Origin: Gammaproteobacteria bacterium | GTDB lineage: Bacteria > Pseudomonadota > Gammaproteobacteria > UBA6429 > Thiohalophilaceae | NCBI GenBank assembly: GCA_016125505.1 | Contig: WGLP01000007.1 | Span: 186,001 to 250,000, forward strand | Reading direction: 5' to 3' | DNA: 64,000 nucleotides | Shown here: in pieces, positions 1 to 64,000 of the stretch | Layout of the letters: each line of letters begins with the position of its first letter | Numbering within the stretch: the first letter of the stretch is position 1 | Position numbers and translations under genes: made by a program | The notes under the pieces: model-generated | Told to the model about the DNA's origin: nothing | Databases searched by the model: none | Seen by the model: the letters and a program-made list of their open reading frames with translations, nothing else

Positions 1-1
1 C

Positions 2-2002
2 GTTGCGCGCGCGCTGGCGGAAGTGGAACCCGCGGAAGGTCGGCAGCACTGGTATGAGGAATTCCTGTGGGCACTGCGTCACGGCGCCATCCCGGCCGGC
101 CGTATTACCTCCAATGCCGGCGCGCTGGAACACAAGCCGGCGACCTCCACCATCAACTGCACCGTGTCCGGCATCATCCATGACTCCATGAATGACATCC
201 TGCAAAAGGTGCACGAGGCCGGGCTCACGCTGAAGGCCGGTTGCGGTATCGGCTATGAATTTTCCACCTTGCGCCCGCGCGGCGCGTACGTCTCCGGCGC
301 CGGCGCCTATACCTCCGGCCCGCTGTCGTTCATGGATATCTATGACAAGATGTGTTTCACCGTGTCCTCCGCCGGCGGCCGCCGCGGTGCGCAGATGGCG
401 ACCTTCGATGTCGGCCATCCCGACGTGAAGGATTTCATCCGCGCCAAACGCGAAAGCGGGCGCCTGCGTCAGTTCAACCTGTCGCTGTTGATCACCGAAG
501 ATTTCATGCAGGCCGTCGAGGCCGATGCCGACTGGCCGCTGGCCTTCCCGATCACCGAGAAGGAAGCCGAGGACGAAAAACTCGACGTGAACGATCCAAC
601 GCAGGTGATCTGGCGCGAGTGGCCGATCGCCGACGATTACCTCACCGACGAGGCCGGTCTGGTCGCGTGCAAGGTCTACAAGACCATCAAGGCCCAGCGC
701 CTGTGGGACATGATCATGACCTCCACCTATGACTTCGCCGAACCGGGCTTCATCCTGATCGACAAGGTCAATGAGATGAACAACAATTGGTTCTGCGAAA
801 CCATTCGCGCGACCAACCCCTGCGGCGAACAACCGCTGCCGCCGTACGGCTCCTGCCTGCTGGGCTCGGTCAACCTGACCAAGTTCGTACGCAATGCGTT
901 TACCCATGACGCCAAGTTCGACTGGGACGAGTTCAACAAGACCGTCGCCATCTTCACGCGCATGCTCGATAACGTGGTGGAGATCCACGGCCTGCCGCTG
1001 GCACAACAGGGCCACGAGATCATGAGCAAGCGCCGTCACGGCATGGGCTTCCTCGGCCTGGGTTCCACCCTCACCATGTTGCGCATGAAATACGGCTCCA
1101 ATGAATCCGTCGAGTTCACCGAGAAGGTCAGCCGCGAGCTGGCCGTGACCGGCTGGCAGACCGCGCTGGAACTGGCGAAGGAAAAAGGCCCGGCCCCGAT
1201 CATGAATCAGGACTTCGAGGTCACCGCCGACATGCTGCGCAAGCGTCCGGAAATGAAACAGGACGGCTACAAGGTCGGCGACAAGGTGAAGGGCAAGATC
1301 CTGCACGCCAAGTACAGCCGCTACATGCAGCGCGTCGCCGGTGTGGCCCCGGAACTGGTGGCGGAGCTGGCCGCGACCGGCGCGCGCTTCACCCATCACA
1401 GCTCGATTGCCCCGACCGGCACGATCTCCCTGTCCCTGGCCAACAACGCCAGCAACGGGATCGAGCCGTCCTTCGCGCATCACTATTTCCGCAACGTCAT
1501 TCGCGAAGGCAAGAAGTCCAAGGAAAAGGTCGACGTCTATTCGTTCGAACTGCTCGCCTACCGCGAGTTGATCAACAAGGACGCCAGCGCCAACGGTGAC
1601 GACGCCGACAACAAACTGCCGGACTACTTCATCACCGCCGACGACATCACGCCGAAGGAACACGTCGACATCCAGGCCGCGTCGCAGAAGTGGATCGACT
1701 CCAGTATCTCCAAGACCGCCAACGTGCCGACCGACTATCCCTTCGAGGACTTCAAGGACATCTATTTATATGCCTACAAGAAGGGCCTCAAAGGCTGCAC
1801 CACCTTCCGCTTCAACCCGGAAGCGTTCCAGGGCGTCCTGGTCAAGGAGAAAGACCTGGCCAACACCACGTACAAGTTCACCCTGGCCGACGGCACCGTG
1901 ATCGAAGCCAAGGGCAACGAAGAGATCGAATACGACGGCGAAACCCACACCGCCGCCAACCTCTATGACGCCCTTAAGGAAGGGTATTATGGGAAGTTCT
2001 AA
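2..2002 (+). CDS. nrdJa: Adenosylcobalamin-dependent (class II) ribonucleotide reductase, catalytic part NrdJa, 5' end cut by window
   Basis: Reduces ribonucleotides to deoxyribonucleotides using a B12-generated thiyl radical. The frame is open from base 2, so the true start lies left of the window; the GTG at 23 is internal. Visible family motifs are NCTVSG (first redox cysteine region), the finger-loop NPCGEQ carrying the catalytic Cys and Glu, and APTGTISL in the nucleotide-binding barrel. The protein ends at GYYGKF without the C-terminal cysteine-rich tail of one-piece NrdJ; that tail is in the next gene. This is the split NrdJa/NrdJb layout known from Pseudomonas. A 222-bp gap with two hairpins separates the halves. 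Confidence 0.93.
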   Translation, partial: VARALAEVEPAEGRQHWYEEFLWALRHGAIPAGRITSNAGALEHKPATSTINCTVSGIIHDSMNDILQKVHEAGLTLKAGCGIGYEFSTLRPRGAYVSGAGAYTSGPLSFMDIYDKMCFTVSSAGGRRGAQMATFDVGHPDVKDFIRAKRESGRLRQFNLSLLITEDFMQAVEADADWPLAFPITEKEAEDEKLDVNDPTQVIWREWPIADDYLTDEAGLVACKVYKTIKAQRLWDMIMTSTYDFAEPGFILIDKVNEMNNNWFCETIRATNPCGEQPLPPYGSCLLGSVNLTKFVRNAFTHDAKFDWDEFNKTVAIFTRMLDNVVEIHGLPLAQQGHEIMSKRRHGMGFLGLGSTLTMLRMKYGSNESVEFTEKVSRELAVTGWQTALELAKEKGPAPIMNQDFEVTADMLRKRPEMKQDGYKVGDKVKGKILHAKYSRYMQRVAGVAPELVAELAATGARFTHHSSIAPTGTISLSLANNASNGIEPSFAHHYFRNVIREGKKSKEKVDVYSFELLAYRELINKDASANGDDADNKLPDYFITADDITPKEHVDIQAASQKWIDSSISKTANVPTDYPFEDFKDIYLYAYKKGLKGCTTFRFNPEAFQGVLVKEKDLANTTYKFTLADGTVIEAKGNEEIEYDGETHTAANLYDALKEGYYGKF

Positions 2003-2038
2003 AAATAGATTTATAGCTACGGGGCAGGGCGGAGGAAA

Positions 2039-2070
2039 CCTCTTCTCCTCATAGGGCTGAGGAGAAGAGG
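2039..2070 (+). other. Perfect 13-bp hairpin behind nrdJa
   Basis: The arms CCTCTTCTCCTCA (2039-2051) and TGAGGAGAAGAGG (2058-2070) pair perfectly around a 6-nt loop, 37 bases after the nrdJa stop. No T-run follows, so it is not a textbook intrinsic terminator. It may stabilise the 3' end of nrdJa mRNA or set the nrdJa:nrdJb ratio. Confidence 0.6.
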
Positions 2071-2170
2071 GATGAACGATTTATAACAAAGAAAGCGCGA
2101 AGTACAGGGAAGTACAAAATAAGTAGAAAGGCAGTGAGGTAAGACAAAGGGTAGCAGTACATTTTTAACC

Positions 2171-2196
2171 GGTCCTCGTCCTGGCAGGCGAGGACC
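2171..2196 (+). other. 8-bp hairpin ahead of nrdJb (attenuator-like)
   Basis: The arms GGTCCTCG (2171-2178) and CGAGGACC (2189-2196) enclose a 10-nt loop, followed by CCTTTAAAAA. It is the second stem between the two halves of the reductase. The short weak T-run makes partial termination or mRNA processing possible; this is inferred from structure only. Confidence 0.45.
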
Positions 2197-2224
2197 CCTT
2201 TAAAAACTCAGGAGCCGCCACACT

Positions 2225-2350
2225 ATGACTATGACGCAGCGAGTAATGGCACTACAGTCCGCACGCAGACTCATGCAACAGCGCCGTCAACAGGAACAGC
2301 AACAGAGGATCAGGAGACAATGGCAGCAATCAAAATTGAAAACAAAATAG
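2225..2350 (+). CDS. Small Gln/Arg-rich reading frame overlapping the start of nrdJb
   Basis: A 41-codon frame with a good Shine-Dalgarno (AGGAG at 2210-2214, 10 nt from the ATG). It encodes a basic, glutamine-rich peptide containing QQRRQQEQQQR and ends 31 bases inside nrdJb in another frame. It matches no family I know. Its position suggests a leader that couples or tunes nrdJb translation, or simply a chance frame; protein-level reality is unproven. Confidence 0.35.
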   Translation: MTMTQRVMALQSARRLMQQRRQQEQQQRIRRQWQQSKLKTK

Positions 2351-3036
2351 TCGGTTACGAAGTCGCCAAGGACGACGCCGACGACAAGGCCGCCGAGGCA
2401 GCGCTCAAAGAGGCGCGCGGTGACGTCGAGCAGACCAATGTCGTGCAGATGCACGAGAAGCTCGAGCGCCCGGACATGCTGCTCGGCAGTACCTACAAGA
2501 TCAAGACGCCGCTGACCGAACACGCCCTCTACGTCACCATCAATGACGTGATCCTGAACCCGGGCACCGAACACGAACTGCGGCGGCCGTTCGAGATCTT
2601 CATCAACAGCAAGAACATGGACCACTTCCAGTGGATCGTGGCGCTGACCCGGATTATCTCCGCCGTGTTCCGTAAAGGCGGCGACGTCACCTTCCTGGTG
2701 GAAGAGCTGCGCTCCGTGTTCGATCCGCGCGGCGGCTACTTCAAGAAGGGCGGCAAGTACATGCCCTCACTGGTGGCCGAGATCGGCGACGCCATCGAAT
2801 GTCACCTGCGCATGATCGGCCTGCTCAAGGACGAAGGCCTCGACGAACACCAGAAAAAACTCATCGAGGAAAAGCGCGTCCAGTACGAGGCCCAGGCCAA
2901 GATGGCCGACGCCGACGACGCCGGCTCCTCCTTCCCCGCCGGCGCGCAACTGTGCGCCAAGTGCAGCACCAAGGCCGTGGTGAAGATGGATGGGTGTATG
3001 ACTTGCCTCAACTGCGGTGATTCGAAGTGTGGTTAG
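2320..3036 (+). CDS. nrdJb: Ribonucleotide reductase class II accessory half NrdJb (TSCPD domain)
   Basis: 238 aa. Residues about 45-170 form the TSCPD domain typical of the C-terminal part of class II reductases. The last 30 residues hold five to six cysteines (CAKC, then GCMTCLNCG and a final C), the tail expected to re-reduce the NrdJa active site and possibly bind zinc. The start at 2320 is supported by AGGAG at 2312-2316, although spacing is short. It completes the reductase whose catalytic part is the previous gene, and a strong terminator follows about 100 bp later. Confidence 0.9.
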   Translation: MAAIKIENKIVGYEVAKDDADDKAAEAALKEARGDVEQTNVVQMHEKLERPDMLLGSTYKIKTPLTEHALYVTINDVILNPGTEHELRRPFEIFINSKNMDHFQWIVALTRIISAVFRKGGDVTFLVEELRSVFDPRGGYFKKGGKYMPSLVAEIGDAIECHLRMIGLLKDEGLDEHQKKLIEEKRVQYEAQAKMADADDAGSSFPAGAQLCAKCSTKAVVKMDGCMTCLNCGDSKCG

Positions 3037-3134
3037 GCCGACACGCTTAAGCCAGGGAAGGCAGTGCGAACCGCAGTAAAGATCACTCGTCATTCCGGAA
3101 ACAGCGAAGCTGTTCTCAGGAATCCAGTGGCTTT

Positions 3135-3168
3135 AAACAAAAAACCAGCTTCGGCTGGTTTTTTGTTT
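3135..3168 (+). terminator. Intrinsic terminator with UUCG tetraloop
   Basis: A 15-bp perfect stem (3135-3149 with 3154-3168) closes a TTCG tetraloop. The GC part CCAGC/GCTGG is followed by TTTTTTGTTT. It ends the nrdJab transcript and marks the border between the housekeeping region and the AT-rich accessory region. Confidence 0.9.
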
Positions 3169-3262
3169 CATAGCCGCTACGAAGAGCAACGATTATCGCT
3201 AAAGACAAGAATTATGCGGATAGATTACCTGAATAACTATTAGGCCAGAATTAGGAAAGGCA

Positions 3263-3856
3263 ATGACATTTCTACAAATTTATGCAAAAGAAATTGTATC
3301 GCTTGTAGCGCCATTCGTTGCTTGGGCTTTGGCTAGATTTTTTAAAGCCAAGGCAAAAATTATACTCGCTAGTCCCCATTCTTTTACCTTCCTGGTACAG
3401 GAGCCGCTTAAAGACATGGAGGGCACAGTGATTAATCCTACTCAGACAGTTAAAACAGTGTCATATCTAATAAAAAACACAGGAAGCGAGCCTGCGAAGA
3501 ATATTGAGTTAGTTTTTAACTGGAAACCCCTATGTATCAATATATGGCCATCGAGACATATTACTGAACACGTAGAGAATGACAATCGTTACGTCGTTAT
3601 GTTTGAGAGTTTAGCTCCTTATGAATTTGTTGGTTTTGAATTGCTAACTGTGAATTCAGAGGCGCCAGCATTAATTACAGCACGTAGTGAGCAGTGTGTG
3701 GCAAAACAGATTGAGATGTATCCGCAGCAGGTAATAAAGCCTTGGCTCGCTAGAACAGCTGGGTTCTTAATGTTGGTCGGGCTAGGCGCAACTATTTATA
3801 TGGGACTATTGGTTTTACAATTCTTACTAGTGCGTACTCCTGTTGGGTTAGGATAA
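3263..3856 (+). CDS. Hypothetical membrane protein with two TM segments
   Basis: 197 aa, not assigned to a family. A hydrophobic stretch lies near residues 8-25 and a clear TM helix near 165-187, with a beta-rich soluble middle (about 40-155) containing SYLIKNTGSEPAKNIEL, reminiscent of an Ig-like or CARDB fold. The start has AGGAAAGG upstream. It is the first gene of the AT-rich accessory region, with base composition clearly lower in GC than nrdJb. Function unknown. Confidence 0.75.
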   Translation: MTFLQIYAKEIVSLVAPFVAWALARFFKAKAKIILASPHSFTFLVQEPLKDMEGTVINPTQTVKTVSYLIKNTGSEPAKNIELVFNWKPLCINIWPSRHITEHVENDNRYVVMFESLAPYEFVGFELLTVNSEAPALITARSEQCVAKQIEMYPQQVIKPWLARTAGFLMLVGLGATIYMGLLVLQFLLVRTPVGLG

Positions 3857-3944
3857 AGGAATGTGCCTATAAAATGGTATTTCAATGGATATAAAGAAGA
3901 AACTGTATATTTAATAAAATTATATGCGAGCGAGTATTTAGACA

Positions 3945-4395
3945 GTGACTATAGTGCGGACAGAAGAAGAGCAAAAAGAAGCAAATAAAATTTTTGAGTC
4001 TTTCAGGAATGAGCTGTTAAAGCGCGAGTTATCAAATACTGAAAGTTATGATAAGTCGATACTTACGTTATCTGCAGCTGCGCTTGGATTATCTCTGTCC
4101 GCAATAAGACTTATAGTTCCATTGGAGACAGCTAAATATATTTGTTTAATAAAGCTTGGATGGGCATTGCTTCTAATTAGTATTGCTACATCATTGTCGG
4201 CTTATTTGATGAGTAATAAGGCGATTACTGTTCAGTTAAAAAATGCTGAGGATTATTATGTTAAGGGTATCGAGGGTGCTTTTAATAAACGAAATATATA
4301 TTGAAATAAACAGCCTATTAAACTATGCAACTGGTTTGCTGTTTATTATTGCAATTTCCTCGATTTTGATATTTATAATGAACAATATAAGATAA
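3945..4395 (+). pseudogene. Two-TM membrane protein interrupted by a frame change at an AT repeat
   Basis: The open frame from GTG 3945 gives 119 aa with a charged N-terminus, a YDKSILTLSAAALGLSL segment and a TM helix near 87-107, stopping at TGA 4302-4304. Reading on in the +1 frame from 4300 to the TAA at 4393-4395 gives a further hydrophobic helix (LLNYATGLLFIIAISSILIF), as expected for the missing C-terminal membrane segment. The frames meet in AATATATATTGA; one extra AT unit would restore a single protein of about 150 aa. A 10-bp hairpin starts directly after the stop. It may be a mutation, an assembly error, a phase-variable tract or recoding. It lies just upstream of the Ser/Asn-rich gene at 4408. 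Confidence 0.6.
4305..4347 (+). repeat. 10-bp inverted repeat right after the premature stop
   Basis: AATAAACAGC (4305-4314) pairs perfectly with GCTGTTTATT (4338-4347) across a 23-nt loop. It begins on the base after the TGA that ends the first frame of the 3945 gene. The placement fits a frameshift-stimulating or terminating structure, but it lies within sequence coding for the second frame and could be incidental. Confidence 0.5.
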
Positions 4396-4407
4396 GGAGT
4401 GATAGGT

Positions 4408-4644
4408 ATGGCTAAGAGCGATAATGGAAGAAATACTACTTTTACTAACGATAGTGCTTCTGTGCCACGAATGCAGCAAGTACAAACCGTTAACGGAACA
4501 CTAAAGAAAAGTGCAAATATCCCAGGTATGCAGCAAGCCCCAGGAACATCAACTACTTCTCAAAGTAATGCAGGAAGTTTAAATAGTGGTTCTGATTCAT
4601 CAAATAACGGATCATCAGGATCGAATAGTGGCGCTAGTCAATAG
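4408..4644 (+). CDS. Small Ser/Asn/Gly-rich low-complexity protein
   Basis: 78 aa. The ATG at 4408 has AAGGAG 8 nt upstream, so it is preferred to the GTG at 4399. The sequence carries two related motifs (VPRMQQVQ and IPGMQQAP) and a C-terminal half made almost wholly of Ser, Asn, Gly and Thr. No signal peptide or TM segment is visible. It follows the full-length end of the preceding membrane gene by 12 bp and is probably co-transcribed with it. No family recognised; a disordered partner of the membrane protein is a guess. Confidence 0.6.
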   Translation: MAKSDNGRNTTFTNDSASVPRMQQVQTVNGTLKKSANIPGMQQAPGTSTTSQSNAGSLNSGSDSSNNGSSGSNSGASQ

Positions 4645-4650
4645 AGTTCG

Positions 4651-4679
4651 AGTTCAATAGTGTCATGCTCAATTGAACT
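4651..4679 (+). repeat. 8-bp inverted repeat before the first CWC-gene relic
   Basis: AGTTCAAT (4651-4658) and ATTGAACT (4672-4679) form a hairpin with a 13-nt loop, between the low-complexity gene and the CWC relic at 4698. No T-run follows. Confidence 0.4.
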
Positions 4680-4697
4680 AAAACATTGTAAATTTGA

Positions 4698-4781
4698 ATG
4701 CGCAAACACAAACAAAAACGCTGTCCCCGCTGCCGGGCGTTGTTTGAATGCAAGCCCGGGTCGGACCAATTGCGCATGTGA
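4698..4781 (+). pseudogene. CWC-family gene relic A (5' part only)
   Basis: An ATG-started frame of 27 codons whose first 22 residues (MRKHKQKRCPRCRALFECKP) match the start of the intact gene at 6161, then diverge and stop. DNA similarity to the intact copy is strong over about 65 bp and fades to weak similarity after it. Same orientation as all other copies. A truncated relic, probably non-functional. Confidence 0.7.
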
Positions 4782-4872
4782 TAGATATGTATAATAGGTG
4801 GTAATATTTCAGTATAAAAGTATCTTAACTTTATCTGCTTTATTATTATTTAATAAGGGTATCCTACAAATC

Positions 4873-5682
4873 GTGAATGGTAAAGGTAAAGTGCAATCTA
4901 TAGCTAGTTACTGGACTGGAATACAATCAGCGTTAGATGCTCGTCTATTATCTGTCAAAGAATACCTCAGACATCCAGCGTCAGGTTTTAATGGAGAAGG
5001 TTATTTTCGCGATTTGCTTAGAGAATATTTACCTAAACGTTACACTGTCGATACAGGGTTTGTAGTAAATGCGGACGGTGAACGAAGTGATTTTATAGAC
5101 GTTATAATTGCAGACACACAACATATACCTCTACTTTGCTCTGAGCCTCATTTCAAAGTATTCGCAGCCGAATCAGTTGTAGCTGTGATAGAAATTACCT
5201 CTGCTCCTAAATCAACTGTGACGCAAAGTGGCGATAAGCATAAAGTTCCAAAAATCGAGGATGATTTGATTAAGATTGCAGGGGTAAGGAGGATTGCAAA
5301 AAAAAGAAAATATGTAGACAAGCTACCAGATATAAATAATGAGACGCTTACTTTTTCTAGCCTCGAATTTGAGATTTCTTTATCACCTCGGTCGTTTCTA
5401 ATTATTTATGGAGACGAATGGCAAAAACAAAAAACATACGAGAAACATTTATTGTCTGCATTAAATTCAGCAAAAAATAAAGGCTATGAAGTATGGGTTA
5501 ACGCAGTGTTAAGTATGAAACATGGTATGTTTCATGTTACGCCACATACGGAATTTGAAATTAATAATATTAAAGATAATGCGTTACTTGAATTTCTCTT
5601 GTTTATTAATAGAGCAATATCAACTTACGATACTTATCGAATAGATATTGGTCGATATAGGCCTACAATTCCAGAAGAATAA
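4873..5682 (+). CDS. DUF6602-family protein
   Basis: 269 aa from GTG 4873; the frame stays open back to GTG 4798, but the extra 25 residues are hydrophobic and not expected in this family. Near residue 40 begins FNGEGYFRDLLREYLPKRY, then SDFIDVIIAD and VVAVIEITS. This layout resembles restriction-endonuclease-like folds (D...E-x-K), although the expected Lys is Ser here. DUF6602 is a family of unknown function often seen among mobile or defence-type genes. It is bracketed by CWC relics A and B. The family call is from recalled sequence patterns. Confidence 0.65.
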   Translation: MNGKGKVQSIASYWTGIQSALDARLLSVKEYLRHPASGFNGEGYFRDLLREYLPKRYTVDTGFVVNADGERSDFIDVIIADTQHIPLLCSEPHFKVFAAESVVAVIEITSAPKSTVTQSGDKHKVPKIEDDLIKIAGVRRIAKKRKYVDKLPDINNETLTFSSLEFEISLSPRSFLIIYGDEWQKQKTYEKHLLSALNSAKNKGYEVWVNAVLSMKHGMFHVTPHTEFEINNIKDNALLEFLLFINRAISTYDTYRIDIGRYRPTIPEE

Positions 5683-5750
5683 TGAGAATAGTAAAAATTA
5701 GTTGAATATTTGGGTCAGAGTAAAAACTGTACTGTAATCACTCTTATCGA

Positions 5751-5816
5751 ATGCGCAAACACGAACAAAAACGCTGTTCCCGTTGTCTGGCGCTTGTTGA
5801 ATGCAGGTCAGGTTAA
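5751..5816 (+). pseudogene. CWC-family gene relic B (5' part only)
   Basis: A 21-codon frame closely matching the first residues of the intact CWC gene (RKHEQKRCSRCLA), ending in TAA. About 30 bp upstream also resemble the sequence before the intact copy (GTAAAAAC and TAATCA..CT), so the duplicated unit included the leader. It lies between the DUF6602 gene and the small membrane gene. Confidence 0.7.
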
Positions 5817-5862
5817 ATATTAATGAATACCTAATTATGTTTTGAAAAGTGAGAGAACAGTT

Positions 5863-6099
5863 ATGGAACCGCAAATGCTAACAAGTGGAGTAGGAATCGT
5901 AATATTAATATTTATTATTATTCTATCTATACTTTGGTTTTTACTGCCATTTGCTGTTTTTGGAATAAAAAGACGCCTTGATAGAATGATAGAGCAAAAC
6001 GATGAGGTTATTACTTTGCTTCAGATGAGAAATAATAAACCTGAAATTCGTAAGTCAAGTGATAAAAATGAAAGAATAGAACCAATTATCAATCTGTAA
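5863..6099 (+). CDS. Small single-TM membrane protein
   Basis: 78 aa from ATG 5863; a TTG at 5842 is possible but has no ribosome site. One strong TM helix (about residues 8-32, VGIVILIFIIILSILWFLL) is followed by a cytoplasmic helix with IKRRLDRMIEQNDEVITLL. That plan is common in small membrane proteins that oligomerise through a short coiled coil. Function unknown. It sits alone between CWC copies B and C. Confidence 0.65.
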   Translation: MEPQMLTSGVGIVILIFIIILSILWFLLPFAVFGIKRRLDRMIEQNDEVITLLQMRNNKPEIRKSSDKNERIEPIINL

Positions 6100-6160
6100 G
6101 GACGAGTGAGTTGGAATATATGAGGTCTGTGTAAAAACCAAAATTTAATCATTCTTTTTA

Positions 6161-6400
6161 ATGCACAAACACGAACAAAAACGCTGTCCCCGTTGCCAGG
6201 TGCTGTTTGAATGTAAGTCCGGTTCGATCCTGCTGTGCCAGTGTCAGACGGTATACCTGACGCCGGAACATCTGGAATACGTGAGCGAGCGCTACACGGA
6301 CTGCCTGTGTGCTAGCTGTCTGAAGGCGATGCGGATGGAGTATGACATCGCGCAATTAACCGATCAGATAGAGGCGCTGGCCGGAAACAAGTGGCGGTGA
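6161..6400 (+). CDS. Cysteine-rich CWC-family protein (intact copy C)
   Basis: 79 aa with eight cysteines: C9, C12, C18, C26, C28, C48, C50 and C53, in the CPxC...CxC...CxCxxC spacing of small cysteine-rich CWC proteins, probably zinc-binding; molecular role unknown. It is the only uninterrupted member of a seven-copy family in this region. Its GC content is higher than that of the flanking cargo. The segment before the ATG is shared with relic B. Relics A, B, D and E keep the 5' end; E, F and G keep the 3' end. Confidence 0.75.
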   Translation: MHKHEQKRCPRCQVLFECKSGSILLCQCQTVYLTPEHLEYVSERYTDCLCASCLKAMRMEYDIAQLTDQIEALAGNKWR

Positions 6401-6417
6401 GTATTAGACGTCCGTTT

Positions 6418-6834
6418 CTACTGCAAGGGTACGAAATTCGTCGTCATCACCTTTTTGGTTTTATTCCAATTTACCTCAATTTTTATTTTATCCTGGTCAT
6501 CATATAGCGTGTAACTCCACCAGCCATTCGCGGCTAATACTTCAGCATAGAGCTGGTTGAAATAATCAGAAGTTTGTGAAGATTGTGGATCGTAAGGGAA
6601 GGAAACATAAAAAATAGGATATTGTTTATGTTTGGTAAGGACAACTTTGCTAAGTTTGACTTTGTGTTGGGCAAAAACTTTTTTTACTGGGTGCCGCCAG
6701 TTGGCGATATCAGCAATAACGACAGTATCTACTGGTTTAGAGTCAGAATCAGAGTTGGCGCACGCTGAAAATGTAGTGGTAAGGATGAAGACAGATAAGA
6801 ATATTTTGAATAATTTTAGATTGGGCGCTTTCAT
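6418..6834 (-). CDS. Lipoprotein of unknown function, paired with a GH73 enzyme
   Basis: 138 aa with a lipoprotein signal peptide: basic start, hydrophobic core and lipobox FSAC at Cys24. The mature part has no family I recognise; about 110 residues with NGWWSYTLYDD near the end. It begins 11 bp after the GH73 gene, so both share one minus-strand transcript. An envelope-anchored protein directly downstream of a hydrolase without signal peptide would fit an immunity protein; an accessory cell-wall protein is the alternative. Confidence 0.7.
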   Translation of the reverse strand: MKAPNLKLFKIFLSVFILTTTFSACANSDSDSKPVDTVVIADIANWRHPVKKVFAQHKVKLSKVVLTKHKQYPIFYVSFPYDPQSSQTSDYFNQLYAEVLAANGWWSYTLYDDQDKIKIEVNWNKTKKVMTTNFVPLQ

Positions 6835-6845
6835 TTATTATTCTC

Positions 6846-7415
6846 TTATGGAGTTTTAATCGGTTTTACAGCCGCGAGTTTCTGATTGTACTGATATAAG
6901 TTATATTTCTTCATAATACTGGTTAGCAGGTTTGCATAGTTAGGATCTGTCGCGTAGCCAGCGTTTTGCAAGCCCTGTGCGAAATCGTCAGCGTTTTTGG
7001 TTTTTGCATAGCTGGCAAGAGCTGAGCTGTAGCGAGGATTGTTCTTAAGAAACATGCCGTGGTCAAGAAATGAGTCACTCATGTTTTTGTATGAGCGAAA
7101 ATGGGCAGTAATCGATATGTCCTTATTTAGGGCCTTAATGTGTTCCTTTGTGGTTTTATCAACATAGCCTTTAGCAATATTCCCGTACCTAACCTTGCCA
7201 TTTACGGTTTGTGCCTTCACGCCAAAATAATTATTCGCTGCGCCCATGTGATGTTTCCCCCAGCCAGATTCCAGAATTGCCTGAGCAATGGTGATGGAAG
7301 CGGGGACACCCGTAAGCTTTTCTGAATTTTGTGCTGGATGTATTGCCTGCTGTATGAAGGTATGATTTGTACTGTGTAATGATTGAAAATTCTTGGTTTG
7401 TTGAGAAGCGGGCAT
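6846..7415 (-). CDS. GH73-type N-acetylglucosaminidase (FlgJ-like), no signal peptide
   Basis: 189 aa from the ATG at 7415, which has GAGG 9 nt upstream; an in-frame ATG 18 bp earlier overlaps that site. Residues about 20-165 form the glucosaminidase domain that cleaves peptidoglycan: AQAILESGWGKH with the catalytic Glu, NYFGVKA, and YKNMSDSFLDH. No signal peptide or TM helix is visible, so export needs a secretion system, a phage-style holin or another route. A well-formed promoter lies at 7469-7497 and a lipoprotein gene follows. Confidence 0.85.
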   Translation of the reverse strand: MPASQQTKNFQSLHSTNHTFIQQAIHPAQNSEKLTGVPASITIAQAILESGWGKHHMGAANNYFGVKAQTVNGKVRYGNIAKGYVDKTTKEHIKALNKDISITAHFRSYKNMSDSFLDHGMFLKNNPRYSSALASYAKTKNADDFAQGLQNAGYATDPNYANLLTSIMKKYNLYQYNQKLAAVKPIKTP

Positions 7416-7441
7416 CTTTATCCTCAATTTCAATTCGTATG

Positions 7442-7458
7442 AACAGCAAAATGCTGTT
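7442..7458. promoter_or_regulatory. Operator-like palindrome near the GH73 transcription start
   Basis: AACAGCA (7442-7448) and TGCTGTT (7452-7458) form a perfect 7-bp inverted repeat around AAA, just downstream of the predicted -10 on the minus strand. This is a usual repressor position; the regulator is unknown. Confidence 0.45.
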
Positions 7459-7468
7459 TGTAGAGCGA

Positions 7469-7497
7469 AATATAAAGACTAATAATCGATTGGTCAA
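7469..7497 (-). promoter_or_regulatory. Sigma70-type promoter for the GH73-lipoprotein operon
   Basis: On the minus strand, TTGACC (7497-7492) and TATATT (7474-7469) are separated by exactly 17 bp. Both hexamers are close to consensus. The expected start, near 7461, leaves a leader of about 45 nt before the ATG at 7415. Confidence 0.65.
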
Positions 7498-7599
7498 AAT
7501 AATAACATTCCATAGTATTAATACTGTTTTGAAGTTTCGAAGTAATAAGAGACAATCCTTTAAATCATAATTATATAGTTGATCTGTTTTAATTTGATT

Positions 7600-7697
7600 A
7601 TGCGAAAAAAAGAACAAAATGTTGTCACTGATGCCAGGCACTGTTTGAATGCAAGTCCGATTCGGTCCTGTCGTGCCAGTGCCAGCCAGTATTTTAA
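7600..7697 (+). pseudogene. CWC-family gene relic D (frameshifted)
   Basis: About 98 bp matching the intact gene from its ATG through the CxC region. A one-base deletion in the CPRC-coding stretch puts the rest out of frame. Similarity ends after CCAGTAT. Same orientation as the other copies; it separates the GH73 operon from the membrane gene at 7763. Confidence 0.7.
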
Positions 7698-7762
7698 GAA
7701 GCGCGATTGTATATTTATGAAGCGTAGAGTGTGAATTACTAAATTAGTAATGGGAGTCACTT

Positions 7763-8086
7763 ATGAAGAAAACCATAATAACAACAAATATCATCCTCCT
7801 ATTGGCTAGCGCCTTTGCAGTCTGGATTGCTTTATATTATGGGGATGCAACTGCGAATGTGAGTCGAATGATCAATGAAGACGCCGAGATGGTAGAGTCG
7901 CGTGGATTAATATGCAATGTTGATGAATGCCGTGGCCTTATTAAGGAAGAATTGAAGTTTATACGGGCAAATCTGAAAGCACATGTTAAGACAGTCCATG
8001 TTTTGAAAATCGTATCGGTAGTTGCAGCAATAGGGTTTCTGTTGAATTTTCTCCTGGCTTTTACGATAAAACGTAGAGTTGCTTGA
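7763..8086 (+). CDS. Small two-TM membrane protein with a Cys pair in its loop
   Basis: 107 aa. The ATG at 7763 has a GGGAG ribosome site. TM helices lie at about 5-27 and 80-102, enclosing a 50-residue loop, probably periplasmic, that holds CNVDEC and a charged helix. The C-terminus is basic (KRR). No family recognised. It lies alone between CWC relics D and E, as cargo of the array. Confidence 0.7.
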   Translation: MKKTIITTNIILLLASAFAVWIALYYGDATANVSRMINEDAEMVESRGLICNVDECRGLIKEELKFIRANLKAHVKTVHVLKIVSVVAAIGFLLNFLLAFTIKRRVA

Positions 8087-8126
8087 GGTTATCGGCATTA
8101 AAATTGAGTAATGTGTAAGTTTGACT

Positions 8127-8192
8127 GTGCGCAAACACTAACAAAAACGCTGTCCTCGCTGCCAGGCACTTGCCGGAAACAAATGGCGCTAA
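8127..8192 (+). pseudogene. CWC-family gene relic E (5' and 3' ends fused)
   Basis: The first 42 bp match the 5' end of the CWC gene, with a TAA at codon 5 and GTG in place of ATG. They are joined directly to its last codons (LAGNKWR and stop). About 170 bp of the middle has been deleted, so this relic shows the original gene spanned both ends. It lies between the genes at 7763 and 8307. Confidence 0.75.
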
Positions 8193-8306
8193 GGCGGCTG
8201 GTTAACAAGTGCCGGCCTGTACTAAAATTCAATTCTTTACGACTATAATAGATATCGGAAACTGGTCGGCTCTGTAAGGAAGCAATATTGGATTGGGAGG
8301 TCTGGT

Positions 8307-9053
8307 ATGAACGACGACGGGCAGAACAAACAAGCCGGGTCAGCGGCTGAGTCACCATCCGCAACCGCAGAGGGGACGCGGAAAGCTTCGGCGGGCAGTT
8401 ATCCCTCTCTCGAATTGACCAAAGTGATCCTTGAGTTTTTGGGGAAGACTTTTTACCCGGTGATCATCATTGTCATTCTGGTCTTGTTGTGGCCAGCGAT
8501 TTCGGGCATCGATTTTTCCAGATTATTTGGCAACATCAAGTCAGCCAAGGTGGGCGGCGTTGAACTTACCTTCGACCAGGCCCAGGATATCGGCGCGGAG
8601 ATTGCGCCGCTCAATAGCAAGGTGGCGCAACTCGAACGCGACCTCAAGACAATGACGGCCAGCATGGCCCGGCTGCAAACCGCGACGAATGTACCAAAGG
8701 CATCCCAGCAGGAAACGAAGGAACTCGCCGCAAAAGAAATGGCGTTCAAGGCGAATTCGGCATATACGATTCTGGTGTTTCACCGCGCGGAGAGCAGGGA
8801 AAGGGCCGCGTTGCTGACCAAGAACTTGCTGGCTGACGGCTATCAATCATCGGACACCGAGACCAATTTTTCGGAACTGAAGAAAGTCAAACCCGAGGAC
8901 AATGTCGTGTTCCTCACCTATACCAGTGCAGGCAAGGAGATATTGACCGATTTGCAAAAAAGGATAGCCGCGATTGCACCGCAGGCGGAGGTGCGCGTAA
9001 ACCCGCGCGCGATCGATCTTAAGCGCGGGGATGTCCAGATCCTGGTGTTCTGA
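8307..9053 (+). CDS. Membrane-anchored protein with coiled coil and C-terminal alpha/beta domain
   Basis: 248 aa. Residues 1-35 are disordered, 45-65 form a TM helix (FYPVIIIVILVLLWPAI), and about 95-130 are predicted coiled coil. Residues 150-248 look like an alpha/beta domain (YTILVFHRAESRERAALLTKNLL ... RVNPRAIDLKRGD) faintly like LytR C-terminal or SPOR-type envelope domains; I do not assign it. A GGGAGG ribosome site precedes the ATG and a TATAAT hexamer lies at 8244-8249. Function unknown. Confidence 0.75.
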   Translation: MNDDGQNKQAGSAAESPSATAEGTRKASAGSYPSLELTKVILEFLGKTFYPVIIIVILVLLWPAISGIDFSRLFGNIKSAKVGGVELTFDQAQDIGAEIAPLNSKVAQLERDLKTMTASMARLQTATNVPKASQQETKELAAKEMAFKANSAYTILVFHRAESRERAALLTKNLLADGYQSSDTETNFSELKKVKPEDNVVFLTYTSAGKEILTDLQKRIAAIAPQAEVRVNPRAIDLKRGDVQILVF

Positions 9054-9185
9054 ATCAGCGCGCAATAATCTCTAATATAAATGCAGACACACACGAGAAA
9101 TCACGCTATTACAGTCGCCAATCTCTGTTAGAACACAAGATATATTTAATATAAGAAAGATAGTAGCAAGGTCGAGATCACCTAT

Positions 9186-9290
9186 ATGAGTAACGTGAAT
9201 CTGAATTCACCGTTACACCAGGTCGGTGAAAGTTATGGCGTCAAAAAGCTTACTTCCGATGCACCGCATTGGTCGTTTAATGGCAGATAA
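9186..9290 (+). CDS. Possible 34-aa peptide
   Basis: A short ATG-started frame (MSNVNLNSPLHQVGESYGVK...) in the 267-bp gap between two genes. It has no clear ribosome-binding site and no recognised family. It could be a decayed gene end; listed only because it is the one plausible frame in this gap. Confidence 0.2.
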   Translation: MSNVNLNSPLHQVGESYGVKKLTSDAPHWSFNGR

Positions 9291-9320
9291 ATATTAGCCA
9301 GACCATAGAGAATTAATAAT

Positions 9321-9917
9321 ATGAAAATTCAGCATATGCATGTAGCAAGGATCATCGCACTATCTATGATGGTGTTGTTTTTAGTCGGTGGATGCCAGAA
9401 GAAGTCTGGGCTTGATGAGCATGAGTCCGTATCCAGTTTCAAATACAAGACTTCGGTCGGGTGGTTGCAGGGGCCGTGCCTGGCAATCGAGAACGATAGC
9501 ATCAAACCTGGCAGCCGCCTGGTGCTGGTGTTGTTTAAAGACAAGCCGGCATTGGGCGAGGCGTTCGTGGAATCGAAAACCAACGCTAACTGTCCGGCGT
9601 TAAATCAGGACAGGGAGAGTATCAACCGGAAAAAAGGAATGACATTCTATTCGCTAAAATCAAGCGATATTGAAGCGAATACCATCGCTATCGCAGTACT
9701 GACCGACAGGAAAATATCGGCATTAAAGCCTGTTTCATCCACATCCGCACAGCTCGATATTAATGGCGATGGCCGGGCAGAGGAAGTGAATAATTGCGTG
9801 ACGAGCGAAGGAATCAAATTTTTTATCTGGCCCGAAAAGGCCTATTCAGATACGCCATTATGGGAAGATTATTATTACCTTGGTTATGACCTGAAGCCTA
9901 CATGCCCAGCCATGTAA
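9321..9917 (+). CDS. Lipoprotein with a DxNGDG calcium-loop-like motif
   Basis: 198 aa. A basic start and hydrophobic core end in lipobox LVGGC (Cys25), so it should be lipid-anchored. Near residue 150 the sequence DINGDGRAEE is an EF-hand/dockerin-type calcium loop, and Cys pairs in the mature part could form disulfides. No family recognised. The next reading frame begins about 40 bp downstream. Confidence 0.7.
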   Translation: MKIQHMHVARIIALSMMVLFLVGGCQKKSGLDEHESVSSFKYKTSVGWLQGPCLAIENDSIKPGSRLVLVLFKDKPALGEAFVESKTNANCPALNQDRESINRKKGMTFYSLKSSDIEANTIAIAVLTDRKISALKPVSSTSAQLDINGDGRAEEVNNCVTSEGIKFFIWPEKAYSDTPLWEDYYYLGYDLKPTCPAM

Positions 9918-9958
9918 ACAACGACGATTCAACTCATTATGCTCTATCGAGAAGGTGA

Positions 9959-10698
9959 TCGATAATTCGGCCTGAAATCCCGCTTAATCCGTCACGGGTG
10001 TCACTGGACCGTGCGAAAGACGACAAGGCCTGCATGACCTTTGTAAAGTCCAGGCAGGAACAGGCCTCGTTCATCAAACAGCACCTGGCGACCACGCAAC
10101 AGGTCCTGAAAAAGAACCAGGAGTTGATCAGGCTCGCCGGTGACTTTGTCAAAAACCTTCAGCGTATCCGTAAGCAACGTGGACATACCGGGAGTTTGTC
10201 CAATGTCACGAAGGCCGACATCCGCGATGCCGGTGGCACAAAAGTGTTAATGGCTGCGTGCGGCAAGGGTTTCCCCTCGATGTCGATTACCGCGGGCGGC
10301 GATGGTTCGTATGTTGTTGGTGTGAACGCCTCGGGCGGTATCGCCTTCGGTCTGGAGGCGGAGTCGGCGACAAGAATGACGGGAATGACTAGATCGATCG
10401 CAACACCGACTTCGGCATCGCGACGCTCGGTACGGTCAATGGCAGTATCGGTGCCTCGGTGGGTGGTGACGCCTCGATCAACGTCGGCTTCTGGAAGGCG
10501 TCATATAACAAGCTCTATGGTTTTGCCCAAGGCATCGTGCTGGGCGGATCGTATGCGGAAGTGGGCGTCAACGGTTCGGCCTGGTGGGCGATCAACTGGG
10601 GCGCGAAAGATGAATTCGCCGGGTTCTCGGTGGGCTATCAGGGCGGCCTGTCTGCCGAGGCGGAATACGACTGGGGCTACACCTTCCAGAAAAATTAA
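9959..10698 (+). pseudogene. Frameshifted gene for a glycine-rich beta-type protein
   Basis: The first frame (GTG 9998; open from 9959) encodes a helical N-terminus (about 60 aa) and then SMSITAGGDGSYVVGVNASGG. From about 10390 the matching continuation lies one frame away and runs to the TAA at 10696 (TLGTVNGSIGASVGG ... WWAINWGAKDEFAGFSVGY). The two parts share the same Gly/Ala/aromatic style, so one gene has been split by an indel near 10365-10390. No ribosome site is clear at the start, so the 5' end may also be lost. Family unknown. Confidence 0.55.
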
Positions 10699-10702
10699 CG
10701 TC

Positions 10703-11185
10703 TCAGAGCAGGAGATCGGCCTCGATAGGGTGGTAGGCGTCGGCGGCATTGATCAGCGAGGTCGCGGTGAGCGCGGGCACGCCGTAGACCTCGGTGCTGA
10801 CCGCGTACTCGGTCCTGACCTTTTCCAGTAACAGATCAAAGTCGCCATCGCCTGACAACAGGATCACCCGCTTGACGTCTCTGGCGATTTGCATCACATC
10901 GAGGGTGATGCCGACATCCCAGTCGCCCTTGGCGGAGCCATCGCTGCGCTGAATAAACGGTTTGAGTTTGACGCTAAAGCCGATATGCCGCAGGGCATCC
11001 TGAAACTTGCGCTGGTTGTCATCGTCACGCGCGATGGCGTAGGCAATGGCCGACACGATGTCCCCTTGCCCACTGACGCGTTGCCAGAACGCCCGGTAGT
11101 TGAACTGGCGGCCGTAGGCCTGGCGGGTGGTGTAATAGATGTTTTGCACATCGGCAAAAATGGCGATCTTGTCAGCGTTGCTCAA
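10703..11185 (-). CDS. NYN-domain (LabA/DUF88-type) putative ribonuclease
   Basis: 160 aa, nearly all NYN domain of the PIN-like fold. Conserved acidic positions are visible: IFADVQN near the start, KGDWDVGITLD in the middle and LLSGDGDFDLL near residue 112. These form the metal site that cleaves RNA in this family. The gene is convergent with the broken gene at 9959-10698 and begins next to CWC relic F. NYN proteins often occur among stress or defence genes; the target is unknown. Confidence 0.85.
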   Translation of the reverse strand: MSNADKIAIFADVQNIYYTTRQAYGRQFNYRAFWQRVSGQGDIVSAIAYAIARDDDNQRKFQDALRHIGFSVKLKPFIQRSDGSAKGDWDVGITLDVMQIARDVKRVILLSGDGDFDLLLEKVRTEYAVSTEVYGVPALTATSLINAADAYHPIEADLLL

Positions 11186-11204
11186 ATTGCCGGTCCTCTT
11201 ATAT

Positions 11205-11292
11205 ATACCTGATGCCCGAATATCTGGAATATGACATCACGCCATTGAGTGATCAAATCGAGGCACAGTTCGTCCGGGAACAAGTAACGCTA
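11205..11292 (+). pseudogene. CWC-family gene relic F (middle and 3' part)
   Basis: Matches the intact CWC gene from its TATACCTGACGCC region to near its stop, with an in-frame deletion of about 63 bp joining PEYLEY to DIxxLSDQIEA. Read from ATG 11212 it gives a 29-residue frame. It lies upstream of the NYN gene and on the opposite strand. Confidence 0.7.
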
Positions 11293-11371
11293 ATTGAATA
11301 GCTGGTTGATTAAGTAAACCTGTTACCTAACCAACCAGTGTCGACCGCAAAATGCTTCTAGGCCAGCAGCC

Positions 11372-11569
11372 TCATTTAGCCGGGATACACTCCGGGCACG
11401 GGACCGAACTTGAAAACCAGTTCGCGGCTTCCTTGAGCGGCGCCGCGGTATTGCTGCGGACCCCGATGAGATGCACCTGGTCTTTTGCGGGGAGTGATGA
11501 GCAACCATCCCGGTGCACAACGTGTGCACCATCTGCATTTGCGCTTTTTTCTACAAAGAACTCATCCAT
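11372..11569 (-). CDS. Small conserved protein with His/Cys motifs
   Basis: 65 aa. The sequence ADGAHVVHRDGCSSLP, a middle Ala-rich helix, and a final CPEC resemble a recurrent family of 60-70 aa bacterial proteins of unknown function (H-x-x-H-x-x-x-C ... C-x-x-C), possibly metal-binding. The ATG at 11569 has GAGGTGAT 8-9 nt upstream on the minus strand. It lies between CWC relics F and G. Confidence 0.65.
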   Translation of the reverse strand: MDEFFVEKSANADGAHVVHRDGCSSLPAKDQVHLIGVRSNTAAPLKEAANWFSSSVPCPECIPAK

Positions 11570-11630
11570 ATCTCTATCACCTCGTAATTCTATTAGTGGT
11601 TTATCTGCCTGAGCGATGACCGCAGTGATT

Positions 11631-11695
11631 GAGTGGTTTTGTCAACTATCACACTTTTGTACGATAGTTTTGTACTATATCTGACAAAATCACTC
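11631..11695. repeat. 65-bp nested inverted repeat
   Basis: Outer arms GAGTGGTTTTGTCA (11631-11644) and TGACAAAATCACTC (11682-11695) match at 13 of 14 positions. Inside are a second inverted repeat, ACTATC/GATAGT (11645-11650, 11663-11668), and a direct repeat of TTTTGTAC (11655-11662, 11668-11675). This could be a recombination site, a regulator array for the minus-strand gene at 11569, or a relic of a small element. Confidence 0.6.
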
Positions 11696-11797
11696 CGTTT
11701 TTCACGCATAATCGTTCCCAGCAGGGGTATCAGCAAGAACTATTCCTGGGCGAGACGGGTGTGAAAAGTGGCGTCAGAGAACAAGAGACACTAATTA

Positions 11798-11855
11798 TAT
11801 ACTTGCGCAATTGACCGAACACCGCGGCAGGCGATGCGGTCACTGGCGGCGTTGA
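11798..11855 (+). pseudogene. CWC-family gene relic G (3' end only)
   Basis: Matches the last 17 codons of the intact CWC gene (GCGCAATTGACCGA ... TGGCGGCG, then TGA) in the same orientation. It is the rightmost copy found and ends just before the ribosome site of the gene at 11874, marking the right border of the array. Confidence 0.6.
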
Positions 11856-11873
11856 AATCTAAAGGAGAATGTT

Positions 11874-12314
11874 ATGTCACGTATCTTGCTGGGTCTGATC
11901 GGCCTGTGTTTTATCGTAAACGCCTCTGCGCAGGAAAATAAAACTCCTCAGGGTCTGACGGATGCGGTTGCCTCTGCGATTTCCGGCGGGAGGAGTAAGT
12001 CGTTAGCAACGTTAATCAGTCCCGAGACGCGCGCCGACACGAAACGCCTGGTCGTCCAGGATTTCATGGGCTACAGAAGGGCAAAGCATTTCAAGATTAA
12101 GCTTATCGCGCCGGACGCTAAGGGCTGGGAGGGCCCGCCATTAAGCGAAATGATCAAGCAGCATACGGCGCGTGGATATGTATTTCCGGCCAAGCCGCTC
12201 GGGCGGATTGTGATATCGGGTCAAAAACCCGGGAGTCCGCGGATCAGCAAGGTAGGCGCCTTTTACGGCAAGTTCGGTGAGAATTATCTGCTGATATTTG
12301 CCGCCCCGAAATAG
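11874..12314 (+). CDS. Secreted protein of unknown function
   Basis: 146 aa with a clear Sec signal peptide (cleavage probably after NASA, residue about 19). The mature part is about 125 aa with no cysteine and no recognised family. AAAGGAG sits 6 nt before the ATG. It is the first gene to the right of the CWC array. Confidence 0.75.
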   Translation: MSRILLGLIGLCFIVNASAQENKTPQGLTDAVASAISGGRSKSLATLISPETRADTKRLVVQDFMGYRRAKHFKIKLIAPDAKGWEGPPLSEMIKQHTARGYVFPAKPLGRIVISGQKPGSPRISKVGAFYGKFGENYLLIFAAPK

Positions 12315-12332
12315 TGAAAAGCTGATTGAAAT

Positions 12333-14063
12333 TTAAGGCGCCGGCTGAATCACAATCTGGCCTTTACCCGCCATGAGCAACGTACCGCCATCAGCACTCA
12401 AGATCATTCGAACCGGGTCTGAGCCGGGTGAAGATATTGCAGTGCCCGTGCCTACCTCCGGGAAGTTATTGTTGGTATCCGTTGCAGCAGTCAGATCGTA
12501 TTTTCTTAGGGTATTGCCGTCCAGCGCATAGATACTGGTACCATCGCTATTGAATGCCACTGTCTTGGATGCAACAGGAAGCTTGCCGAGTAGTGTATAA
12601 GCCCTGTTATAGATCGAAACTGTCCAGGAGTAATCGATGATGGCAAACACTGATCCTGTTGGTGCGACCGCAGGATAGACACAGCCGTCCATATAGGAAT
12701 TGGTGCATTGCACCTGATTGGCATTGATGGATGTCTGAGCCAGGACCCCCGTCGACGCCGTGTAATCCGACACGGGTTGTGCCGGTGAAATAATGCCTTG
12801 TATGATGGTTGCGTAACTTCCGTTCGCACTGCCGGCTAGTGAGCCATTGTAAGGAAATGAAAGCGTCGTTGCTGATAGGCTGGCCTGCGAGATCGGGTAT
12901 ATATAAACCGGTGTATTGCCACTGCCTGCATACCCCGAGGTAATAAGCGCATTACCATCGTTCATCACCGTAACATCCTTTAAATACTGGCTGGACGACA
13001 CCAATGCATCCATATCGGTCGACGCGAGCTCCGCCAGGGTAGAGGGGTCCAATTGCAATACCTTACGATCCGCGATCACGATCAGTCTGGAGCCATCTGG
13101 TGACAGATCCATACCTTGCAGCAGTGGAACCGTTGCTGAGCTCATGCTCACAAGCGAGCCATTGCTGAATTGGTAACGCAGGATTTCATTTGTTTGCCGG
13201 GAAGCGGTATTGAAGTTAATGCCGTTGAAGTAACTAACGGCGAGCAGCAACGCCTGTCTTTCAGCATCATAAACGAGCTTGAGGACATGAGGCGAGGCGG
13301 TTGAGTATGCAACCGTACTGGCGGTAAATGCCGGCGGATCGATGGCGACAAGGTTTCCTGAAAAAGCGGCGGGGCCGGAGGCATTACTGAGTTGCAGGGT
13401 ATAGTTACCCGCCGTTAAGGCAGGATATGTTGCATGGATCTCCGTTTCGCTAATTACGTTAATGCTGCTTGCATCAGTGCTGTTGAATTTAACATTGTTT
13501 ATGTTATCGGTAATGAAGTTATGACCGCGTATTACGACCTCACCGGAGGTCCCGGATTTGACGACATGCGGCATCACAGTCTCTTGCGTTACCGATGAGC
13601 CGACCTGATAAGTAACATTGATCGTCTTCGGGCTGCCACTTAATTCGCCCGTGGCGCAGGTACTGTCATTGAGACAGGCGCGGACAGTAATGGTCGCAGT
13701 ATGCGTGCCCTCGCCAAGTACGCGTGCATTGGCTGGCGAGACATAGGCCATGCCACTGCTCGTCGTCGGATTAACGGTGAAGTTCGAAACCGAAGCAACT
13801 GCATTACCGCTGACACTGACCAGAATATATAAGGTACCGCTCAAGCTGCCGCTTACCGTACCTGTAATAGACTGGCTGGACGCAGTGACAGCCGGTGTCG
13901 CGGCGATAAAATTGAGCGAGCTGGTTGAGAGCGAAAACTGACCGGTGGTAGTCCCGCCGCCGCTACTACTTCCGCCGCCACCACCACCGCCACAAGCAGT
14001 GAGCAGAAAGCCGGAAAAAAGCAGAATCGGTGTTGTGAAATAACGCAGGACGTACGGCAACAT
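12333..14063 (-). CDS. Lipoprotein with IPT/TIG domain and beta-propeller-like repeats
   Basis: 576 aa. The signal peptide ends in lipobox LLTAC (Cys24), followed by a Gly/Ser linker. Residues about 45-150 look Ig-like. About 160-245 match an IPT/TIG domain (PHVVKSGTSGEVVIRGHNF). About 255-576 contain repeated beta-propeller-type strands (LSPDGSRLIVIADRKVLQLD, FNSDGTSIYALDGNTLRKYD). It is probably surface or periplasmic and may bind carbohydrate or protein. The start is supported by GGGGGAG. It is convergent with the gene at 11874. Confidence 0.8.
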   Translation of the reverse strand: MLPYVLRYFTTPILLFSGFLLTACGGGGGGGSSSGGGTTTGQFSLSTSSLNFIAATPAVTASSQSITGTVSGSLSGTLYILVSVSGNAVASVSNFTVNPTTSSGMAYVSPANARVLGEGTHTATITVRACLNDSTCATGELSGSPKTINVTYQVGSSVTQETVMPHVVKSGTSGEVVIRGHNFITDNINNVKFNSTDASSINVISETEIHATYPALTAGNYTLQLSNASGPAAFSGNLVAIDPPAFTASTVAYSTASPHVLKLVYDAERQALLLAVSYFNGINFNTASRQTNEILRYQFSNGSLVSMSSATVPLLQGMDLSPDGSRLIVIADRKVLQLDPSTLAELASTDMDALVSSSQYLKDVTVMNDGNALITSGYAGSGNTPVYIYPISQASLSATTLSFPYNGSLAGSANGSYATIIQGIISPAQPVSDYTASTGVLAQTSINANQVQCTNSYMDGCVYPAVAPTGSVFAIIDYSWTVSIYNRAYTLLGKLPVASKTVAFNSDGTSIYALDGNTLRKYDLTAATDTNNNFPEVGTGTAISSPGSDPVRMILSADGGTLLMAGKGQIVIQPAP

Positions 14064-14287
14064 AACTCCCCCTAAAATAATCAGATAGTTATACTATTGT
14101 TTTATGATTGCCAGATTTTAATAATTTTGGTTGGTATGGACAACAAATTCCTTCGCTTCGATATAAAGACCGACAGGCTCAATCCTGCTTGACTTGTAAA
14201 ATGCCCGGGTGGGAGCGGACAGGATTCACAGAACCATGGGTAAAATTAGGGTGAAATATCGCGGTCTTGGCCTTAAATTAATGATCC

Positions 14288-14710
14288 ATGCGTATCGGTT
14301 TTACGAGCTCGAGTAGTAAAGAGGTTGAGCCTGTTCTGGAGGGCCTGTGTACTTCATTGCAGCATGAATTCGAGGCAGTATTCAAGAGTGTTGATATTAG
14401 CCAGACCCTGGACCTGCTTTCTGTTATCGTTACGGCTGTCGACGATGAGATTGAATTAAACCAGTGCCGTTGCGCGGCGCCGGTATCGGTATCGAGTAAT
14501 GAAAATTTCGTCACTGGCGAGAAGGCAAGGACATTGACGCTTCGTCTCTCCCTGCGACGGTCGAGTATTTTACAACATGGTGCCGTCGCGTTGAGACATC
14601 AGGTCTTGGCGGAACTGATAAACACCGTTTCAGGTATAAAGACAAAACGTGTACTGGATGAGATTGATCGGGACAAGTTCGTTCAGCTGATTCGTTCGAA
14701 AATCGCCTGA
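14288..14710 (+). CDS. Hypothetical protein
   Basis: 140 aa, soluble, no signal peptide, no family recognised. It contains a CRC motif near residue 60 and a basic helical C-terminus. The ATG at 14288 has no strong ribosome site, so expression is uncertain. It precedes the GlsB/YeaQ gene by 31 bp on the same strand. Confidence 0.5.
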   Translation: MRIGFTSSSSKEVEPVLEGLCTSLQHEFEAVFKSVDISQTLDLLSVIVTAVDDEIELNQCRCAAPVSVSSNENFVTGEKARTLTLRLSLRRSSILQHGAVALRHQVLAELINTVSGIKTKRVLDEIDRDKFVQLIRSKIA

Positions 14711-14741
14711 TACAGGCAAGGGCTGCGGAAAGGAGAACAGC

Positions 14742-14993
14742 ATGCATCTCGAAAGCATTTTAATGGTCTTGATCATCGGCGCGCTGGCCGGTTGGCTTGC
14801 CGGGTTGTTGATGAAGGGCAGGGGCTTCGGCATCATCGGCAATATTGTGGTCGGTATCATCGGTGCCGTGATCGGCAGTTTCCTGTTTGGACTGCTGGGC
14901 GTCACCGCGGGTGGTTTCATTGGGTCGGTGGTCACCGCGACGGTGGGCGCGCTGGTACTGTTATTTGTTGTCAATCTCATCAAGAAAATGTGA
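14742..14993 (+). CDS. GlsB/YeaQ/YmgE-family stress response membrane protein
   Basis: 83 aa with three glycine-rich TM helices (LIIGALAGWLAGLLMKGRG, IVVGIIGAVIGSFLFGLLG, IGSVVTATVGALVLLFVVNLI). This is the standard size and pattern of the transglycosylase-associated family of small inner-membrane proteins linked to general stress; biochemical activity unknown. AAAGGAGAA precedes the ATG. Confidence 0.9.
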   Translation: MHLESILMVLIIGALAGWLAGLLMKGRGFGIIGNIVVGIIGAVIGSFLFGLLGVTAGGFIGSVVTATVGALVLLFVVNLIKKM

Positions 14994-15046
14994 ATGGGTA
15001 TTCGTTCGATGGCAATCAATATTAATCAAGAACCAGGAGGGATGGC

Positions 15047-15397
15047 ATGACCGGCAAGATACTCGGGAAGACATATACAATTTCACAAATCTGCTTATTG
15101 GGCCTGATGCTTTTGTTAAGCGCGGCAGGTTACGCGGCAGAGGATGAATGCACGAAAAGCTTTTATGCGGATATTACCGCGGAGTTGAGTGCGGCTTACG
15201 ACAAGCTGGGCAAACCCGAAGTGAATTTCGATAATCTTGGGATTGTCAAAGACATGGCGGTCAATCGTCTCGAGTCGCGTGTCAGCACTTGGCCGAAGGG
15301 GGCGACCTTTTCCATCAGCGTGCTGAGTGATTACATTTCGGTGGCAACGTTCTGTCATGGCAATACAAGCAAGGGTGAATGGGCGCCAAAGAAATAA
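15047..15397 (+). CDS. Secreted small protein of unknown function
   Basis: 116 aa with a signal peptide (hydrophobic 14-28, cleavage near GYAA-ED). The mature part has two cysteines that could pair. AGGAGGG precedes the ATG. Downstream of YeaQ by 53 bp and possibly co-transcribed. No family recognised. Confidence 0.65.
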   Translation: MTGKILGKTYTISQICLLGLMLLLSAAGYAAEDECTKSFYADITAELSAAYDKLGKPEVNFDNLGIVKDMAVNRLESRVSTWPKGATFSISVLSDYISVATFCHGNTSKGEWAPKK

Positions 15398-15422
15398 ATA
15401 GTATTAAATGGCGCGTTGCTGG

Positions 15423-15436
15423 GTGCGTTAGCGCAC
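15423..15436. repeat. Palindrome GTGCGTTAGCGCAC (first of three related sites)
   Basis: A 14-bp inverted repeat in the gap before the FN3 lipoprotein gene. Related palindromes lie at 15947-15960 and 17554-17584, each also in the gap before a gene. Confidence 0.35.
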
Positions 15437-15558
15437 GGAAAAAACGACTGGCGTACGGCTAAAATAACTCAACCGGAGCCTTCGGCATCAGGGGAAAGCG
15501 CGGGATAGCAGGCTGCGTCGCGGGTCACCCATCAGGCTTGATAGCAGGGAGAGTAAGA

Positions 15559-15909
15559 ATGGATTCTTTAAAGCGCGTAATGAGTCTTGTCGGCATTGTG
15601 TTGCTGATTAGCGGGTGCGACGGTGGTAGCGCTAATAGCGGCGGAAGCACCGGCGCCGTTACCTTGCAATGGATCGGACCCAGCACCCGTACCGACAGTT
15701 CAACCATCAGTATGAATGAGATCAGTGGGTATCGTCTCTACTACGGGCCTTCAGCAACAAATACGCCCAGCTATGTCAACATCCGGAATGGCGACACCAT
15801 GCAGTATACGATGACCCTGGCCACCGGGAGTTATTATTTCCGGGTCAGCGCCATCGATTCAAAAGGTATCGAGGGCCGGAAATCGGTAGCGGTAAAAAAA
15901 ACCGTTTAA
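15559..15909 (+). CDS. Fibronectin type III lipoprotein
   Basis: 116 aa from ATG 15559 (GGGAGAG upstream). The lipobox LISGC places the lipid anchor at about Cys19. The mature part after a Gly/Ser linker is one FN3-like domain (VTLQWIGPSTRT ... SGYRLYYG ... GSYYFRVSAIDSKGIEG). Such domains mediate surface or carbohydrate contacts. It is adjacent to and in the same direction as the exopolysaccharide locus. Confidence 0.75.
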   Translation: MDSLKRVMSLVGIVLLISGCDGGSANSGGSTGAVTLQWIGPSTRTDSSTISMNEISGYRLYYGPSATNTPSYVNIRNGDTMQYTMTLATGSYYFRVSAIDSKGIEGRKSVAVKKTV

Positions 15910-15946
15910 CGCTTTAGACGCAATACCGCATAACCCTACAAGCAGA

Positions 15947-15960
15947 GTGCGCTAGCGTAC
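15947..15960. repeat. Palindrome GTGCGCTAGCGTAC (second of three related sites)
   Basis: Its CGCTAGCG core is a perfect palindrome. It lies 34 bp before the start of the first exopolysaccharide gene. Confidence 0.35.
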
Positions 15961-15994
15961 AGATTCAAAACACGCGCAGGCATACGCTCATGCC

Positions 15995-17476
15995 ATGTCG
16001 TCATCGGATAAAGTCTTTAGACCGCTTGCTGCGGAATCGGCGCCGCGCGTGGCGTGTTGCGATGCGGTGCATCTGGTTACCGATTTCATACCGGTGTTCG
16101 ATATCCTGTGCATCGTTTCCGCTTATTTTCTCGGTATTTTATTCCATGACCACTGGCAGGGCTCGACGGGAAACTCCATCTACTCCGGCAGTAACTTTAT
16201 TCAGGCTGCGCTGATCGCCGCCCTCCCGGCGCCGTTCATTCTATATAATAAGCACTTCGGCAGTATTGCCAGGCGTGAGGATATGGGGCGCCTGCTTCGC
16301 TCCCATCTTCTGCGCTATGCGATTTTTGCGGCGTTTGTCCTGGCCCTGGATCTGTTCACGCCGGCATTAGATGAGTTTCCGGCAAAAACGTTGCTGTTCT
16401 GGGTGATGATCGGCTTGGCCTTGACCTCGCTTGTGCGGGTCGTGGTCGCGTTCGCAATACGGCGTTTGAAATCGCGGGGTATCAGCACGGAAACGATTGC
16501 GATCGTCGGTGCCGGTCGGGTAGCGGATCGTCTCGTGAAGGCCCTGCAGCACAGCCACGGTGATACTGTTGAGCTGGTCGGGATATTCGATGACAAACTC
16601 AATAATCGGCCGGCCAGTACCGTCAAGGCAGTCGGCAATATTGCGGATTTGCTCGAGCTGGGTAAGACCCGCAAGATCGACTGGATCCTGTTGGCACTGC
16701 CGCCCACTGCGGAAAAGCGCGTACTCGAAATCATACAGCGTCTGAAGGTGTTGTCGGTGCCTATTGGGCTGTGCCCGGAAAACGTCGGAACGACCTTACC
16801 CTATCGCACGATCGATTTTGTCGGGGACACCGTGCCGGTCAGTCTCCTTGTGGACCGCCCCATCAAGCGCTGGGACGCGGTGATCAAAACCATTGAAGAT
16901 CTCACTATCGGCGGGATGATTACTTTGGTTGCATTGCCGGTGATGGGTCTGATCGCACTGGCGATCAAGATCGACAGCCGGGGCCCGATCATCTACAAAC
17001 AAAAGCGCCATACCCTGAACAACCAGGAATTTTATATTTATAAATTCCGGACCATGCGCTGGAATCCGACGCCGGCGACGGACACCCTGAAGCAGACCAG
17101 CCGCGATGACGATCGGATTACGCGGGTCGGGCGTTTCCTGCGTGCCTCAAGTCTGGATGAGATACCACAACTGTTTAATGTCCTGAAGGGCGACATGTCA
17201 TTGGTAGGGCCACGCCCGCACGCGATCAATATGCGTACCGAAGAACGCCTGGGCAATGAATTGACGGCGACCTATGCCCATCGTCATCGTGTGAAACCGG
17301 GCATGACCGGCTGGGCGCAGGTAAATGGTGCACGCGGTGCGACCGATAATAGTGCGCAGCTTTATCGGCGGGTGCGACTGGACCTGGAATACATCGAAAA
17401 CTGGTCCGTCATGCTGGATCTGAAAATACTGGTACAGACATTCGGCGTTGTCGTTAAGATGACAAACGCCTTCTAG
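15995..17476 (+). CDS. Polyprenyl glycosylphosphotransferase (WcaJ/EpsB-like initiating enzyme)
   Basis: 493 aa. Transfers a sugar-1-phosphate from a nucleotide sugar to undecaprenyl phosphate, the first step of exopolysaccharide repeat assembly at the inner membrane. N-terminal TM helices (about 25-145) are followed by a CoA_binding_3/Rossmann-like domain ([16 protein letters not shown], about 165-290). A re-entrant helix and the bacterial sugar transferase domain follow ([55 protein letters not shown]). All catalytic motifs are present. It opens the exopolysaccharide locus. The donor sugar cannot be read from sequence. Confidence 0.92.
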
Positions 17477-17553
17477 GTCGCGCCTGCTTAAATCGCCGAC
17501 CTGTCTTCTGAGCATTGTTCTCCCCCGCTTTATCCACCCGGCGTAGCTGCTAT

Positions 17554-17584
17554 GTGCGCTAACGAACTTAGTACGTTGGCGCAC
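17554..17584. repeat. 11-bp hairpin (third related GTGCGCTAACG site)
   Basis: GTGCGCTAACG (17554-17564) pairs with CGTTGGCGCAC (17574-17584) with one G-T pair. It lies in the 211-bp gap between the two phosphotransferase paralogues, about 100 bp before the second start. Confidence 0.45.
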
Positions 17585-17687
17585 AGACATTGCAGCACCG
17601 GATGAAGGTATTCTGTGACGCACTGGTGATTGCCAAAGTATTTTGGCATGTGATGCGTACAACTGATTATTGAATGGGAGGTCGACA

Positions 17688-18668
17688 ATGAACGAAGTAC
17701 AATCCGGCAAACCCGTTTTGAATTACAATGTGGTTCCGATGTTCAGCGGTCTGCTGCGAATCATCGATTTCCTGATTCTTCTGCTCGCGGTATTTCTCAG
17801 TATTGCGGACAACGCCCCGGGTCTGGGCGCGCAAGGCTTTTTCAGCAATTTCGTCCTGGCGGCCCTGATTGCGGCCATACCCGGTCCGTTCTTCCTGTAT
17901 GACAGGCATTTTGGTGCGATCATCAGTCGTGGCCGCTTGCGCCAATTGCTGCGTTCGCATTTGATGCGCTTTACGTTCTTTGCCGGCTTCGTTGTGGTGC
18001 TGGGCAGTCTCAGCCCGGCACTCAACAGCTTCCCGGCGAAGGCCTTTATGATCTGGGCGGTGGTGGGCGCAGGCCTGACTTCGGTCGCCCGTCTGGTGAT
18101 GGCGTTCGCCACACGGCGTTATCAGCGGCGGGGTGCCTTGACGGAGGTCATCGCCATTGTCGGCGCGGGTGCGGTAGCGGATCGCCTGGTCGAGACCTTA
18201 CGGCAAAACCACGGTAACACGGTTGAGTTGCTGGGCGTGTTCGACGACAAACGCCTGAACGCGCCCAGGAGCAAGATCAAGGCGGTCGGTAACATTGCGC
18301 AATTGCTTGAGCTGGGCAAGACGCGCAAGATCGACTGGATCCTGCTAACCCTGCCGCCCACGGCCGACCGGCGCATACTGGAGATCGTGCAACGTCTCAA
18401 GGCCCTGTCCGTGCCGATTGGCTTGTGTCCGCAACACGTCGGGCTGACGGTGCCGTATCGTATCGTTGGTTACGTCGGCGACAACGTGCCGGTCAGTCTG
18501 CTGGCCGATCGCCCTGGCAAACGCTGGGATGCGGTCTTTAAATCCACGGAAGATTATTTGCCGCGCTGGATAATTACACTGGCACTGTTGCCGCTGATGG
18601 CGATCGAGGCCATCGCCGGTAAATTTATCAGGCCCGCTGTTGTCCGCGAGCGGAAAAAATATGGATAA
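17688..18668 (+). CDS. Truncated paralogue of the glycosylphosphotransferase, lacking the transferase domain
   Basis: 326 aa from ATG 17688 (GGGAGG upstream). It matches the preceding protein through its TM helices and Rossmann-like domain; AIVGAGAVADRLVETLRQNHGNTVELLGVFDD and [15 protein letters not shown] have near-identical counterparts there. It ends right after the re-entrant membrane helix, where the catalytic domain should start. The end is clean: the stop overlaps the next start by 8 bp. It cannot be a complete transferase by itself. A regulatory or scaffolding subunit is one possibility, a neutral duplication another. Confidence 0.85.
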   Translation: MNEVQSGKPVLNYNVVPMFSGLLRIIDFLILLLAVFLSIADNAPGLGAQGFFSNFVLAALIAAIPGPFFLYDRHFGAIISRGRLRQLLRSHLMRFTFFAGFVVVLGSLSPALNSFPAKAFMIWAVVGAGLTSVARLVMAFATRRYQRRGALTEVIAIVGAGAVADRLVETLRQNHGNTVELLGVFDDKRLNAPRSKIKAVGNIAQLLELGKTRKIDWILLTLPPTADRRILEIVQRLKALSVPIGLCPQHVGLTVPYRIVGYVGDNVPVSLLADRPGKRWDAVFKSTEDYLPRWIITLALLPLMAIEAIAGKFIRPAVVRERKKYG

Positions 18669-19452
18669 GCTGGTACTGCGGCTTGATAACAAAAATACCG
18701 CGGAGTTTACCGAGGTGGCCGCGCGCTTCGGTTATGATCAGTACGGTTATGTCGTCACTCCGAATGTCGATCACATCATTCGCTTGTCAGAAGACGCGTC
18801 ATTTCGCGAACTCTACGCGGACGCCGCATACACGCTGCTCGACAGCCGTTTTCTGTCACATCTGTTGCGTATTACCCGGCGCTACCGGCTGCCGGTGTGC
18901 ACGGGCAGCGACCTGACGGAAACGATCCTTGGCAAGACGGTGAATTCGGACGACCCGCTGGTACTCATTGGCGGCTCTGAACGGCAGGCGAAACAGCTAT
19001 GCGAGCGGTATAACCTGCGCGAGCTGTATCATTACAACCCGCCGATGGGCTTCATTCACGACCCGCAGCGGGTCGAGGCCTGTCTGCAATTTATCGAGAG
19101 TCACAGTCCCTTCCGTTACTGTTTTCTGGCCGTGGGGTCGCCGCAGCAGGAGATGCTCGCGCGGCAACTGAAGCAGCGTGGGGTCGCGCGCGGACTGGCA
19201 CTCTGTATCGGTGCCTCCATCAACTTTCTCACCGGCGATGAGCAGCGTGCGCCACAATGGATGCAGCGTACCGGCACGGAATGGCTGTTCCGTTTATTGC
19301 AGGCGCCCAGGCGCATGGCCAGGCGTTATCTGATTCGGGGGCCGCGAATCTTTCGACTCTTGTTGAATGTGGAGATTGTCTTGCGCGATGTCCCCGTACC
19401 GAATCAGATGCAGATAAACGCCGCGGTTACCAAGGGCGTACAGAACGCCTGA
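18661..19452 (+). CDS. WecG/TagA/CpsF-family glycosyltransferase (GT26)
   Basis: 263 aa from ATG 18661, overlapping the previous stop. It adds a sugar to the lipid-linked primer made by the initiating enzyme. Motifs visible: VVTPNVDHIIRL near the N-terminus, LLDSRFL, VLIGGSERQAKQL, HYNPPMGF, FLAVGSPQQEML and LCIGASINFLTGDEQRAPQWMQRTGTEWLFRLL. These cover the family's length and conserved order. The overlap with the truncated paralogue suggests translational coupling. Confidence 0.92.
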   Translation: MDKLVLRLDNKNTAEFTEVAARFGYDQYGYVVTPNVDHIIRLSEDASFRELYADAAYTLLDSRFLSHLLRITRRYRLPVCTGSDLTETILGKTVNSDDPLVLIGGSERQAKQLCERYNLRELYHYNPPMGFIHDPQRVEACLQFIESHSPFRYCFLAVGSPQQEMLARQLKQRGVARGLALCIGASINFLTGDEQRAPQWMQRTGTEWLFRLLQAPRRMARRYLIRGPRIFRLLLNVEIVLRDVPVPNQMQINAAVTKGVQNA

Positions 19453-19460
19453 GTTGCTGC

Positions 19461-20582
19461 TCACTGAGCGGGTTGCTGCATCCACCGGGTGTGTAAACGG
19501 CCGTCGTCGTCGAAGCGGTATTGCCCGTCCATCCAGCCCTTGCCAAACAGTATCAGCGATTGGTCATAATAATTGGGCGACTCGTTATCGACATCCGCCA
19601 GGCGCTCGAGTTGTTTGGCCAAGGCCGCCTTATCATCGAGCGCCGCCAGATACGGCAAGACCGCCGCCGCGAAGCCGATGGGTGAATAGCTGGATTTCAC
19701 CGCGATACCGTTTTGCGGGTTCACTTTCTCCGGTGGCACTCCGGTCTCGCGTATCAGCCTGGCGTAACCCGGCAACAGGCGGATCAATTCGCGGCCGCGT
19801 GCACCGGACATCCCTGCCCACAGATAGACACGGATGGCGTCGTAACTGGCTGAGGGTGGCGCCTCGGTGTCCGGCATAACGGTACCGTCGGCATCGACGA
19901 CAAAGATGTCAGGCGCAATGCCGGCGCTGAAGATCTTTGGCGCCATCCGCACATAGTTGTCCCAGATGGCCTGCCAGGGACCTTGCGGATCGGCGGCAGC
20001 CAGATAGCGAAACAGAAAACCGGGCATATAACTGGTCACGATACGAAAGCGGCCGTTGGCGAGTTTGAAACCGTAGTGTCCGGGCAGGAGCAGGGCGCCC
20101 GTACCCGCTGTCGCAACAGTCTCATCGCGCTGGATGTTGCGCAGCAGTTTGTGCGCTGTCTCGGCATACGCCGGGTTGTTCCAGATGCGCGCGGCCTCCA
20201 GCAAACTGTAAGCGATCCACAGGTCGGCATCGGAGGCCGGATTACGGTCCTTGATGCCCCAGCTGCCGTCATTGCGCCGACCCCACAACCAGCCGGGCAG
20301 TTTGTCACCCAGTTGTCCATCGGCGAGATTATCGGAGGTCCATTTGAGAATCGTATCGAACTGCTGACGCTGATTCGCGACCAGGGCAAAAAACAAACCA
20401 TAGGCCTGTCCTTCGGACGTGCTCTTTTGATCGAAGGTGATGTCGATGACACGCCCGTCCGCCTGCACAAAGCGATCGGAGAAATATTGCCATAAGGGCC
20501 AGCCAGCCGATGCCGTGTTACATCCATACATGCCGCACAGTAAAAGCACCAAACCGATGCTGGCCGTTTTTACCTTGCGCAT
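19461..20582 (-). CDS. GH8 endoglucanase (BcsZ-like)
   Basis: 373 aa, exported by an N-terminal signal peptide (about 1-26). Family GH8 inverting glycosidase of the cellulose-synthase-associated type. The proton donor region is SEGQAYG with Glu57, and ASDADLWIAYSLLEA (about 117-129) carries the conserved Asp pair. It cleaves beta-1,4-glucan or a related polymer in the periplasm. It lies convergent to the WecG gene and in tandem with a GH5 gene inside the exopolysaccharide locus. No bcsA was found in the window, so the substrate may be this locus's own polymer. Confidence 0.9.
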   Translation of the reverse strand: MRKVKTASIGLVLLLCGMYGCNTASAGWPLWQYFSDRFVQADGRVIDITFDQKSTSEGQAYGLFFALVANQRQQFDTILKWTSDNLADGQLGDKLPGWLWGRRNDGSWGIKDRNPASDADLWIAYSLLEAARIWNNPAYAETAHKLLRNIQRDETVATAGTGALLLPGHYGFKLANGRFRIVTSYMPGFLFRYLAAADPQGPWQAIWDNYVRMAPKIFSAGIAPDIFVVDADGTVMPDTEAPPSASYDAIRVYLWAGMSGARGRELIRLLPGYARLIRETGVPPEKVNPQNGIAVKSSYSPIGFAAAVLPYLAALDDKAALAKQLERLADVDNESPNYYDQSLILFGKGWMDGQYRFDDDGRLHTRWMQQPAQ

Positions 20583-20765
20583 GTTGTTCTCCGGTCCATA
20601 GACGATAGGCCCAAGAATTGAACCTGAAAAATAAACCGGAATGGATCACACGGTCTGTGCGTTATCTGACAATGCTACCCGGGCGTGTTAATGGTTTGTT
20701 CCACACGGGTTATGCGCCGGGTGAGCGGCGTCAGGCAGCTGCGGTAATGTCGCAACAATCCCGTG

Positions 20766-21992
20766 CTATTGCACCCAGGTCGGCGCACTGAGTGGCGCGC
20801 TGGCGCCCCATAACTTGTGCAACAGTGCCATCTTGTCCTGACGGACTTGCAGATTGTTGTCAAGGATGCCGCCGGTGTCGCCACTGTTCGGGGTGTAGCA
20901 CCAGTAGAAGCCGTCACTCATCCCTTTGCTGAGCAGGTAATCCACGAAGGCGTTTTGCCACAGCACATCCTGTTGCCCGCTGGTGCCCTGGCCGTATTTG
21001 CCACCCCATTCGCCAATGACAACGGCATGGGCGGGATAGAACTGACCGAAGAGCGTCTCCCAGTCCGCGGCCAGATTGTTGGGATAATTTGCTGCACTGA
21101 AGGTCGATTTGACGTAGACATCCGGACCGTAGGTATGCGGCGTCAACACCAGTTTGTCGGCCGGGATATTCAGCGGCTGGTAAGCCTGCGGTTGAAAGTC
21201 CTCGCCCCAGTTCATCGGGACGTTCTTTTCCTTGCCGTCAAAGTTACCGTTGATGCCCTGCACAAAGATCAGGAGGTTGGGGTTGGCTGCCAGGATTGCG
21301 GATGCCGCGGATTCTGCCGCCGCCTTCCAGTAATATTTCGGGTCGGTGACGTTAGGGTCACCCGTACTCCAGCGCACAATGCTGTTGGGTTCGTTGTCGA
21401 TATCGATGGCCATAAAGTGACTCAGGTTTGCATAGCGCTTGGCGACAAACACAAGGTCACGAATCCAGTCCGCCTCGGTGTAGGCCTGGTTGTTATACAT
21501 CAGGTTGAAATCGGCCGGGTTATCGATGAACCAGGTCGGATACTGGCGCTTGTTCGTGACGCTGTGAAAGTCGAGCAGGACATACAGCCCCTGACGATCC
21601 GCTTCGGCCATCCACATGTCCAGGACCTGCAGCGGCGTCTTACCGATGATGTCGGCGTTGAGGTTGGGCTCGACATAACTCAGTTGATTGACGGGCGTCG
21701 TGTTGTACAGCGTGTCGGGTACGAACGGTACACGGACTGCGTTGAAGCCCAGGCTTTTGATCTGGGCAATTTGCTCTTTCCAGCCCATGCTCCAGATGTA
21801 TTCGGGTTGCAGGATGTCTGCGTTAAAACCGTAGTGGCTGATCCCGCGGATCTGGATGTGCTGGCCGGTTGCGTCGTAGATCTTTCCCTGATTGACATAA
21901 AAACCGCTGGCCAGGGCCTGCGCCGTCGTAACCAGCATGACGATACTCAGTAAAAGTGTCTGCCAAAAACGGTAAGTGCGATTCGTGTCCAT
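20766..21992 (-). CDS. GH5 endoglucanase (cellulase family)
   Basis: 408 aa with a Sec signal peptide (about 1-28, ending ALA-SG). A retaining beta-glycanase TIM barrel: IRGISHYGFN, FNAVRVPF, LLDFHS, IDIDNEPNS with acid/base Glu201, PHTYGPDVY, and VIGEWGGKYG with nucleophile Glu328. No carbohydrate-binding module is present. It is upstream of the GH8 gene on the same strand, with 183 bp between them, and divergent from the chain-length gene. Cleavage of the exported polysaccharide during biosynthesis or release is the likely role. Confidence 0.9.
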   Translation of the reverse strand: MDTNRTYRFWQTLLLSIVMLVTTAQALASGFYVNQGKIYDATGQHIQIRGISHYGFNADILQPEYIWSMGWKEQIAQIKSLGFNAVRVPFVPDTLYNTTPVNQLSYVEPNLNADIIGKTPLQVLDMWMAEADRQGLYVLLDFHSVTNKRQYPTWFIDNPADFNLMYNNQAYTEADWIRDLVFVAKRYANLSHFMAIDIDNEPNSIVRWSTGDPNVTDPKYYWKAAAESAASAILAANPNLLIFVQGINGNFDGKEKNVPMNWGEDFQPQAYQPLNIPADKLVLTPHTYGPDVYVKSTFSAANYPNNLAADWETLFGQFYPAHAVVIGEWGGKYGQGTSGQQDVLWQNAFVDYLLSKGMSDGFYWCYTPNSGDTGGILDNNLQVRQDKMALLHKLWGASAPLSAPTWVQ

Positions 21993-22479
21993 GTGACGCC
22001 TCTTTATTAATTATGCTTGCGAGTTGCGTAGGATAACGGTTCAATCGTGACTATTCACGCTTCTCTAAAAAAGTCTTGTACAGGATGAGAAGTACGTCAT
22101 GAGATGAGAGTGGGCGAAGTAAAATAACTCCCGGGCTGACCTTGAAACGCTATCGCGCCATCGGAGCATGTGCACCATTCTGGTTACTCAGCGCGGTCAA
22201 CAGAATGCAGCAGATAAAAATATGCACCAAAGTAGTACATTTATTCCTGGTGTGGCAGCACCGACTCAATCGAGAAAGCCTTCTATCCCAAATTCGTATG
22301 TACGACGGCGCACAGACGATGACCCGCATAGACCTATAAAACGTGTATCAAATGAGTCGCGCAAATCCAAAATTCTGTCGGTGAGTTTGTATGTTCGCAA
22401 AGGTCAGGCTGATTGTAGATTACAGAGGACATGATCCCCTGAGTTACAAAGCAACGCCTGTTTGTAAGGGGTACGGTGC
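21993..22479. promoter_or_regulatory. Divergent intergenic region of the exopolysaccharide locus
   Basis: 487 bp between the GH5 gene (minus) and the chain-length gene (plus), so promoters for both arms should lie here. I see no convincing -35/-10 pair. The only clear structure is the hairpin at 22436-22471. A frame at 22142-22339 lacks a ribosome site and is treated as noise. Confidence 0.4.
22436..22471 (+). promoter_or_regulatory. Hairpin covering the ribosome site of the chain-length gene
   Basis: TTACAAA (22444-22450) pairs with TTTGTAA (22461-22467), and CCCC (22436-22439) can pair with GGGG (22468-22471) beyond a 4-nt bulge. The AAGGGG is the Shine-Dalgarno for ATG 22480 (8 nt spacing). 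The structure would hide the ribosome site, so translation of the downstream operon may be controlled by a protein or RNA that opens it. Confidence 0.5.
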
Positions 22480-23916
22480 ATGAGCAGACCCGGCACATTA
22501 CCTTCGTTGCCACGGCATGATAGTGCCCCCGTGATCACGCCGATGGTCCCCCTGAATTTTGTCTATCCCGGTTTGTCGCTGTCGCAGATATTTTCGATCA
22601 TCCGCGGATACTGGAAGATCAGCCTCATTATCGTTACCGTTGTGCTGGCCTTGACGGTGGTTGTGCTGAAAGTTTTGCCGCGGATGTATACGGCGGAAGT
22701 CACGTTAATGGTTAACTATGAAGTTAACGACCCCCTGAACGGAAAAGAACTGCCAATCAATCAGCTCGGCAATTACATCGCCACGCAGATAGAGTTGTTG
22801 CGTAATCAGGAACTTTTGTCCGAGGTCGTCGATAAACTCAATCTCACAGCGAATCAGGATTACGCAAAAGGCTATACCGGGAAAACCGGCACCCTGAAGC
22901 AATGGGTGATTGAGCAGTTAGGTAAAGACCTGACGGTATATCAGGGCCAGTTTGGCAGTCAGCTGATCTACGTGAGATTCTCGGCAAACAATCCGTATCT
23001 CGCCGCGAAGGTCGCCAACACGATCGCGGAGATATACAAGGCACAGGACGACAAGCGTGCCGTCAGTGAACCGGTTGAACGTTCGGCACGCTTCGCCCAG
23101 CAACTGAGTGAGCTCAAGACCAACGTTGACCTGGCACAGCAGAAAGTCACCGATTTTCGCAAACAACACAATCTGCTCGATGACAATAAAGGTGACGTCG
23201 ATGTTGTGTTGCTGTCGACGCTGGAAGGGCGTTTGTTGGAGGCACGGAATCAACGGCGTATCGCCGAGGCCCGCGCCATGGGGGATCCCTCCGCAACGGA
23301 TTCTGTCCTGGGTTCCCAGGAAATTCAGGCCTTGAAGGCCAGGCTGGCGGATCAGGAACTGCAACTGGTGAAGCTGGAATCGCGTTACACCCCGGAACAT
23401 CCTGACCTGGTGGATCTGAAGGCCTATATCGCGGCTACCCAAAAGTCGCTGGCCGATGCCGTGAAAAAATATTCCGCCAATGGCCAGGAGGAATTGAATG
23501 TCGCCAAACAGCTGGAGAAGAGTCTGGAGGTGGCCGTGGCAAAACAGCGTGCCAAGGTCCTCGCCAACGGCAAACTCCAGGACGAGGCAACAAAATATGT
23601 GCTGGCGCTCAAGTCAGCACAGGACGCCTACAAGAGGGCGCTGGATGACTACGACAAACTCAAATTCTCGAGCAGCAATCATAAATCCAATGTCAATTTC
23701 ATCAGCCGCGCCACACCACCGCTGAAATACAGCAAACCAAAAATATTCAAAGGCCTGCTGCTGGGCGCGGTGGTTGCGTTTGTGCTCGGACTAGGTCTTC
23801 CTGTGGGGTATGAACTATTCAATCGTCGCGTGCGGTGTCGGGATGACCTCGAACGCGATTACGGGATTCCGGTGCTGGCAGAATTCGGCGCATCGTCAAT
23901 GAGGGCAACCGCATGA
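22480..23916 (+). CDS. Chain-length determinant / polysaccharide co-polymerase (Wzz, EpsF-like)
   Basis: 478 aa. TM1 at about 45-67, a long periplasmic alpha-helical region (about 200-400, with repeated coiled-coil heptads), a Pro-rich segment, and TM2 at about 425-447, followed by a short cytoplasmic tail. This is the Wzz/PCP2 plan controlling polymer length and export. The ATG is preceded by the hairpin that overlaps its ribosome site. It starts the run of mostly overlapping genes reaching 33995. Confidence 0.9.
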   Translation: MSRPGTLPSLPRHDSAPVITPMVPLNFVYPGLSLSQIFSIIRGYWKISLIIVTVVLALTVVVLKVLPRMYTAEVTLMVNYEVNDPLNGKELPINQLGNYIATQIELLRNQELLSEVVDKLNLTANQDYAKGYTGKTGTLKQWVIEQLGKDLTVYQGQFGSQLIYVRFSANNPYLAAKVANTIAEIYKAQDDKRAVSEPVERSARFAQQLSELKTNVDLAQQKVTDFRKQHNLLDDNKGDVDVVLLSTLEGRLLEARNQRRIAEARAMGDPSATDSVLGSQEIQALKARLADQELQLVKLESRYTPEHPDLVDLKAYIAATQKSLADAVKKYSANGQEELNVAKQLEKSLEVAVAKQRAKVLANGKLQDEATKYVLALKSAQDAYKRALDDYDKLKFSSSNHKSNVNFISRATPPLKYSKPKIFKGLLLGAVVAFVLGLGLPVGYELFNRRVRCRDDLERDYGIPVLAEFGASSMRATA

Positions 23917-24647
23917 AAATGTACGCTGCAAACGACGGGTCCTTGAGGCTGAATAAGAATGACAGCCATGAGACGGAATCCTCATACGATTTCATCCCGA
24001 TTAAGGGTATGTTGATTCCCAGCCAGCAACTGGCCATGGCAAACAGTTCTTACGCCTATGACCGGCGCTACGAAAAAGTCCTGGCCTTGCGCACCGAATT
24101 GCTGATGCGGCGCCAGTCAACCGAACAGGCATACATGATGGCGATATTGAGTGCGTGCGCAGGCGAGGGGCGTTCGCAACTTGCCGCCGAGCTGGCCATC
24201 GCCTTTGCCAAGATGAATCGGCCGACCCTGCTTATCGATGCGGATTTCCGCCGGCCGAAACAGCATGTCCTGTTTTCCACGGATAACCACAGCGGCCTGT
24301 CGCAGGTTAAAGAGTCTGACGAAACGCCGGACCTGTTCGGCGTGAAGGACCTGCCGCAGATGCTGGTGATGACGACGGGCGAGATCCCGGACAATCCCCT
24401 GGAATTACTGTTGAGTGAAAAATTCGCATTGATGATCGAGTATCTGCGCGACAATTTTGAATTCGTCGTGATCGATACACCGCCCGTATCCAAATTTTCC
24501 GATGGCCTGGTCATCGCCAATCTGGTCAGTAACGTGATAACGCTCAGCCGTGCAAAACACACCTCCTACCGGCACATGCGCGATATGTTACGCCGGCTCT
24601 CGGCAACGAATTCTCAGATACTTGGGGGCGTGATAAATCATTTCTGA
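23913..24647 (+). CDS. EpsG/CpsD-type tyrosine-kinase-like ATPase
   Basis: 244 aa, overlapping the chain-length gene by 4 bp. Cytoplasmic ATPase partner of Wzz. Walker A is SACAGEGRS, with Arg where most P-loops have Lys, as in EpsG-type proteins; Walker A' is LLIDADFRRP and Walker B VVIDTPP. The usual C-terminal tyrosine cluster is absent: the protein ends GGVINHF. Autophosphorylation as in Wzc is therefore doubtful. Confidence 0.85.
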   Translation: MKMYAANDGSLRLNKNDSHETESSYDFIPIKGMLIPSQQLAMANSSYAYDRRYEKVLALRTELLMRRQSTEQAYMMAILSACAGEGRSQLAAELAIAFAKMNRPTLLIDADFRRPKQHVLFSTDNHSGLSQVKESDETPDLFGVKDLPQMLVMTTGEIPDNPLELLLSEKFALMIEYLRDNFEFVVIDTPPVSKFSDGLVIANLVSNVITLSRAKHTSYRHMRDMLRRLSATNSQILGGVINHF

Positions 24648-24703
24648 TTTATCCGCGGCATCACGCACATCCGGTGCTTCAGGCGGCTTATGAAATCATA
24701 ATC

Positions 24704-26143
24704 ATGGGATTCAGGGTTCAGAACAGCGTCAGCAGCAATGGCACGGTCTGGAGACTGGATAACCAGTATTCCGCGCTGCTGTCCATTATGATGTGGATTC
24801 TGATCGTACAGATGATCGTGCCGGATGGCTTCAATTACAACGCGCTTTTGACCGGCGACTTACCCACCTCCGGCAGCGCGGTGAGCCGTATGATATGGCT
24901 GTCGTTGTTGGCGGGCGGCAGCCTGTTTGTGCTGTGGCGGGCGGGCCTGGGCTGGTTGCTGATCCGTTGCATGAATCCGTTTTTACTGCTCTTCATCGCG
25001 CTGGCCATCGCCAGTGTCGCCTGGTCTATCGATCCCGCACTGACGGTACGGCGCCTGGTCAGACTGGTCACCTTCGTATTGGTCTGTGCCGCCTTTGTCT
25101 TAAGCGGCTGGCACGCGCGGCGTTTTCAGAACGTGGTGCGGCCGGTGCTGACGCTGGTTCTGTTCGGGTCGATCATTTTTTGCCTGGGCTGGCCGACGCT
25201 GGCGATTCATCAGGAGACATCCGCCGAACTGATTGGCGCCTGGCATGGCCTGGCAACGCAAAAGAATGGTCTGGGTGCGCTGGCCTGCTTCGGCGTCATT
25301 TTCTGGTTTCACGGCTGGCTGACACGGGAAGTGAAAACCCTGTCCGCGTTGTTCGGTGGCGGCGTTGCGGCAACGTGCCTGGTGTTTTCGCGCAGCTCGA
25401 CTTCGCTGGTGACGACCATTGTGATCATGCTGCTGCTGTTCATGTTGCTGCGGCTGCCGGATTATCTTCGCTCGGCCAGGTCGTTTGTGGTTTCCTGCCT
25501 GGTGGTCGTCATTCTCGTTTATGCCCTGGCCATTCTGAAACTGATTCCCGGTCTGAGTGCCATCCTGGAACCGATCATGGCGCTGACCGGAAAAGACATG
25601 ACCTTCACCGGACGCACGGAAATCTGGTCGATCATTTCGGACCACATACGTCTGCATCCGCTGCTGGGTACGGGTTATGCCGCTTACTGGACAGCCGTGC
25701 CGATGATAGGCAAGGATTCATATGAATTTATTGCGCGGATGGGGGGGTTCTATCCCGGTTCCTCACACAATGGTTACCTGGAGGTCATTAACGATCTTGG
25801 CTGGATAGGCCTGATCTGTCTGCTGGGGTATATCTTCATGTATGTGCGGCAGTCACTCAAGTTGATGGCCATCGACGTCAACCAGGGTGCGCTGTATCTG
25901 GCCCTGTTTTTCCAGCAGGCGATCACAAACCTGTCCGAGTCACACTGGTTTGACGTGCAGAGCGTCGATTTCGTCATTATGACGTTAGCGACCTTGTCGA
26001 TAGCGCGCGGCCTTCTCGACCACCAGTTGCGTCTGGCATTTGGCAATCCCATCACCCATACCCACAGGTTTGTGCGCGGGGTGACCGATCGCAGATACAA
26101 CCAGCCGGCGCAGTCCCCGCGGTATAAGGTCTGGGCGCCATGA
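24704..26143 (+). CDS. O-antigen ligase / Wzy-type polymerase
   Basis: About 479 aa from ATG 24704; GTG 24674 is also possible. A polytopic membrane protein with roughly 11-12 helices and the large periplasmic loop (about 300-360) containing FTGRTEIWSIISDHIRLHPLLGTGYAAYW and SSHNGYLEVINDLGWIG, hallmarks of the Wzy_C domain. It joins repeat units on the periplasmic face. Its stop overlaps the acyltransferase start. Confidence 0.88.
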   Translation: MGFRVQNSVSSNGTVWRLDNQYSALLSIMMWILIVQMIVPDGFNYNALLTGDLPTSGSAVSRMIWLSLLAGGSLFVLWRAGLGWLLIRCMNPFLLLFIALAIASVAWSIDPALTVRRLVRLVTFVLVCAAFVLSGWHARRFQNVVRPVLTLVLFGSIIFCLGWPTLAIHQETSAELIGAWHGLATQKNGLGALACFGVIFWFHGWLTREVKTLSALFGGGVAATCLVFSRSSTSLVTTIVIMLLLFMLLRLPDYLRSARSFVVSCLVVVILVYALAILKLIPGLSAILEPIMALTGKDMTFTGRTEIWSIISDHIRLHPLLGTGYAAYWTAVPMIGKDSYEFIARMGGFYPGSSHNGYLEVINDLGWIGLICLLGYIFMYVRQSLKLMAIDVNQGALYLALFFQQAITNLSESHWFDVQSVDFVIMTLATLSIARGLLDHQLRLAFGNPITHTHRFVRGVTDRRYNQPAQSPRYKVWAP

Positions 26144-27267
26144 CCAACAACCCATCCATCCTGGCGAAGTCCGGTGGTAATACGATCCCGTCGCTGGATG
26201 GCATCCGCGCGCTTGCCATCATCATGGTGTTCTTCGCGCACAGTGGACTCGAGGCGTACATTCCCGGAGGACTGGGGGTCACGATATTTTTTGTGCTAAG
26301 CGGTTATTTGATTACGACGCTCATGCGCATGGAATACGACAAGACCGGGTGTTTTCACTATCGTGGATTTTATCTGCGTCGGCTTTTGCGCCTGATGCCG
26401 CCACTGTTCATTGTCGTATTGTTGACCGGCCTGTTGTCGGCCGGTGCGCTCATCGACGGGCAATACAGCCTTGGCGGTCTGTTGTCGGTGCTGTTTTACG
26501 TCGGCAACTATCATGTGATCGTGACCGACTTCCATGGCATCCCGGCGGGCCTGGGCGTGATCTGGTCCCTCGCCATTGAAGAACAGTACTATCTTTTATA
26601 TCCGCCGCTGCTGGTGCTGTTATTTCGCATCGGGCGCAGGCACATCACCGTCGCAACGCTCAGCGCGCTCTTCGTGGCCGTATTAGGCTGGCGCTATTGG
26701 CTGGTCTTTCACGGCGGTTCCGAGGCCTACCTGACCATGGCCACGGATACGCGTTTCGATGCCTTGCTCACGGGTTGCCTGCTGGCGGTGTTGCACAACC
26801 CCTGGCTCGATCCGGTGTCGCCACGCAAGCCGCGCAAGGACTGGCTGATCATCGCAGGGTGTATCGCCATCCTGCTGGGCAGCTTAGTGTACCGGGATGA
26901 GGTCTTCCGGCTGACGCTGCGTTATACCCTGCAAAACCTGGCGATTGCGCCGCTGCTTTATCTTGCGGTGGCGAGATCGGAGCAACTGCCGTTTCGCTGG
27001 CTGAACTCCCGGCCCCTGATGTACATCGGTACGATTTCCTACACGGTTTATCTTTCGCATCACGTGATCCTGCTGGGCCTCGCCAGGCACTGGCCGGAAC
27101 TCGGCTGGGCCGGGCTGACCCTGGTGGGTGCGGTACTGACGCTCGTGGTCGCGGAACCCATGCGCCGCTGGGTAGAACAACCTTGCGCCGGCTTGCGCAA
27201 GCGTCTGCATCAGAAATATCTTGCGGATAAACCTGCGGCGGACAAGTTCTCGGTGGCGACGTCATGA
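26140..27267 (+). CDS. Acyltransferase 3 family protein
   Basis: 375 aa, about 10 TM helices. The family N-terminus is clear: SLDGIRALAIIMVFFAHSG with the catalytic-type His, then GGLGVTIFFVLSGYLIT and RRLLRLMPP. It transfers acetyl or other acyl groups onto the polysaccharide or its lipid-linked intermediate. Four-base overlaps with both neighbours indicate tight coupling. Confidence 0.9.
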   Translation: MTNNPSILAKSGGNTIPSLDGIRALAIIMVFFAHSGLEAYIPGGLGVTIFFVLSGYLITTLMRMEYDKTGCFHYRGFYLRRLLRLMPPLFIVVLLTGLLSAGALIDGQYSLGGLLSVLFYVGNYHVIVTDFHGIPAGLGVIWSLAIEEQYYLLYPPLLVLLFRIGRRHITVATLSALFVAVLGWRYWLVFHGGSEAYLTMATDTRFDALLTGCLLAVLHNPWLDPVSPRKPRKDWLIIAGCIAILLGSLVYRDEVFRLTLRYTLQNLAIAPLLYLAVARSEQLPFRWLNSRPLMYIGTISYTVYLSHHVILLGLARHWPELGWAGLTLVGAVLTLVVAEPMRRWVEQPCAGLRKRLHQKYLADKPAADKFSVATS

Positions 27268-28706
27268 CGGCATACACCGCGACTGCCTACGATGTCACAC
27301 CCGAAGACGCGATCACGGCGATCCAGGGACATAGCGGGCCGATATTGCTCGACCTGGATGAAACGCTGTATTTGCGTAACTCCACCGAAGACTTCATCGA
27401 CTCCGTTCATCCACGCCTGCCGGCACTGCTGTTAATGCGGATGCTGGACATCGTTAAACCCTGGCGCTGGACCGGCGGTGAAGTGACGCGTGACGTCTGG
27501 CGTGTGCGTCTGTTGTTACTGTGTTTCCCCTGGGTGAGAAAACACTGGAGGGATCGCGTTGGTGAACTGGCAAAAGACTTCGCGAATCTGCGCCTGATGG
27601 AGGCCTTGTCGCTACGCGCGGGGACAACAGACGCCACCGCGATCAATCGGCCCATTGTTGCGACCACCGGGTTTCAGGAAATCGTGACGCCGCTGGTCGT
27701 GGCCCTGGGCATGCCGCAGGATCAGATCATCGCCTCGCGTCTCTGGCATTTCGCCGATCGGCGCAATGGCAAGCTGCGGCGCGTCATCGATGTGCTGGGG
27801 GAGGATGCCGTGAATGACTCGCTGGTGGTCACCGACTCCGCCGACGATCTCGATCTGCTCGATGCCAGTACCCGACCGCTGCGGGCGGTCTGGCCCGAGG
27901 CCCGTTATCATCGCGCGCTGAGCGACGTCTATCTGCCTGGCCAGTACCTGACGCTGATTAAGCGACCCAATGAGCGTTATATCTGGCGCGGCATCGTGCA
28001 GGAAGACTTTGCCTTCTGGGTATTGAGTTCGATCGCGCTGGCGGCGTTGCCGCTATTGCACGTCATCGGCCTGGCCTTCCTGCTGCTCTCGTTCTGGACG
28101 ATCTACGAACGCGGCTATGTCGATAACGATCTGATCGCCGCACGTTACGAGAAAGATCCCAAGCTCAGCGCCGCCTTTGCAGGCTCGAGTGTCGCCACGC
28201 CGACATGGCAGCCCTGGCTCTGGGCCATCGCGAGCGGTGCCATCGCCATCGTGTTGCTGCGCTGGCCGCAGGCGCCGCTAGCAACGGATTACCTCACCTG
28301 GATGCTCGTGTTACTGGTCCTGCACGGCTGGTACCTGCTCTACAACCGGCTCGACAAGGGGACACGGATCTGGATGTTTGCCGGCCTGCAGTTCGCGCGC
28401 AGCGCCGCGTTTGTCGCCATCGTGCCGGTGACGCCGATGGGCGCGGGCGCGCTCGCTGCACATACCTTAGCCAGATGGGTCCCATACTATATATATAGAC
28501 TCGGCGGCAAAGACTGGCCCAAGACCTCGTTTTATCTGGTCCGCCTGTTATTTTTTCTGATATTGGCGCTGTTGCTCGGCATGACCCAGGGTTATGCCTC
28601 GGTACTGACGGGCACGGCGCTGGCGTTACTCGTCTGGAATATCTATCGAGCCCGCAAGGAATTGGCGGCGATGTTGAAAACCGTCAAACGTCTTGACCGA
28701 GGTTGA
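27264..28706 (+). CDS. HAD-phosphatase fused to a polytopic membrane domain (UbiA-like plan)
   Basis: 480 aa. Residues 1-225 are a HAD domain: LLDLDETL with Asp30/Asp32, a TTGFQ segment (motif II position) and LVVTDSADDLDLLD (motif IV). Residues about 240-470 hold 8 or so TM helices with YERGYVDNDLIAARYEKDPK between the first ones, loosely like the Asp-rich loop of UbiA prenyltransferases. HAD-UbiA fusions are known in decaprenylphosphoryl-arabinose-type pathways. The substrate here is probably a polyprenyl-phosphate intermediate; this is inference. Confidence 0.7.
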   Translation: MTAYTATAYDVTPEDAITAIQGHSGPILLDLDETLYLRNSTEDFIDSVHPRLPALLLMRMLDIVKPWRWTGGEVTRDVWRVRLLLLCFPWVRKHWRDRVGELAKDFANLRLMEALSLRAGTTDATAINRPIVATTGFQEIVTPLVVALGMPQDQIIASRLWHFADRRNGKLRRVIDVLGEDAVNDSLVVTDSADDLDLLDASTRPLRAVWPEARYHRALSDVYLPGQYLTLIKRPNERYIWRGIVQEDFAFWVLSSIALAALPLLHVIGLAFLLLSFWTIYERGYVDNDLIAARYEKDPKLSAAFAGSSVATPTWQPWLWAIASGAIAIVLLRWPQAPLATDYLTWMLVLLVLHGWYLLYNRLDKGTRIWMFAGLQFARSAAFVAIVPVTPMGAGALAAHTLARWVPYYIYRLGGKDWPKTSFYLVRLLFFLILALLLGMTQGYASVLTGTALALLVWNIYRARKELAAMLKTVKRLDRG

Positions 28707-28711
28707 GCCCC

Positions 28712-29632
28712 ATGAAAATCAGTGTCTGTATCGCTACGTATTGCCGTCCTGAGAGGCTGGCCCTGCTGCTCGACGATCTCGTCAAACAACAACGCCGCCC
28801 GGACGAAGTCGTGATTATCGACAACGACGAAAGCGGCAGTGCGCAATCCGTGGTGGAGCTGCGCCGCGAGATGGGCACGCCCTTCCCGATTCGCTACGAC
28901 ATTCAACCGATCAAGAATATTTCGCTGACGCGCAATCGCACCGTGGCCCTGGCGAGCTACGACTGGATCGCGTTTGTCGACGATGACGAACGCGCGCCGG
29001 CGCCCTGGTTGAAGGAACTCGAAGAGAACGTTATCGCCTGCCGGGCGGATGGTGCGCTCGGTCCGGTGGTGCCGATTGTGCCGATCAATGCGCCGGAATG
29101 GATACAGCGCGGACAGTTCTACGATTGGGCCAGGATGAAAACCGGCACGGCGATCCCGCCCAACAAATTGCGCTTCGGTAATTTACTGTTGCGCGGGAGC
29201 TTGCTGCGCGGTACCTCTGAACCCTTTGACCCCCGATTCGGCCTGACCGGTGGCGAGGACGGTGACCTGCTGATGCGCCTGGTACAACAGGGCGCGCATC
29301 TGGTGTGGTGCGACGAGGCCATCGTGTTCGAGCCCGTCGAGGCCAGGCGCTTATCGTTGCGCTGGTTGTTGTTAAGGTCGCTGCGAGGCGGACAGGATTT
29401 CGCACGGCATAAGCTGAATGGCCGTTTGGGCGAGATAAGTGTCGTCGGACAACTGGGCATGTTCCTGCGCGCCTTCGCGCAATTGATCGCGGCCTTGGCG
29501 TTAATGGTCTTTTATCTGCCGCTGGGCCGCCATCGCGCGGCGTATTGGTTATTAAAGGCAGCGGCCAATCTGGGCAAGATGTCGATCTTCCTGGGCCTGC
29601 ATTATCAGGAATACGGGGAGAAGGCGACATGA
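28712..29632 (+). CDS. Glycosyltransferase family 2
   Basis: 306 aa from ATG 28712 (GAGGTTGAG upstream). GT-A fold: MKISVCIATYCRPERLALLL, VIIDND, then the metal-binding DDDE in WIAFVDDDERAPAPWL, and GGEDGDLLMRL. The last 60 residues include a membrane-associating hydrophobic stretch. It adds one sugar of the repeat unit on the cytoplasmic face. The stop overlaps the next ATG. Confidence 0.9.
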   Translation: MKISVCIATYCRPERLALLLDDLVKQQRRPDEVVIIDNDESGSAQSVVELRREMGTPFPIRYDIQPIKNISLTRNRTVALASYDWIAFVDDDERAPAPWLKELEENVIACRADGALGPVVPIVPINAPEWIQRGQFYDWARMKTGTAIPPNKLRFGNLLLRGSLLRGTSEPFDPRFGLTGGEDGDLLMRLVQQGAHLVWCDEAIVFEPVEARRLSLRWLLLRSLRGGQDFARHKLNGRLGEISVVGQLGMFLRAFAQLIAALALMVFYLPLGRHRAAYWLLKAAANLGKMSIFLGLHYQEYGEKAT

Positions 29633-30813
29633 TGCTTGTGACCGAATTGATCCTGCTTGTCCTGGCGGTGCCGGCACTGGCCTTCAGTCTGTATTTGCTG
29701 GTGCTCACGCTGCTGTCCCGTGCGGAGCGGGCGATAACGCCGGATACGAAACGGCGCTTGCGCTTTGATGTGATCGTTCCCGCGCATAATGAACAGGCCG
29801 CCATCGAAACGGTGGTCGGCAATCTGTCGGTACTCGATTGGCCGCAGGAGGGTTTCCGGATTCTGGTCGTTGCCGATAACTGCACGGATGCCACGGCGGC
29901 ACTGGCCCGCGCCGCGGGCGCGCATGTGCTTGTGCGCCACGACGAGGAAAAACGCGGCAAGGGTTACGCGCTTGAATACGCCTTTGCGGAAAGCCGGCAG
30001 CAGGGCTGGGCGGATGCCGTGGTGGTAGTGGATGCCGACACCCAGGTCTCGGGAAATATGCTCGCGGCCTTCGCGGCGCGAATCGAAAACGGCGCGAAGG
30101 TAATTCAGGCGCATTACGGTGTCGCGAATGTGCATGCCTCGTGGCGGACACGCCTGATGGCGATTGCGCTGGCGGCGTTTCATCAGGTTCGCTCGCGCGG
30201 ACGCGAGCGCCTGAAACTCTCCTGCGGTCTGCGTGGCAATGGCTGGTGTGTCACTCACGCCTTGTTGCGCGAAGTGCCGTATCGCGCCTACTCACTGGCC
30301 GAAGATATCGAATACGGAATCGACCTCGGCATGGCCGGCTATCGCGTGGAGTACGCCGACGAGGTGCAGGTGGCCGGCATGATGGTATCCGGCGAACAGG
30401 CGTCGCGTTCGCAACGGCAACGCTGGGAGGGCGGGCGCTGGGAATTGTTGCGTTCCAGAATCTTGCCTTTATTGCGTGCTGGCGTAGGACGGGGAGGCAA
30501 GGTCTGTCTGGACCTCGCCATGGATCTCATCGTGCCACCGCTATCTTATGTATTTCTCAACATCGTGATTTTCGTTTTACTCGCGAGCCTGGTTGCCATC
30601 ATTGAACATTCGGCAACGGGTTGGCTTTTCATGGGGCTGTTCTGCATGACTACGTTGATGATGTATGTGCTGAGAGGATGGCAACTGAGTGGCGTGGGGA
30701 TGCGTGGCCTGCTGGACCTGCTGCGCGCGCCGTTTTTTGTGCTGTGGAAGGTATTGCTCATGTTACGCAGGCGCGGGCCCGGGTGGATACGCACCGAGAG
30801 AGAACCATCGTGA
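29629..30813 (+). CDS. Membrane glycosyltransferase family 2
   Basis: 394 aa from ATG 29629, overlapping the previous stop. An N-terminal TM helix is followed by a GT-A domain: DVIVPAHNEQAAIETVV, VVDADTQVSGNML, SLAEDIEYGIDLGMAGY and the QRQRWEGGRWEL motif typical of processive or polymer-type GT2 enzymes. Two C-terminal TM helices follow at about 300-350. Role: second sugar of the repeat, or chain growth. Confidence 0.9.
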   Translation: MMLVTELILLVLAVPALAFSLYLLVLTLLSRAERAITPDTKRRLRFDVIVPAHNEQAAIETVVGNLSVLDWPQEGFRILVVADNCTDATAALARAAGAHVLVRHDEEKRGKGYALEYAFAESRQQGWADAVVVVDADTQVSGNMLAAFAARIENGAKVIQAHYGVANVHASWRTRLMAIALAAFHQVRSRGRERLKLSCGLRGNGWCVTHALLREVPYRAYSLAEDIEYGIDLGMAGYRVEYADEVQVAGMMVSGEQASRSQRQRWEGGRWELLRSRILPLLRAGVGRGGKVCLDLAMDLIVPPLSYVFLNIVIFVLLASLVAIIEHSATGWLFMGLFCMTTLMMYVLRGWQLSGVGMRGLLDLLRAPFFVLWKVLLMLRRRGPGWIRTEREPS

Positions 30814-32099
30814 GCGCCAACCGCCATCGGCTATTTAATTTCGCGCGCCTGCTCAGCAGCGCCGTGGTCAGTCAGGCCTTGTTGTCTGCCGGCAATTTTA
30901 TTATCGGCCTGATCCTCATCCGCAATACCTCGAATGAACAGTATGGCTACTACGTGCTGGTGTTCAGCGCGATCCTGCTGCTGATCTCGCTGCAAAACGC
31001 GTTTTTCAATCCACCGCTGGCGATCCGCCTGCCCAGACTTGATAAGACCGGGCGCAGTGAACTGATCGGCGGACTGTACCGCGAACAGCGCCGGCTGTTG
31101 CCGGCGCTGGGCGGCATCACCGCGGTCATGACGCTCGTATTGTGGTACGCGGGAATATTGAATGTGCATAGTGCACCGCTGGTGCTGGCGGCAATCCTGG
31201 CCATCCTGGTGATCCTGAATCGTGAATACCTGCGCATGGTGTTGTTCGCACACCGTCGCCCGCAAAATGTATTGCCTACCGATATTTTCTACGTACTGTT
31301 TGCAGTGGCAGGTGTTTATCTCGCCACGCATACCGCCGCGCCCGCGCTGGTCGCCGTGCTGGCATTGAGTCTGGCCGCGGTGGTCAGCGGTGTGTTGTTA
31401 TTCCGCGCGTTGCGTCGCATTGAGCCCTGGGACAGCCAGGGCGCAAAAGGCATCCTGCGGGAAATTGCCCCGCTGTCCGCCTGGTCGACCGCCGGTGCGG
31501 GTATCCACTGGACCTTCAGTCAGGGCTATATCTATCTGGTGGCCAGCACCCTCAGTATTACCGCGGTGTCGGCCATCGCCGCGACCCGCATCCTGATGAT
31601 GCCCATGAATTTGTTATCGACGGGGATTGGCTCCTTGATGTTGCCCATGGCATCCAGGTGGCTCCATCAGCATGGCGCCCGGCGGGTATGGCATCGGCTC
31701 ATGTTATTTGCCGCGGGTCTGGCAACGATCACCTTGTGTTACTTCGCGCTGCTGTGGTGGTTGCGCGACTGGATCTTTGCCGTGGTGTTAAAAAAGCAGT
31801 TCGCCCAACGCGATGCATTGTTAATGCTCTGGGGCGCGGTGATCTTTGTCATCGTGATGCGGGATCAACTGGTCTATCTGCTGGCGGCACAGGGCCGGTT
31901 TCAGACGCTGACCTTGTTCACGCTGGTCTGCGCCGTTATTTCCCTCGTCGCCAGTTATGCCGGGATGTTGCGCTTCGGCGTGACCGGCGCGCTGATCGGC
32001 ATGCTGATCGGGGAGTTCATTAACGTGTCCGGCATCATCATTCTTTCCTTCCGCAGTACGCAGGTACCGGTGAGCGAACCCGTGAGGTCGACAGCATGA
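30810..32099 (+). CDS. Wzx-type polysaccharide flippase
   Basis: 429 aa from GTG 30810, which overlaps the preceding stop (GTGA); a longer upstream frame covers the previous gene and is rejected. About 12 TM helices in the MATE/MOP flippase pattern (LLSSAVVSQALLSAGNFIIGLILIR ... NEQYGYYVLVFSAILLL). It moves the lipid-linked repeat across the inner membrane. It completes the Wzx/Wzy/Wzz set of this locus. Confidence 0.85.
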   Translation: MSANRHRLFNFARLLSSAVVSQALLSAGNFIIGLILIRNTSNEQYGYYVLVFSAILLLISLQNAFFNPPLAIRLPRLDKTGRSELIGGLYREQRRLLPALGGITAVMTLVLWYAGILNVHSAPLVLAAILAILVILNREYLRMVLFAHRRPQNVLPTDIFYVLFAVAGVYLATHTAAPALVAVLALSLAAVVSGVLLFRALRRIEPWDSQGAKGILREIAPLSAWSTAGAGIHWTFSQGYIYLVASTLSITAVSAIAATRILMMPMNLLSTGIGSLMLPMASRWLHQHGARRVWHRLMLFAAGLATITLCYFALLWWLRDWIFAVVLKKQFAQRDALLMLWGAVIFVIVMRDQLVYLLAAQGRFQTLTLFTLVCAVISLVASYAGMLRFGVTGALIGMLIGEFINVSGIIILSFRSTQVPVSEPVRSTA

Positions 32100-33550
32100 C
32101 CGATCATTACGATGTCATCGTAGTCGGTACCAGCTTCGCCGCTTCGTTTTTTCTGAAGCGATATCTGGAACATGCGCCGAAGACCGCCCGTGTGTTAGTG
32201 CTGGAGCGCGGCAATAGCGATGACAAGGCCTGGCAACTGGAGCATCGCAAGACATCCAGCATCGATATCAAGGATCTGTTTATTAATAATCAGCCGGAGA
32301 AGGAATGGCTGGTCAGTCCGGGCTTTGGCGGCAATTCAAAGTGCTGGTGGGGTGGTGCGACCCGCATGATGCCGGGCGATTTTCAGTTACGCACGCGCTA
32401 CGGTGTCGGCACCGACTGGCCCATGCGCTACGAGGATCTCGAAACCTATTACGGCGAAGTGGAAAAGATCATGGCGGTTTCGGGTCCGGTCGACAGTCCG
32501 ATGCCGCGCACCACACCGCTGCCTCTACCGCCGCATCGTTTTTCCGACCCGGATGCAATATTGAAAAAGGCGTTTCCGGACGGCTGGTATCATCCGGCAA
32601 CGGTCAGGGCAACCGTAGCCACCGGGACGCGCGGGGTTTGCTGTGCGACGGGTCTCTGCGAGCTCTGCCCGCAGGACGCGAAATTCACGATTCAAAATGG
32701 CCTGGCACATCTCTATACCGACCCGCGCGTGAGCCTGCTGTTGCAGGCCGAGGCAAAGGAGGTGATAAAGCAGGGAGATATCGCCAGCGGGGTGAGTTAC
32801 GCGCGTAACGGCCAAATGCACACGGCAAAGGCCGACCTCGTGGTACTGGCGGCGAACGCCATCTTTAACCCGTATTTACTCCTGCGCTCCGGCATCACCC
32901 ACCCGCTTCTGGGTAAGGGCCTGCATGAACAAATGCCGGTGGATGTCTGCGTGAACCTGCACGGCGTCAAGGCCTATAACGGCAGCACGTCGATCTCAGG
33001 AAATGGATATTTGTTTTATGAGGGTGAACATCGCCGCGAACACGCCGCCTGCCTGATTGAAACCTGGAATGCGCCGTTCAATTACCGCCGCGCCGCACTG
33101 CGCTCGGAACAGGGTCGCTGGACCGAGCGCGCGTATTTGCGTTTTATGTTCGACGATTTGCCACGGCTCGATAATACCGTGACCATCAGCAGCGTGAATC
33201 CGGAGATGCCCGAGACGAACTTCAACGGTTACTCGGACTATGCGATGCGCGGGATGGAAAAGATCCCTGCCATGGTCGAGACCCTGGCCAAGGCACTGCC
33301 GATCGAGAGTATCGAAAGCATCAACCTCGGACGTACTACTGCGCATATCCAGGGGACGGTCGTGATGGGGAACGACCCCCAGACCAGCGTGGTCGACCGC
33401 CACCTGCTGCATCATCAAATCCGCAACCTGGCCGTGCTGGGTTCAAGTTCTTACCCGACCGCCAGCCCGGCATATCCAACGCTGACGCTGTCGGCCCTGT
33501 CGCTGTGGTCAGCCGATCATTTATTTGCAAAGGGGACGAAAAATGCCTAG
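32096..33550 (+). CDS. GMC oxidoreductase with Fe-S-type cysteines (FAD-glucose-dehydrogenase-like)
   Basis: 484 aa. FAD-binding YDVIVVGTSFAASFF at the N-terminus, and C-terminal GMC signatures VMGNDP, LAVLGSSSYPTASPAYPTLT. Residues 182-191 read CCATGLCELC, matching the CC-x4-5-C-x2-C type cluster that binds a 3Fe-4S centre in the catalytic subunit of bacterial FAD-dependent glucose dehydrogenases. It has no signal peptide of its own; the next gene has a Tat signal. It probably oxidises a sugar or the finished polymer in the periplasm. Overlaps the flippase gene by 4 bp. Confidence 0.85.
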   Translation: MTDHYDVIVVGTSFAASFFLKRYLEHAPKTARVLVLERGNSDDKAWQLEHRKTSSIDIKDLFINNQPEKEWLVSPGFGGNSKCWWGGATRMMPGDFQLRTRYGVGTDWPMRYEDLETYYGEVEKIMAVSGPVDSPMPRTTPLPLPPHRFSDPDAILKKAFPDGWYHPATVRATVATGTRGVCCATGLCELCPQDAKFTIQNGLAHLYTDPRVSLLLQAEAKEVIKQGDIASGVSYARNGQMHTAKADLVVLAANAIFNPYLLLRSGITHPLLGKGLHEQMPVDVCVNLHGVKAYNGSTSISGNGYLFYEGEHRREHAACLIETWNAPFNYRRAALRSEQGRWTERAYLRFMFDDLPRLDNTVTISSVNPEMPETNFNGYSDYAMRGMEKIPAMVETLAKALPIESIESINLGRTTAHIQGTVVMGNDPQTSVVDRHLLHHQIRNLAVLGSSSYPTASPAYPTLTLSALSLWSADHLFAKGTKNA

Positions 33551-33995
33551 CCGTCGCCAGTTTCTCGGTGTCCTTGCCGCCGGCGTCGCCGGCCTGGTGA
33601 CGTGGCGTTATCTGGGGAGTAGTGACGCCGATGCCATTGCCACGATAGTGCAGAAACGTCTGCATTACCTGAAGCTGGACCCGGATGGCGTCAGCGCCTT
33701 CGCCAATGATCTGGTCAAGCGCCAAATCATTTCCACCGGCAAGCTGCGCTTGATCGATATGGCGGGACCTGTGTATACGCACCTGTCATCGCACCTGGAA
33801 CAACGTCCGTTTATGCACCAATTAAAGCACGGCGAAGAGCGCATCACTTCACTGTATTTATTATCCAGCGACTTTTTCCGCAATGGACAGGATGCGTCGA
33901 AACCGGTCCGTTATATTGCGCTCTACGATCCTTTCCAGAATATAACCCCGTGTCAGACGCCGTTTGCGCGTCCGGTGCATTACAGTGCGAGTTAA
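33543..33995 (+). CDS. Tat-signal small subunit / escort of the GMC oxidoreductase
   Basis: 150 aa. The N-terminus SRRQFLGVLAAGVAGLV is a twin-arginine signal. The mature part is about 120 aa of unknown family. It overlaps the GMC gene by 8 bp. FAD-glucose dehydrogenases use a small Tat-bearing gamma subunit to carry the folded catalytic subunit across the membrane, and length, order and signal agree with that role. The multiheme cytochrome beta subunit is not in the window. Last gene of the exopolysaccharide locus. Confidence 0.75.
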   Translation: MPSRRQFLGVLAAGVAGLVTWRYLGSSDADAIATIVQKRLHYLKLDPDGVSAFANDLVKRQIISTGKLRLIDMAGPVYTHLSSHLEQRPFMHQLKHGEERITSLYLLSSDFFRNGQDASKPVRYIALYDPFQNITPCQTPFARPVHYSAS

Positions 33996-34285
33996 TCTTA
34001 TGCGCAACGGCGCATGGCGGGGGCACTATTGACGATAGACCGTGTCCCGCTGTGCTGATGTCGTTTGAGAAATGCCGGCTAGTGAGACAGTACTGTGAAC
34101 GGCAGCCCACTGTGTGCTACTGCACATACGCTGTCATGTCACTGTAGTATTGTTGCTATGGTGACACCTGGTACACAGATTACGTAGACTAAACGAAGCG
34201 CTTATGATGTGCCGTCTTCGCTGAACGAAGGCATGTTTTGCTCGCGCCATTTAATTATGTAATTGACCAGAAGGGAGAAAACTGC

Positions 34286-34519
34286 ATGGAAAGACGAACC
34301 TCGCCGGTGCCTAATCTGACTGCTGAGGAATATTATCAGTTAATTGCGGAGGCGGCCCTGCATCTGGCCAAGTTGCGTGGCTTCAAGGCGATCAATTTGA
34401 CCGCAGACTGGCGACAGGCGGAAATGCGAATCCTGAATGTGATTTCCAGCTTGGGCGTTCAGTACGATGGCAATACCAGGCTTCAGCACCACCTTGTCCC
34501 GGAGATTAAACAGGTATAG
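34286..34519 (+). CDS. Small hypothetical protein
   Basis: 77 aa from ATG 34286 with AAGGGAG 8 nt upstream. Predicted all-helical and soluble (LTAEEYYQLIAEAALHLAKLRGF). No family recognised. It stands alone between two non-coding stretches. Confidence 0.55.
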   Translation: MERRTSPVPNLTAEEYYQLIAEAALHLAKLRGFKAINLTADWRQAEMRILNVISSLGVQYDGNTRLQHHLVPEIKQV

Positions 34520-35141
34520 CAAATTCTCCTCTATCTTTTTTCCAATCCCTGCGATCCACCCTGAATTGCCACTATGGCCGAACAAATCGGCCAGCTTCCC
34601 ATACGAAAGCCGTGATTGATTAGAAATTTCTTAAAATCTGATTCACTTGAGTGCCTGCTGATTCACGATGGTGCAGCCCAAGGCATGCTGTAAGTGACGG
34701 TCATGCTTAACAACAGAGAACCCGCTGTTGTTTCAGTTCAGTGCAGGCGAGTAGGTCTTGCGCCAAATCGATTCATAAGTCGGGAACCTGCGGAGTGTTA
34801 ACGTCGCCCGGATTCCGAAGCCCGCTGGACTGGCGTTGATCGCCGGCAGTTTTGCTTACGTACTACCCAGCAATTACGCCGACTTACCTCGCTTATCCGC
34901 TAACGACAGGATCTGGCGAACGGTGCGCAGTCGCTTTCCGGTGAATGGCGGTTTGCTAGAGTCAAATCGCGATGCGATGTTTAAGTGTAATTAAATTCGA
35001 CACTCGCGCACTGGATTTGGCCATCCCCTCTCAATCCCTTATGTGCGACACCGTACGTAAAGTGTAGGCATAGTATGTGCATAGCCGTACTTAACTGATA
35101 TTCAGTTTGATGCGGTGCATATAATTCAGAGGTAACAAGCG
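34520..35141. other. 622-bp gap without a convincing gene
   Basis: Contains a weak 8-bp hairpin (AACAACAG 34709-34716 with CTGTTGTT 34725-34732) and a stretch near 34778-34994 open in one frame but lacking a start and ribosome site. A TATAAT hexamer at 35120-35125 may be the -10 of the Crp/Fnr gene. Nothing else recognised. Confidence 0.5.
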
Positions 35142-35921
35142 ATGTCGAACAAGAAGACGCAGGAAATATTGCCTACAGCCAAGCCCAACGATAATAAGTT
35201 GCTCGCCGCCTTTCCGAAAGAGGTTCAGGAACGTCTCTTTCCGCATCTCGAATTGTGTACCTTGGATATGGGGAAGGTCTTGTATGAGACCGGGGATGTC
35301 ATGCGGCATGTTTATTTTCCAACGAATTGTATTATTTCGCTGGTTTATGAAATGGAAGACGGCGCCTCGGCGGAAATCTCCGTGGTTGGCCTGGAGGGTA
35401 TTCTTGGCATCGCCGCGTTTATGGGCGGTGAAATCAGCTCCAGCCGCGCACTCGTATTGCATGCCGGGGATTGTTACCGCTTACCGGTGCAACGCCTGCA
35501 ACAGGAATTCAATAATGACGGCGCGGTACGCTCGATACTGCTGCGGTATACGCAATCCTTGATTGCGCAGATGGGACAGACCGCCGTCTGTAACCGGCAC
35601 CACACGATCGATCAACAATTATGCCGCTGGTTGCTGCTGTCGCTGGATCGCCTCCCGGGTGACAAAATCTCCATGACGCAGGAGCTCATCGCCAACATGC
35701 TGGGCGTTCGCCGCGAGAGTGTTACCGAGGCGGCGGGTAAACTGCAGCACCGCGGTATCATTCGCTATCAGCGCGGGCGCATCACGGTGATGGACCGGCC
35801 GCAATTAGAGGCGTCGTGTTGCGAGTGTTATGCCGTGGTCAAAAAGGAAAGCAATCGTCTGACGCCGCATAACCATGTGCCCAAAAAAGTTGCCTATGAG
35901 CAGAGCGCGACGACGCTTTAA
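35142..35921 (+). CDS. Crp/Fnr-family transcriptional regulator
   Basis: 259 aa. The cyclic-nucleotide-binding fold spans about 30-150 (LYETGDVMRHVYFPTNCIISLVYEMEDG), a dimer helix follows, and the Crp-type HTH spans about 170-225 (ISMTQELIANMLGVRRESVTEAAGKLQHRGIIRYQRGRITVMDR). There is no N-terminal Fnr-style Fe-S cysteine set, so it is not a classical Fnr. The effector is unknown. It may control the neighbouring exopolysaccharide locus. Confidence 0.9.
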   Translation: MSNKKTQEILPTAKPNDNKLLAAFPKEVQERLFPHLELCTLDMGKVLYETGDVMRHVYFPTNCIISLVYEMEDGASAEISVVGLEGILGIAAFMGGEISSSRALVLHAGDCYRLPVQRLQQEFNNDGAVRSILLRYTQSLIAQMGQTAVCNRHHTIDQQLCRWLLLSLDRLPGDKISMTQELIANMLGVRRESVTEAAGKLQHRGIIRYQRGRITVMDRPQLEASCCECYAVVKKESNRLTPHNHVPKKVAYEQSATTL

Positions 35922-36000
35922 TCTGCGGCGATGATTTTTAGATAAAGACCTGCCGAAGTCGCGACGCGAACAAGAATAGTTCGCGCTATTGCGGGTCAGG

Positions 36001-36882
36001 TCAGTCCGCCGCGGTCTTGTGGTGTTCCTTGATGTGCGCCTTGAGATCGAAGCCGATCTTCAGCGCGAGCAACAGCAGCAATGCCCACACCGGTGAGCCC
36101 AGGCTCATGGCAATTCCGCCACCGATAATGATCGTGATGTGCAGGACGACGACGCGATTGTAAGGTTGCGTCATCAGTTTGTTGATGGCGGCGAGCCGGT
36201 ATTCCCCGCGGCCGATATAATTCCAGAGCAGGGAAAACAGATGACTGGCGGCGAGCCCGAGCACGGCCCAGCCCAGGTTGTATTCGCTAATGGCGTGGAC
36301 CGCACCCTCCAGTGGCCAGAGTCCCTTGTCCAGATTTTTATAGGCGCTGCCGCCGAACAGGTGGATGACAAACTGGCCGTGAACGGCGGTGAACATCCCG
36401 TAGTGAAAACAAAAGAACGGCACCATGAAAAGTTTGGTTGCCCATAGCGCGGGGTCGCTCGGGTCCGCCAGGAGCATACGCAAGGCATTGAGCAGGCCAA
36501 CCACCACATTTTCCAGCCAGAACAACAGCAGGATGGGAAATACAGGCCATCCCAGAACCAGTACGCCATAGAGCGGGATCAGGTTGGCGCCGATCAGGAC
36601 CAGCGACGAGGGCGAGTGCCAGGAGAGCGGTTTTGTATCGGTTACCGGCTTGCTCGTGATCGGCCGGTCGGGCAGGTGACGCGCCACGGCGGCGAGCAAT
36701 GCCTCGGCCTGGGCATTGCCTGCGGTCTCGGGTGCCTCCGCCCGCATCTTGCTGATGATCTCTTCGCCGCTGAGGCCGGGATATTTGTTGATCATCTGCC
36801 GGGCGACCGTGCGCGCTATAAAGGGAGTCAGCGCCCGCACCAGCCAGGGCGGTGCCTGTGTTGTCTGGGTGATCTTCTGCAT
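36001..36882 (-). CDS. DUF6498-type membrane protein
   Basis: 293 aa. The first 95 residues are soluble and helical. Then 6-7 TM helices begin with LVLIGANLIPLYGVLVLGWPVFPILLLFWLENVVVGLLNALRML, the pattern of DUF6498 proteins. C-terminal basic tail. Function unknown. It is convergent with the Crp/Fnr gene. Confidence 0.75.
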   Translation of the reverse strand: MQKITQTTQAPPWLVRALTPFIARTVARQMINKYPGLSGEEIISKMRAEAPETAGNAQAEALLAAVARHLPDRPITSKPVTDTKPLSWHSPSSLVLIGANLIPLYGVLVLGWPVFPILLLFWLENVVVGLLNALRMLLADPSDPALWATKLFMVPFFCFHYGMFTAVHGQFVIHLFGGSAYKNLDKGLWPLEGAVHAISEYNLGWAVLGLAASHLFSLLWNYIGRGEYRLAAINKLMTQPYNRVVVLHITIIIGGGIAMSLGSPVWALLLLLALKIGFDLKAHIKEHHKTAAD

Positions 36883-37000
36883 CTAAGCAAGCATAGCAGT
36901 TATGCTCAGGCCGATTCGATATGTGGCAGGCGTTAGGCGAACAGGATTTGCACTAAACTATTATTAATAAAAACACACCGCCACCGAGAGGAGTCTTAGC

Positions 37001-37498
37001 ATGCGCCGCGCTGTAAAAATCATTCTGGTTTCCCTGTTATGCGCCAATGCCGTCAACAGTCGTGCCGAAGATGTTGTAACGGTAAAGAACATCGGTATGG
37101 AGTTGGGCCGTGACCTGGTAAACCAGGCGGTGCTGGCATGCCGTGGCATGGGTTATCAGGTGAGTGCGGTGGTGGTCGATCGCAATGGCCTGTTACGCGC
37201 GTCCTTGCGCGACGACCTGGCCGCGCGCTTTACCTTGCAGATCGCCGAAGAAAAGGCGAATGCCGCCATTATGTCCGGCATCGACTCCGGCGAGTTTCGC
37301 AAGAACCGTCAGGATATCCGCCAGGAGATGAATCACGTAAAAGGCATCCTGATGATGGAAGGCGGCATCATCATTACTTCCGGAGGGTATCGTATCGGGG
37401 CGCTGGGTGTCAGTGGTGCGCCGGGGGGAGACAAGGACGCCGTGTGTGCAAAGAAGGCGATCAAGTCCCTGGAAGAACGTCTGGAGTTTGGCTCCTGA
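37001..37498 (+). CDS. GlcG/HbpS-family (DUF336) exported protein
   Basis: 165 aa with a signal peptide (about 1-22). The mature part matches the GlcG/HbpS heme-binding fold: LGRDLVNQAVLACRGMGYQVSAVVVDRNGLLRASLRDD and the Gly-rich GGIIITSGGYRIGALGVSGAPGGDKD near the end. Members bind heme or cobalamin-like ligands, or are of unknown role. GAGGAG precedes the ATG. Confidence 0.88.
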   Translation: MRRAVKIILVSLLCANAVNSRAEDVVTVKNIGMELGRDLVNQAVLACRGMGYQVSAVVVDRNGLLRASLRDDLAARFTLQIAEEKANAAIMSGIDSGEFRKNRQDIRQEMNHVKGILMMEGGIIITSGGYRIGALGVSGAPGGDKDAVCAKKAIKSLEERLEFGS

Positions 37499-37596
37499 CC
37501 GGGAGAAGGTGTTCGCCAGGTTTGGGCCAAGCCCGGCAGGGAGCGTATGTCATTGCAGGCTTTGCAAAATTTCCGTACCGGTACTATAGTCTCGCC

Positions 37597-38523
37597 ATGA
37601 AAATAAGAAGCATGGGTATTTTGCTGTGTGCTTTTGCACTCGCATTGGGGACAGGGCTGGCACTCCCGGGCAAGGCGCAGGCGAGTGGCAGCGGCGAGTC
37701 CTACATCCCCGCGAAGTCGATTCGCGAACAAGGCAAACCGACACGGCTCAAATTACGCTCGCATATCGCCCTGGTCTTTGATGCGCGCGATAAGGAAGTC
37801 ATCTTCGAACGCAATGCGGATGAAGTTCAGCCGATTGCCTCCCTGACCAAACTGATGACGGCGATGGTTGTGCTTGATGCCGGCCAGTCGCTGGATGACG
37901 TCATTACCATCGAAAAGGCGGATAAGGATCGTATCCGTTATTCACGTTCCCGTTTGCGTGCCGGGATGAAATTTACCCGCAGGGATCTGTTGTTGATCGC
38001 CCTGGTTGCCTCGGAAAACCGTGCCGCCCTGGCCCTGGGGCGCACCTACCCCGGCGGGAGCAGTGCGTTTATTACCGCCATGAACAGCAAGGCGAAGCTG
38101 CTTGGGTTAACGGATACGCATTTCTCCGACGCCGCAGGCCTGGGGAATGATAATACTTCCACTGCATACGACATGTTGAAGATCGTCAGGGCGGCCAGTG
38201 AGTACTTCATGATTCGTGAATTCACTACGCAGACCACCGACAGTATTACCAATCTGAAGAATGGCCGCCCCGTTAAGTTCGTCAACACGAATCGCCTGGT
38301 GAAGGCGGACTCCTGGCCGATCACGCTGAGCAAGACCGGTTTTACCGGCGATGCCGGTAACTGTCTGGTAATGAAAACCGCCATCAATGGCCGGCCGGTG
38401 ATCATCGTCCTGCTCGATTCCTGGGGTAAGTTCAGCAAGTACGGCGATTCCAATCGTATCAAGCAGTGGTTGATCGCTACCGAACGACGTATTGCCCGCC
38501 TGAAACAGACCGCGTCACTTTAA
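37597..38523 (+). CDS. D-alanyl-D-alanine endopeptidase (PBP7/8-like)
   Basis: 308 aa from ATG 37597; longer upstream starts run through the previous gene and are rejected. The signal peptide ends at about residue 29 (AQA-SG). Serine-peptidase S11 motifs: SLTK (Ser82, Lys85), SEN, and KTG in LSKTGFTGDAGNCLV. It cuts D,D cross-links of peptidoglycan in the periplasm. No C-terminal amphipathic helix of DacA type, in line with the PbpG subfamily. Confidence 0.9.
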   Translation: MKIRSMGILLCAFALALGTGLALPGKAQASGSGESYIPAKSIREQGKPTRLKLRSHIALVFDARDKEVIFERNADEVQPIASLTKLMTAMVVLDAGQSLDDVITIEKADKDRIRYSRSRLRAGMKFTRRDLLLIALVASENRAALALGRTYPGGSSAFITAMNSKAKLLGLTDTHFSDAAGLGNDNTSTAYDMLKIVRAASEYFMIREFTTQTTDSITNLKNGRPVKFVNTNRLVKADSWPITLSKTGFTGDAGNCLVMKTAINGRPVIIVLLDSWGKFSKYGDSNRIKQWLIATERRIARLKQTASL

Positions 38524-38650
38524 CTCCCCGGTTCGTCCTGTAAGATGGTCTTGTGAATAAGGCAGGATGCCAACAAGATCATAAAAATGTCGTCGTAACT
38601 GGGTACACTCCCGGTTGCATCAACAATTAAGAAAAAAAGAGGAGAGGAGA

Positions 38651-38944
38651 ATGCCGGGCTACAAGGCAACCGTGATCGGGGAGAATTTCGAATTTGTCAT
38701 CGATGATGAACCGCAATTTCTGGATTTCAGTCGTACGGTCTATATAGACGCAGAAGACGAGGATGCGGCGCAGGTGGCCGCGCTTGCCGTGGTGCGCGAA
38801 GAATTACTGGCGCAGGCCATGCTGGATGACGAGGCGGATCAGTCGATCACGATCGAGGAAATCAGTCAGGCCGATGTGCTGGCGGACAAGGCAATCGAAG
38901 GCGACTTTATCTGGTATTTCCCGGACGATGATGAAGACGAATAA
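38651..38944 (+). CDS. Acidic hypothetical protein
   Basis: 97 aa, very rich in Asp and Glu, ending FPDDDEDE. The ATG at 38651 has GGAGAGGAG just upstream. No TM helix or cysteines, and no family recognised. Convergent with the aldo/keto reductase gene. Confidence 0.65.
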   Translation: MPGYKATVIGENFEFVIDDEPQFLDFSRTVYIDAEDEDAAQVAALAVVREELLAQAMLDDEADQSITIEEISQADVLADKAIEGDFIWYFPDDDEDE

Positions 38945-38959
38945 GTTTCATCACTGACA

Positions 38960-39997
38960 TCAGGGTGCCGGGTTGGGGAACTGCAAATAGATCTTTTCGA
39001 TCCCCGCCAGCACCTCATCGCTCAGGCGGACCTCATCCGCCGCGAGATTTTCCTGTAGCTGAGCCATGCTGGTGGCGCCGATGATCGTGCTGGCCACACA
39101 CCATTTTTGATAGACGAAGGCGAGCGCCAGCTGTACGGGTGTGAGACCATGTTGATGCGCAAGCTCGACATAGGCCGCGACCGCAGGTGCTGTGTTGGCC
39201 TTGTTATAGCGCTGGGTGAAACCGGAGAACAAGGTGGCGCGGCCGTGTGTCGTCGGATCTTTCAGGTATTTTCCGGTCAGGTAACCGAAGCCGAGTGGTG
39301 AATACGCCAACAGGCTGACATTTTCACGATAACCGATCTCGGAAAGGCCGTTTTCCCAGGTGCGATTCAGCAGGTTGTAACCATTCTGTACCGACACCGG
39401 TCGCGGCAGGCCCAGCTCATCCGCAAGTCGCAGCGCGGTCATGACGCCCCAGGGCGTTTCATTGGACAAACCCCAGTGGCGGATCTTGCCGGCCTGAATG
39501 AATTCCGCCATGGCGGTGATGACCTCCTGCAGTGGTGCGGCGTCACGTTCACGACTAGGATCAAAATGATAGGCACCGAACAAGGGCACGTTGCGATCCG
39601 GCCAGTGCAGTTGATAGAGATCGACATAGTCGGTTTGCAGGCGTTGCAGGGAACCGTGCAAGGCCTCTTGCAGGTTGTCGCGAGAGAAGTGCAGCTGGTT
39701 GTTGCGGATCCAGTCAAATGCGCGGCCGGGGCCGCTTGCCTTCGTCGCCAGGACAATTCGATCCCGTGCCTGATCTTTCAGCCAGCTGCCGACATAGACC
39801 TCGGTGCGACCTGAGGTCTCCGCCCGTGCCTGTACCGGATACATCTCGGCGGTGTCGATAAAGTTGATGCCGTGATCGATGGCATACGCCAGTTGTTCAT
39901 GGGCCTCGGCTTCCGTATTTTGTTCACCGAAGGTCATGGTGCCGAGACAGATGTGGGTTACGCCCAGATCGCTGTTGCCCAGGAGTCGTGTTTTCAT
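38960..39997 (-). CDS. Aldo/keto reductase (Tas-like)
   Basis: 345 aa from ATG 39997; an upstream extension of 13 codons is unlikely. TIM-barrel AKR: LGTMTFGEQNTEAEAHEQLAYAIDHGINFIDTAEMYP with the catalytic Asp and Tyr, then DYVDLYQLHWPDR, HWGLSNETPWGV and AYSPLGFGYLTGKY. NADPH-dependent reduction of carbonyls. Length and insert after Tyr match the E. coli Tas group. Confidence 0.9.
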   Translation of the reverse strand: MKTRLLGNSDLGVTHICLGTMTFGEQNTEAEAHEQLAYAIDHGINFIDTAEMYPVQARAETSGRTEVYVGSWLKDQARDRIVLATKASGPGRAFDWIRNNQLHFSRDNLQEALHGSLQRLQTDYVDLYQLHWPDRNVPLFGAYHFDPSRERDAAPLQEVITAMAEFIQAGKIRHWGLSNETPWGVMTALRLADELGLPRPVSVQNGYNLLNRTWENGLSEIGYRENVSLLAYSPLGFGYLTGKYLKDPTTHGRATLFSGFTQRYNKANTAPAVAAYVELAHQHGLTPVQLALAFVYQKWCVASTIIGATSMAQLQENLAADEVRLSDEVLAGIEKIYLQFPNPAP

Positions 39998-40216
39998 TTC
40001 ACCGCCTTGTTCGTTGCCATACCTATAGAATGACAATTCTGGCCGCTGATCGCCACGCCCGGAGGGGGGCGGATGAGGTGGTCGCGGTAACCAAGGCGGG
40101 TGGCAGTCATGGTTGGCAGTTCAGCGGCTCCGGTCCGGTTGTGATCTGCGCGTAGCGGCTATCTCATTGATTTCATGGATATATCAATTTAAGTCGGCTG
40201 ACTGACATAGTCGGTG

Positions 40217-40260
40217 TTGACTCTTGGTGGCGCTCTGCTAAAGTAAATGAGCGTTCACTT
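40217..40260 (+). promoter_or_regulatory. tusA-tetR promoter with TetR-type operator
   Basis: TTGACT (40217-40222), a 16-bp spacer and TAAAGT (40239-40244) form a plausible sigma70 promoter. It is overlapped on the right by an imperfect palindrome centred in AATGAGCGTTCACTT (40246-40260), the half-site style of TetR-family operators. Autoregulation by the tetR gene at 40525 would follow. Confidence 0.5.
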
Positions 40261-40279
40261 ATAAAAATGGAGAGCAACC

Positions 40280-40510
40280 ATGACTGACATTACCCAAGAA
40301 CTCGATGCCCGCGGCCTCAATTGTCCCCTGCCGATTCTGCGTGCCAAAAAGAGTATCAATACGCTGAACAGTGGCCAGGTGCTGCGGATTACGGCCACCG
40401 ACCCCGGATCCGTAAAGGACTTCGAGGCCTTCTGCAAACAGACCGGCCATACCTTGTTGAATTCCAGCGAGGCCAATGGCGCCTTTGTGTTCGATATCCA
40501 GAAAAACTGA
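40280..40510 (+). CDS. TusA/SirA-family sulfur carrier
   Basis: 76 aa, full length for the family. The motif LDARGLNCPLPILRAKKSI carries the CPxP cysteine that holds persulfide sulfur. It delivers sulfur for tRNA thiolation, molybdopterin or sulfur oxidation pathways. It shares a transcript with the TetR gene 14 bp downstream, unusual for a housekeeping tusA, so a specialised sulfur-trafficking role is possible. Confidence 0.9.
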   Translation: MTDITQELDARGLNCPLPILRAKKSINTLNSGQVLRITATDPGSVKDFEAFCKQTGHTLLNSSEANGAFVFDIQKN

Positions 40511-40524
40511 CACGCGCGCCGCGT

Positions 40525-41136
40525 ATGGCCAAACGCCTGAAAGCCGCGGAACGTAAGGCCTCGATCCTGGCCGTGGCGAAGGTGCTGTTTGCGGATAAGG
40601 GCTATCACGGCGTTTCGGTAGATGAAATTGCAAAAAGGCTGGGCGTGAGCCCGGCCATTTTGTATCAACACTTCCCGTCCAAGGAAGTGCTCTATGAAGA
40701 GGTCCTCGCGGAGAATTCCGCGAAACGTGAAAGTTATATCGAGGCGATCCTGACGGAGCCGTCTGACTTTATCAGCGCGCTTCGGCGCATGACCATGATT
40801 TATGTGGAGAACGTTTCCCGCGACACCGACTTTCTGCGCATGGAACTGATGAGCGCGCTCGAAGGATCGAAAACCGCCAGCGCCTTTTTCGAACGTCGCT
40901 GGCACGCCATTACCGATTACATCGAATACAGTCTCGCTGAATTGAACAAGAGCGCGGTGCCGTCACCGGTAAACCCGCGCATGGCCGGTCTGATGTATCA
41001 GGGGATGCTGCGCGAAATTTTGTATAACCGCTTTATCATTGAAGACAGTCGTTATCAGGACGTGCCCTTGAATATCATGATCGATGAATTGATCAAAATG
41101 TTCGCCCGGGCAATCGGTCGGGAGTTCAAGGCGTAA
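40525..41136 (+). CDS. TetR/AcrR-family regulator
   Basis: 203 aa from ATG 40525. The N-terminal HTH is clear (ILAVAKVLFADKGYHGVSVDEIAKRLGVSPAILYQHFPSKEVLYEEVL). The ligand-binding C-terminal half is generic. It follows tusA by 14 bp; a palindrome at the tusA promoter may be its operator. The ligand is unknown. Confidence 0.9.
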   Translation: MAKRLKAAERKASILAVAKVLFADKGYHGVSVDEIAKRLGVSPAILYQHFPSKEVLYEEVLAENSAKRESYIEAILTEPSDFISALRRMTMIYVENVSRDTDFLRMELMSALEGSKTASAFFERRWHAITDYIEYSLAELNKSAVPSPVNPRMAGLMYQGMLREILYNRFIIEDSRYQDVPLNIMIDELIKMFARAIGREFKA

Positions 41137-41146
41137 TACTGAATAC

Positions 41147-41467
41147 TTATCCTGTCTTCGCAAATTTTTGTTTCAATTGTTCGAACTTGCGGCTCAGGCC
41201 GATATCTTCGTATACCGGATCACCGAATTCATCTTCAGCCACCACGCTTTTGCCCGGGATATAAGGCAGGGCCTCTTCCACTTCATCGAGCATCGCAGAC
41301 AGGAGTTCACTGAGAATTTGCTCTTCACTGCGATCGGGATAAATCTCTGTCAGGGCACGGATACGGGCATAGTCCTGCGCCGACAGTTTCACCGTAACAT
41401 TTTTAACCCGTGGTGTTGTTTGTAATTCCTGGGCCCAGGCTTTGAGTAAGTGTTGGACACGGTTCAT
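41147..41467 (-). CDS. Hypothetical cytoplasmic protein, ribbon-helix-helix-like segment
   Basis: 106 aa from ATG 41467 (AAAGGAG upstream). The middle section NVTVKLSAQDYARIRALTEIYPDRSEEQILSELLSAML has the beta-helix-helix pattern of ribbon-helix-helix DNA binders. The C-terminus is acidic. Convergent with the TetR gene. Function unknown. Confidence 0.6.
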   Translation of the reverse strand: MNRVQHLLKAWAQELQTTPRVKNVTVKLSAQDYARIRALTEIYPDRSEEQILSELLSAMLDEVEEALPYIPGKSVVAEDEFGDPVYEDIGLSRKFEQLKQKFAKTG

Positions 41468-41632
41468 ATGCAGGTCTCCTTTTGTCAAATATAGACCATC
41501 TCTATTAACGGTGTTGGGAAGGAGTGATCATAAATTTAGTTAATTGACCACGGCGATACCGATTGGTTTAAAAGATTGCATGGTCCGGAAATAACAATTG
41601 TCATGGGTCCTTGCGGCTATTAAATTTAGGCA

Positions 41633-42331
41633 ATGCGTAAATCTCATTTTGAACGGCACTACAGTGAACGTATCGGTTGGTTGCGCGCGGCGGTCCTTGG
41701 CGCGAATGACGGTATCGTCTCGACCGCGAGTCTGGTGGTGGGGATTGCCGCGGCGGAGGTGGGACGTGGCGATGTCCTGATCGCAGCGATCGCCGGTCTG
41801 GTGGCGGGTGCAATGTCCATGGCCGCGGGCGAATATGTCTCGGTCAGCTCGCAATCGGATACGGAACATGCGGACCTCGAACGCGAAAAACGCGAGCTCG
41901 TCGCGGATGTCCGCGCGGAACGCGAAGAGCTGGCCAATATTTACCGGCAGCGTGGACTGGACGGTGAACTGGCGCTGCAAGTTGCCGAGCAATTGATGGC
42001 CCACGATGCCCTGGCGGCACATGCACGCGATGAGTTGGGCATCTCCGAGATCACGCGGGCAAGGCCGATACAAGCGGCCTTGGCATCCGCGGGTTCCTTT
42101 GCCATGGGTGCCATCTTGCCGGTGTTGCTGGTTGCCGTGACCCCCATGCGTATGCTCATTGCTGTGGTTTCCGTAAGCTCCTTATTGTTTCTTGCCACAC
42201 TGGGCGCCATCGCGGCGAAGGCGGGTGGCGCCAGCATGTTGCGCGGCGCTGCGCGTGTTACCTTGTGGAGTGCGTTAGCAATGGCGGCAACGGCAATCAT
42301 CGGGCATTTGTTTGGTACGGTGATCGGTTAG
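41633..42331 (+). CDS. VIT1/CCC1-family Fe2+/Mn2+ transporter
   Basis: 232 aa, about 5 TM helices. Motifs: ERIGWLRAAVLGANDGIVSTASLVVGIAAA, AGAMSMAAGEYVSVSSQSDTEHADLEREKREL (the metal-binding, acid-rich loop), and the C-terminal helices from SFAMGAILPVL. Moves iron or manganese across the inner membrane, probably for export. Confidence 0.9.
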   Translation: MRKSHFERHYSERIGWLRAAVLGANDGIVSTASLVVGIAAAEVGRGDVLIAAIAGLVAGAMSMAAGEYVSVSSQSDTEHADLEREKRELVADVRAEREELANIYRQRGLDGELALQVAEQLMAHDALAAHARDELGISEITRARPIQAALASAGSFAMGAILPVLLVAVTPMRMLIAVVSVSSLLFLATLGAIAAKAGGASMLRGAARVTLWSALAMAATAIIGHLFGTVIG

Positions 42332-42556
42332 GTGCGCAATCACAGGCTCAAACACCGAGTATTTTAATCAGACATCATGCGAGTTACTGACTAAGCCCGA
42401 TAGCCTTAATCGCGGTATTTGTGTGTGTTCTGTCACGGGTTTACCACGTCGAAAACTTTCACCTGATCCAGATCAACTGCGACGCATCAGCGTCTTCTTA
42501 TCATGGCGGCCTTCTTGTGTCTGTTAATCAACCCAGTTACCGGAGTGAGGGAAGTT

Positions 42557-43378
42557 ATGGCCGTTTTGGAAAAAGAACATGTGACCGCGCGTGATACAAA
42601 GGCAGAGTCAACAGGAACAACCTTGTATGACGTCAATGGACATTGCGTCAGGCTGTTTACGGATCTGGTGACAGGTGACGGGATCCAGGCGAATCAGTTA
42701 TTCATTATGCGCGGTGAACATGCGGCTCTGTTCGACCCCGGTGGCAATCTTACCTATCAGCCGCTGTACACGGCCATTTCCAAGTTCACTTCCGTACGCG
42801 ACCTGGATTATGTCATTGCCACGCACCAGGATCCGGACATCATCACGTCACTGGACAAGTGGCTGATGTACACCGATGCGCAGATCGTCATTTCAAAACT
42901 GTGGCAACGTTTTTTACCGCACCTGGTGCCGGGTTACATCGCGGAAAAGGGCAAGGGTCGCATTATTGCCATCCCGGATCAGGGCATGAATCTGGAGTTC
43001 GGTGACAGTGTGCTCAAGGCCTTGCCGGCACACTTTTTACATTCGGTGGGAAACTTTCACTTTTACGATCCGATCAGCAAGATCCTGTTTTCCGGCGATG
43101 TCGGTGCCTCCTTGACGGATGAACATCACGGACGCGGGGTGCAGGATTTCGAACGTCACACCAAGAAAATGATCGGCTTTCATGAACGTTACATGGTGTC
43201 CAACAAGGCGTGTCGCCTGTGGGTGAAGATGGTCCGTAAACTTGATGTCGCCATGATCGTGCCGCAACACGGGCGGCCGTTTGTCGGCTACACCATGGTA
43301 AACAGTTTTCTCGACTGGTTTGAAAACCTGGCGTGTGGTGTCGACCTGGTGAACGAGCAGTTCTATCAAGTGCCCTAG
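42557..43378 (+). CDS. ODP-like di-iron metallo-beta-lactamase-fold protein
   Basis: 273 aa from ATG 42557 (GAGGGAAG upstream). The MBL core carries HQDPDI (the H-x-[ED]-x-D site), HFLHSVGNFHFYDP, LFSGDVGAS and VPQHGRPF, as in oxygen-binding di-iron proteins and the N-half of flavodiiron proteins. No flavodoxin domain is fused, so electrons must come from a partner. Oxygen or NO sensing or scavenging is likely. The stop is one base from the convergent LysR gene. Confidence 0.82.
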   Translation: MAVLEKEHVTARDTKAESTGTTLYDVNGHCVRLFTDLVTGDGIQANQLFIMRGEHAALFDPGGNLTYQPLYTAISKFTSVRDLDYVIATHQDPDIITSLDKWLMYTDAQIVISKLWQRFLPHLVPGYIAEKGKGRIIAIPDQGMNLEFGDSVLKALPAHFLHSVGNFHFYDPISKILFSGDVGASLTDEHHGRGVQDFERHTKKMIGFHERYMVSNKACRLWVKMVRKLDVAMIVPQHGRPFVGYTMVNSFLDWFENLACGVDLVNEQFYQVP

Positions 43379-43379
43379 G

Positions 43380-44237
43380 TTATACCGCCGTACTGCGTTC
43401 CCTGATTGCCAGTTCACGCAGTCCCGTGATGGCGTGATCCATTACCGGATTGTCGCTGTCGCGCGGATAGATCATGTAAGCCGGATGAATGTATTTCGGT
43501 GAACCCGCGACGCGGTACAAATGTCCGGCGGCGATAAATGAGGCGGCCATGCGCGCCGGCAGGAAGCAACTGCCGCCGTTGCTGAGTACAAGTTGAATAC
43601 CCAGCCAGCCGATGTTGGCAACCTGCGAGGGACGCGCGAGATCGGGATAGCTCTGCGCATGTTGTGCGTAAAACCCCGGGCCCCATTCTATATAGATGTA
43701 ATCCTCACCCGGGCCGGTATCGTCCGGCCGGCTGCTGACCAGCACCAGGGTTTCGTCGAACAGGTGTTCCACGATCAGTCCCGGCGAGTGGCGTGGCGTG
43801 TACATCAGGCCAATATCGAGACTGCCTTCGATCAAACGATGCATGAGGTCTTCTTCGAATCCGATCTCGCTGTGAATGACCACGTCGGTGGCCTGACTGC
43901 GCATCCAGCCGACCCACTGCGGCAGAAACCCTTCCCACAGCGCTATCCGCCCGCCGATGCGCAGACTGGCGCGGTAACGCTCGGGCAGGCCGATGTCGTC
44001 GCGTGCCTGATCGGCGGTGAGGACCAGACGCTTGGCGTAATCCACGAAGCGGCGACCGGCAAGCGTCAGGTTGGCGCCGGAGCGATTGCGTACGAACAGG
44101 CGGGTGCCAAGTTCTTCCTCCAGACGCTGGATGCGAGCGCTGACCGTGGATTGCGTGAGGTGGAGTTGTTTGCTCGCCTCCAGAAAACTGCCGTGGGCAG
44201 TGATGGCGAGAAAGGTACGGGCCTGATCGATGTCCAT
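43380..44237 (-). CDS. LysR-family transcriptional regulator
   Basis: 285 aa from ATG 44237. Winged HTH at the N-terminus (FLAITAHGSFLEASKQLHLTQSTVSARIQRLEEELGTRLFVR) and a LysR substrate-binding domain after about residue 90. It is divergent from the DsrC-like gene at 44362 across 124 bp that contain AT-rich, partly dyad sequence near 44262-44310. It is therefore a candidate regulator of that operon. Confidence 0.9.
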   Translation of the reverse strand: MDIDQARTFLAITAHGSFLEASKQLHLTQSTVSARIQRLEEELGTRLFVRNRSGANLTLAGRRFVDYAKRLVLTADQARDDIGLPERYRASLRIGGRIALWEGFLPQWVGWMRSQATDVVIHSEIGFEEDLMHRLIEGSLDIGLMYTPRHSPGLIVEHLFDETLVLVSSRPDDTGPGEDYIYIEWGPGFYAQHAQSYPDLARPSQVANIGWLGIQLVLSNGGSCFLPARMAASFIAAGHLYRVAGSPKYIHPAYMIYPRDSDNPVMDHAITGLRELAIRERSTAV

Positions 44238-44361
44238 GGGCGATATCTCCGGTGCAGGTTTTAATATCGGATACATCGATATTAGATAGCAAAAAATATC
44301 GTTTTACCATCATTGAATCCAGACGATATAGTAGAAAACGCTTATATACGGAGGACACGCC

Positions 44362-44694
44362 ATGCAACACATCGCTGAATTTACCCGTGACGTCGAGGGC
44401 TACCTGGTCAATCCGGAAGACTGGAACGAGAGTCTTGCCCAGGAACTGGCGGAAGAGGAAGGCCTGGAACTGACCCAGGAACACTGGCCGATCCTGCACT
44501 TCGTGCGTGACTACTGGCTGGAACACAAGGTCGCCCCGGACGTGCGGCATGTCACCAAGCACCTGGTTGAGGAACTGGGCATGGACAAAAAAGTCGCCAA
44601 GCAACACCTGTTCAGCCTGTTCCCCTATGGCTACGTCAAACAGACCTGCAAGGTGGCGGGCATGATCAAGCCACGTGTCTGGAGCACGGGCTGA
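44362..44694 (+). CDS. DsrC/TusE-family protein missing the penultimate cysteine
   Basis: 110 aa, full family length. The fold motifs are clear: DVEGYLVNPEDWNESLAQELAEEEGL, EHWPILHFVRDYW and LFPYGYVKQTCKVAG. Cys96 sits where dissimilatory DsrC has its inner cysteine (CysA), but the invariant near-terminal cysteine (CysB) is Trp107 and the tail is WSTG. TusE retains CysB and lacks CysA, so this protein is neither standard TusE nor DsrC. A regulatory or otherwise diverged DsrC-like role is possible. It starts a run with HPP, CBS and NnrS genes. Confidence 0.85.
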   Translation: MQHIAEFTRDVEGYLVNPEDWNESLAQELAEEEGLELTQEHWPILHFVRDYWLEHKVAPDVRHVTKHLVEELGMDKKVAKQHLFSLFPYGYVKQTCKVAGMIKPRVWSTG

Positions 44695-44717
44695 GACCGG
44701 GAAAAGAAAGCGGCGCC

Positions 44718-45680
44718 ATGCCAGCAGTACTTGCGCGGGTTTCGTCCTTCCTCGGGATCGGCGGCAACCAGACCAGTCATCGCGAAAAGATCATCTCCGG
44801 TCTGGGCGGGTTCATCAGTATCTTTTGTATCCTGATCGTCACCCGTCACTACGTGAGTGACGGCGCTGGTTTGATCGTCGCGTCGATGGGGGCATCCGCG
44901 GTCCTGCTGTTTGCCGTGCCGCACGGCCCCTTGTCGCAACCGTGGGCCCTGGTTGGCGGGCACCTGATCTCCGCGGTGATCGGTGTCAGCTGTTATCTGT
45001 TAATCAAAGACAGGTTTATCGCGGCGGCCGCCGCGGTCGGACTCGCCATCACCGCGATGTACTATCTGCGCTGCATCCATCCGCCCGGTGGCGCCACGGC
45101 ACTGACGGCCGTGATGGCCGGGGCCGGCGTCCATGCCCTGGGTTATCACTATGTCGTCACGCCGGTGTTGATCAATGTCGGCGTGATCCTGAGCGTGGCA
45201 CTGGTATTCAATTTCCTGTTTTCCTGGCGGCGTTATCCCGTAGCGCTGATGCATGCCCGGAGCAAGCCGGCGGAACCGGTGCAGCAGGGCGAAAGCCTCA
45301 ATCGCGAAGACCTGGAATACGCCCTGAAACAGATGAATCAGTTTGTGGATGTCAGCCATGACGACCTGGAAAAAATTTATCAACTGGCGCGCAACCGTTC
45401 CCGGGCGGCATTGACGCCGGATCAGATCCGGCTCGGCGCCTATTACAGTAATGGCGAGTTTGGCAGTGACTGGTCCGTGCGGCAGGTGGTGGATGAGTCG
45501 CGGGACCCGAATCCGCTGCGGGATCAGCTAATCTATAAAGTGGTGGCCGGCCAGGGCCGCCGCCGCAGTGGCGCGGTGACGCGCGAAGAATTCGCGCAAT
45601 GGGCGAAATACGAAGTGTATTTAAACGAGAATTCCTGGCAGCGCGTGACGGCGTCGCTAAACCTTGAGCGCGCCGCCTGA
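44718..45680 (+). CDS. HPP-family membrane protein with C-terminal cytoplasmic domain
   Basis: 320 aa. Four to six TM helices include the name-giving CIHPPGGATALTAVMAG; HPP proteins are linked to nitrite transport. From about residue 190 a soluble part begins with LNREDLEYALKQMNQFVDVSHDDLEKIYQLA, a helical segment that recurs at the start of the next protein. The last 70 residues have no recognised family. It overlaps no gene; the CBS gene follows by 19 bp. Confidence 0.85.
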   Translation: MPAVLARVSSFLGIGGNQTSHREKIISGLGGFISIFCILIVTRHYVSDGAGLIVASMGASAVLLFAVPHGPLSQPWALVGGHLISAVIGVSCYLLIKDRFIAAAAAVGLAITAMYYLRCIHPPGGATALTAVMAGAGVHALGYHYVVTPVLINVGVILSVALVFNFLFSWRRYPVALMHARSKPAEPVQQGESLNREDLEYALKQMNQFVDVSHDDLEKIYQLARNRSRAALTPDQIRLGAYYSNGEFGSDWSVRQVVDESRDPNPLRDQLIYKVVAGQGRRRSGAVTREEFAQWAKYEVYLNENSWQRVTASLNLERAA

Positions 45681-45699
45681 ACCCAGAAGGAACCGGACG

Positions 45700-46287
45700 A
45701 TGAACAGACCCGAGTTACAACCGCAAGATTTCAAACATGCGCTGCAGGAGCTCGACTCGTATATCGATGTAACCCTGGAGGACCTCATGCAAATTCATCA
45801 GATGGCCGAGAAGCACGCGCAACTGCGCCAGGCGGAGCAACTCAAGGTGAGCGATATCATGACGAAGAATGTCGCGACGGTGCATCCCGAGACCAGCTTG
45901 CGCGATGCCGCGCGCCTCCTGCTCGAACGCCGCATCAGCGGACTGCCGGTCACCGATGCGCAGGACAGGCTGGTGGGGATAGTCACGGAAGCGGATTTTC
46001 TCTGCGCCATGGGCATTGCCTGTCATCATCCCGCGCATAATCTGTGGCAGACGCTGGAGGCCATGTTCCGGCATCAGCACACACGCAGCGAGCACGTCGG
46101 CACGGTTGCGGACATCATGGTGCGGCAACCGATCCACCTGCAGGCGGAGCATACCCTGCACGACGTGATCGAAACGATGAAACGCCATCATATCAAGCGC
46201 GTGGTAGTCACCGATGCCCAGCAACATGTAGAGGGGATCATCACGCGCTCCAACCTGGTCCAGGTCTTACTGCAACGGATGTTATAG
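45700..46287 (+). CDS. CBS-domain protein partner of HPP
   Basis: 195 aa from ATG 45700. Residues 7-40 repeat the helical segment found in the HPP protein (DFKHALQELDSYIDVTLEDLMQIHQMAE). Two CBS motifs follow (DIMTKNVATVHPETSLRDAARLLLERRISGLPV, and DIMVRQPIHLQAEHTLHDVIETMKRHHIKRVVV). CBS pairs sense adenine nucleotides. HPP and CBS are fused in other bacteria, so this is a split version. It abuts the NnrS gene with no gap. Confidence 0.9.
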   Translation: MNRPELQPQDFKHALQELDSYIDVTLEDLMQIHQMAEKHAQLRQAEQLKVSDIMTKNVATVHPETSLRDAARLLLERRISGLPVTDAQDRLVGIVTEADFLCAMGIACHHPAHNLWQTLEAMFRHQHTRSEHVGTVADIMVRQPIHLQAEHTLHDVIETMKRHHIKRVVVTDAQQHVEGIITRSNLVQVLLQRML

Positions 46288-47490
46288 ATGGCCCTGCTTC
46301 AAATCGATAATAAAGCCAGGACAGACAACAGTCTGCCGGTATTGCGCCTGGGCTTTCGGCCCTTTTTTCTGCTTGCCGGTGGCGCCGCCGTCGTCTTGCT
46401 AACGTATTGGTTGCATCTTCTCAACGGCGGTGAGACACCGACCGGTTATGGCGGTGTCAACTGGCATGCACACGAAATGCTGTTTGGTTTCGCGGTCGCG
46501 GTGATCGCCGGGTTTCTGCTGACCGCGGCAAAGAACTGGACCAATTTACAGACCCTGCACGGGCCATGGCTCGCTGGCCTGGCGCTACTCTGGCTCGCCG
46601 CCCGGCTTGCGCCACTCTTGATGTTGCCACAGTGGCTTATTGCCTTGATCGATCTGAGTTTCCTGCCGGTTCTTGCGCTGGTGTTATTGCCGCCCCTGCT
46701 GCGCAGCAAACAGCATCAGCAGTTGATCTTTGTCGTGATCCTGGTGGCGTTGTTTGCCGCGAACCTGTTGTTCCACCTGGGCTACCTGCATCCGGCCTGG
46801 CAGACCACTGGCCTGGGCATCCAGCTGGCATGGATGACGATCGTGCTGCTGATCGTGATCATGGGCGGACGGGTGATCCCGTTTTTTATCGAACGCGGCA
46901 CCGGTGCGTTGAAAAAAGTGCGGCAATCACGCGTCATTGATATCGCCGGCATGGTGACCCTGTTGGCCTGGATGGTTGCTGCGCTGATTGCGCCGGCACA
47001 TGTGACCGTTGCCTATCTCGCGGTGCTGGCGGGCAGCGTGCAGTTGCTGCGTTGGTGGGGCTGGCACCTGCGCGCATTGTGGCGCGTACCGATGTTATGG
47101 ATTTTGTATCTGGGTTACGCCTGGATCCCGCTGGGATTGTTTTTGTATGCCGATGCGGTGTTTGCCGGTGGGCCGACGTCTATCGCCTTGCACGCCTTCA
47201 CTGCCGGCACCATCGGCATGCTCACCGTGGGAATGATGTCACGGGTCTCGCTCGGCCATACCGGGCGCGAAATTGCCGCAGGGCCATTGCTGATTACGGC
47301 GTTCGTGCTGGTCACCCTCGGTTCAGTGCTGCGGGTATTCGGGCCCTTGCTGCTCATGCGTGTCATTGAGATGAAATACGTCACTATGGTGACCAGCGCC
47401 GGCGTGCTCTGGGCCCTGGGGTTTTTATTGTTTCTGATCCTGTATCTGCCGATTTTAATGCAGCCGCGTGTCGACGGCCGACCGGGCTGA
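46288..47490 (+). CDS. nnrS: NnrS-family heme-copper membrane protein
   Basis: 400 aa with about 12 TM helices. The N-terminus LRLGFRPFFLLAG and GVNWHAHEMLFGFAVAVIAGFLLTAAKNWT, and the later HAFTAGTIGMLTVGMMSRVSLGHTGR, are the characteristic His-containing motifs. NnrS protects against nitrosative stress during denitrification. The ATG follows the CBS stop directly, so the HPP-CBS-NnrS genes form one unit. Confidence 0.92.
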   Translation: MALLQIDNKARTDNSLPVLRLGFRPFFLLAGGAAVVLLTYWLHLLNGGETPTGYGGVNWHAHEMLFGFAVAVIAGFLLTAAKNWTNLQTLHGPWLAGLALLWLAARLAPLLMLPQWLIALIDLSFLPVLALVLLPPLLRSKQHQQLIFVVILVALFAANLLFHLGYLHPAWQTTGLGIQLAWMTIVLLIVIMGGRVIPFFIERGTGALKKVRQSRVIDIAGMVTLLAWMVAALIAPAHVTVAYLAVLAGSVQLLRWWGWHLRALWRVPMLWILYLGYAWIPLGLFLYADAVFAGGPTSIALHAFTAGTIGMLTVGMMSRVSLGHTGREIAAGPLLITAFVLVTLGSVLRVFGPLLLMRVIEMKYVTMVTSAGVLWALGFLLFLILYLPILMQPRVDGRPG

Positions 47491-47597
47491 GGCCGGATGC
47501 CTGCGCGGGGTGCCATGGCTTGATGCCGTGCGTGGATGTGCGTGACAGTGTTAGAGTGTTAAACTCTAATCTCGTCAGCGATGTACCCGTACTCAGC

Positions 47598-47906
47598 ATG
47601 AAAAAAACCAATCTGACTTATCCCGTCGCCCTGATCGTGATTATCCTGTTCGCCGGGTATCTGCTTTACACCGGTTATGTGCAAAAGCCCCACGTGGACC
47701 TGGCCGCCTATCAAAAGTTGTGTGATGACTATCTGCAGGCAAAGAACGGCACCTATACCAGGGATCAAATGCAATTGCTGATCTACAAGATCAACTATCT
47801 CTTTCCTGACGAGGCCGACAAGCTGACGGTACCGGCGGAGCGTAAACTGAAGGAATGCGCCACCGCATTGGAGCAACACCTGAAGCAGGCAGGGCCGGTG
47901 CATTGA
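47598..47906 (+). CDS. Small membrane-anchored hypothetical protein
   Basis: 102 aa from ATG 47598. An N-terminal TM helix or uncleaved signal (about 8-28) is followed by a 70-aa helical soluble part with two cysteines. Likely anchored with a periplasmic domain. No family recognised. Confidence 0.65.
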   Translation: MKKTNLTYPVALIVIILFAGYLLYTGYVQKPHVDLAAYQKLCDDYLQAKNGTYTRDQMQLLIYKINYLFPDEADKLTVPAERKLKECATALEQHLKQAGPVH

Positions 47907-48008
47907 GGTTCTTACCTGATGTAAATCAACTCCTGAACCGAGCCCGCCTTTTATACTGGACGACAAACTTGATTGAGTTCAACGGCAGGGCCGGAACCGG
48001 CAACCAAC

Positions 48009-48284
48009 ATGCAATCTGACCCGGACAAACTCCTTAAGAAACACGCGCAACTGGTGCATTCGGAGATGCAGAAAGTGGTTTCGCATGTGCAACGCCCGGC
48101 CGGTGAATGGTTTATCAATACCATCATGATCGAGGGTTGCGATGTCCCTTTCCGGTTCAAGCGTAAGCAGCGTTATCGCAATGCCGAAGGCGCGCGTGTC
48201 AATCTCACGTATTATCCTGCGATCGAGAATATCGGCGGCCTTAATATGGAAGTCATGAACGTGGTGCGGATCAAGATCGCCTGA
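48009..48284 (+). CDS. Hypothetical protein next to radical SAM gene
   Basis: 91 aa from ATG 48009; TTG 47973 is an alternative. Soluble, basic, with FKRKQRYRNAEGARVNLTYYP in the centre, looking like a small beta-rich fold. It ends 2 bp before the radical SAM gene, so the two are probably co-expressed. No family recognised. Confidence 0.65.
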   Translation: MQSDPDKLLKKHAQLVHSEMQKVVSHVQRPAGEWFINTIMIEGCDVPFRFKRKQRYRNAEGARVNLTYYPAIENIGGLNMEVMNVVRIKIA

Positions 48285-48286
48285 GC

Positions 48287-48883
48287 ATGGACACGATTGC
48301 CTATACCCTGCACGGGAATTGTTATCTGAATATCACCAGCCGGTGTACGCTGCGTTGCCGCTTCTGTCCCAAGCATAATCGCAACTGGGTAGTGCAGGAC
48401 TACGATTTAACCCTCCGGCATGAACCGGACCGCGAGGAAATTCTCAACGCCCTGGGCGATCCCGCACGCTATCATGAGGTTGTGTTTTGCGGATTGGGTG
48501 AACCGACACAACGCCTGGATGTCTTGCTGGACGTCGCGTGCGCGGTGAAACGACAGGGCGGGCATGTGCGCGTGAATACCGATGGCCTGGCGAATCTGAT
48601 CCATGGCCGTGACGTGACGCCGGAACTGGCCGAATGCGTAGACCGTGTCTCCATTTCCCTCAATGCGCAGAATGCCGATGTGTATGAACAGCATACCCAT
48701 CCGAAGATCCGGAATACGTATCCCGCCGTGCTGGATTTCGTGCGCCGCGCCAGGGACAGCGGCATGGACGTGACGGTGACCGCCATCGACGGTCTGGCGG
48801 GCGTGGACATCGCTGCCTGTCATCAGATCGCCGGCCAGCTGGGGGTCGCATTTCGCCGGCGGCTGCTCAACGACGTCGGTTGA
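48287..48883 (+). CDS. Radical SAM protein of the TatD-associated type
   Basis: 198 aa. The CxxxCxxC cluster motif is in ITSRCTLRCRFCPK, with VVFCGLGEPTQRLDVLL as the GGE-type motif and VRVNTDGLANL and VSISLNAQNADVY as later strands. It lacks a C-terminal accessory domain. The sequence resembles the short TatD-linked radical SAM group, although no tatD is in the window. Substrate unknown. Confidence 0.85.
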   Translation: MDTIAYTLHGNCYLNITSRCTLRCRFCPKHNRNWVVQDYDLTLRHEPDREEILNALGDPARYHEVVFCGLGEPTQRLDVLLDVACAVKRQGGHVRVNTDGLANLIHGRDVTPELAECVDRVSISLNAQNADVYEQHTHPKIRNTYPAVLDFVRRARDSGMDVTVTAIDGLAGVDIAACHQIAGQLGVAFRRRLLNDVG

Positions 48884-49002
48884 GAAAACACCCCCCGCTT
48901 TTTTGCGACCTGCCTTTTTCAATTTTCGGTGAACTGTCCGTAGGTTTGGGCCGCGACGGGATCTGCTACAATGAAGCGGGCTCAGGATCATGCGGGGGTA
49001 TC

Positions 49003-49296
49003 ATGGATAGCGAACTGAAAAACAATTTGCGCAAGCGGGCCACCTGGTTACGCGGCTTGTACATGCTGTTGTTTATTGTCATCTTCCACGTCGCCGAAGT
49101 CGTTGTGGGCGCAGTGGTTTTGCTGCAATTTCTGTTTACCCTGTTTTCCGGCGCCACCAATGCGCGGCTGCTGCGGTTCGGGCAAAGCCTGAGCCAGTAT
49201 GTCTACCAAATCCTGCGCTTTCTTAGCTTTAACAGCGAAGAAATGCCGTTTCCCTTCAGCGAGTGGCCGACGACCGACGAGACGACGGACGCCTGA
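49003..49296 (+). CDS. DUF4389 membrane protein
   Basis: 97 aa from ATG 49003 (GGGGG upstream). One long hydrophobic section (about 17-50, YMLLFIVIFHVAEVVVGAVVLLQFLFTLF) followed by an amphipathic helix and FNSEEMPFPFSEWP near the end, as in DUF4389 proteins. Function unknown. Confidence 0.8.
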   Translation: MDSELKNNLRKRATWLRGLYMLLFIVIFHVAEVVVGAVVLLQFLFTLFSGATNARLLRFGQSLSQYVYQILRFLSFNSEEMPFPFSEWPTTDETTDA

Positions 49297-49299
49297 GTC

Positions 49300-49908
49300 A
49301 TGCCGCTGCGGGGTGCGCGTGCCGTTCGCCTGATGCCCTTGAGCCTGGCGATGATCCTGGCGTGTATGCTGATCGCCATACTCTCGTCGTTCGGGCGCGA
49401 TACGCAATGGTTGTCATCATTTTATATTTCCGAATATATCGGCGGCGGCCTGCGTGAGGTCTTTCGTGGACAGGTGTGGCGTCTGATTACGCCTATCTTT
49501 ATGCACTTCGGCGTGGTTCCGGTCTTGTTCAATATGCTGTGGCTGTTCGCCCTGGGCGGTGCAATCGAACGCGGGCAGGGGACGCGGCGTCTGGCCGTGC
49601 TTGTCGCTGTATGCGGGATCGGCGGTAACCTTGCGCAGTTCTGGTGGGCGGGTCCGGATTTCGGTGGCATGTCCGGCGTGGCGTATGGCCTGTTGGCTTA
49701 TCTGCTGGTGCAGGGACGGCTGCAGCCGCGCAACGGCCTGGTCCTGCACCGGTACATTGTGTTGATGATGTTGATTTGGTTCGTGCTGTGCTGGACTGGC
49801 ATTATCAACGCGGCTACCAATATGGCGCACACCATCGGTCTGTTATGTGGCGGCGTACTGGGCTGGTTGTACTCCTCCAACAAGCGGCTGACCGCACAGC
49901 AATCCTGA
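49300..49908 (+). CDS. Rhomboid-family intramembrane serine protease
   Basis: 202 aa, six TM helices. The catalytic Ser lies in GGMSGVAYGL (GxSG) and the catalytic His in AHTIGLLCGG (AHxxG). Asn in LFNMLWLFALGGAIE is the usual oxyanion residue of the HxxxN region, here without the common first His. It cuts TM segments of membrane proteins. It starts 3 bp after the DUF4389 gene. Confidence 0.88.
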   Translation: MPLRGARAVRLMPLSLAMILACMLIAILSSFGRDTQWLSSFYISEYIGGGLREVFRGQVWRLITPIFMHFGVVPVLFNMLWLFALGGAIERGQGTRRLAVLVAVCGIGGNLAQFWWAGPDFGGMSGVAYGLLAYLLVQGRLQPRNGLVLHRYIVLMMLIWFVLCWTGIINAATNMAHTIGLLCGGVLGWLYSSNKRLTAQQS

Positions 49909-49914
49909 TCTGCG

Positions 49915-50469
49915 CTACATATAAAAGATATGCCGGCCGATGATCGCGAGTCGTTTGTGGTGCCGCGACCATTCCGGTTTGACGCTGGTGCTGTGATAGT
50001 ACAGGGCGCCCTGCATGGTTGGCTCGCGGCGGTGAGTCAGCACCGTGCGTGCAATTTCACGCGCCTGCCGCCAGGCTGCCGAATGGAGTTTGGTAGTCAC
50101 CGGCATGCCCGTCCAGGAAAATGCGTAGACGGTTTCCTTGCGCTGGGGACTCCAGTGTTTCTGGTATACCACCTGACAGACGCTGGCGGGGAATTCCCGC
50201 GAGTGTGTCCGGTTGAGCGTGACCTCGGCAACGGCATACTGACCGGCGATGGGTTCACCGCGTGCCTCATGATATATATTCATCGCCATGCACTGGATAT
50301 CGGCGGACAGCCGCTGGCTCGCGATGGCGTCCCGTGCGATCACATACACCGATGGCAGGGTGATGATCAGCGTGCCGAACGCAAGCATACGCTCAGCGCG
50401 CGAGGTCATTTGCCACAGGCGCGTGCGTTGCAACTTGCGTTGGAGAATGCTGACCAGACGGTTGAACAT
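49915..50469 (-). CDS. SleB-type cell wall hydrolase
   Basis: 184 aa. One TM helix (about 30-50) anchors a periplasmic hydrolase domain: CMAMNIYHEARGEPIAGQYAVAEVTLNRTHSREFPASVCQVVYQK, with the catalytic Glu in EARGE. Acts on peptidoglycan glycan strands. Convergent with the rhomboid gene. Confidence 0.9.
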   Translation of the reverse strand: MFNRLVSILQRKLQRTRLWQMTSRAERMLAFGTLIITLPSVYVIARDAIASQRLSADIQCMAMNIYHEARGEPIAGQYAVAEVTLNRTHSREFPASVCQVVYQKHWSPQRKETVYAFSWTGMPVTTKLHSAAWRQAREIARTVLTHRREPTMQGALYYHSTSVKPEWSRHHKRLAIIGRHIFYM

Positions 50470-50643
50470 GTGAACTCATGCACAGTTAAGACGGTGAATC
50501 AGCCCAGTGTAGACGAAACCGGCAACGGGATCTCGGATCAATCCGGGCAAATTGCGGATTTTGTCTGACGAAAGGCGCTGCCAATTCTCTCTGCATGTGA
50601 ATTTGTGTATAGTGGCCACAACGGCTAACTGCAACGGATTCTT

Positions 50644-51138
50644 GTGAACAGCGTTACCCAGGCAAACCATTTCAAAGTCATCGACAAGGTGTCGATGCCG
50701 CACATCTTGCATTTTGTGCAGAACAAGCTCGCCGAGTTTGATACCTCGAAGCTGGAGTCGATAAAATTATTACCGCTGAATCGCAAGGCCATCCTGCACG
50801 GCTGTTGCATCTATCCATGCCGCACACGCCTGCGCGGCAAGATCGTGGATCGCGGTTATCGCCTGCGCGCCAGTGTCAATATCGAACTGTCACCCCCGTT
50901 TGAGTATCACCACTGGGGCCGGGTTCCCTCCAACACGCACAAGCAGGGCTGGTATTCGGGGGCCGTGACCTTTCGTTTCAATGACCTGGAGGAGTGTGCA
51001 TTGCATACCCTCGCGCATGAATGCTTTCACTTTCTCAGTCATTCCCGGCAGGTGACGCTCAAGAATACCGAGGCCAACGCCAACTGGTGGGCCGACCAAT
51101 GGATGCGGGAATACACGCGGACATTCGCGCATTGGTGA
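50644..51138 (+). CDS. SprT-like zinc metalloprotease
   Basis: 164 aa from GTG 50644. The zinc site HTLAHECFHFLSHSRQV contains HExxH, and a downstream ANANWWADQWMREY could supply the third ligand. The N-terminal 100 residues are a beta-rich region typical for SprT-like proteins. Substrate unknown. Confidence 0.75.
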   Translation: MNSVTQANHFKVIDKVSMPHILHFVQNKLAEFDTSKLESIKLLPLNRKAILHGCCIYPCRTRLRGKIVDRGYRLRASVNIELSPPFEYHHWGRVPSNTHKQGWYSGAVTFRFNDLEECALHTLAHECFHFLSHSRQVTLKNTEANANWWADQWMREYTRTFAHW

Positions 51139-51165
51139 CATCGAACCCGATACAGGAGTAGGGTA

Positions 51166-51369
51166 ATGCAACAACGCATTGCAGAACTGGAAACCCAGCT
51201 GGCGTTTCAGGAAGATACCATTCAGACGCTCAATGACATCGTGACGCGGCAGCAACTTCAGATCGACAAGCTCGAACTGGAACTGCAGGCGCTGGCGGCG
51301 CAATTGCGGCAACTAAGCGATGTCCTGCGCAGGCCTGAAGCTGAAGAGGCGCCGCCCCCGCACTATTAA
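51166..51369 (+). CDS. slyX: SlyX protein
   Basis: 67 aa. One continuous coiled coil (IAELETQLAFQEDTIQTLNDIV ... LELELQALAAQLRQL) and the family ending PPPHY. Function poorly known. AGGAG precedes the ATG. Confidence 0.92.
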   Translation: MQQRIAELETQLAFQEDTIQTLNDIVTRQQLQIDKLELELQALAAQLRQLSDVLRRPEAEEAPPPHY

Positions 51370-51394
51370 CACTGATCGCCGATGAGGGGATCCC

Positions 51395-52288
51395 ATGTCA
51401 AAGAAACAAAAAACTGTCTCACTGGTGCTGGGTAGTGGCGGTGCGCGCGGCCTTGCGCACATCGGTGTGATCAAATGGCTGGAGGAACACGGTTACGTCA
51501 TTCGATCCATTGCCGGCTCCTCCATGGGCGCATTGGTCGGTGGGATCTATGCGACTGGCAAGCTCGACATCTACGAACACTGGGTACGGGCCTTGCGCAA
51601 GCGCGACGTGATGCAATTGCTGGATTTTGCCTATAGCCGGGCCGGTTTGTTCAGCGGGGATCGGATCATCCGCAAGTTACGCGATATGCTGGGTGAAACC
51701 GCGATCGAAGACCTGTCGATCTCCTTTACTGCCGTAGCGACGGATCTGGATGCTCACCGCGAGATTTGGTTGACCCGCGGTTCCCTGTTCGATGCGATCC
51801 GCGCGTCAATGGCGATTCCGACCGTGTTTACGCCGGTGAGGTACCAGGGGCATTTACTGGTGGACGGCGGTTTGCTGAATCCTGTGCCCATTGCGCCGAC
51901 CCTGAAAGATGTTACGGATATGACCGTGGCAGTGAGTCTTAGCGGTAAGGAGGAGAAATTTACTGCGCGAAGAAAAGACGAAAACGACACGAAGAAGATC
52001 GGGAACAGTTATCAGCGCGCCATCGTGGAATTCATCGAAGGCCTGCAGGCACGTTTTACCCGTGACGAGCCGGAGGCCGGCGCAGAGATCAATGTATTCG
52101 ACCTGATGTCACAGTCTTACGAGGCCATGGAGAACCTGATTACCCGCTTCAAACTGGCGGCCTACAATCTGGATTGCCTGGTTGAGATTCCGGCGAATGC
52201 CTGCGGTATATTCGAATTTTATCGGGCCGAGGAAATGATTGAACTCGGGTATGAACGCGCCCAACGCAGCTTCGGGCAGGGTCGCTAG
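51395..52288 (+). CDS. Patatin-like phospholipase (RssA-like)
   Basis: 297 aa. LVLGSGGARGLAHIGV (oxyanion loop), IAGSSMGALVGG (GxSxG with catalytic Ser) and LLVDGGLLNPVP (catalytic Asp in DGG) define the Ser-Asp dyad. A lysine/arginine-rich insert sits near residue 190. Cytoplasmic or membrane-associated lipid hydrolase. Confidence 0.92.
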   Translation: MSKKQKTVSLVLGSGGARGLAHIGVIKWLEEHGYVIRSIAGSSMGALVGGIYATGKLDIYEHWVRALRKRDVMQLLDFAYSRAGLFSGDRIIRKLRDMLGETAIEDLSISFTAVATDLDAHREIWLTRGSLFDAIRASMAIPTVFTPVRYQGHLLVDGGLLNPVPIAPTLKDVTDMTVAVSLSGKEEKFTARRKDENDTKKIGNSYQRAIVEFIEGLQARFTRDEPEAGAEINVFDLMSQSYEAMENLITRFKLAAYNLDCLVEIPANACGIFEFYRAEEMIELGYERAQRSFGQGR

Positions 52289-52295
52289 ACTCGGC

Positions 52296-54170
52296 TTACC
52301 AGTGCAGCGCGCGCAGGCGCGAGATCTTCTTGCGTTGATGTGCGTGCATGCGGGCGAGCACGGCACCCAGTGAACGGACGGCGTCGAGAATATACGGTCC
52401 CTTGTTCAGCATCACACACTCGGCGCGGATACCCATGGCGGCATCGGTGAACTCCGGACGCGAGCGCACGCCGTGTTTGGCAATGGACTCCAGTACCTGG
52501 GTCGCCCAGATCACCGGCACGTGCGCGGCCTCACACAGCCACAGCATTTCTTCCTGAATTTCCGCCATGCGCACGCTTCCCAGTTCCACGGCAAGGTCGC
52601 CGCGCGCGATCATGATCGCCAGTGGGTGCTGACTGAGGCCGCTGAACAGAATATCGGGCAGATTACGCACGGCTCGCTCGGTTTCAATCTTTGCAACAAT
52701 CGGCAACTTGCGTTGACGTTGTTGCAGCTCATGTATCAGCAGACGGATATCTTCACCACTCTCCACGAACGAAAAGCCAACCAGGTCGGCGTGCCCGCAG
52801 ACAAAATCGAGATCCTGTTTGTCCTTTTCGCTCAGCGCAGGCAGTTGCAGGTCGGTCTGGGGAAAATTGATACCCTTATCCGCCCGCAGTTTCGCGCCTT
52901 TCGGTCCGGTGCGTAATACCTGCAGCGTTGCCGCATCGTTACTGACGTGTTTTACCGTGCAGCTGATCTTGCCGTCATCGATCCACACGGGATCGCCAGG
53001 GGATAACAAGCTGATGGCGTGCGAGAGGGTGCAGGAAATATGCGCGGGCGCGATCAGGTTGCCATCCTCGGTGTAGCGGGCGGCCTCTCCCGGTTCGGGT
53101 GAGGCGTGCAGGATCAGTTCATCATCGGGATTCAGGGTGATCCGAGCCGGCTGTTGCAGTGTATCGCGGAACTCGAAGCTGTCGATCCGCTGGAATTGCA
53201 TGCCGCGTTTGCGCTGCACGAACAGCCGGGCGCCGGAGTGCAACAAGGTGTTCTTGTTGCAGGTGGCAAGCATGGCGCCGGTCGCGTCGCTGGCGTAGAC
53301 ATGAAAATGACGCTGCTTGCCGCGCGCATCGTGGAACGCAAGGCGGTCGCCGATGCGCAGCTTGTGCAGGATGGCGGCCGGCAGGGCGAGGGTGGTTACT
53401 TCGCCGGGCGCGGCCTGATTCGTCGACCCGTTAGCCTCAGAGACAAACCGCAACTGTGCCGGTTGTTGTGTCAGGCCAAACCTGTTTTTTTTGACCTTGA
53501 TGCGAACGGCCGCGGACTCCAGTGCGACGGGCCCGGTGCGGACTTTGTGTCCGGCAAGGTCCATGAGGATGCGGCATTCCCGGCGTTGTCTTGCCGCCGC
53601 CTGTCTGACATTGTCGATCATGCGTGACCAGATGTCGTTGGAATCGTGCGCGCAATTGATTCGTGCGCAGTCCATGCCCTCTTCCAGCAATGCTTCCACC
53701 AGCCGGGGATCGCTTGCCGCTTCGGTGGGCAGGGTGACCATGATGCGGGTCTCGTGCTGACTGTTGCTTGGTCCGAACAGCTGGCTGGTGTTGCGCGAAA
53801 GTATCTCGAAGCCTTCGCGAAACGCCGGGTAGGGCAGGTTGCACTGTAGCGGCAACGGTTTCCCGGTTGCCTGGCTGAGCATCGACATCACGGCCTGCAG
53901 CGTGGCAAACACATGGGATTCCGCTCTGCCCAGCGAGGAAAGGCCGGACTCCGCCAGCTTTTCCTGCAGAGGGCGTAAATCCAGTTCGCGTAAGGCAAGG
54001 TAATGCGCCAGGTTGACGCTGCTTTTCGTCAGGGCGTGTTGATCGAACAAATCCGCGTGCTGGTCGAGGCGCAGGGCGGCGTGATGCAATACGTGATTGC
54101 ACAATTGCATGACTTCATCATGCAGGCGTTCCAATGGGTTATCGGGTTTGTCTGCCGCCAGCGCGTTCAT
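52296..54170 (-). CDS. Pyruvate-kinase-like protein with extra domains
   Basis: 624 aa. A helical N-terminal section of about 135 residues is not found in normal pyruvate kinases. The catalytic barrel begins at RIMVTLPTEAASDPRLVEALLEEGMDCARINCAHDS and continues in LMDLAGHKVRTGP. A B-domain-like and extra inserted section follow, then VAKIETERAVRNL, IARGDLAVELGSVRMAEIQEEML and WATQVLESIAKHGVRSRPEFTDAAMG. The protein stops soon after the barrel, without the C-terminal allosteric domain. Catalytic residues look present; the true substrate is uncertain. Confidence 0.82.
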   Translation of the reverse strand: MNALAADKPDNPLERLHDEVMQLCNHVLHHAALRLDQHADLFDQHALTKSSVNLAHYLALRELDLRPLQEKLAESGLSSLGRAESHVFATLQAVMSMLSQATGKPLPLQCNLPYPAFREGFEILSRNTSQLFGPSNSQHETRIMVTLPTEAASDPRLVEALLEEGMDCARINCAHDSNDIWSRMIDNVRQAAARQRRECRILMDLAGHKVRTGPVALESAAVRIKVKKNRFGLTQQPAQLRFVSEANGSTNQAAPGEVTTLALPAAILHKLRIGDRLAFHDARGKQRHFHVYASDATGAMLATCNKNTLLHSGARLFVQRKRGMQFQRIDSFEFRDTLQQPARITLNPDDELILHASPEPGEAARYTEDGNLIAPAHISCTLSHAISLLSPGDPVWIDDGKISCTVKHVSNDAATLQVLRTGPKGAKLRADKGINFPQTDLQLPALSEKDKQDLDFVCGHADLVGFSFVESGEDIRLLIHELQQRQRKLPIVAKIETERAVRNLPDILFSGLSQHPLAIMIARGDLAVELGSVRMAEIQEEMLWLCEAAHVPVIWATQVLESIAKHGVRSRPEFTDAAMGIRAECVMLNKGPYILDAVRSLGAVLARMHAHQRKKISRLRALHW

Positions 54171-54250
54171 GACACTAGCTTAACAAACCGTACAATCAAA
54201 AATGATTTCAGTTTTGTGACAGCGGCTTAAGCGCCTTGACGGCAATGAGT

Positions 54251-55114
54251 TTATTCAGGCGGGTAACGTTTTTCGCAATCCGCGGCGCACCGATCGAAAG
54301 CGACATCGCACTGTTTTGAGGCGGCTTCGCCCTTGGCGGCGGCATTACAGGATTCCTGCGCGGCCTGGCAACTTTCCATGCAGATTTGCAGGCGGTCGTT
54401 GGGCAATAATTTATCCATGTCCACGGGTTTTTGCCCGCTGGTGGTAAAGGCCGGGATACGCAACAGATCGAAGAAATCGTTCTGGCTGTATTTGCGATAA
54501 CCCTTGAGCGAATCGAACAGGGACGCCGGTTGCGGCTCGATCTGGATGTTGCTGTATTCCTTGGTCAACCGGGTCTCCGTGTGTTTGATTACCCGCCCCA
54601 ATTGCGGATCGAACCACTGTGTGAAAGTCGTCTGGTTGGACGGGTCCGTGCATTCCCATTGTTGCGTATGCCGTTCGTTTACCATGTCGTCGTCAAGCCG
54701 GCGTTGCTTGTAACCGATGCATGGCGCGGTGGCGCCCAGGGCGTGATAGCTGTAGGAATTGAGCGTATCCGCGTACTCCCCGAACAGCCGATCGAGATCG
54801 AGATCGCAATCCGGGGATTTCGGATCCAGTGTCTCCTCGAAGTAGGCCTTCTTGTTAACGAGGTAGGTGCGGCAGGTTTGTTGTTTGAAATTGGCGATAG
54901 TAATCATCTTGCCGAATTTCGGATGAATCGTTTCGCTGCGAATGCCGTACTGACTCATGGCAACCGTGGCGGTATACATCTCGCCTTTCACGCGCTGGAT
55001 GACGTGCAGGTCGGCGCTGAAATCCGGCAAGGGATTGGCCGCGCTCACCGGGCCGGTGGTGGCGAGACAAAACAGAAATCCGGTTGCACTGAGAAGGCGG
55101 GCGCCGCGGTACAT
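54251..55114 (-). CDS. Exported hypothetical protein with Cys-rich tail
   Basis: 287 aa from ATG 55114 (AGGGAG upstream). Signal peptide about 1-25. Residues 30-215 look like a LolA-type or outer-membrane-lipoprotein-carrier beta fold (LHVIQRVKGEMYTATVAMSQYGIRSE). The last 50 residues hold six cysteines in CMESCQAAQESC ... CDVAFDRCAADC. Function unknown. Confidence 0.72.
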   Translation of the reverse strand: MYRGARLLSATGFLFCLATTGPVSAANPLPDFSADLHVIQRVKGEMYTATVAMSQYGIRSETIHPKFGKMITIANFKQQTCRTYLVNKKAYFEETLDPKSPDCDLDLDRLFGEYADTLNSYSYHALGATAPCIGYKQRRLDDDMVNERHTQQWECTDPSNQTTFTQWFDPQLGRVIKHTETRLTKEYSNIQIEPQPASLFDSLKGYRKYSQNDFFDLLRIPAFTTSGQKPVDMDKLLPNDRLQICMESCQAAQESCNAAAKGEAASKQCDVAFDRCAADCEKRYPPE

Positions 55115-55324
55115 CGTCGATGTTCTCCCTGGTGAATCACCATGCATAAGCGGCTTAAAATTTATGCCGTCGCCCCGGACAAATCAAGGAAAACCATCGC
55201 ATCCAGTGGAAAACATAAGGTTTTTTCCGTCAGACGAAGCGCTAAACAAAGGCAGAATACTTGCGTATAATTCTTGGCCAGTTGGAGTGTTTTTACATGG
55301 ACATCATCACTGGAGAATATATAT

Positions 55325-55528
55325 ATGAGTATCGATAGAATTGTGTTGGCCTTTGCCGGGGGTGTAATTCTGATCAGCCTAGTGCTGTCACAATTGCACA
55401 ATATCAATTGGTTGTGGCTTACCGCGTTCGTTGGGCTGAACCTGTTTCAGTCAGCCTTCACCGGATTCTGTCCTTTGGCCATGATCCTGAAAAAGGTCGG
55501 TGCCAAACCCGGTCAGGCATTCGGCTGA
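55325..55528 (+). CDS. DUF2892 (YgaP-type) membrane protein
   Basis: 67 aa, two TM helices ([19 protein letters not shown] and [29 protein letters not shown]). The FTGFCP segment is the DUF2892 signature; in YgaP this domain anchors a rhodanese, here it stands alone. A terminator follows 20 bp later. Confidence 0.88.
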
Positions 55529-55547
55529 GCGCGAACGTGTTCGTGAC

Positions 55548-55575
55548 AAAAAGGCGGCGTCAGCCGCCTTTTTTT
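55548..55575 (+). terminator. Intrinsic terminator
   Basis: AAAAAGGCGGC (55548-55558) pairs with GCCGCCTTTTT (55563-55573) around GTCA, followed by more T. Ends the DUF2892 transcript. Confidence 0.88.
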
Positions 55576-55612
55576 ATGCTGTAAAAAAAAGTGGGTATAT
55601 ACTGGCTCGCGT

Positions 55613-56416
55613 ATGTTGCCTTCAGCCATATGCGAGCCACCGCACGCCGTTACGGAGTTGCTGGAGCTGCTCGCCACTCAGGAACAGGCGCCGCGGGATC
55701 TCGATGCCGAGACTGTGCACCGGATCCGGGTTGCCATTAAACAGGTCCGGGCCTGGTTGAAACTGTGCCGGGCGGTCACAGGTGAGACCGAATCCAATGA
55801 GCGGCTGGTGGCGAAGTTGCGTGCCCTCAGTGGTGAACTCGCAGCGCGGCGCGATCGTGATGTGGCCGTCCAAACGCTGCACCGGCTGCTGCGCAAATAT
55901 CCGGGCAAGAAGGCGCAACACGCGGTCGAGATCCTGGCCCGCATGCTGGTGGAGGCACCGGCCGCGGAAGCCGAACGGATCACCGCCGCGATGGATTACG
56001 CCGCCATGCGTGAAGACCTGCAGGCGTTTTCCCGGCAGGCGATTTCGCCGGAAGATCGGGATCGGGTGATTGCACGCAGGTTCGGTAAAATGTGCAAGCT
56101 CGGCGACGCGGCGCTCGCATCGGAAGACTGCGGCGAATTACACGCCTGGCGCAAACAGGTCAAGACACTGGCATACCAATTGGCCATGGCTGGGGCGGGC
56201 AATGCAAATACGAAGAAACTGGCGGATCGCTTGACGCGGTTGGGCGGTAAATTGGGGGATATTCACGACCTGTGTTTCCTGCAGGGAATGATAGATGCCA
56301 CGAGCGCGAGGCAGGACAGCAAGCTGGATATGCAGCCGTTGCGCAAACGCATCGCCCGGGAACGTAAACGTTTACTGCAAACCGTGCGCACGCTGTTTCG
56401 CCATGTGCGCAGATGA
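55613..56416 (+). CDS. CHAD-domain protein
   Basis: 267 aa. Starts with a CHAD fold: DLDAETVHRIRVAIKQVRAWLKLCRAV contains the conserved His and basic residues, and repeated four-helix elements continue to the C-terminus (HAWRKQVKTLAYQL). CHAD proteins bind polyphosphate. The neighbouring Na/Pi cotransporter gene supports a phosphate theme. Confidence 0.9.
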   Translation: MLPSAICEPPHAVTELLELLATQEQAPRDLDAETVHRIRVAIKQVRAWLKLCRAVTGETESNERLVAKLRALSGELAARRDRDVAVQTLHRLLRKYPGKKAQHAVEILARMLVEAPAAEAERITAAMDYAAMREDLQAFSRQAISPEDRDRVIARRFGKMCKLGDAALASEDCGELHAWRKQVKTLAYQLAMAGAGNANTKKLADRLTRLGGKLGDIHDLCFLQGMIDATSARQDSKLDMQPLRKRIARERKRLLQTVRTLFRHVRR

Positions 56417-56464
56417 GTTGCCCTTACTTATATATAGGCATGCGAATGGAAGAGGGCATAGACG

Positions 56465-58060
56465 ATTAATACCTTCACCCTGGCGATCCAGACCCTGGGC
56501 GGTCTGGGCCTGTTCTTGCTCGGCATGATCATCATGACCGAGGGCTTGCAGACACTGGCGGGCGACGCCATGCGCAAGGCCCTGGTGCGGTTTACCCATA
56601 CCCCTTTGTCCGGCGCGATCACCGGTGCCGTGAGTACCGCCATACTGCAATCATCGAGCGCGACGACGGTGGCCGTGGTGGGTTTCGTCGGCGCGGGCCT
56701 GATGGGCTTTCCCGAATCCCTGGGCATTATTTTCGGCGCCAACATCGGCACCACGCTCAAGGGCTGGCTCGTCGCGACGCTCGGTCTGCAATATCAATTG
56801 GGCTTGCTCATGTTACCGCTGATATTTGTCGGTGCCTTCATGCGCCTGTTTTTGCACGGACGCAAGGCCGCTGCCGGATATGCCCTGGCGGGGTTTGCGA
56901 TCATCTTTGTCGGGATCGATTTGCTGCAACAGGGTATGTCGGGCCTGGAAGGTCTGGTGTCGCCGGAAAACTTTCCACCGGATACCTGGTTTGGCCGGTT
57001 GCAGTTGGTGTTACTGGGGTTGACGGCCACCTTGATCACGCAGTCATCCAGCGCCGGTGTCGCCGCCGCGCTGACGGCGGTATACACGGGTGCGATCAAT
57101 TTTCAGCAGGCGGCGGCGCTGGTGATCGGGATGGATGTGGGCACCACAGTCACAGCGGCGATGGCAACCATCGGTGGCACCGTCGGCGCGCGCCGCGCCG
57201 GATTCTCGCACGTGATTTACAATGTCTTCACCGGCCTCGGCGCCATGTTGCTGATCACGCCGTTCACCTGGGTATGGGAAAGCATATCCTCAGGTAGTCT
57301 GCACCGGCATGCCGAGATCGCGTTGGTGGCCTTTCACACGACCTTCAATTCCCTGGGCGTGATAATCATCCTGCCGTTCACCACACAGTTTGCCCGACTG
57401 GTGGAACGCCTCTTCCCGGAGACGATCCCGGAGCATTTGCAGCATCTGGATAAAGCCTTGTTGGAACAGCCGAGTGTCGCGCTGACCCAGGCCCAGACGG
57501 CATTGAGTCATGAATTCAATTTGCTGCTGCAACACATTGCCGCCCTGCTGGCAGACGGAGGCCCGTATCAGCTGGCGCCGCTTTTTCGCTTGCAGGCCGA
57601 TCTGCAAAAAATTCACAACTATGTGGATTTGATCCATGTACGCGAGATGGCCGGCAGTGACTGGGAAAGACTGGTGGCCTTGATCCATGCCATGGACCAT
57701 ATGACGCGCCTGCATGAGCGCTGCGCGGAAGAGGAGTACCGTGCCAAGATTGCACGCGAAACGCAGACCTTCGCCGAACAGCGCGAGGTCATGCTGACGG
57801 CAATCCCGCGCATTATTAGCGAAGTCGGTAAGGGCGACTGGGCGGCGGCGGCGCAGCAGGCAGATCAGATGCATCACTTGTTACACGATAAGGAGAGCGC
57901 TTACCGCCAGGCCGTGATCAGCCGGATGGGCGGCGGTGAGATCGACGTTCCCGTCGGGACGCGGCAATTACAGGCGATACGCTGGTTACGCCGCGTCAGT
58001 CACCATATCGCCAGGGTGAGTGGGTATGTGTCGCAGAGTATGCTTGCCGCCGGCAAATAG
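56465..58060 (+). CDS. Na+/phosphate cotransporter family protein, non-ATG start
   Basis: About 531 aa. Two Na/Pi repeats with SSSATTVAVVGFV and QSSSAGVAAALTAVY (paired QSS motifs) and about 8-9 TM helices, then a PhoU-like helical cytoplasmic part after residue 350. The family N-terminus TLAIQTLGGLGLFLLGM is only included if translation begins at ATT 56465, which has GAGGG 8 nt upstream. The next standard start (TTG 56516) would cut the first helix. An in-frame stop (TAG 56459) rules out anything earlier. Confidence 0.85.
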   Translation: MNTFTLAIQTLGGLGLFLLGMIIMTEGLQTLAGDAMRKALVRFTHTPLSGAITGAVSTAILQSSSATTVAVVGFVGAGLMGFPESLGIIFGANIGTTLKGWLVATLGLQYQLGLLMLPLIFVGAFMRLFLHGRKAAAGYALAGFAIIFVGIDLLQQGMSGLEGLVSPENFPPDTWFGRLQLVLLGLTATLITQSSSAGVAAALTAVYTGAINFQQAAALVIGMDVGTTVTAAMATIGGTVGARRAGFSHVIYNVFTGLGAMLLITPFTWVWESISSGSLHRHAEIALVAFHTTFNSLGVIIILPFTTQFARLVERLFPETIPEHLQHLDKALLEQPSVALTQAQTALSHEFNLLLQHIAALLADGGPYQLAPLFRLQADLQKIHNYVDLIHVREMAGSDWERLVALIHAMDHMTRLHERCAEEEYRAKIARETQTFAEQREVMLTAIPRIISEVGKGDWAAAAQQADQMHHLLHDKESAYRQAVISRMGGGEIDVPVGTRQLQAIRWLRRVSHHIARVSGYVSQSMLAAGK

Positions 58061-58076
58061 AATCGATGTAGTGGCG

Positions 58077-59126
58077 TTATGACGCGGGTTCTTTGCTGCC
58101 GTTGCGGCTGCGCCAGAGCTGGTAGTTGGGATAGGTGCGGTAACCGCCGCTGATGACATAACGCAACACGCCGTAAAGACGATAAAAACCCAGGACGGAA
58201 TCGATACGAATGATCTCCTTGCCCTGCTCGTCGTAGAAGATCAGGGTGGGCGCATAACTCAGACCCAGCTCGTCGGCCCAGGCCTTGCTGGTGGTGTGTT
58301 TGCCGGTGGGCGTGACCACCGGGACGCCACTCCACATATTCAGTTGTACCGCGTCGATGTCATCTAACAGGTGTTTGATCTGTGGTTCGTTTAATGGGCC
58401 GGCATGTAATACATCGCAGGCATGGCAATGCGCGCGTTCAAAGGCAATCAGCAGGGGTTTGCCGTGTTTGTGCTGTGCGTAGTCTTTGAGGAATGTCGGC
58501 GGATGAAATTCCGCATACTCGTTGAGTGTGTCCAGGCCGTAACTCTCGGCCGGTTCGGCCCTTGCGAGATAATCACGGAACGATCCTTCTTTCTGATGAT
58601 GATCCGCGGCGTATTCCAGCGCCGCGCGAAACTGGTAGGGTGGGCGGTAACCGGTAAGTTTGAGGGCCAGTTGCCCGCGGTTGTCGTAGAAAAACAGCGT
58701 CGGTGTGAAATGCGCCTGATGCGCGACAGCGAATTCCTTCTCCGACATGTCCTTGCCGTTGAGGTCGGTGACGACCCGGTTGCCGAGGACGTCGATGGCA
58801 ACGACATCGAAATGCGCGCGCGTGTAGGCCACGATATCCGGCTGGCCCCAGTTGGTTTCCAGTTGCGCCTTGCAGTAAGGACAGTCGTGACGGCCGAAGT
58901 AGAGTATGAGGCCGCGTTTTTTGGCGGTGGCATCGCGCAGGTCTTCGCGCAGATCAAGAAAGCTGAGCTTGAACCACTCCGGCAGGGCCAGCGGTTCGAC
59001 CAGCGGTTCATCGGGAAAACCGGCGGTAGTCTGTTCGGCTGACACCGCGTGCGCGAACAGGGCGCCGCTGACGATCATGATGTATGTCAGTAAAATGTCA
59101 ATTTTTGCCTGTATCGCATTGGGCAT
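58077..59126 (-). CDS. Periplasmic protein with two thioredoxin-like domains (SoxW-like)
   Basis: 349 aa from ATG 59126; upstream starts give an unlikely N-terminus. Signal peptide about 1-30. Domain 1 has LILYFGRHDCPYCKAQLE (CPYC, about residue 82) and HFTPTLFFYDNRG with the cis-Pro. Domain 2 has LLIAFERAHCHACDVLHAGP (CHAC, about 236) and YAPTLIFYDEQG. Thiol redox work in the periplasm. Divergent from the cytochrome c-DUF302 gene across 97 bp, suggesting shared function. Confidence 0.85.
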   Translation of the reverse strand: MPNAIQAKIDILLTYIMIVSGALFAHAVSAEQTTAGFPDEPLVEPLALPEWFKLSFLDLREDLRDATAKKRGLILYFGRHDCPYCKAQLETNWGQPDIVAYTRAHFDVVAIDVLGNRVVTDLNGKDMSEKEFAVAHQAHFTPTLFFYDNRGQLALKLTGYRPPYQFRAALEYAADHHQKEGSFRDYLARAEPAESYGLDTLNEYAEFHPPTFLKDYAQHKHGKPLLIAFERAHCHACDVLHAGPLNEPQIKHLLDDIDAVQLNMWSGVPVVTPTGKHTTSKAWADELGLSYAPTLIFYDEQGKEIIRIDSVLGFYRLYGVLRYVISGGYRTYPNYQLWRSRNGSKEPAS

Positions 59127-59223
59127 GGGTGTTTTCCATTTGCATAATTGCTTACTATACGGCAACCGAAATCGAATCGCATTGTCCTTGTAATTATCAT
59201 TGTAGAAGGAATTCCAGTCTGTG

Positions 59224-60255
59224 ATGAAAAAAATCCTAAGCACCGGTATGTTGCTGTTGCTGGCAACATCTGCCCTGGCCGGCGAGAGCGGGGCATCCCT
59301 GTTTGCGAATAACTGCGCGGTGTGTCATGGCGAGAGTGGTAAAGGCGGTGTGGGTGTGCCCCTGGCCTTGCCGGACTTCCAGCGCCAGGTCAGCGACGAG
59401 TTTTTGTATACCACGATCCGCATGGGGCGACCGGGACGCGTGATGCCGGCGTTTACCCGCTTAAGCGACGAGGAAGTACACAAGATTATTGATTACATCC
59501 GCACTCTCTCCAATGTGAAAAAGCCTGAACACGATCCGACGCCGATTCACGGCAATGTCGAACACGGCAAGCAACTGTTTGCGCAGAACTGTGCCGTTTG
59601 CCATGGCGATCATGGCCAGGGCGGCAAGGGGACCGGCGTAACCTTCTCGCGTCCGCGCGATTTACCCATCCTGGCGCCCGCCTTGAACAATGCGGGATTC
59701 CTGGCCGCCGCCACGGACTCGATGATCAAGCATACCTTGCTCGAAGGTCGCGAAGGCACGCCGATGAATCCGTTCAAGAACAAGAAGGTCAGCGATCAGG
59801 ATATCAACGACATCGTCAGCTACGTCCGCAGTTTTCAGAAAGATCTGAAGCCGATGCAGAGCGCCAACGAGTCGCTGACGATGACGGCACAGGCAAACGA
59901 CACGCTCGAGAACGTCGTGGAGAATATCAAACGCGCGGCAGTCGGCCGGAACTTCCGGATCATTCGCGTGCAGTATCTTGACGACGGCTTCCAGCCGGAA
60001 GACAAGGTGTCCAAGAAGGAAGTGATTGTCTATTTCTGCAATTTCGATTTGCTCAACACGGCGCTGGCGATTGATCCCCGTGTAGGATTGTTTCTGCCTT
60101 GCCAGGTAACCGCCTACGAACAAAATGGCGTGGTCAAAGTGACGAGTATCAATCCCAAACGTTTGAGTCATCTGTTCAACAACAATGAACTGGACAAGTT
60201 GTGTGATCAAATGTACCAGATGTACAAAGACATCCTTGATGAGGCTACCCTATGA
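59224..60255 (+). CDS. Diheme cytochrome c fused to a DUF302 domain
   Basis: 343 aa from ATG 59224. The signal peptide (about 1-19) sends it to the periplasm. Two class I cytochrome c domains carry CAVCH (Cys31-His35) and a second CAVCH near 120, with likely axial Met in RVMPAF and GTPMNPF. The C-terminal 115 residues are a DUF302 domain (DTLENVVENIKRAAVGRNFRIIRVQ ... VGLFLPCQVTAYEQNG). The stop overlaps the next DUF302 gene by 4 bp. Electron transfer to or from DUF302 chemistry is inferred. Confidence 0.88.
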   Translation: MKKILSTGMLLLLATSALAGESGASLFANNCAVCHGESGKGGVGVPLALPDFQRQVSDEFLYTTIRMGRPGRVMPAFTRLSDEEVHKIIDYIRTLSNVKKPEHDPTPIHGNVEHGKQLFAQNCAVCHGDHGQGGKGTGVTFSRPRDLPILAPALNNAGFLAAATDSMIKHTLLEGREGTPMNPFKNKKVSDQDINDIVSYVRSFQKDLKPMQSANESLTMTAQANDTLENVVENIKRAAVGRNFRIIRVQYLDDGFQPEDKVSKKEVIVYFCNFDLLNTALAIDPRVGLFLPCQVTAYEQNGVVKVTSINPKRLSHLFNNNELDKLCDQMYQMYKDILDEATL

Positions 60256-60710
60256 AACGTCTGTTAGCGCCTTGCCTGTTGTTTATGTTCGCGATCAGCG
60301 CGCCGGTCAGTGCAGAAGAGCTGATGATGACGCGGGTAATGCAATCCTTTCCGGAGACGATGCTGAAGCTGCAGGAAGTGATCAAGCATCACGGCTATCA
60401 ATTGAGCCGGGTGCAGCGAGTGGATATTGGCCTGGCCAACATGGGCTACAAGACGGACAAGTACCGTGTCGTGTTTTTCGGTAAGGAGGCGCAGAACCGC
60501 TGGATCATCGACAAGCATCCGGAGTTGATCGCCTATCTGCCATTAAAGATCGCCATCTATGCCGAGGAGGACGATACCATGCTGGTGTCGCCCAACCTCG
60601 ATGTCCTGATTGCCGCAAAAGATCCGAAACTCAAAAAGATCGTCCACGGCTGGCAACAGGATGTGCAGAAGATGCTGAAGGAAATGCAAAAGTTCGGGCA
60701 GAACAGCTAG
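60252..60710 (+). CDS. Exported DUF302 protein
   Basis: 152 aa with a signal peptide (about 1-21). The mature part is one DUF302 domain (MQSFPETMLKLQEVIKHHGYQLSRVQRVD ... YLPLKIAIYAEEDDTMLVSPN). It overlaps the cytochrome gene by 4 bp and so is co-translated. DUF302 has no settled function. Confidence 0.85.
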   Translation: MKRLLAPCLLFMFAISAPVSAEELMMTRVMQSFPETMLKLQEVIKHHGYQLSRVQRVDIGLANMGYKTDKYRVVFFGKEAQNRWIIDKHPELIAYLPLKIAIYAEEDDTMLVSPNLDVLIAAKDPKLKKIVHGWQQDVQKMLKEMQKFGQNS

Positions 60711-60839
60711 ACCCAATCCCGTGAAAAACGCCGTACCGTAGTGTCGAAGTGTGAACGGCATGGACCTGTGCGGCTATCTATGCTGCAGTAAATCCGCTAT
60801 TATCCGCGTAATTTTCTTCCCATTATAAGGATGCGATAC

Positions 60840-61526
60840 GTGAAAAAGTTAATCTATTTTTGTGCGTCCCTGCTGCTGGTCGGTGCAGTCAGCACGAATG
60901 CTGCGGCTGAGGGCAAGTTCAAAACGGAAAAGGAACGTCTGAGTTATGCCATCGGTACGCAGATCGGCCGTAGCCTCAAGCAACAGGGATTCAACGATGT
61001 CGATCCCAAGGCGCTGAGTGCGGCCGTCGCCGACATCCTGGCCGACCGCAAATTGCAGGTCTCCGACGAGGAGATGCAGGCGGCGGTTGCGTCATTCCAG
61101 AAGAAAAAGCTGGCGGAACGTGATGCCGAGGCCAAGGCAAACAAGGAAGCGGGTGACAAGTACCGCGCCGAGAACGCCAAGAAGAAAGGCGTGAAAGTCA
61201 CGAAGGACGGTATTCAGTACGAAGTCCTGAAACAGGGCACGGGCAATAAGCCGAAGGCGGAAGACACCGTTACCGTGAATTACGAGGGTAAGCTGATCAA
61301 CGGCAAGGTCTTCGATAGCTCGATTGAGCGCAAACACCCGGCAACCTTTCCGCTCAATGGCGTGATCAAGGGCTGGACCGAAATTCTGCCCATGATGAGC
61401 GAGGGTTCCAAGTGGCGCGTGGTTATTCCACCTGAGCTGGCCTATGGTGAACACGGTGCGGGTGGTGTCATCGGCCCGAACGAGACGCTGATTTTCGAGA
61501 TTGAACTGATCAGTATCAAGAAGTAA
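60840..61526 (+). CDS. FKBP-type peptidyl-prolyl isomerase (Mip/FkpA-like)
   Basis: 228 aa from GTG 60840, whose spacing to AAGG is right; ATG 60831 sits directly on that site. Signal peptide about 1-22, N-terminal dimerisation helices (RLSYAIGTQIGRSLKQQG), a long linker helix, then the FKBP domain (VTVNYEGKLINGKVFDSS, FPLNGVIKGWTEILPMMSEGSKW, IPPELAYGE). Periplasmic folding helper. Followed by a terminator. Confidence 0.92.
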   Translation: MKKLIYFCASLLLVGAVSTNAAAEGKFKTEKERLSYAIGTQIGRSLKQQGFNDVDPKALSAAVADILADRKLQVSDEEMQAAVASFQKKKLAERDAEAKANKEAGDKYRAENAKKKGVKVTKDGIQYEVLKQGTGNKPKAEDTVTVNYEGKLINGKVFDSSIERKHPATFPLNGVIKGWTEILPMMSEGSKWRVVIPPELAYGEHGAGGVIGPNETLIFEIELISIKK

Positions 61527-61548
61527 TCTTTAGGCTCGGAATGATAGG

Positions 61549-61581
61549 CGGCTGTTGCGCCCGGCGCAGCAGCCGTTTTTT
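61549..61581 (+). terminator. Intrinsic terminator after the FKBP gene
   Basis: CGGCTGTTGCGC (61549-61560) pairs with GCGCAGCAGCCG (61564-61575), with one G-T pair, followed by six T. Also lies at the end of the convergent HDOD gene. Confidence 0.85.
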
Positions 61582-61601
61582 ATGCCCGCGAAGAACGTGT
61601 A

Positions 61602-63038
61602 TCAGCGCTTGCTGTGCAGGTCAAAAGCGATCGAGGCGTATTCACTGAAGTGGGTGAAGGTCTGGAATTCCTCGGCCGTCAGTTTGCGGCCACTGAACTT
61701 GCAGTCGGCGTAGATGATGCCCTTGCCCTTGTTGCCGATCCAGATCGGCATGGCAAAAAAGTCCAGGACGCCCAGGCATTCCCGGATCGGCTTGTTTAAC
61801 TGAGTTTCGTACTGGCTGCGGGTGCGGGCATTGATCCAGCAGGCCTGTCTGGATTTGAGCAATTGTGCAAAAAGATTTTTTTCGGTTGCGGCAACGGGAA
61901 ACCGGAAACAGCGTTTGAATTTGTCTTCGTGATCGCCCAGTACATATTTTGCCGTCAGGATTTCCTCGCTGCCGGTGACAAAGGCAATGACCGTGCGTTC
62001 CATCCCAAGGGCGCGATAGATGCCCTCCATGATGGTGCCGAGCACGGCGTTGAGATCGACTTTTTCATGCAGCATGGCAGTAAGTTCACGCAGGATACTC
62101 ATCTGTAACAGCATGTCCGGCTTATGGCCAATGTCGGGCAAGGCCACCTGCGTTTCGTTGGTTTCTTCAAATTTTGGCAGCGGGATAAAACGTGTCGCCG
62201 CCTCGGCGCCATATTCGATGGCGGTTTGTGCGGCCTCAAAGGCATTGTGTTGCAGCATGGCCTCGACGTCGGCGCGGGGCTGGTTGAGCCGCTTGGCCAG
62301 GTCGTCGATGAGTTGTCGGGTAGAGATACTACCCCAGCCTTCCTCCACGGCAAGTACCAGTTGATTGGCCTGCTGCAAATCCATGTTCTGCGGCGCATCC
62401 GTGTCGATACCGGAGAGCGTTTCGTTCAGCAATTCGCTCAGCCGCCACTCCTTGTTGAGCGCGAGGGTCAGTTGCGTCAGGGGAAAGCCCAGTACCTCGA
62501 TTTCCGCCGTGTGTGGATCGTCGCATTCGTGATAGGCGTGATCGAGATCCTTGGCCTTGCCGTAGGGGAAACACCAGAATGCCATGTTACCCAGGCGATT
62601 GAGCAGGGCCGCAACGAAGACGGCTTCGGCATCGTCATTACCCCGTGCCTGTGAGATTGCCTTGGCCTGGACGGCGGCATGAAAGGAGCGCGCCATTTCT
62701 TCCAGGACGCGTTCGTGCTGAACACCCTTGAGTAATGGCTCGAGAATGGCAATGGTGATGGCCATACTGCGCACCACATTGAAACCGAGAAACACGATGG
62801 CGCGACTGATAGTATTCACAGGCTGGCCGCCTGGATTGTAATAGACGCTGTTGGCCAGGCGCAGGACCCGTGCGGTCATGCTGCTGTCGCGCAGGATGTA
62901 CTGCGCCAGTTCCGCGATAGGGGTATCTTCTTCGGTGGAGGCGGCGGCGATGGAGCGCGCAGTGTGGGCAAACACCGGCATGTCTTCCTCGTTGAGGCGC
63001 CGTGTCCATTCCTTGAGGGTAAGTTTGTCCTGATTCAT
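61602..63038 (-). CDS. HDOD-domain protein with C-terminal GAF domain
   Basis: 478 aa. HDOD domain about 20-215 (LAQYILRDSSMTARVLRLANSVYYNPGG, TISRAIVFLGFNVVRSMAI), a linker, then a GAF domain about 310-470 (LTAMLHEKVDLNAVLGTIMEGIYRALGMERTVIAFV). HDOD proteins are signalling adaptors, often linked to c-di-GMP or motility control; GAF senses a small ligand. Confidence 0.88.
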   Translation of the reverse strand: MNQDKLTLKEWTRRLNEEDMPVFAHTARSIAAASTEEDTPIAELAQYILRDSSMTARVLRLANSVYYNPGGQPVNTISRAIVFLGFNVVRSMAITIAILEPLLKGVQHERVLEEMARSFHAAVQAKAISQARGNDDAEAVFVAALLNRLGNMAFWCFPYGKAKDLDHAYHECDDPHTAEIEVLGFPLTQLTLALNKEWRLSELLNETLSGIDTDAPQNMDLQQANQLVLAVEEGWGSISTRQLIDDLAKRLNQPRADVEAMLQHNAFEAAQTAIEYGAEAATRFIPLPKFEETNETQVALPDIGHKPDMLLQMSILRELTAMLHEKVDLNAVLGTIMEGIYRALGMERTVIAFVTGSEEILTAKYVLGDHEDKFKRCFRFPVAATEKNLFAQLLKSRQACWINARTRSQYETQLNKPIRECLGVLDFFAMPIWIGNKGKGIIYADCKFSGRKLTAEEFQTFTHFSEYASIAFDLHSKR

Positions 63039-63304
63039 GTACTTACGACGTGAAGGTCATGTCTATCTTTATCGACATGGCCTGCTAAAAATTGAAAGGC
63101 GCCGAAAATCCCCCGCCATGGGGGGATGGGGATTGTACCTATTTCCCTGAAATGGACGTAATCTTGGTGAAATTGGTAGTTCTCCCCGCGCAAAGACACA
63201 GGTAGAATCAGGGTCATTAAGACGCGATATGATAATTATTAATGCGTCTCGTGAGTGCGGATGGGGTGGTCGCTGGCCAATAATCGGTATTAGCGGGGAG
63301 GTTT

Positions 63305-63742
63305 ATGGCATTCCTGTCGCAGGAGATCGTGGATTACCTGAACCAGACGCACGCTAGCGGTCTGGGCGACTGGCTGGAACGGAATCCGGTCATGCGTAAT
63401 TTTGTCACGTCTCCTTACATCAGCATCCGTCCCACTGCCATGCCGCAGGCTCAGCGTATTACCGCCTTCGAAGGGCAATCCGGCCGCTTTATCGAAATCC
63501 GTTACCGTGATGGTAGTCATCGCTACATTATCAATGTTCAGCGCTGGAACCTGAGCGTGAGAGCGATCGAGGCCTTGATCCATGATGTGGAAGTCATCCT
63601 GGGCAGCTGTCACGTGGAGCGTTCCTATGTGATCTTGTTCGTGCCTGCCGGTTACAGTTTGCAGGTCGCTGACCAGGGCGATGATCGTGCCCTGCGATTG
63701 CAGGCGTTGGAGTGTGCCGACATCGGACTGGAGACGGTATAG
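63305..63742 (+). CDS. Hypothetical protein
   Basis: 145 aa with GGGGAGG ahead of the ATG. Soluble alpha/beta protein (FVTSPYISIRPTAMPQAQRIT, ALIHDVEVILGSCHVERSYVILFVPAGYS). No family recognised. Upstream, AGACGC/GCGTCT arms flank an AT-rich stretch near 63220-63250 that may hold the promoter. Confidence 0.65.
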   Translation: MAFLSQEIVDYLNQTHASGLGDWLERNPVMRNFVTSPYISIRPTAMPQAQRITAFEGQSGRFIEIRYRDGSHRYIINVQRWNLSVRAIEALIHDVEVILGSCHVERSYVILFVPAGYSLQVADQGDDRALRLQALECADIGLETV

Positions 63743-63913
63743 ATCCTGTTGTACGTCGCGGTTGAAACTGTATATTAATTTTTGCTAATGCATCTTGTGT
63801 GACTGACCCCGTGGTTAAAGCTGCGACCTGGTTGTCACAAAATGTAAACTGGTTTGACGGTGTTGAGTTTAGCGTGTACTTATCTAATAGGTTCTCAACC
63901 GTTCTCCACAGTT

Positions 63914-64000
63914 ATGATGCAAAGCAATGGATTTGTGCAGACGGAAAAACGCAAGCACAAGCGTATTCAGTACGGACGCACAGTCAATATCAGAACGCCC
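63914..64000 (+). CDS. Start of a PilZ-like protein, cut by window end
   Basis: The 29 visible codons end in TEKRKHKRIQYGRTVNIRTP, the RxxxR start typical of PilZ c-di-GMP-binding domains. Only the N-terminus is in the window, so the call is tentative. Confidence 0.5.
   Translation, partial: MMQSNGFVQTEKRKHKRIQYGRTVNIRTP

Follow-up and report, generated by a model that had tools for sequence, protein, structure and literature searches.

The interval between nrdJ and a small cysteine-rich gene of the Cys_rich_CWC family (PF14375, CWC below) is best explained, with about even confidence, as a hotspot of gene acquisition in the family of Thiohalophilus, with the sequence around the CWC start serving as a repeated anchor for homologous recombination. 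Direct repeats copied from this region enclose the incoming genes in four genomes belonging to three genera. The repeats are restricted to this locus, the cargo between them differs, and in one genome units are rejoined at the repeat. The repeats of all four arrays lie within about -130 to +231 of the CWC ATG, and their form depends on the lineage: leader plus the 5' part of CWC in the window, leader plus the whole of CWC in a second genus (G020), and a 60-bp piece of the leader in Thiohalophilus. The window is the whole stretch of 64,000 nucleotides analysed here (G000:C21:186001-250000, G000 being the window's genome).

CWC copies and cargo in the window

An earlier note on this DNA listed seven copies of the CWC gene at 4698 to 11798. 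Six copies or pieces (A to F) lie within 4698-11303, all on the + strand and one of them intact; none of 500 shuffles attained their scores, and blastn agrees. The seventh, G, proposed at 11798, was rejected, its best match (11805-11821, + strand) being 17 nt long and equalled by 8 of 500 shuffles. A genome-wide search found no further CWC copy elsewhere in G000. The features of the interval are listed below.

23-2002, + strand: nrdJ-type ribonucleotide reductase (tblastn in relatives; family name from sequence inspection)
2320-3036, + strand: zinc-ribbon partner of nrdJ (tblastn in relatives; family name from sequence inspection)
3263-4644, + strand: three small cargo ORFs (197, 119 and 81 aa) left of the first CWC copy, AT-rich, 33-41% GC
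4698-4763, + strand: CWC relic A, CWC nt 1-66 at 86%, weaker to about nt 90 (blastn, shuffles)
4798-5682, + strand: DUF6602 (PF20247) protein, a NucC-like PD-(D/E)XK nuclease, 34% GC
5690-5814, + strand: CWC relic B, with the CWC part (nt 1-64) at 5751-5814 (blastn, shuffles)
5863-6099, + strand: small one-TM protein, 30% GC
6161-6400, + strand: intact CWC gene C, 79 aa, PF14375
6418-6834 and 6846-7433, opposite (-) strand: lipoprotein-like protein and GH73-type glucosaminidase (endolysin-like), 40% GC
7600-7694, + strand: CWC relic D, nt 1-95; its match at 7600-7692 (nt 1-94) has one 1-nt deletion (blastn, shuffles)
7763-8086, + strand: small two-TM protein, 40% GC
8128-8193, + strand: CWC relic E, 8128-8166 (nt 2-40) joined to 8164-8188 (nt 212-236)
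8307-9917, + strand: 248-aa protein and lipoprotein (9321-9917), 47-55% GC
9998-10698, + strand: probable broken cargo gene between the lipoprotein and NYN genes, inferred from ORFs (two overlapping frames), 57% GC
10703-11185, - strand: NYN-domain protein, host-like 59% GC
11204-11303, + strand: CWC relic F, 11204-11231 (nt 92-119) and 11225-11285 (nt 176-232), with an internal deletion
11372-11569, - strand: small His/Cys-rich ORF, no Pfam match

The intact copy had been correctly placed at 6161, and this gene C scores 44.6 bits against the PF14375 profile, above the curated cut-off of 24. It shares with relic B a leader of about 55 bp (from 5700 in B), and a GGGTCAGA motif lies at 5712. Relic E does join both ends of the gene, as the note had it: the 5' 39 nt are fused to the 3' 25 nt over a short similar sequence, so that the middle is lost by internal deletion. 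Relic D ends at the GTATAC point where relic F starts. The idea that left copies keep the 5' end and right copies the 3' end describes A, B and D against F, but E has both ends, and as a general rule it fails since several G020 copies run from ATG to stop.

The cargo families named from the letters alone, DUF6602, glucosaminidase of the GH73 type and NYN, are all present. The DUF6602 protein scores as NucC-like (E 2.8e-25 and 1.6e-21), and this nuclease was found in none of the 39 related genomes (40 family genomes were searched, including the window's). The ORFs scanned at 3263-4644 have no PADLOC or NCBIfam match. In the left half of the array CWC copies of 46-56% GC alternate with AT-rich cargo of 30-40% GC (nrdJ has 59%), and this AT-rich cargo is foreign. 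Most of the right-half cargo has a host-like GC content (47-59%), which counts against the hotspot explanation.

The same locus in related genomes

CWC is found near nrdJ in G000, G001, G007, G014, G015, G020 and G054, and in several relatives nrdJ and its zinc-ribbon partner are conserved on the left side of the CWC locus (tblastn). The earlier note had suggested comparing relatives for the same CWC gene with different cargo, or for a locus with one copy. The former is seen in G020 and in the pair of congeners G018 and G001; the latter near nrdJ in G015, G014 and G054, each of which has a single CWC copy without flanking direct repeats. Some other relatives have neither a CWC copy nor the repeats. 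The same copies with the same cargo in a fixed order were not encountered in relatives. No array was found among the 369 class-level genomes drawn or at the other CWC loci fetched. G016 was rejected as a further case of insertion into CWC: one copy ends in transposase-like DNA, in all likelihood from an IS, and the second is full-length but decayed.

In G020, too, the array sits downstream of the nrdJ genes, in the stretch from nrdJ to the end of the contig, and consists of complete or near-complete copies, fragments and one leader relic. Its cargo is different from that of the window and includes an IrrE-like peptidase, a kinase resembling PD-T4-6, MORN and Sel1 proteins and unknowns. In these copies homology stops at the CWC stop codon, a sharper end than random crossovers would predict, and this too counts against the hotspot explanation. 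Copy c2 has a 62-nt insert (L029 9289-9350) exactly where other copies break; it has no match among the sequences compared.

The array copies are 72-90% alike in G000 and 78-93% alike in G020, compared with 50-67% between the two genomes; each array has therefore grown in its own lineage. G000 and G020 are each the sole genome examined with its form of the repeat, and the G020 array runs to the contig end. The G020 array copies are 66-69% alike to the copy that G020 carries on C119. Mismatches at codon positions one, two and three are 3/3/3 between A and C, 2/4/4 between B and C and 7/9/12 between G020 c1 and c4. This spread is unlike the 5/3/18 of the functional orthologues of G001 and G018, and the spare copies are thus under little or no constraint.

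The likeness within G000 and within G020 also fits plain local duplication. The CWC gene could have been duplicated in the ordinary way in a region that also collects foreign DNA, copies and cargo then being products of separate processes. That the closest relatives of the copies are copies in the same genome, that the array copies lack codon-position bias and that they decay by internal deletion all agree with this. However, the repeats of the four genomes always lie round the same gene start and at no other tested CWC locus, the copies alternate with cargo and are not in tandem, and the G001 units are rejoined at repeats, and we consider this explanation distinctly improbable. Single genomes fit both duplication within the lineage and uptake from kin. 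The relatives support an array over the decay of one gene.

What is repeated in Thiohalophilus is for the most part the CWC leader and not the gene. G001 (Thiohalophilus thiocyanatoxydans DSM 16326) and G018, a second species of the genus, contain a direct repeat of about 60 bp which ends just before CWC and occurs genome-wide only at the CWC locus. Each genome has five matches to it, and G001 has a sixth, weaker copy before CWC. It has no match in G000, G020 or G015, and four other genomes have merely weak matches of 17-22 nt elsewhere in the genome. There is no Rfam match at the repeat, and a known RNA element was rejected for it. Rfam does report a group II intron piece (RF01999) at L041 14245-14363, within the G001 array beside a truncated unit.

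The cargo of the two species differs, with none in common between the repeats on clustering. In G018 an Mrr nuclease immediately precedes the first repeat, and the repeats enclose a pPIWI-associated nuclease, an IS256-like transposase and small membrane proteins. In G001 a methyltransferase and a possible restriction enzyme precede the repeats, which enclose an outer-membrane protein, a permease and a DsbA-like protein. G001 also has a CWC relic (nt 31-90) 6.4 kb downstream of its intact gene. The repeats of the two species interleave, with identity of up to 91% between species compared with 65-93% within, and they also interleave on a tree of these short sequences. Repeat R1 of G001 connects the left flank of R3 (92%, 191 bp) with the right flank of R4 (95%, 167 bp), and a second copy of the R3 unit, in truncated form, begins at R2; units have therefore been rejoined exactly at the repeat in this one genome. 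An attC-bearing cassette stretch with longer repeats of its own lies just upstream of the repeat array in G018 (L195 1-13000).

Possible routes of array formation

In the hotspot explanation, DNA from kin that bears a copy of the repeat would recombine with the resident copy by homologous recombination, a step that we infer. Entry may be by a single crossover, or with one homologous and one illegitimate end, and would leave the arriving genes with a copy on either side. Copies would then cross over with each other, as seen in G001, so that units are reordered, doubled or lost. Free of selection, the spare CWC copies would decay by mutation and short-homology deletion into relics like those of the window, where internal deletions are seen in E and F. 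Against the recombination reading, neither a donor molecule nor a circle nor a recent event was seen, and units are shown to be rejoined at the repeat in one genome only.

The earlier reading of the locus as a cassette array built by recombination through CWC survives as far as the array is concerned, given G020, the two Thiohalophilus species and the single-copy loci; the seven copies and the suggestion that CWC is a functional part of a mobile system are not supported. The third-position bias is lost in the array copies and the Thiohalophilus repeat is mostly leader. Searches of IMG/VR viral contigs and of phage records returned no relative of CWC, and the only plasmid record (Agarilytica) has an annotation without sign of an array, so a phage or plasmid origin of CWC was rejected; with the anchor gene not found in viral genomes, the arrays do not class as a prophage or viral element. 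CWC thus looks like an anchor or boundary, not a motor. A literature search on the CWC family returned nothing on arrays. Promoter consensus scans of the repeats gave no excess over shuffles, and the repeats are unsupported as promoter copies.

Five ends fall at CWC nt 92-100, namely those of D and F in G000, of c2 and c3 in G020 and of the G001 relic. This cluster hints at a specific site, but its p is only about 0.03 by a hand estimate that counts D and F as one event. A site-specific recombinase, now absent or acting in trans, could insert elements at one fixed point, either within CWC or directly ahead of it, the new 5' end brought by the element restoring the gene. Islands of the tRNA, dusA and guaA type insert into a gene end and restore the gene, and those which enter the 5' end of dusA bring a new 5' end that does so. 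The CWC arrays resemble such islands in having a fragment at the far end, an intact copy at the near end and stacking on repeated insertion, and the order of A, cargo, B, cargo and intact C suits repeated insertion with restoration of the gene. Nevertheless, the breaks of B (nt 64), E (nt 40) and the leader relic (nt ~33) lie outside this cluster, the register of the repeat depends on the lineage, and in Thiohalophilus it is mostly upstream of the gene. No tyrosine integrase was found at the arrays either: Phage_integrase (PF00589) has no match on G000 C21 or on G020 C5 and C119, and the closest one in G018 lies about 12 kb ahead of the first repeat. We regard a recombinase of this kind as unlikely.

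RAYT genes are flanked by inverted REPs (PMC2817692). A Y1 (HUH) transposase of this kind could act at GGGGTCAG-type ends, with the CWC units carrying such an end in their leader. Motifs of this type precede five of six G020 copies or leader relics, and each of the five GGG[TA]CA[GA][AG] motifs in that array is followed, 20-60 bp further on and on the same strand, by a CWC copy or a leader relic. In G001 such motifs are also present where truncated units end. In this family several RAYT-type genes lie between inverted repeats of 19-27 bp beginning GGGGTCAG, and one 15-mer both flanks the G000 RAYTs and precedes G020 c2 and c4. On the other hand, G020 has no Y1_Tnp match, the window has a clear motif at copy B only, the matching right end is absent, and the CWC copies, whose units carry a host gene, are at one locus with none dispersed. 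The Y1_Tnp genes of G000, G001, G018 and G015 are away from the arrays. This route appears very unlikely. RAYT-type Y1 transposase genes with GGGGTCAG inverted repeats are found at L151, L152, L155 and L156, and a REPIN-like inverted pair at L038:5551-5620.

Known systems and meaning of the locus

No known cassette-moving enzyme or site was found at the locus. The arrays resemble integrons and CALINs in having mostly co-directional small genes between direct repeats of 60-240 bp, cargo that varies among relatives and no integrase in the array. Unlike these, the repeats have no paired R boxes, and they are copied from the host's own sequence at CWC. A scan for attC box pairs (complementary RYYYAAC and GTTRRRY) found none in all four array intervals; the same scan found attC-like sites at the integron region of G000 and upstream of the G018 array. 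IntI (TIGR02249) is present in 33 of the 40 family genomes, often as open frames of about 470-480 codons (L193, L194, L196 and others). These genes are on other contigs or far off (G000 C2, G020 C37, and about 110 kb away on G018 C2), and G001 has an array with no IntI match. With no attC pairs and no IntI at the arrays, membership of this class was rejected.

By analogy, the closest published case is that of the orphan immunity arrays of T6SS, for which homology-facilitated illegitimate recombination with a conserved anchor has been described; homologous recombination has also been invoked for these arrays and for Rhs orphan modules (PMC5361080). There, as here, variable genes pile up beside a conserved anchor, displaced pieces of the anchor gene remain and there is no integrase. 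The CWC arrays have the displaced anchor fragments and the variable modules differing between relatives that mark an array of the T6SS/Rhs type. They differ in that no effector-immunity pairing is recognised, the cargo is mostly of unrelated functions, the anchor is an unrelated small gene or its leader alone, and the copies cluster by genome. No toxin or immunity families were found in the scanned cargo, in which many ORFs have no match. Among the cargo are nuclease, R-M, kinase and Mrr/pPIWI-associated genes. The nuclease, R-M and kinase cargo, which several genomes have at this conserved site, recalls a defence island or HGT hotspot, with the difference that direct repeats derived from the adjacent host gene enclose the cargo here.

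There is a small chance that the CWC start region serves an undescribed gene-capture platform, without an integrase or with an unknown recombinase, as its site of recombination. In this case kin would exchange units of repeat plus gene in an integron-like manner, with lineage-specific repeats derived from one host gene.

If the CWC start does act as an anchor for homologous recombination, a locus can turn into a cassette array without integrase or attC as each arrival copies its neighbour. This would help to explain how gene-collecting islands start. It would also provide a simple sequence sign to seek elsewhere, direct repeats derived from the end of a single host gene and separated by dissimilar cargo. 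Many uncharacterised and possibly defensive genes would be placed at a known address, and this reading can be tested in a named strain, Thiohalophilus thiocyanatoxydans DSM 16326.
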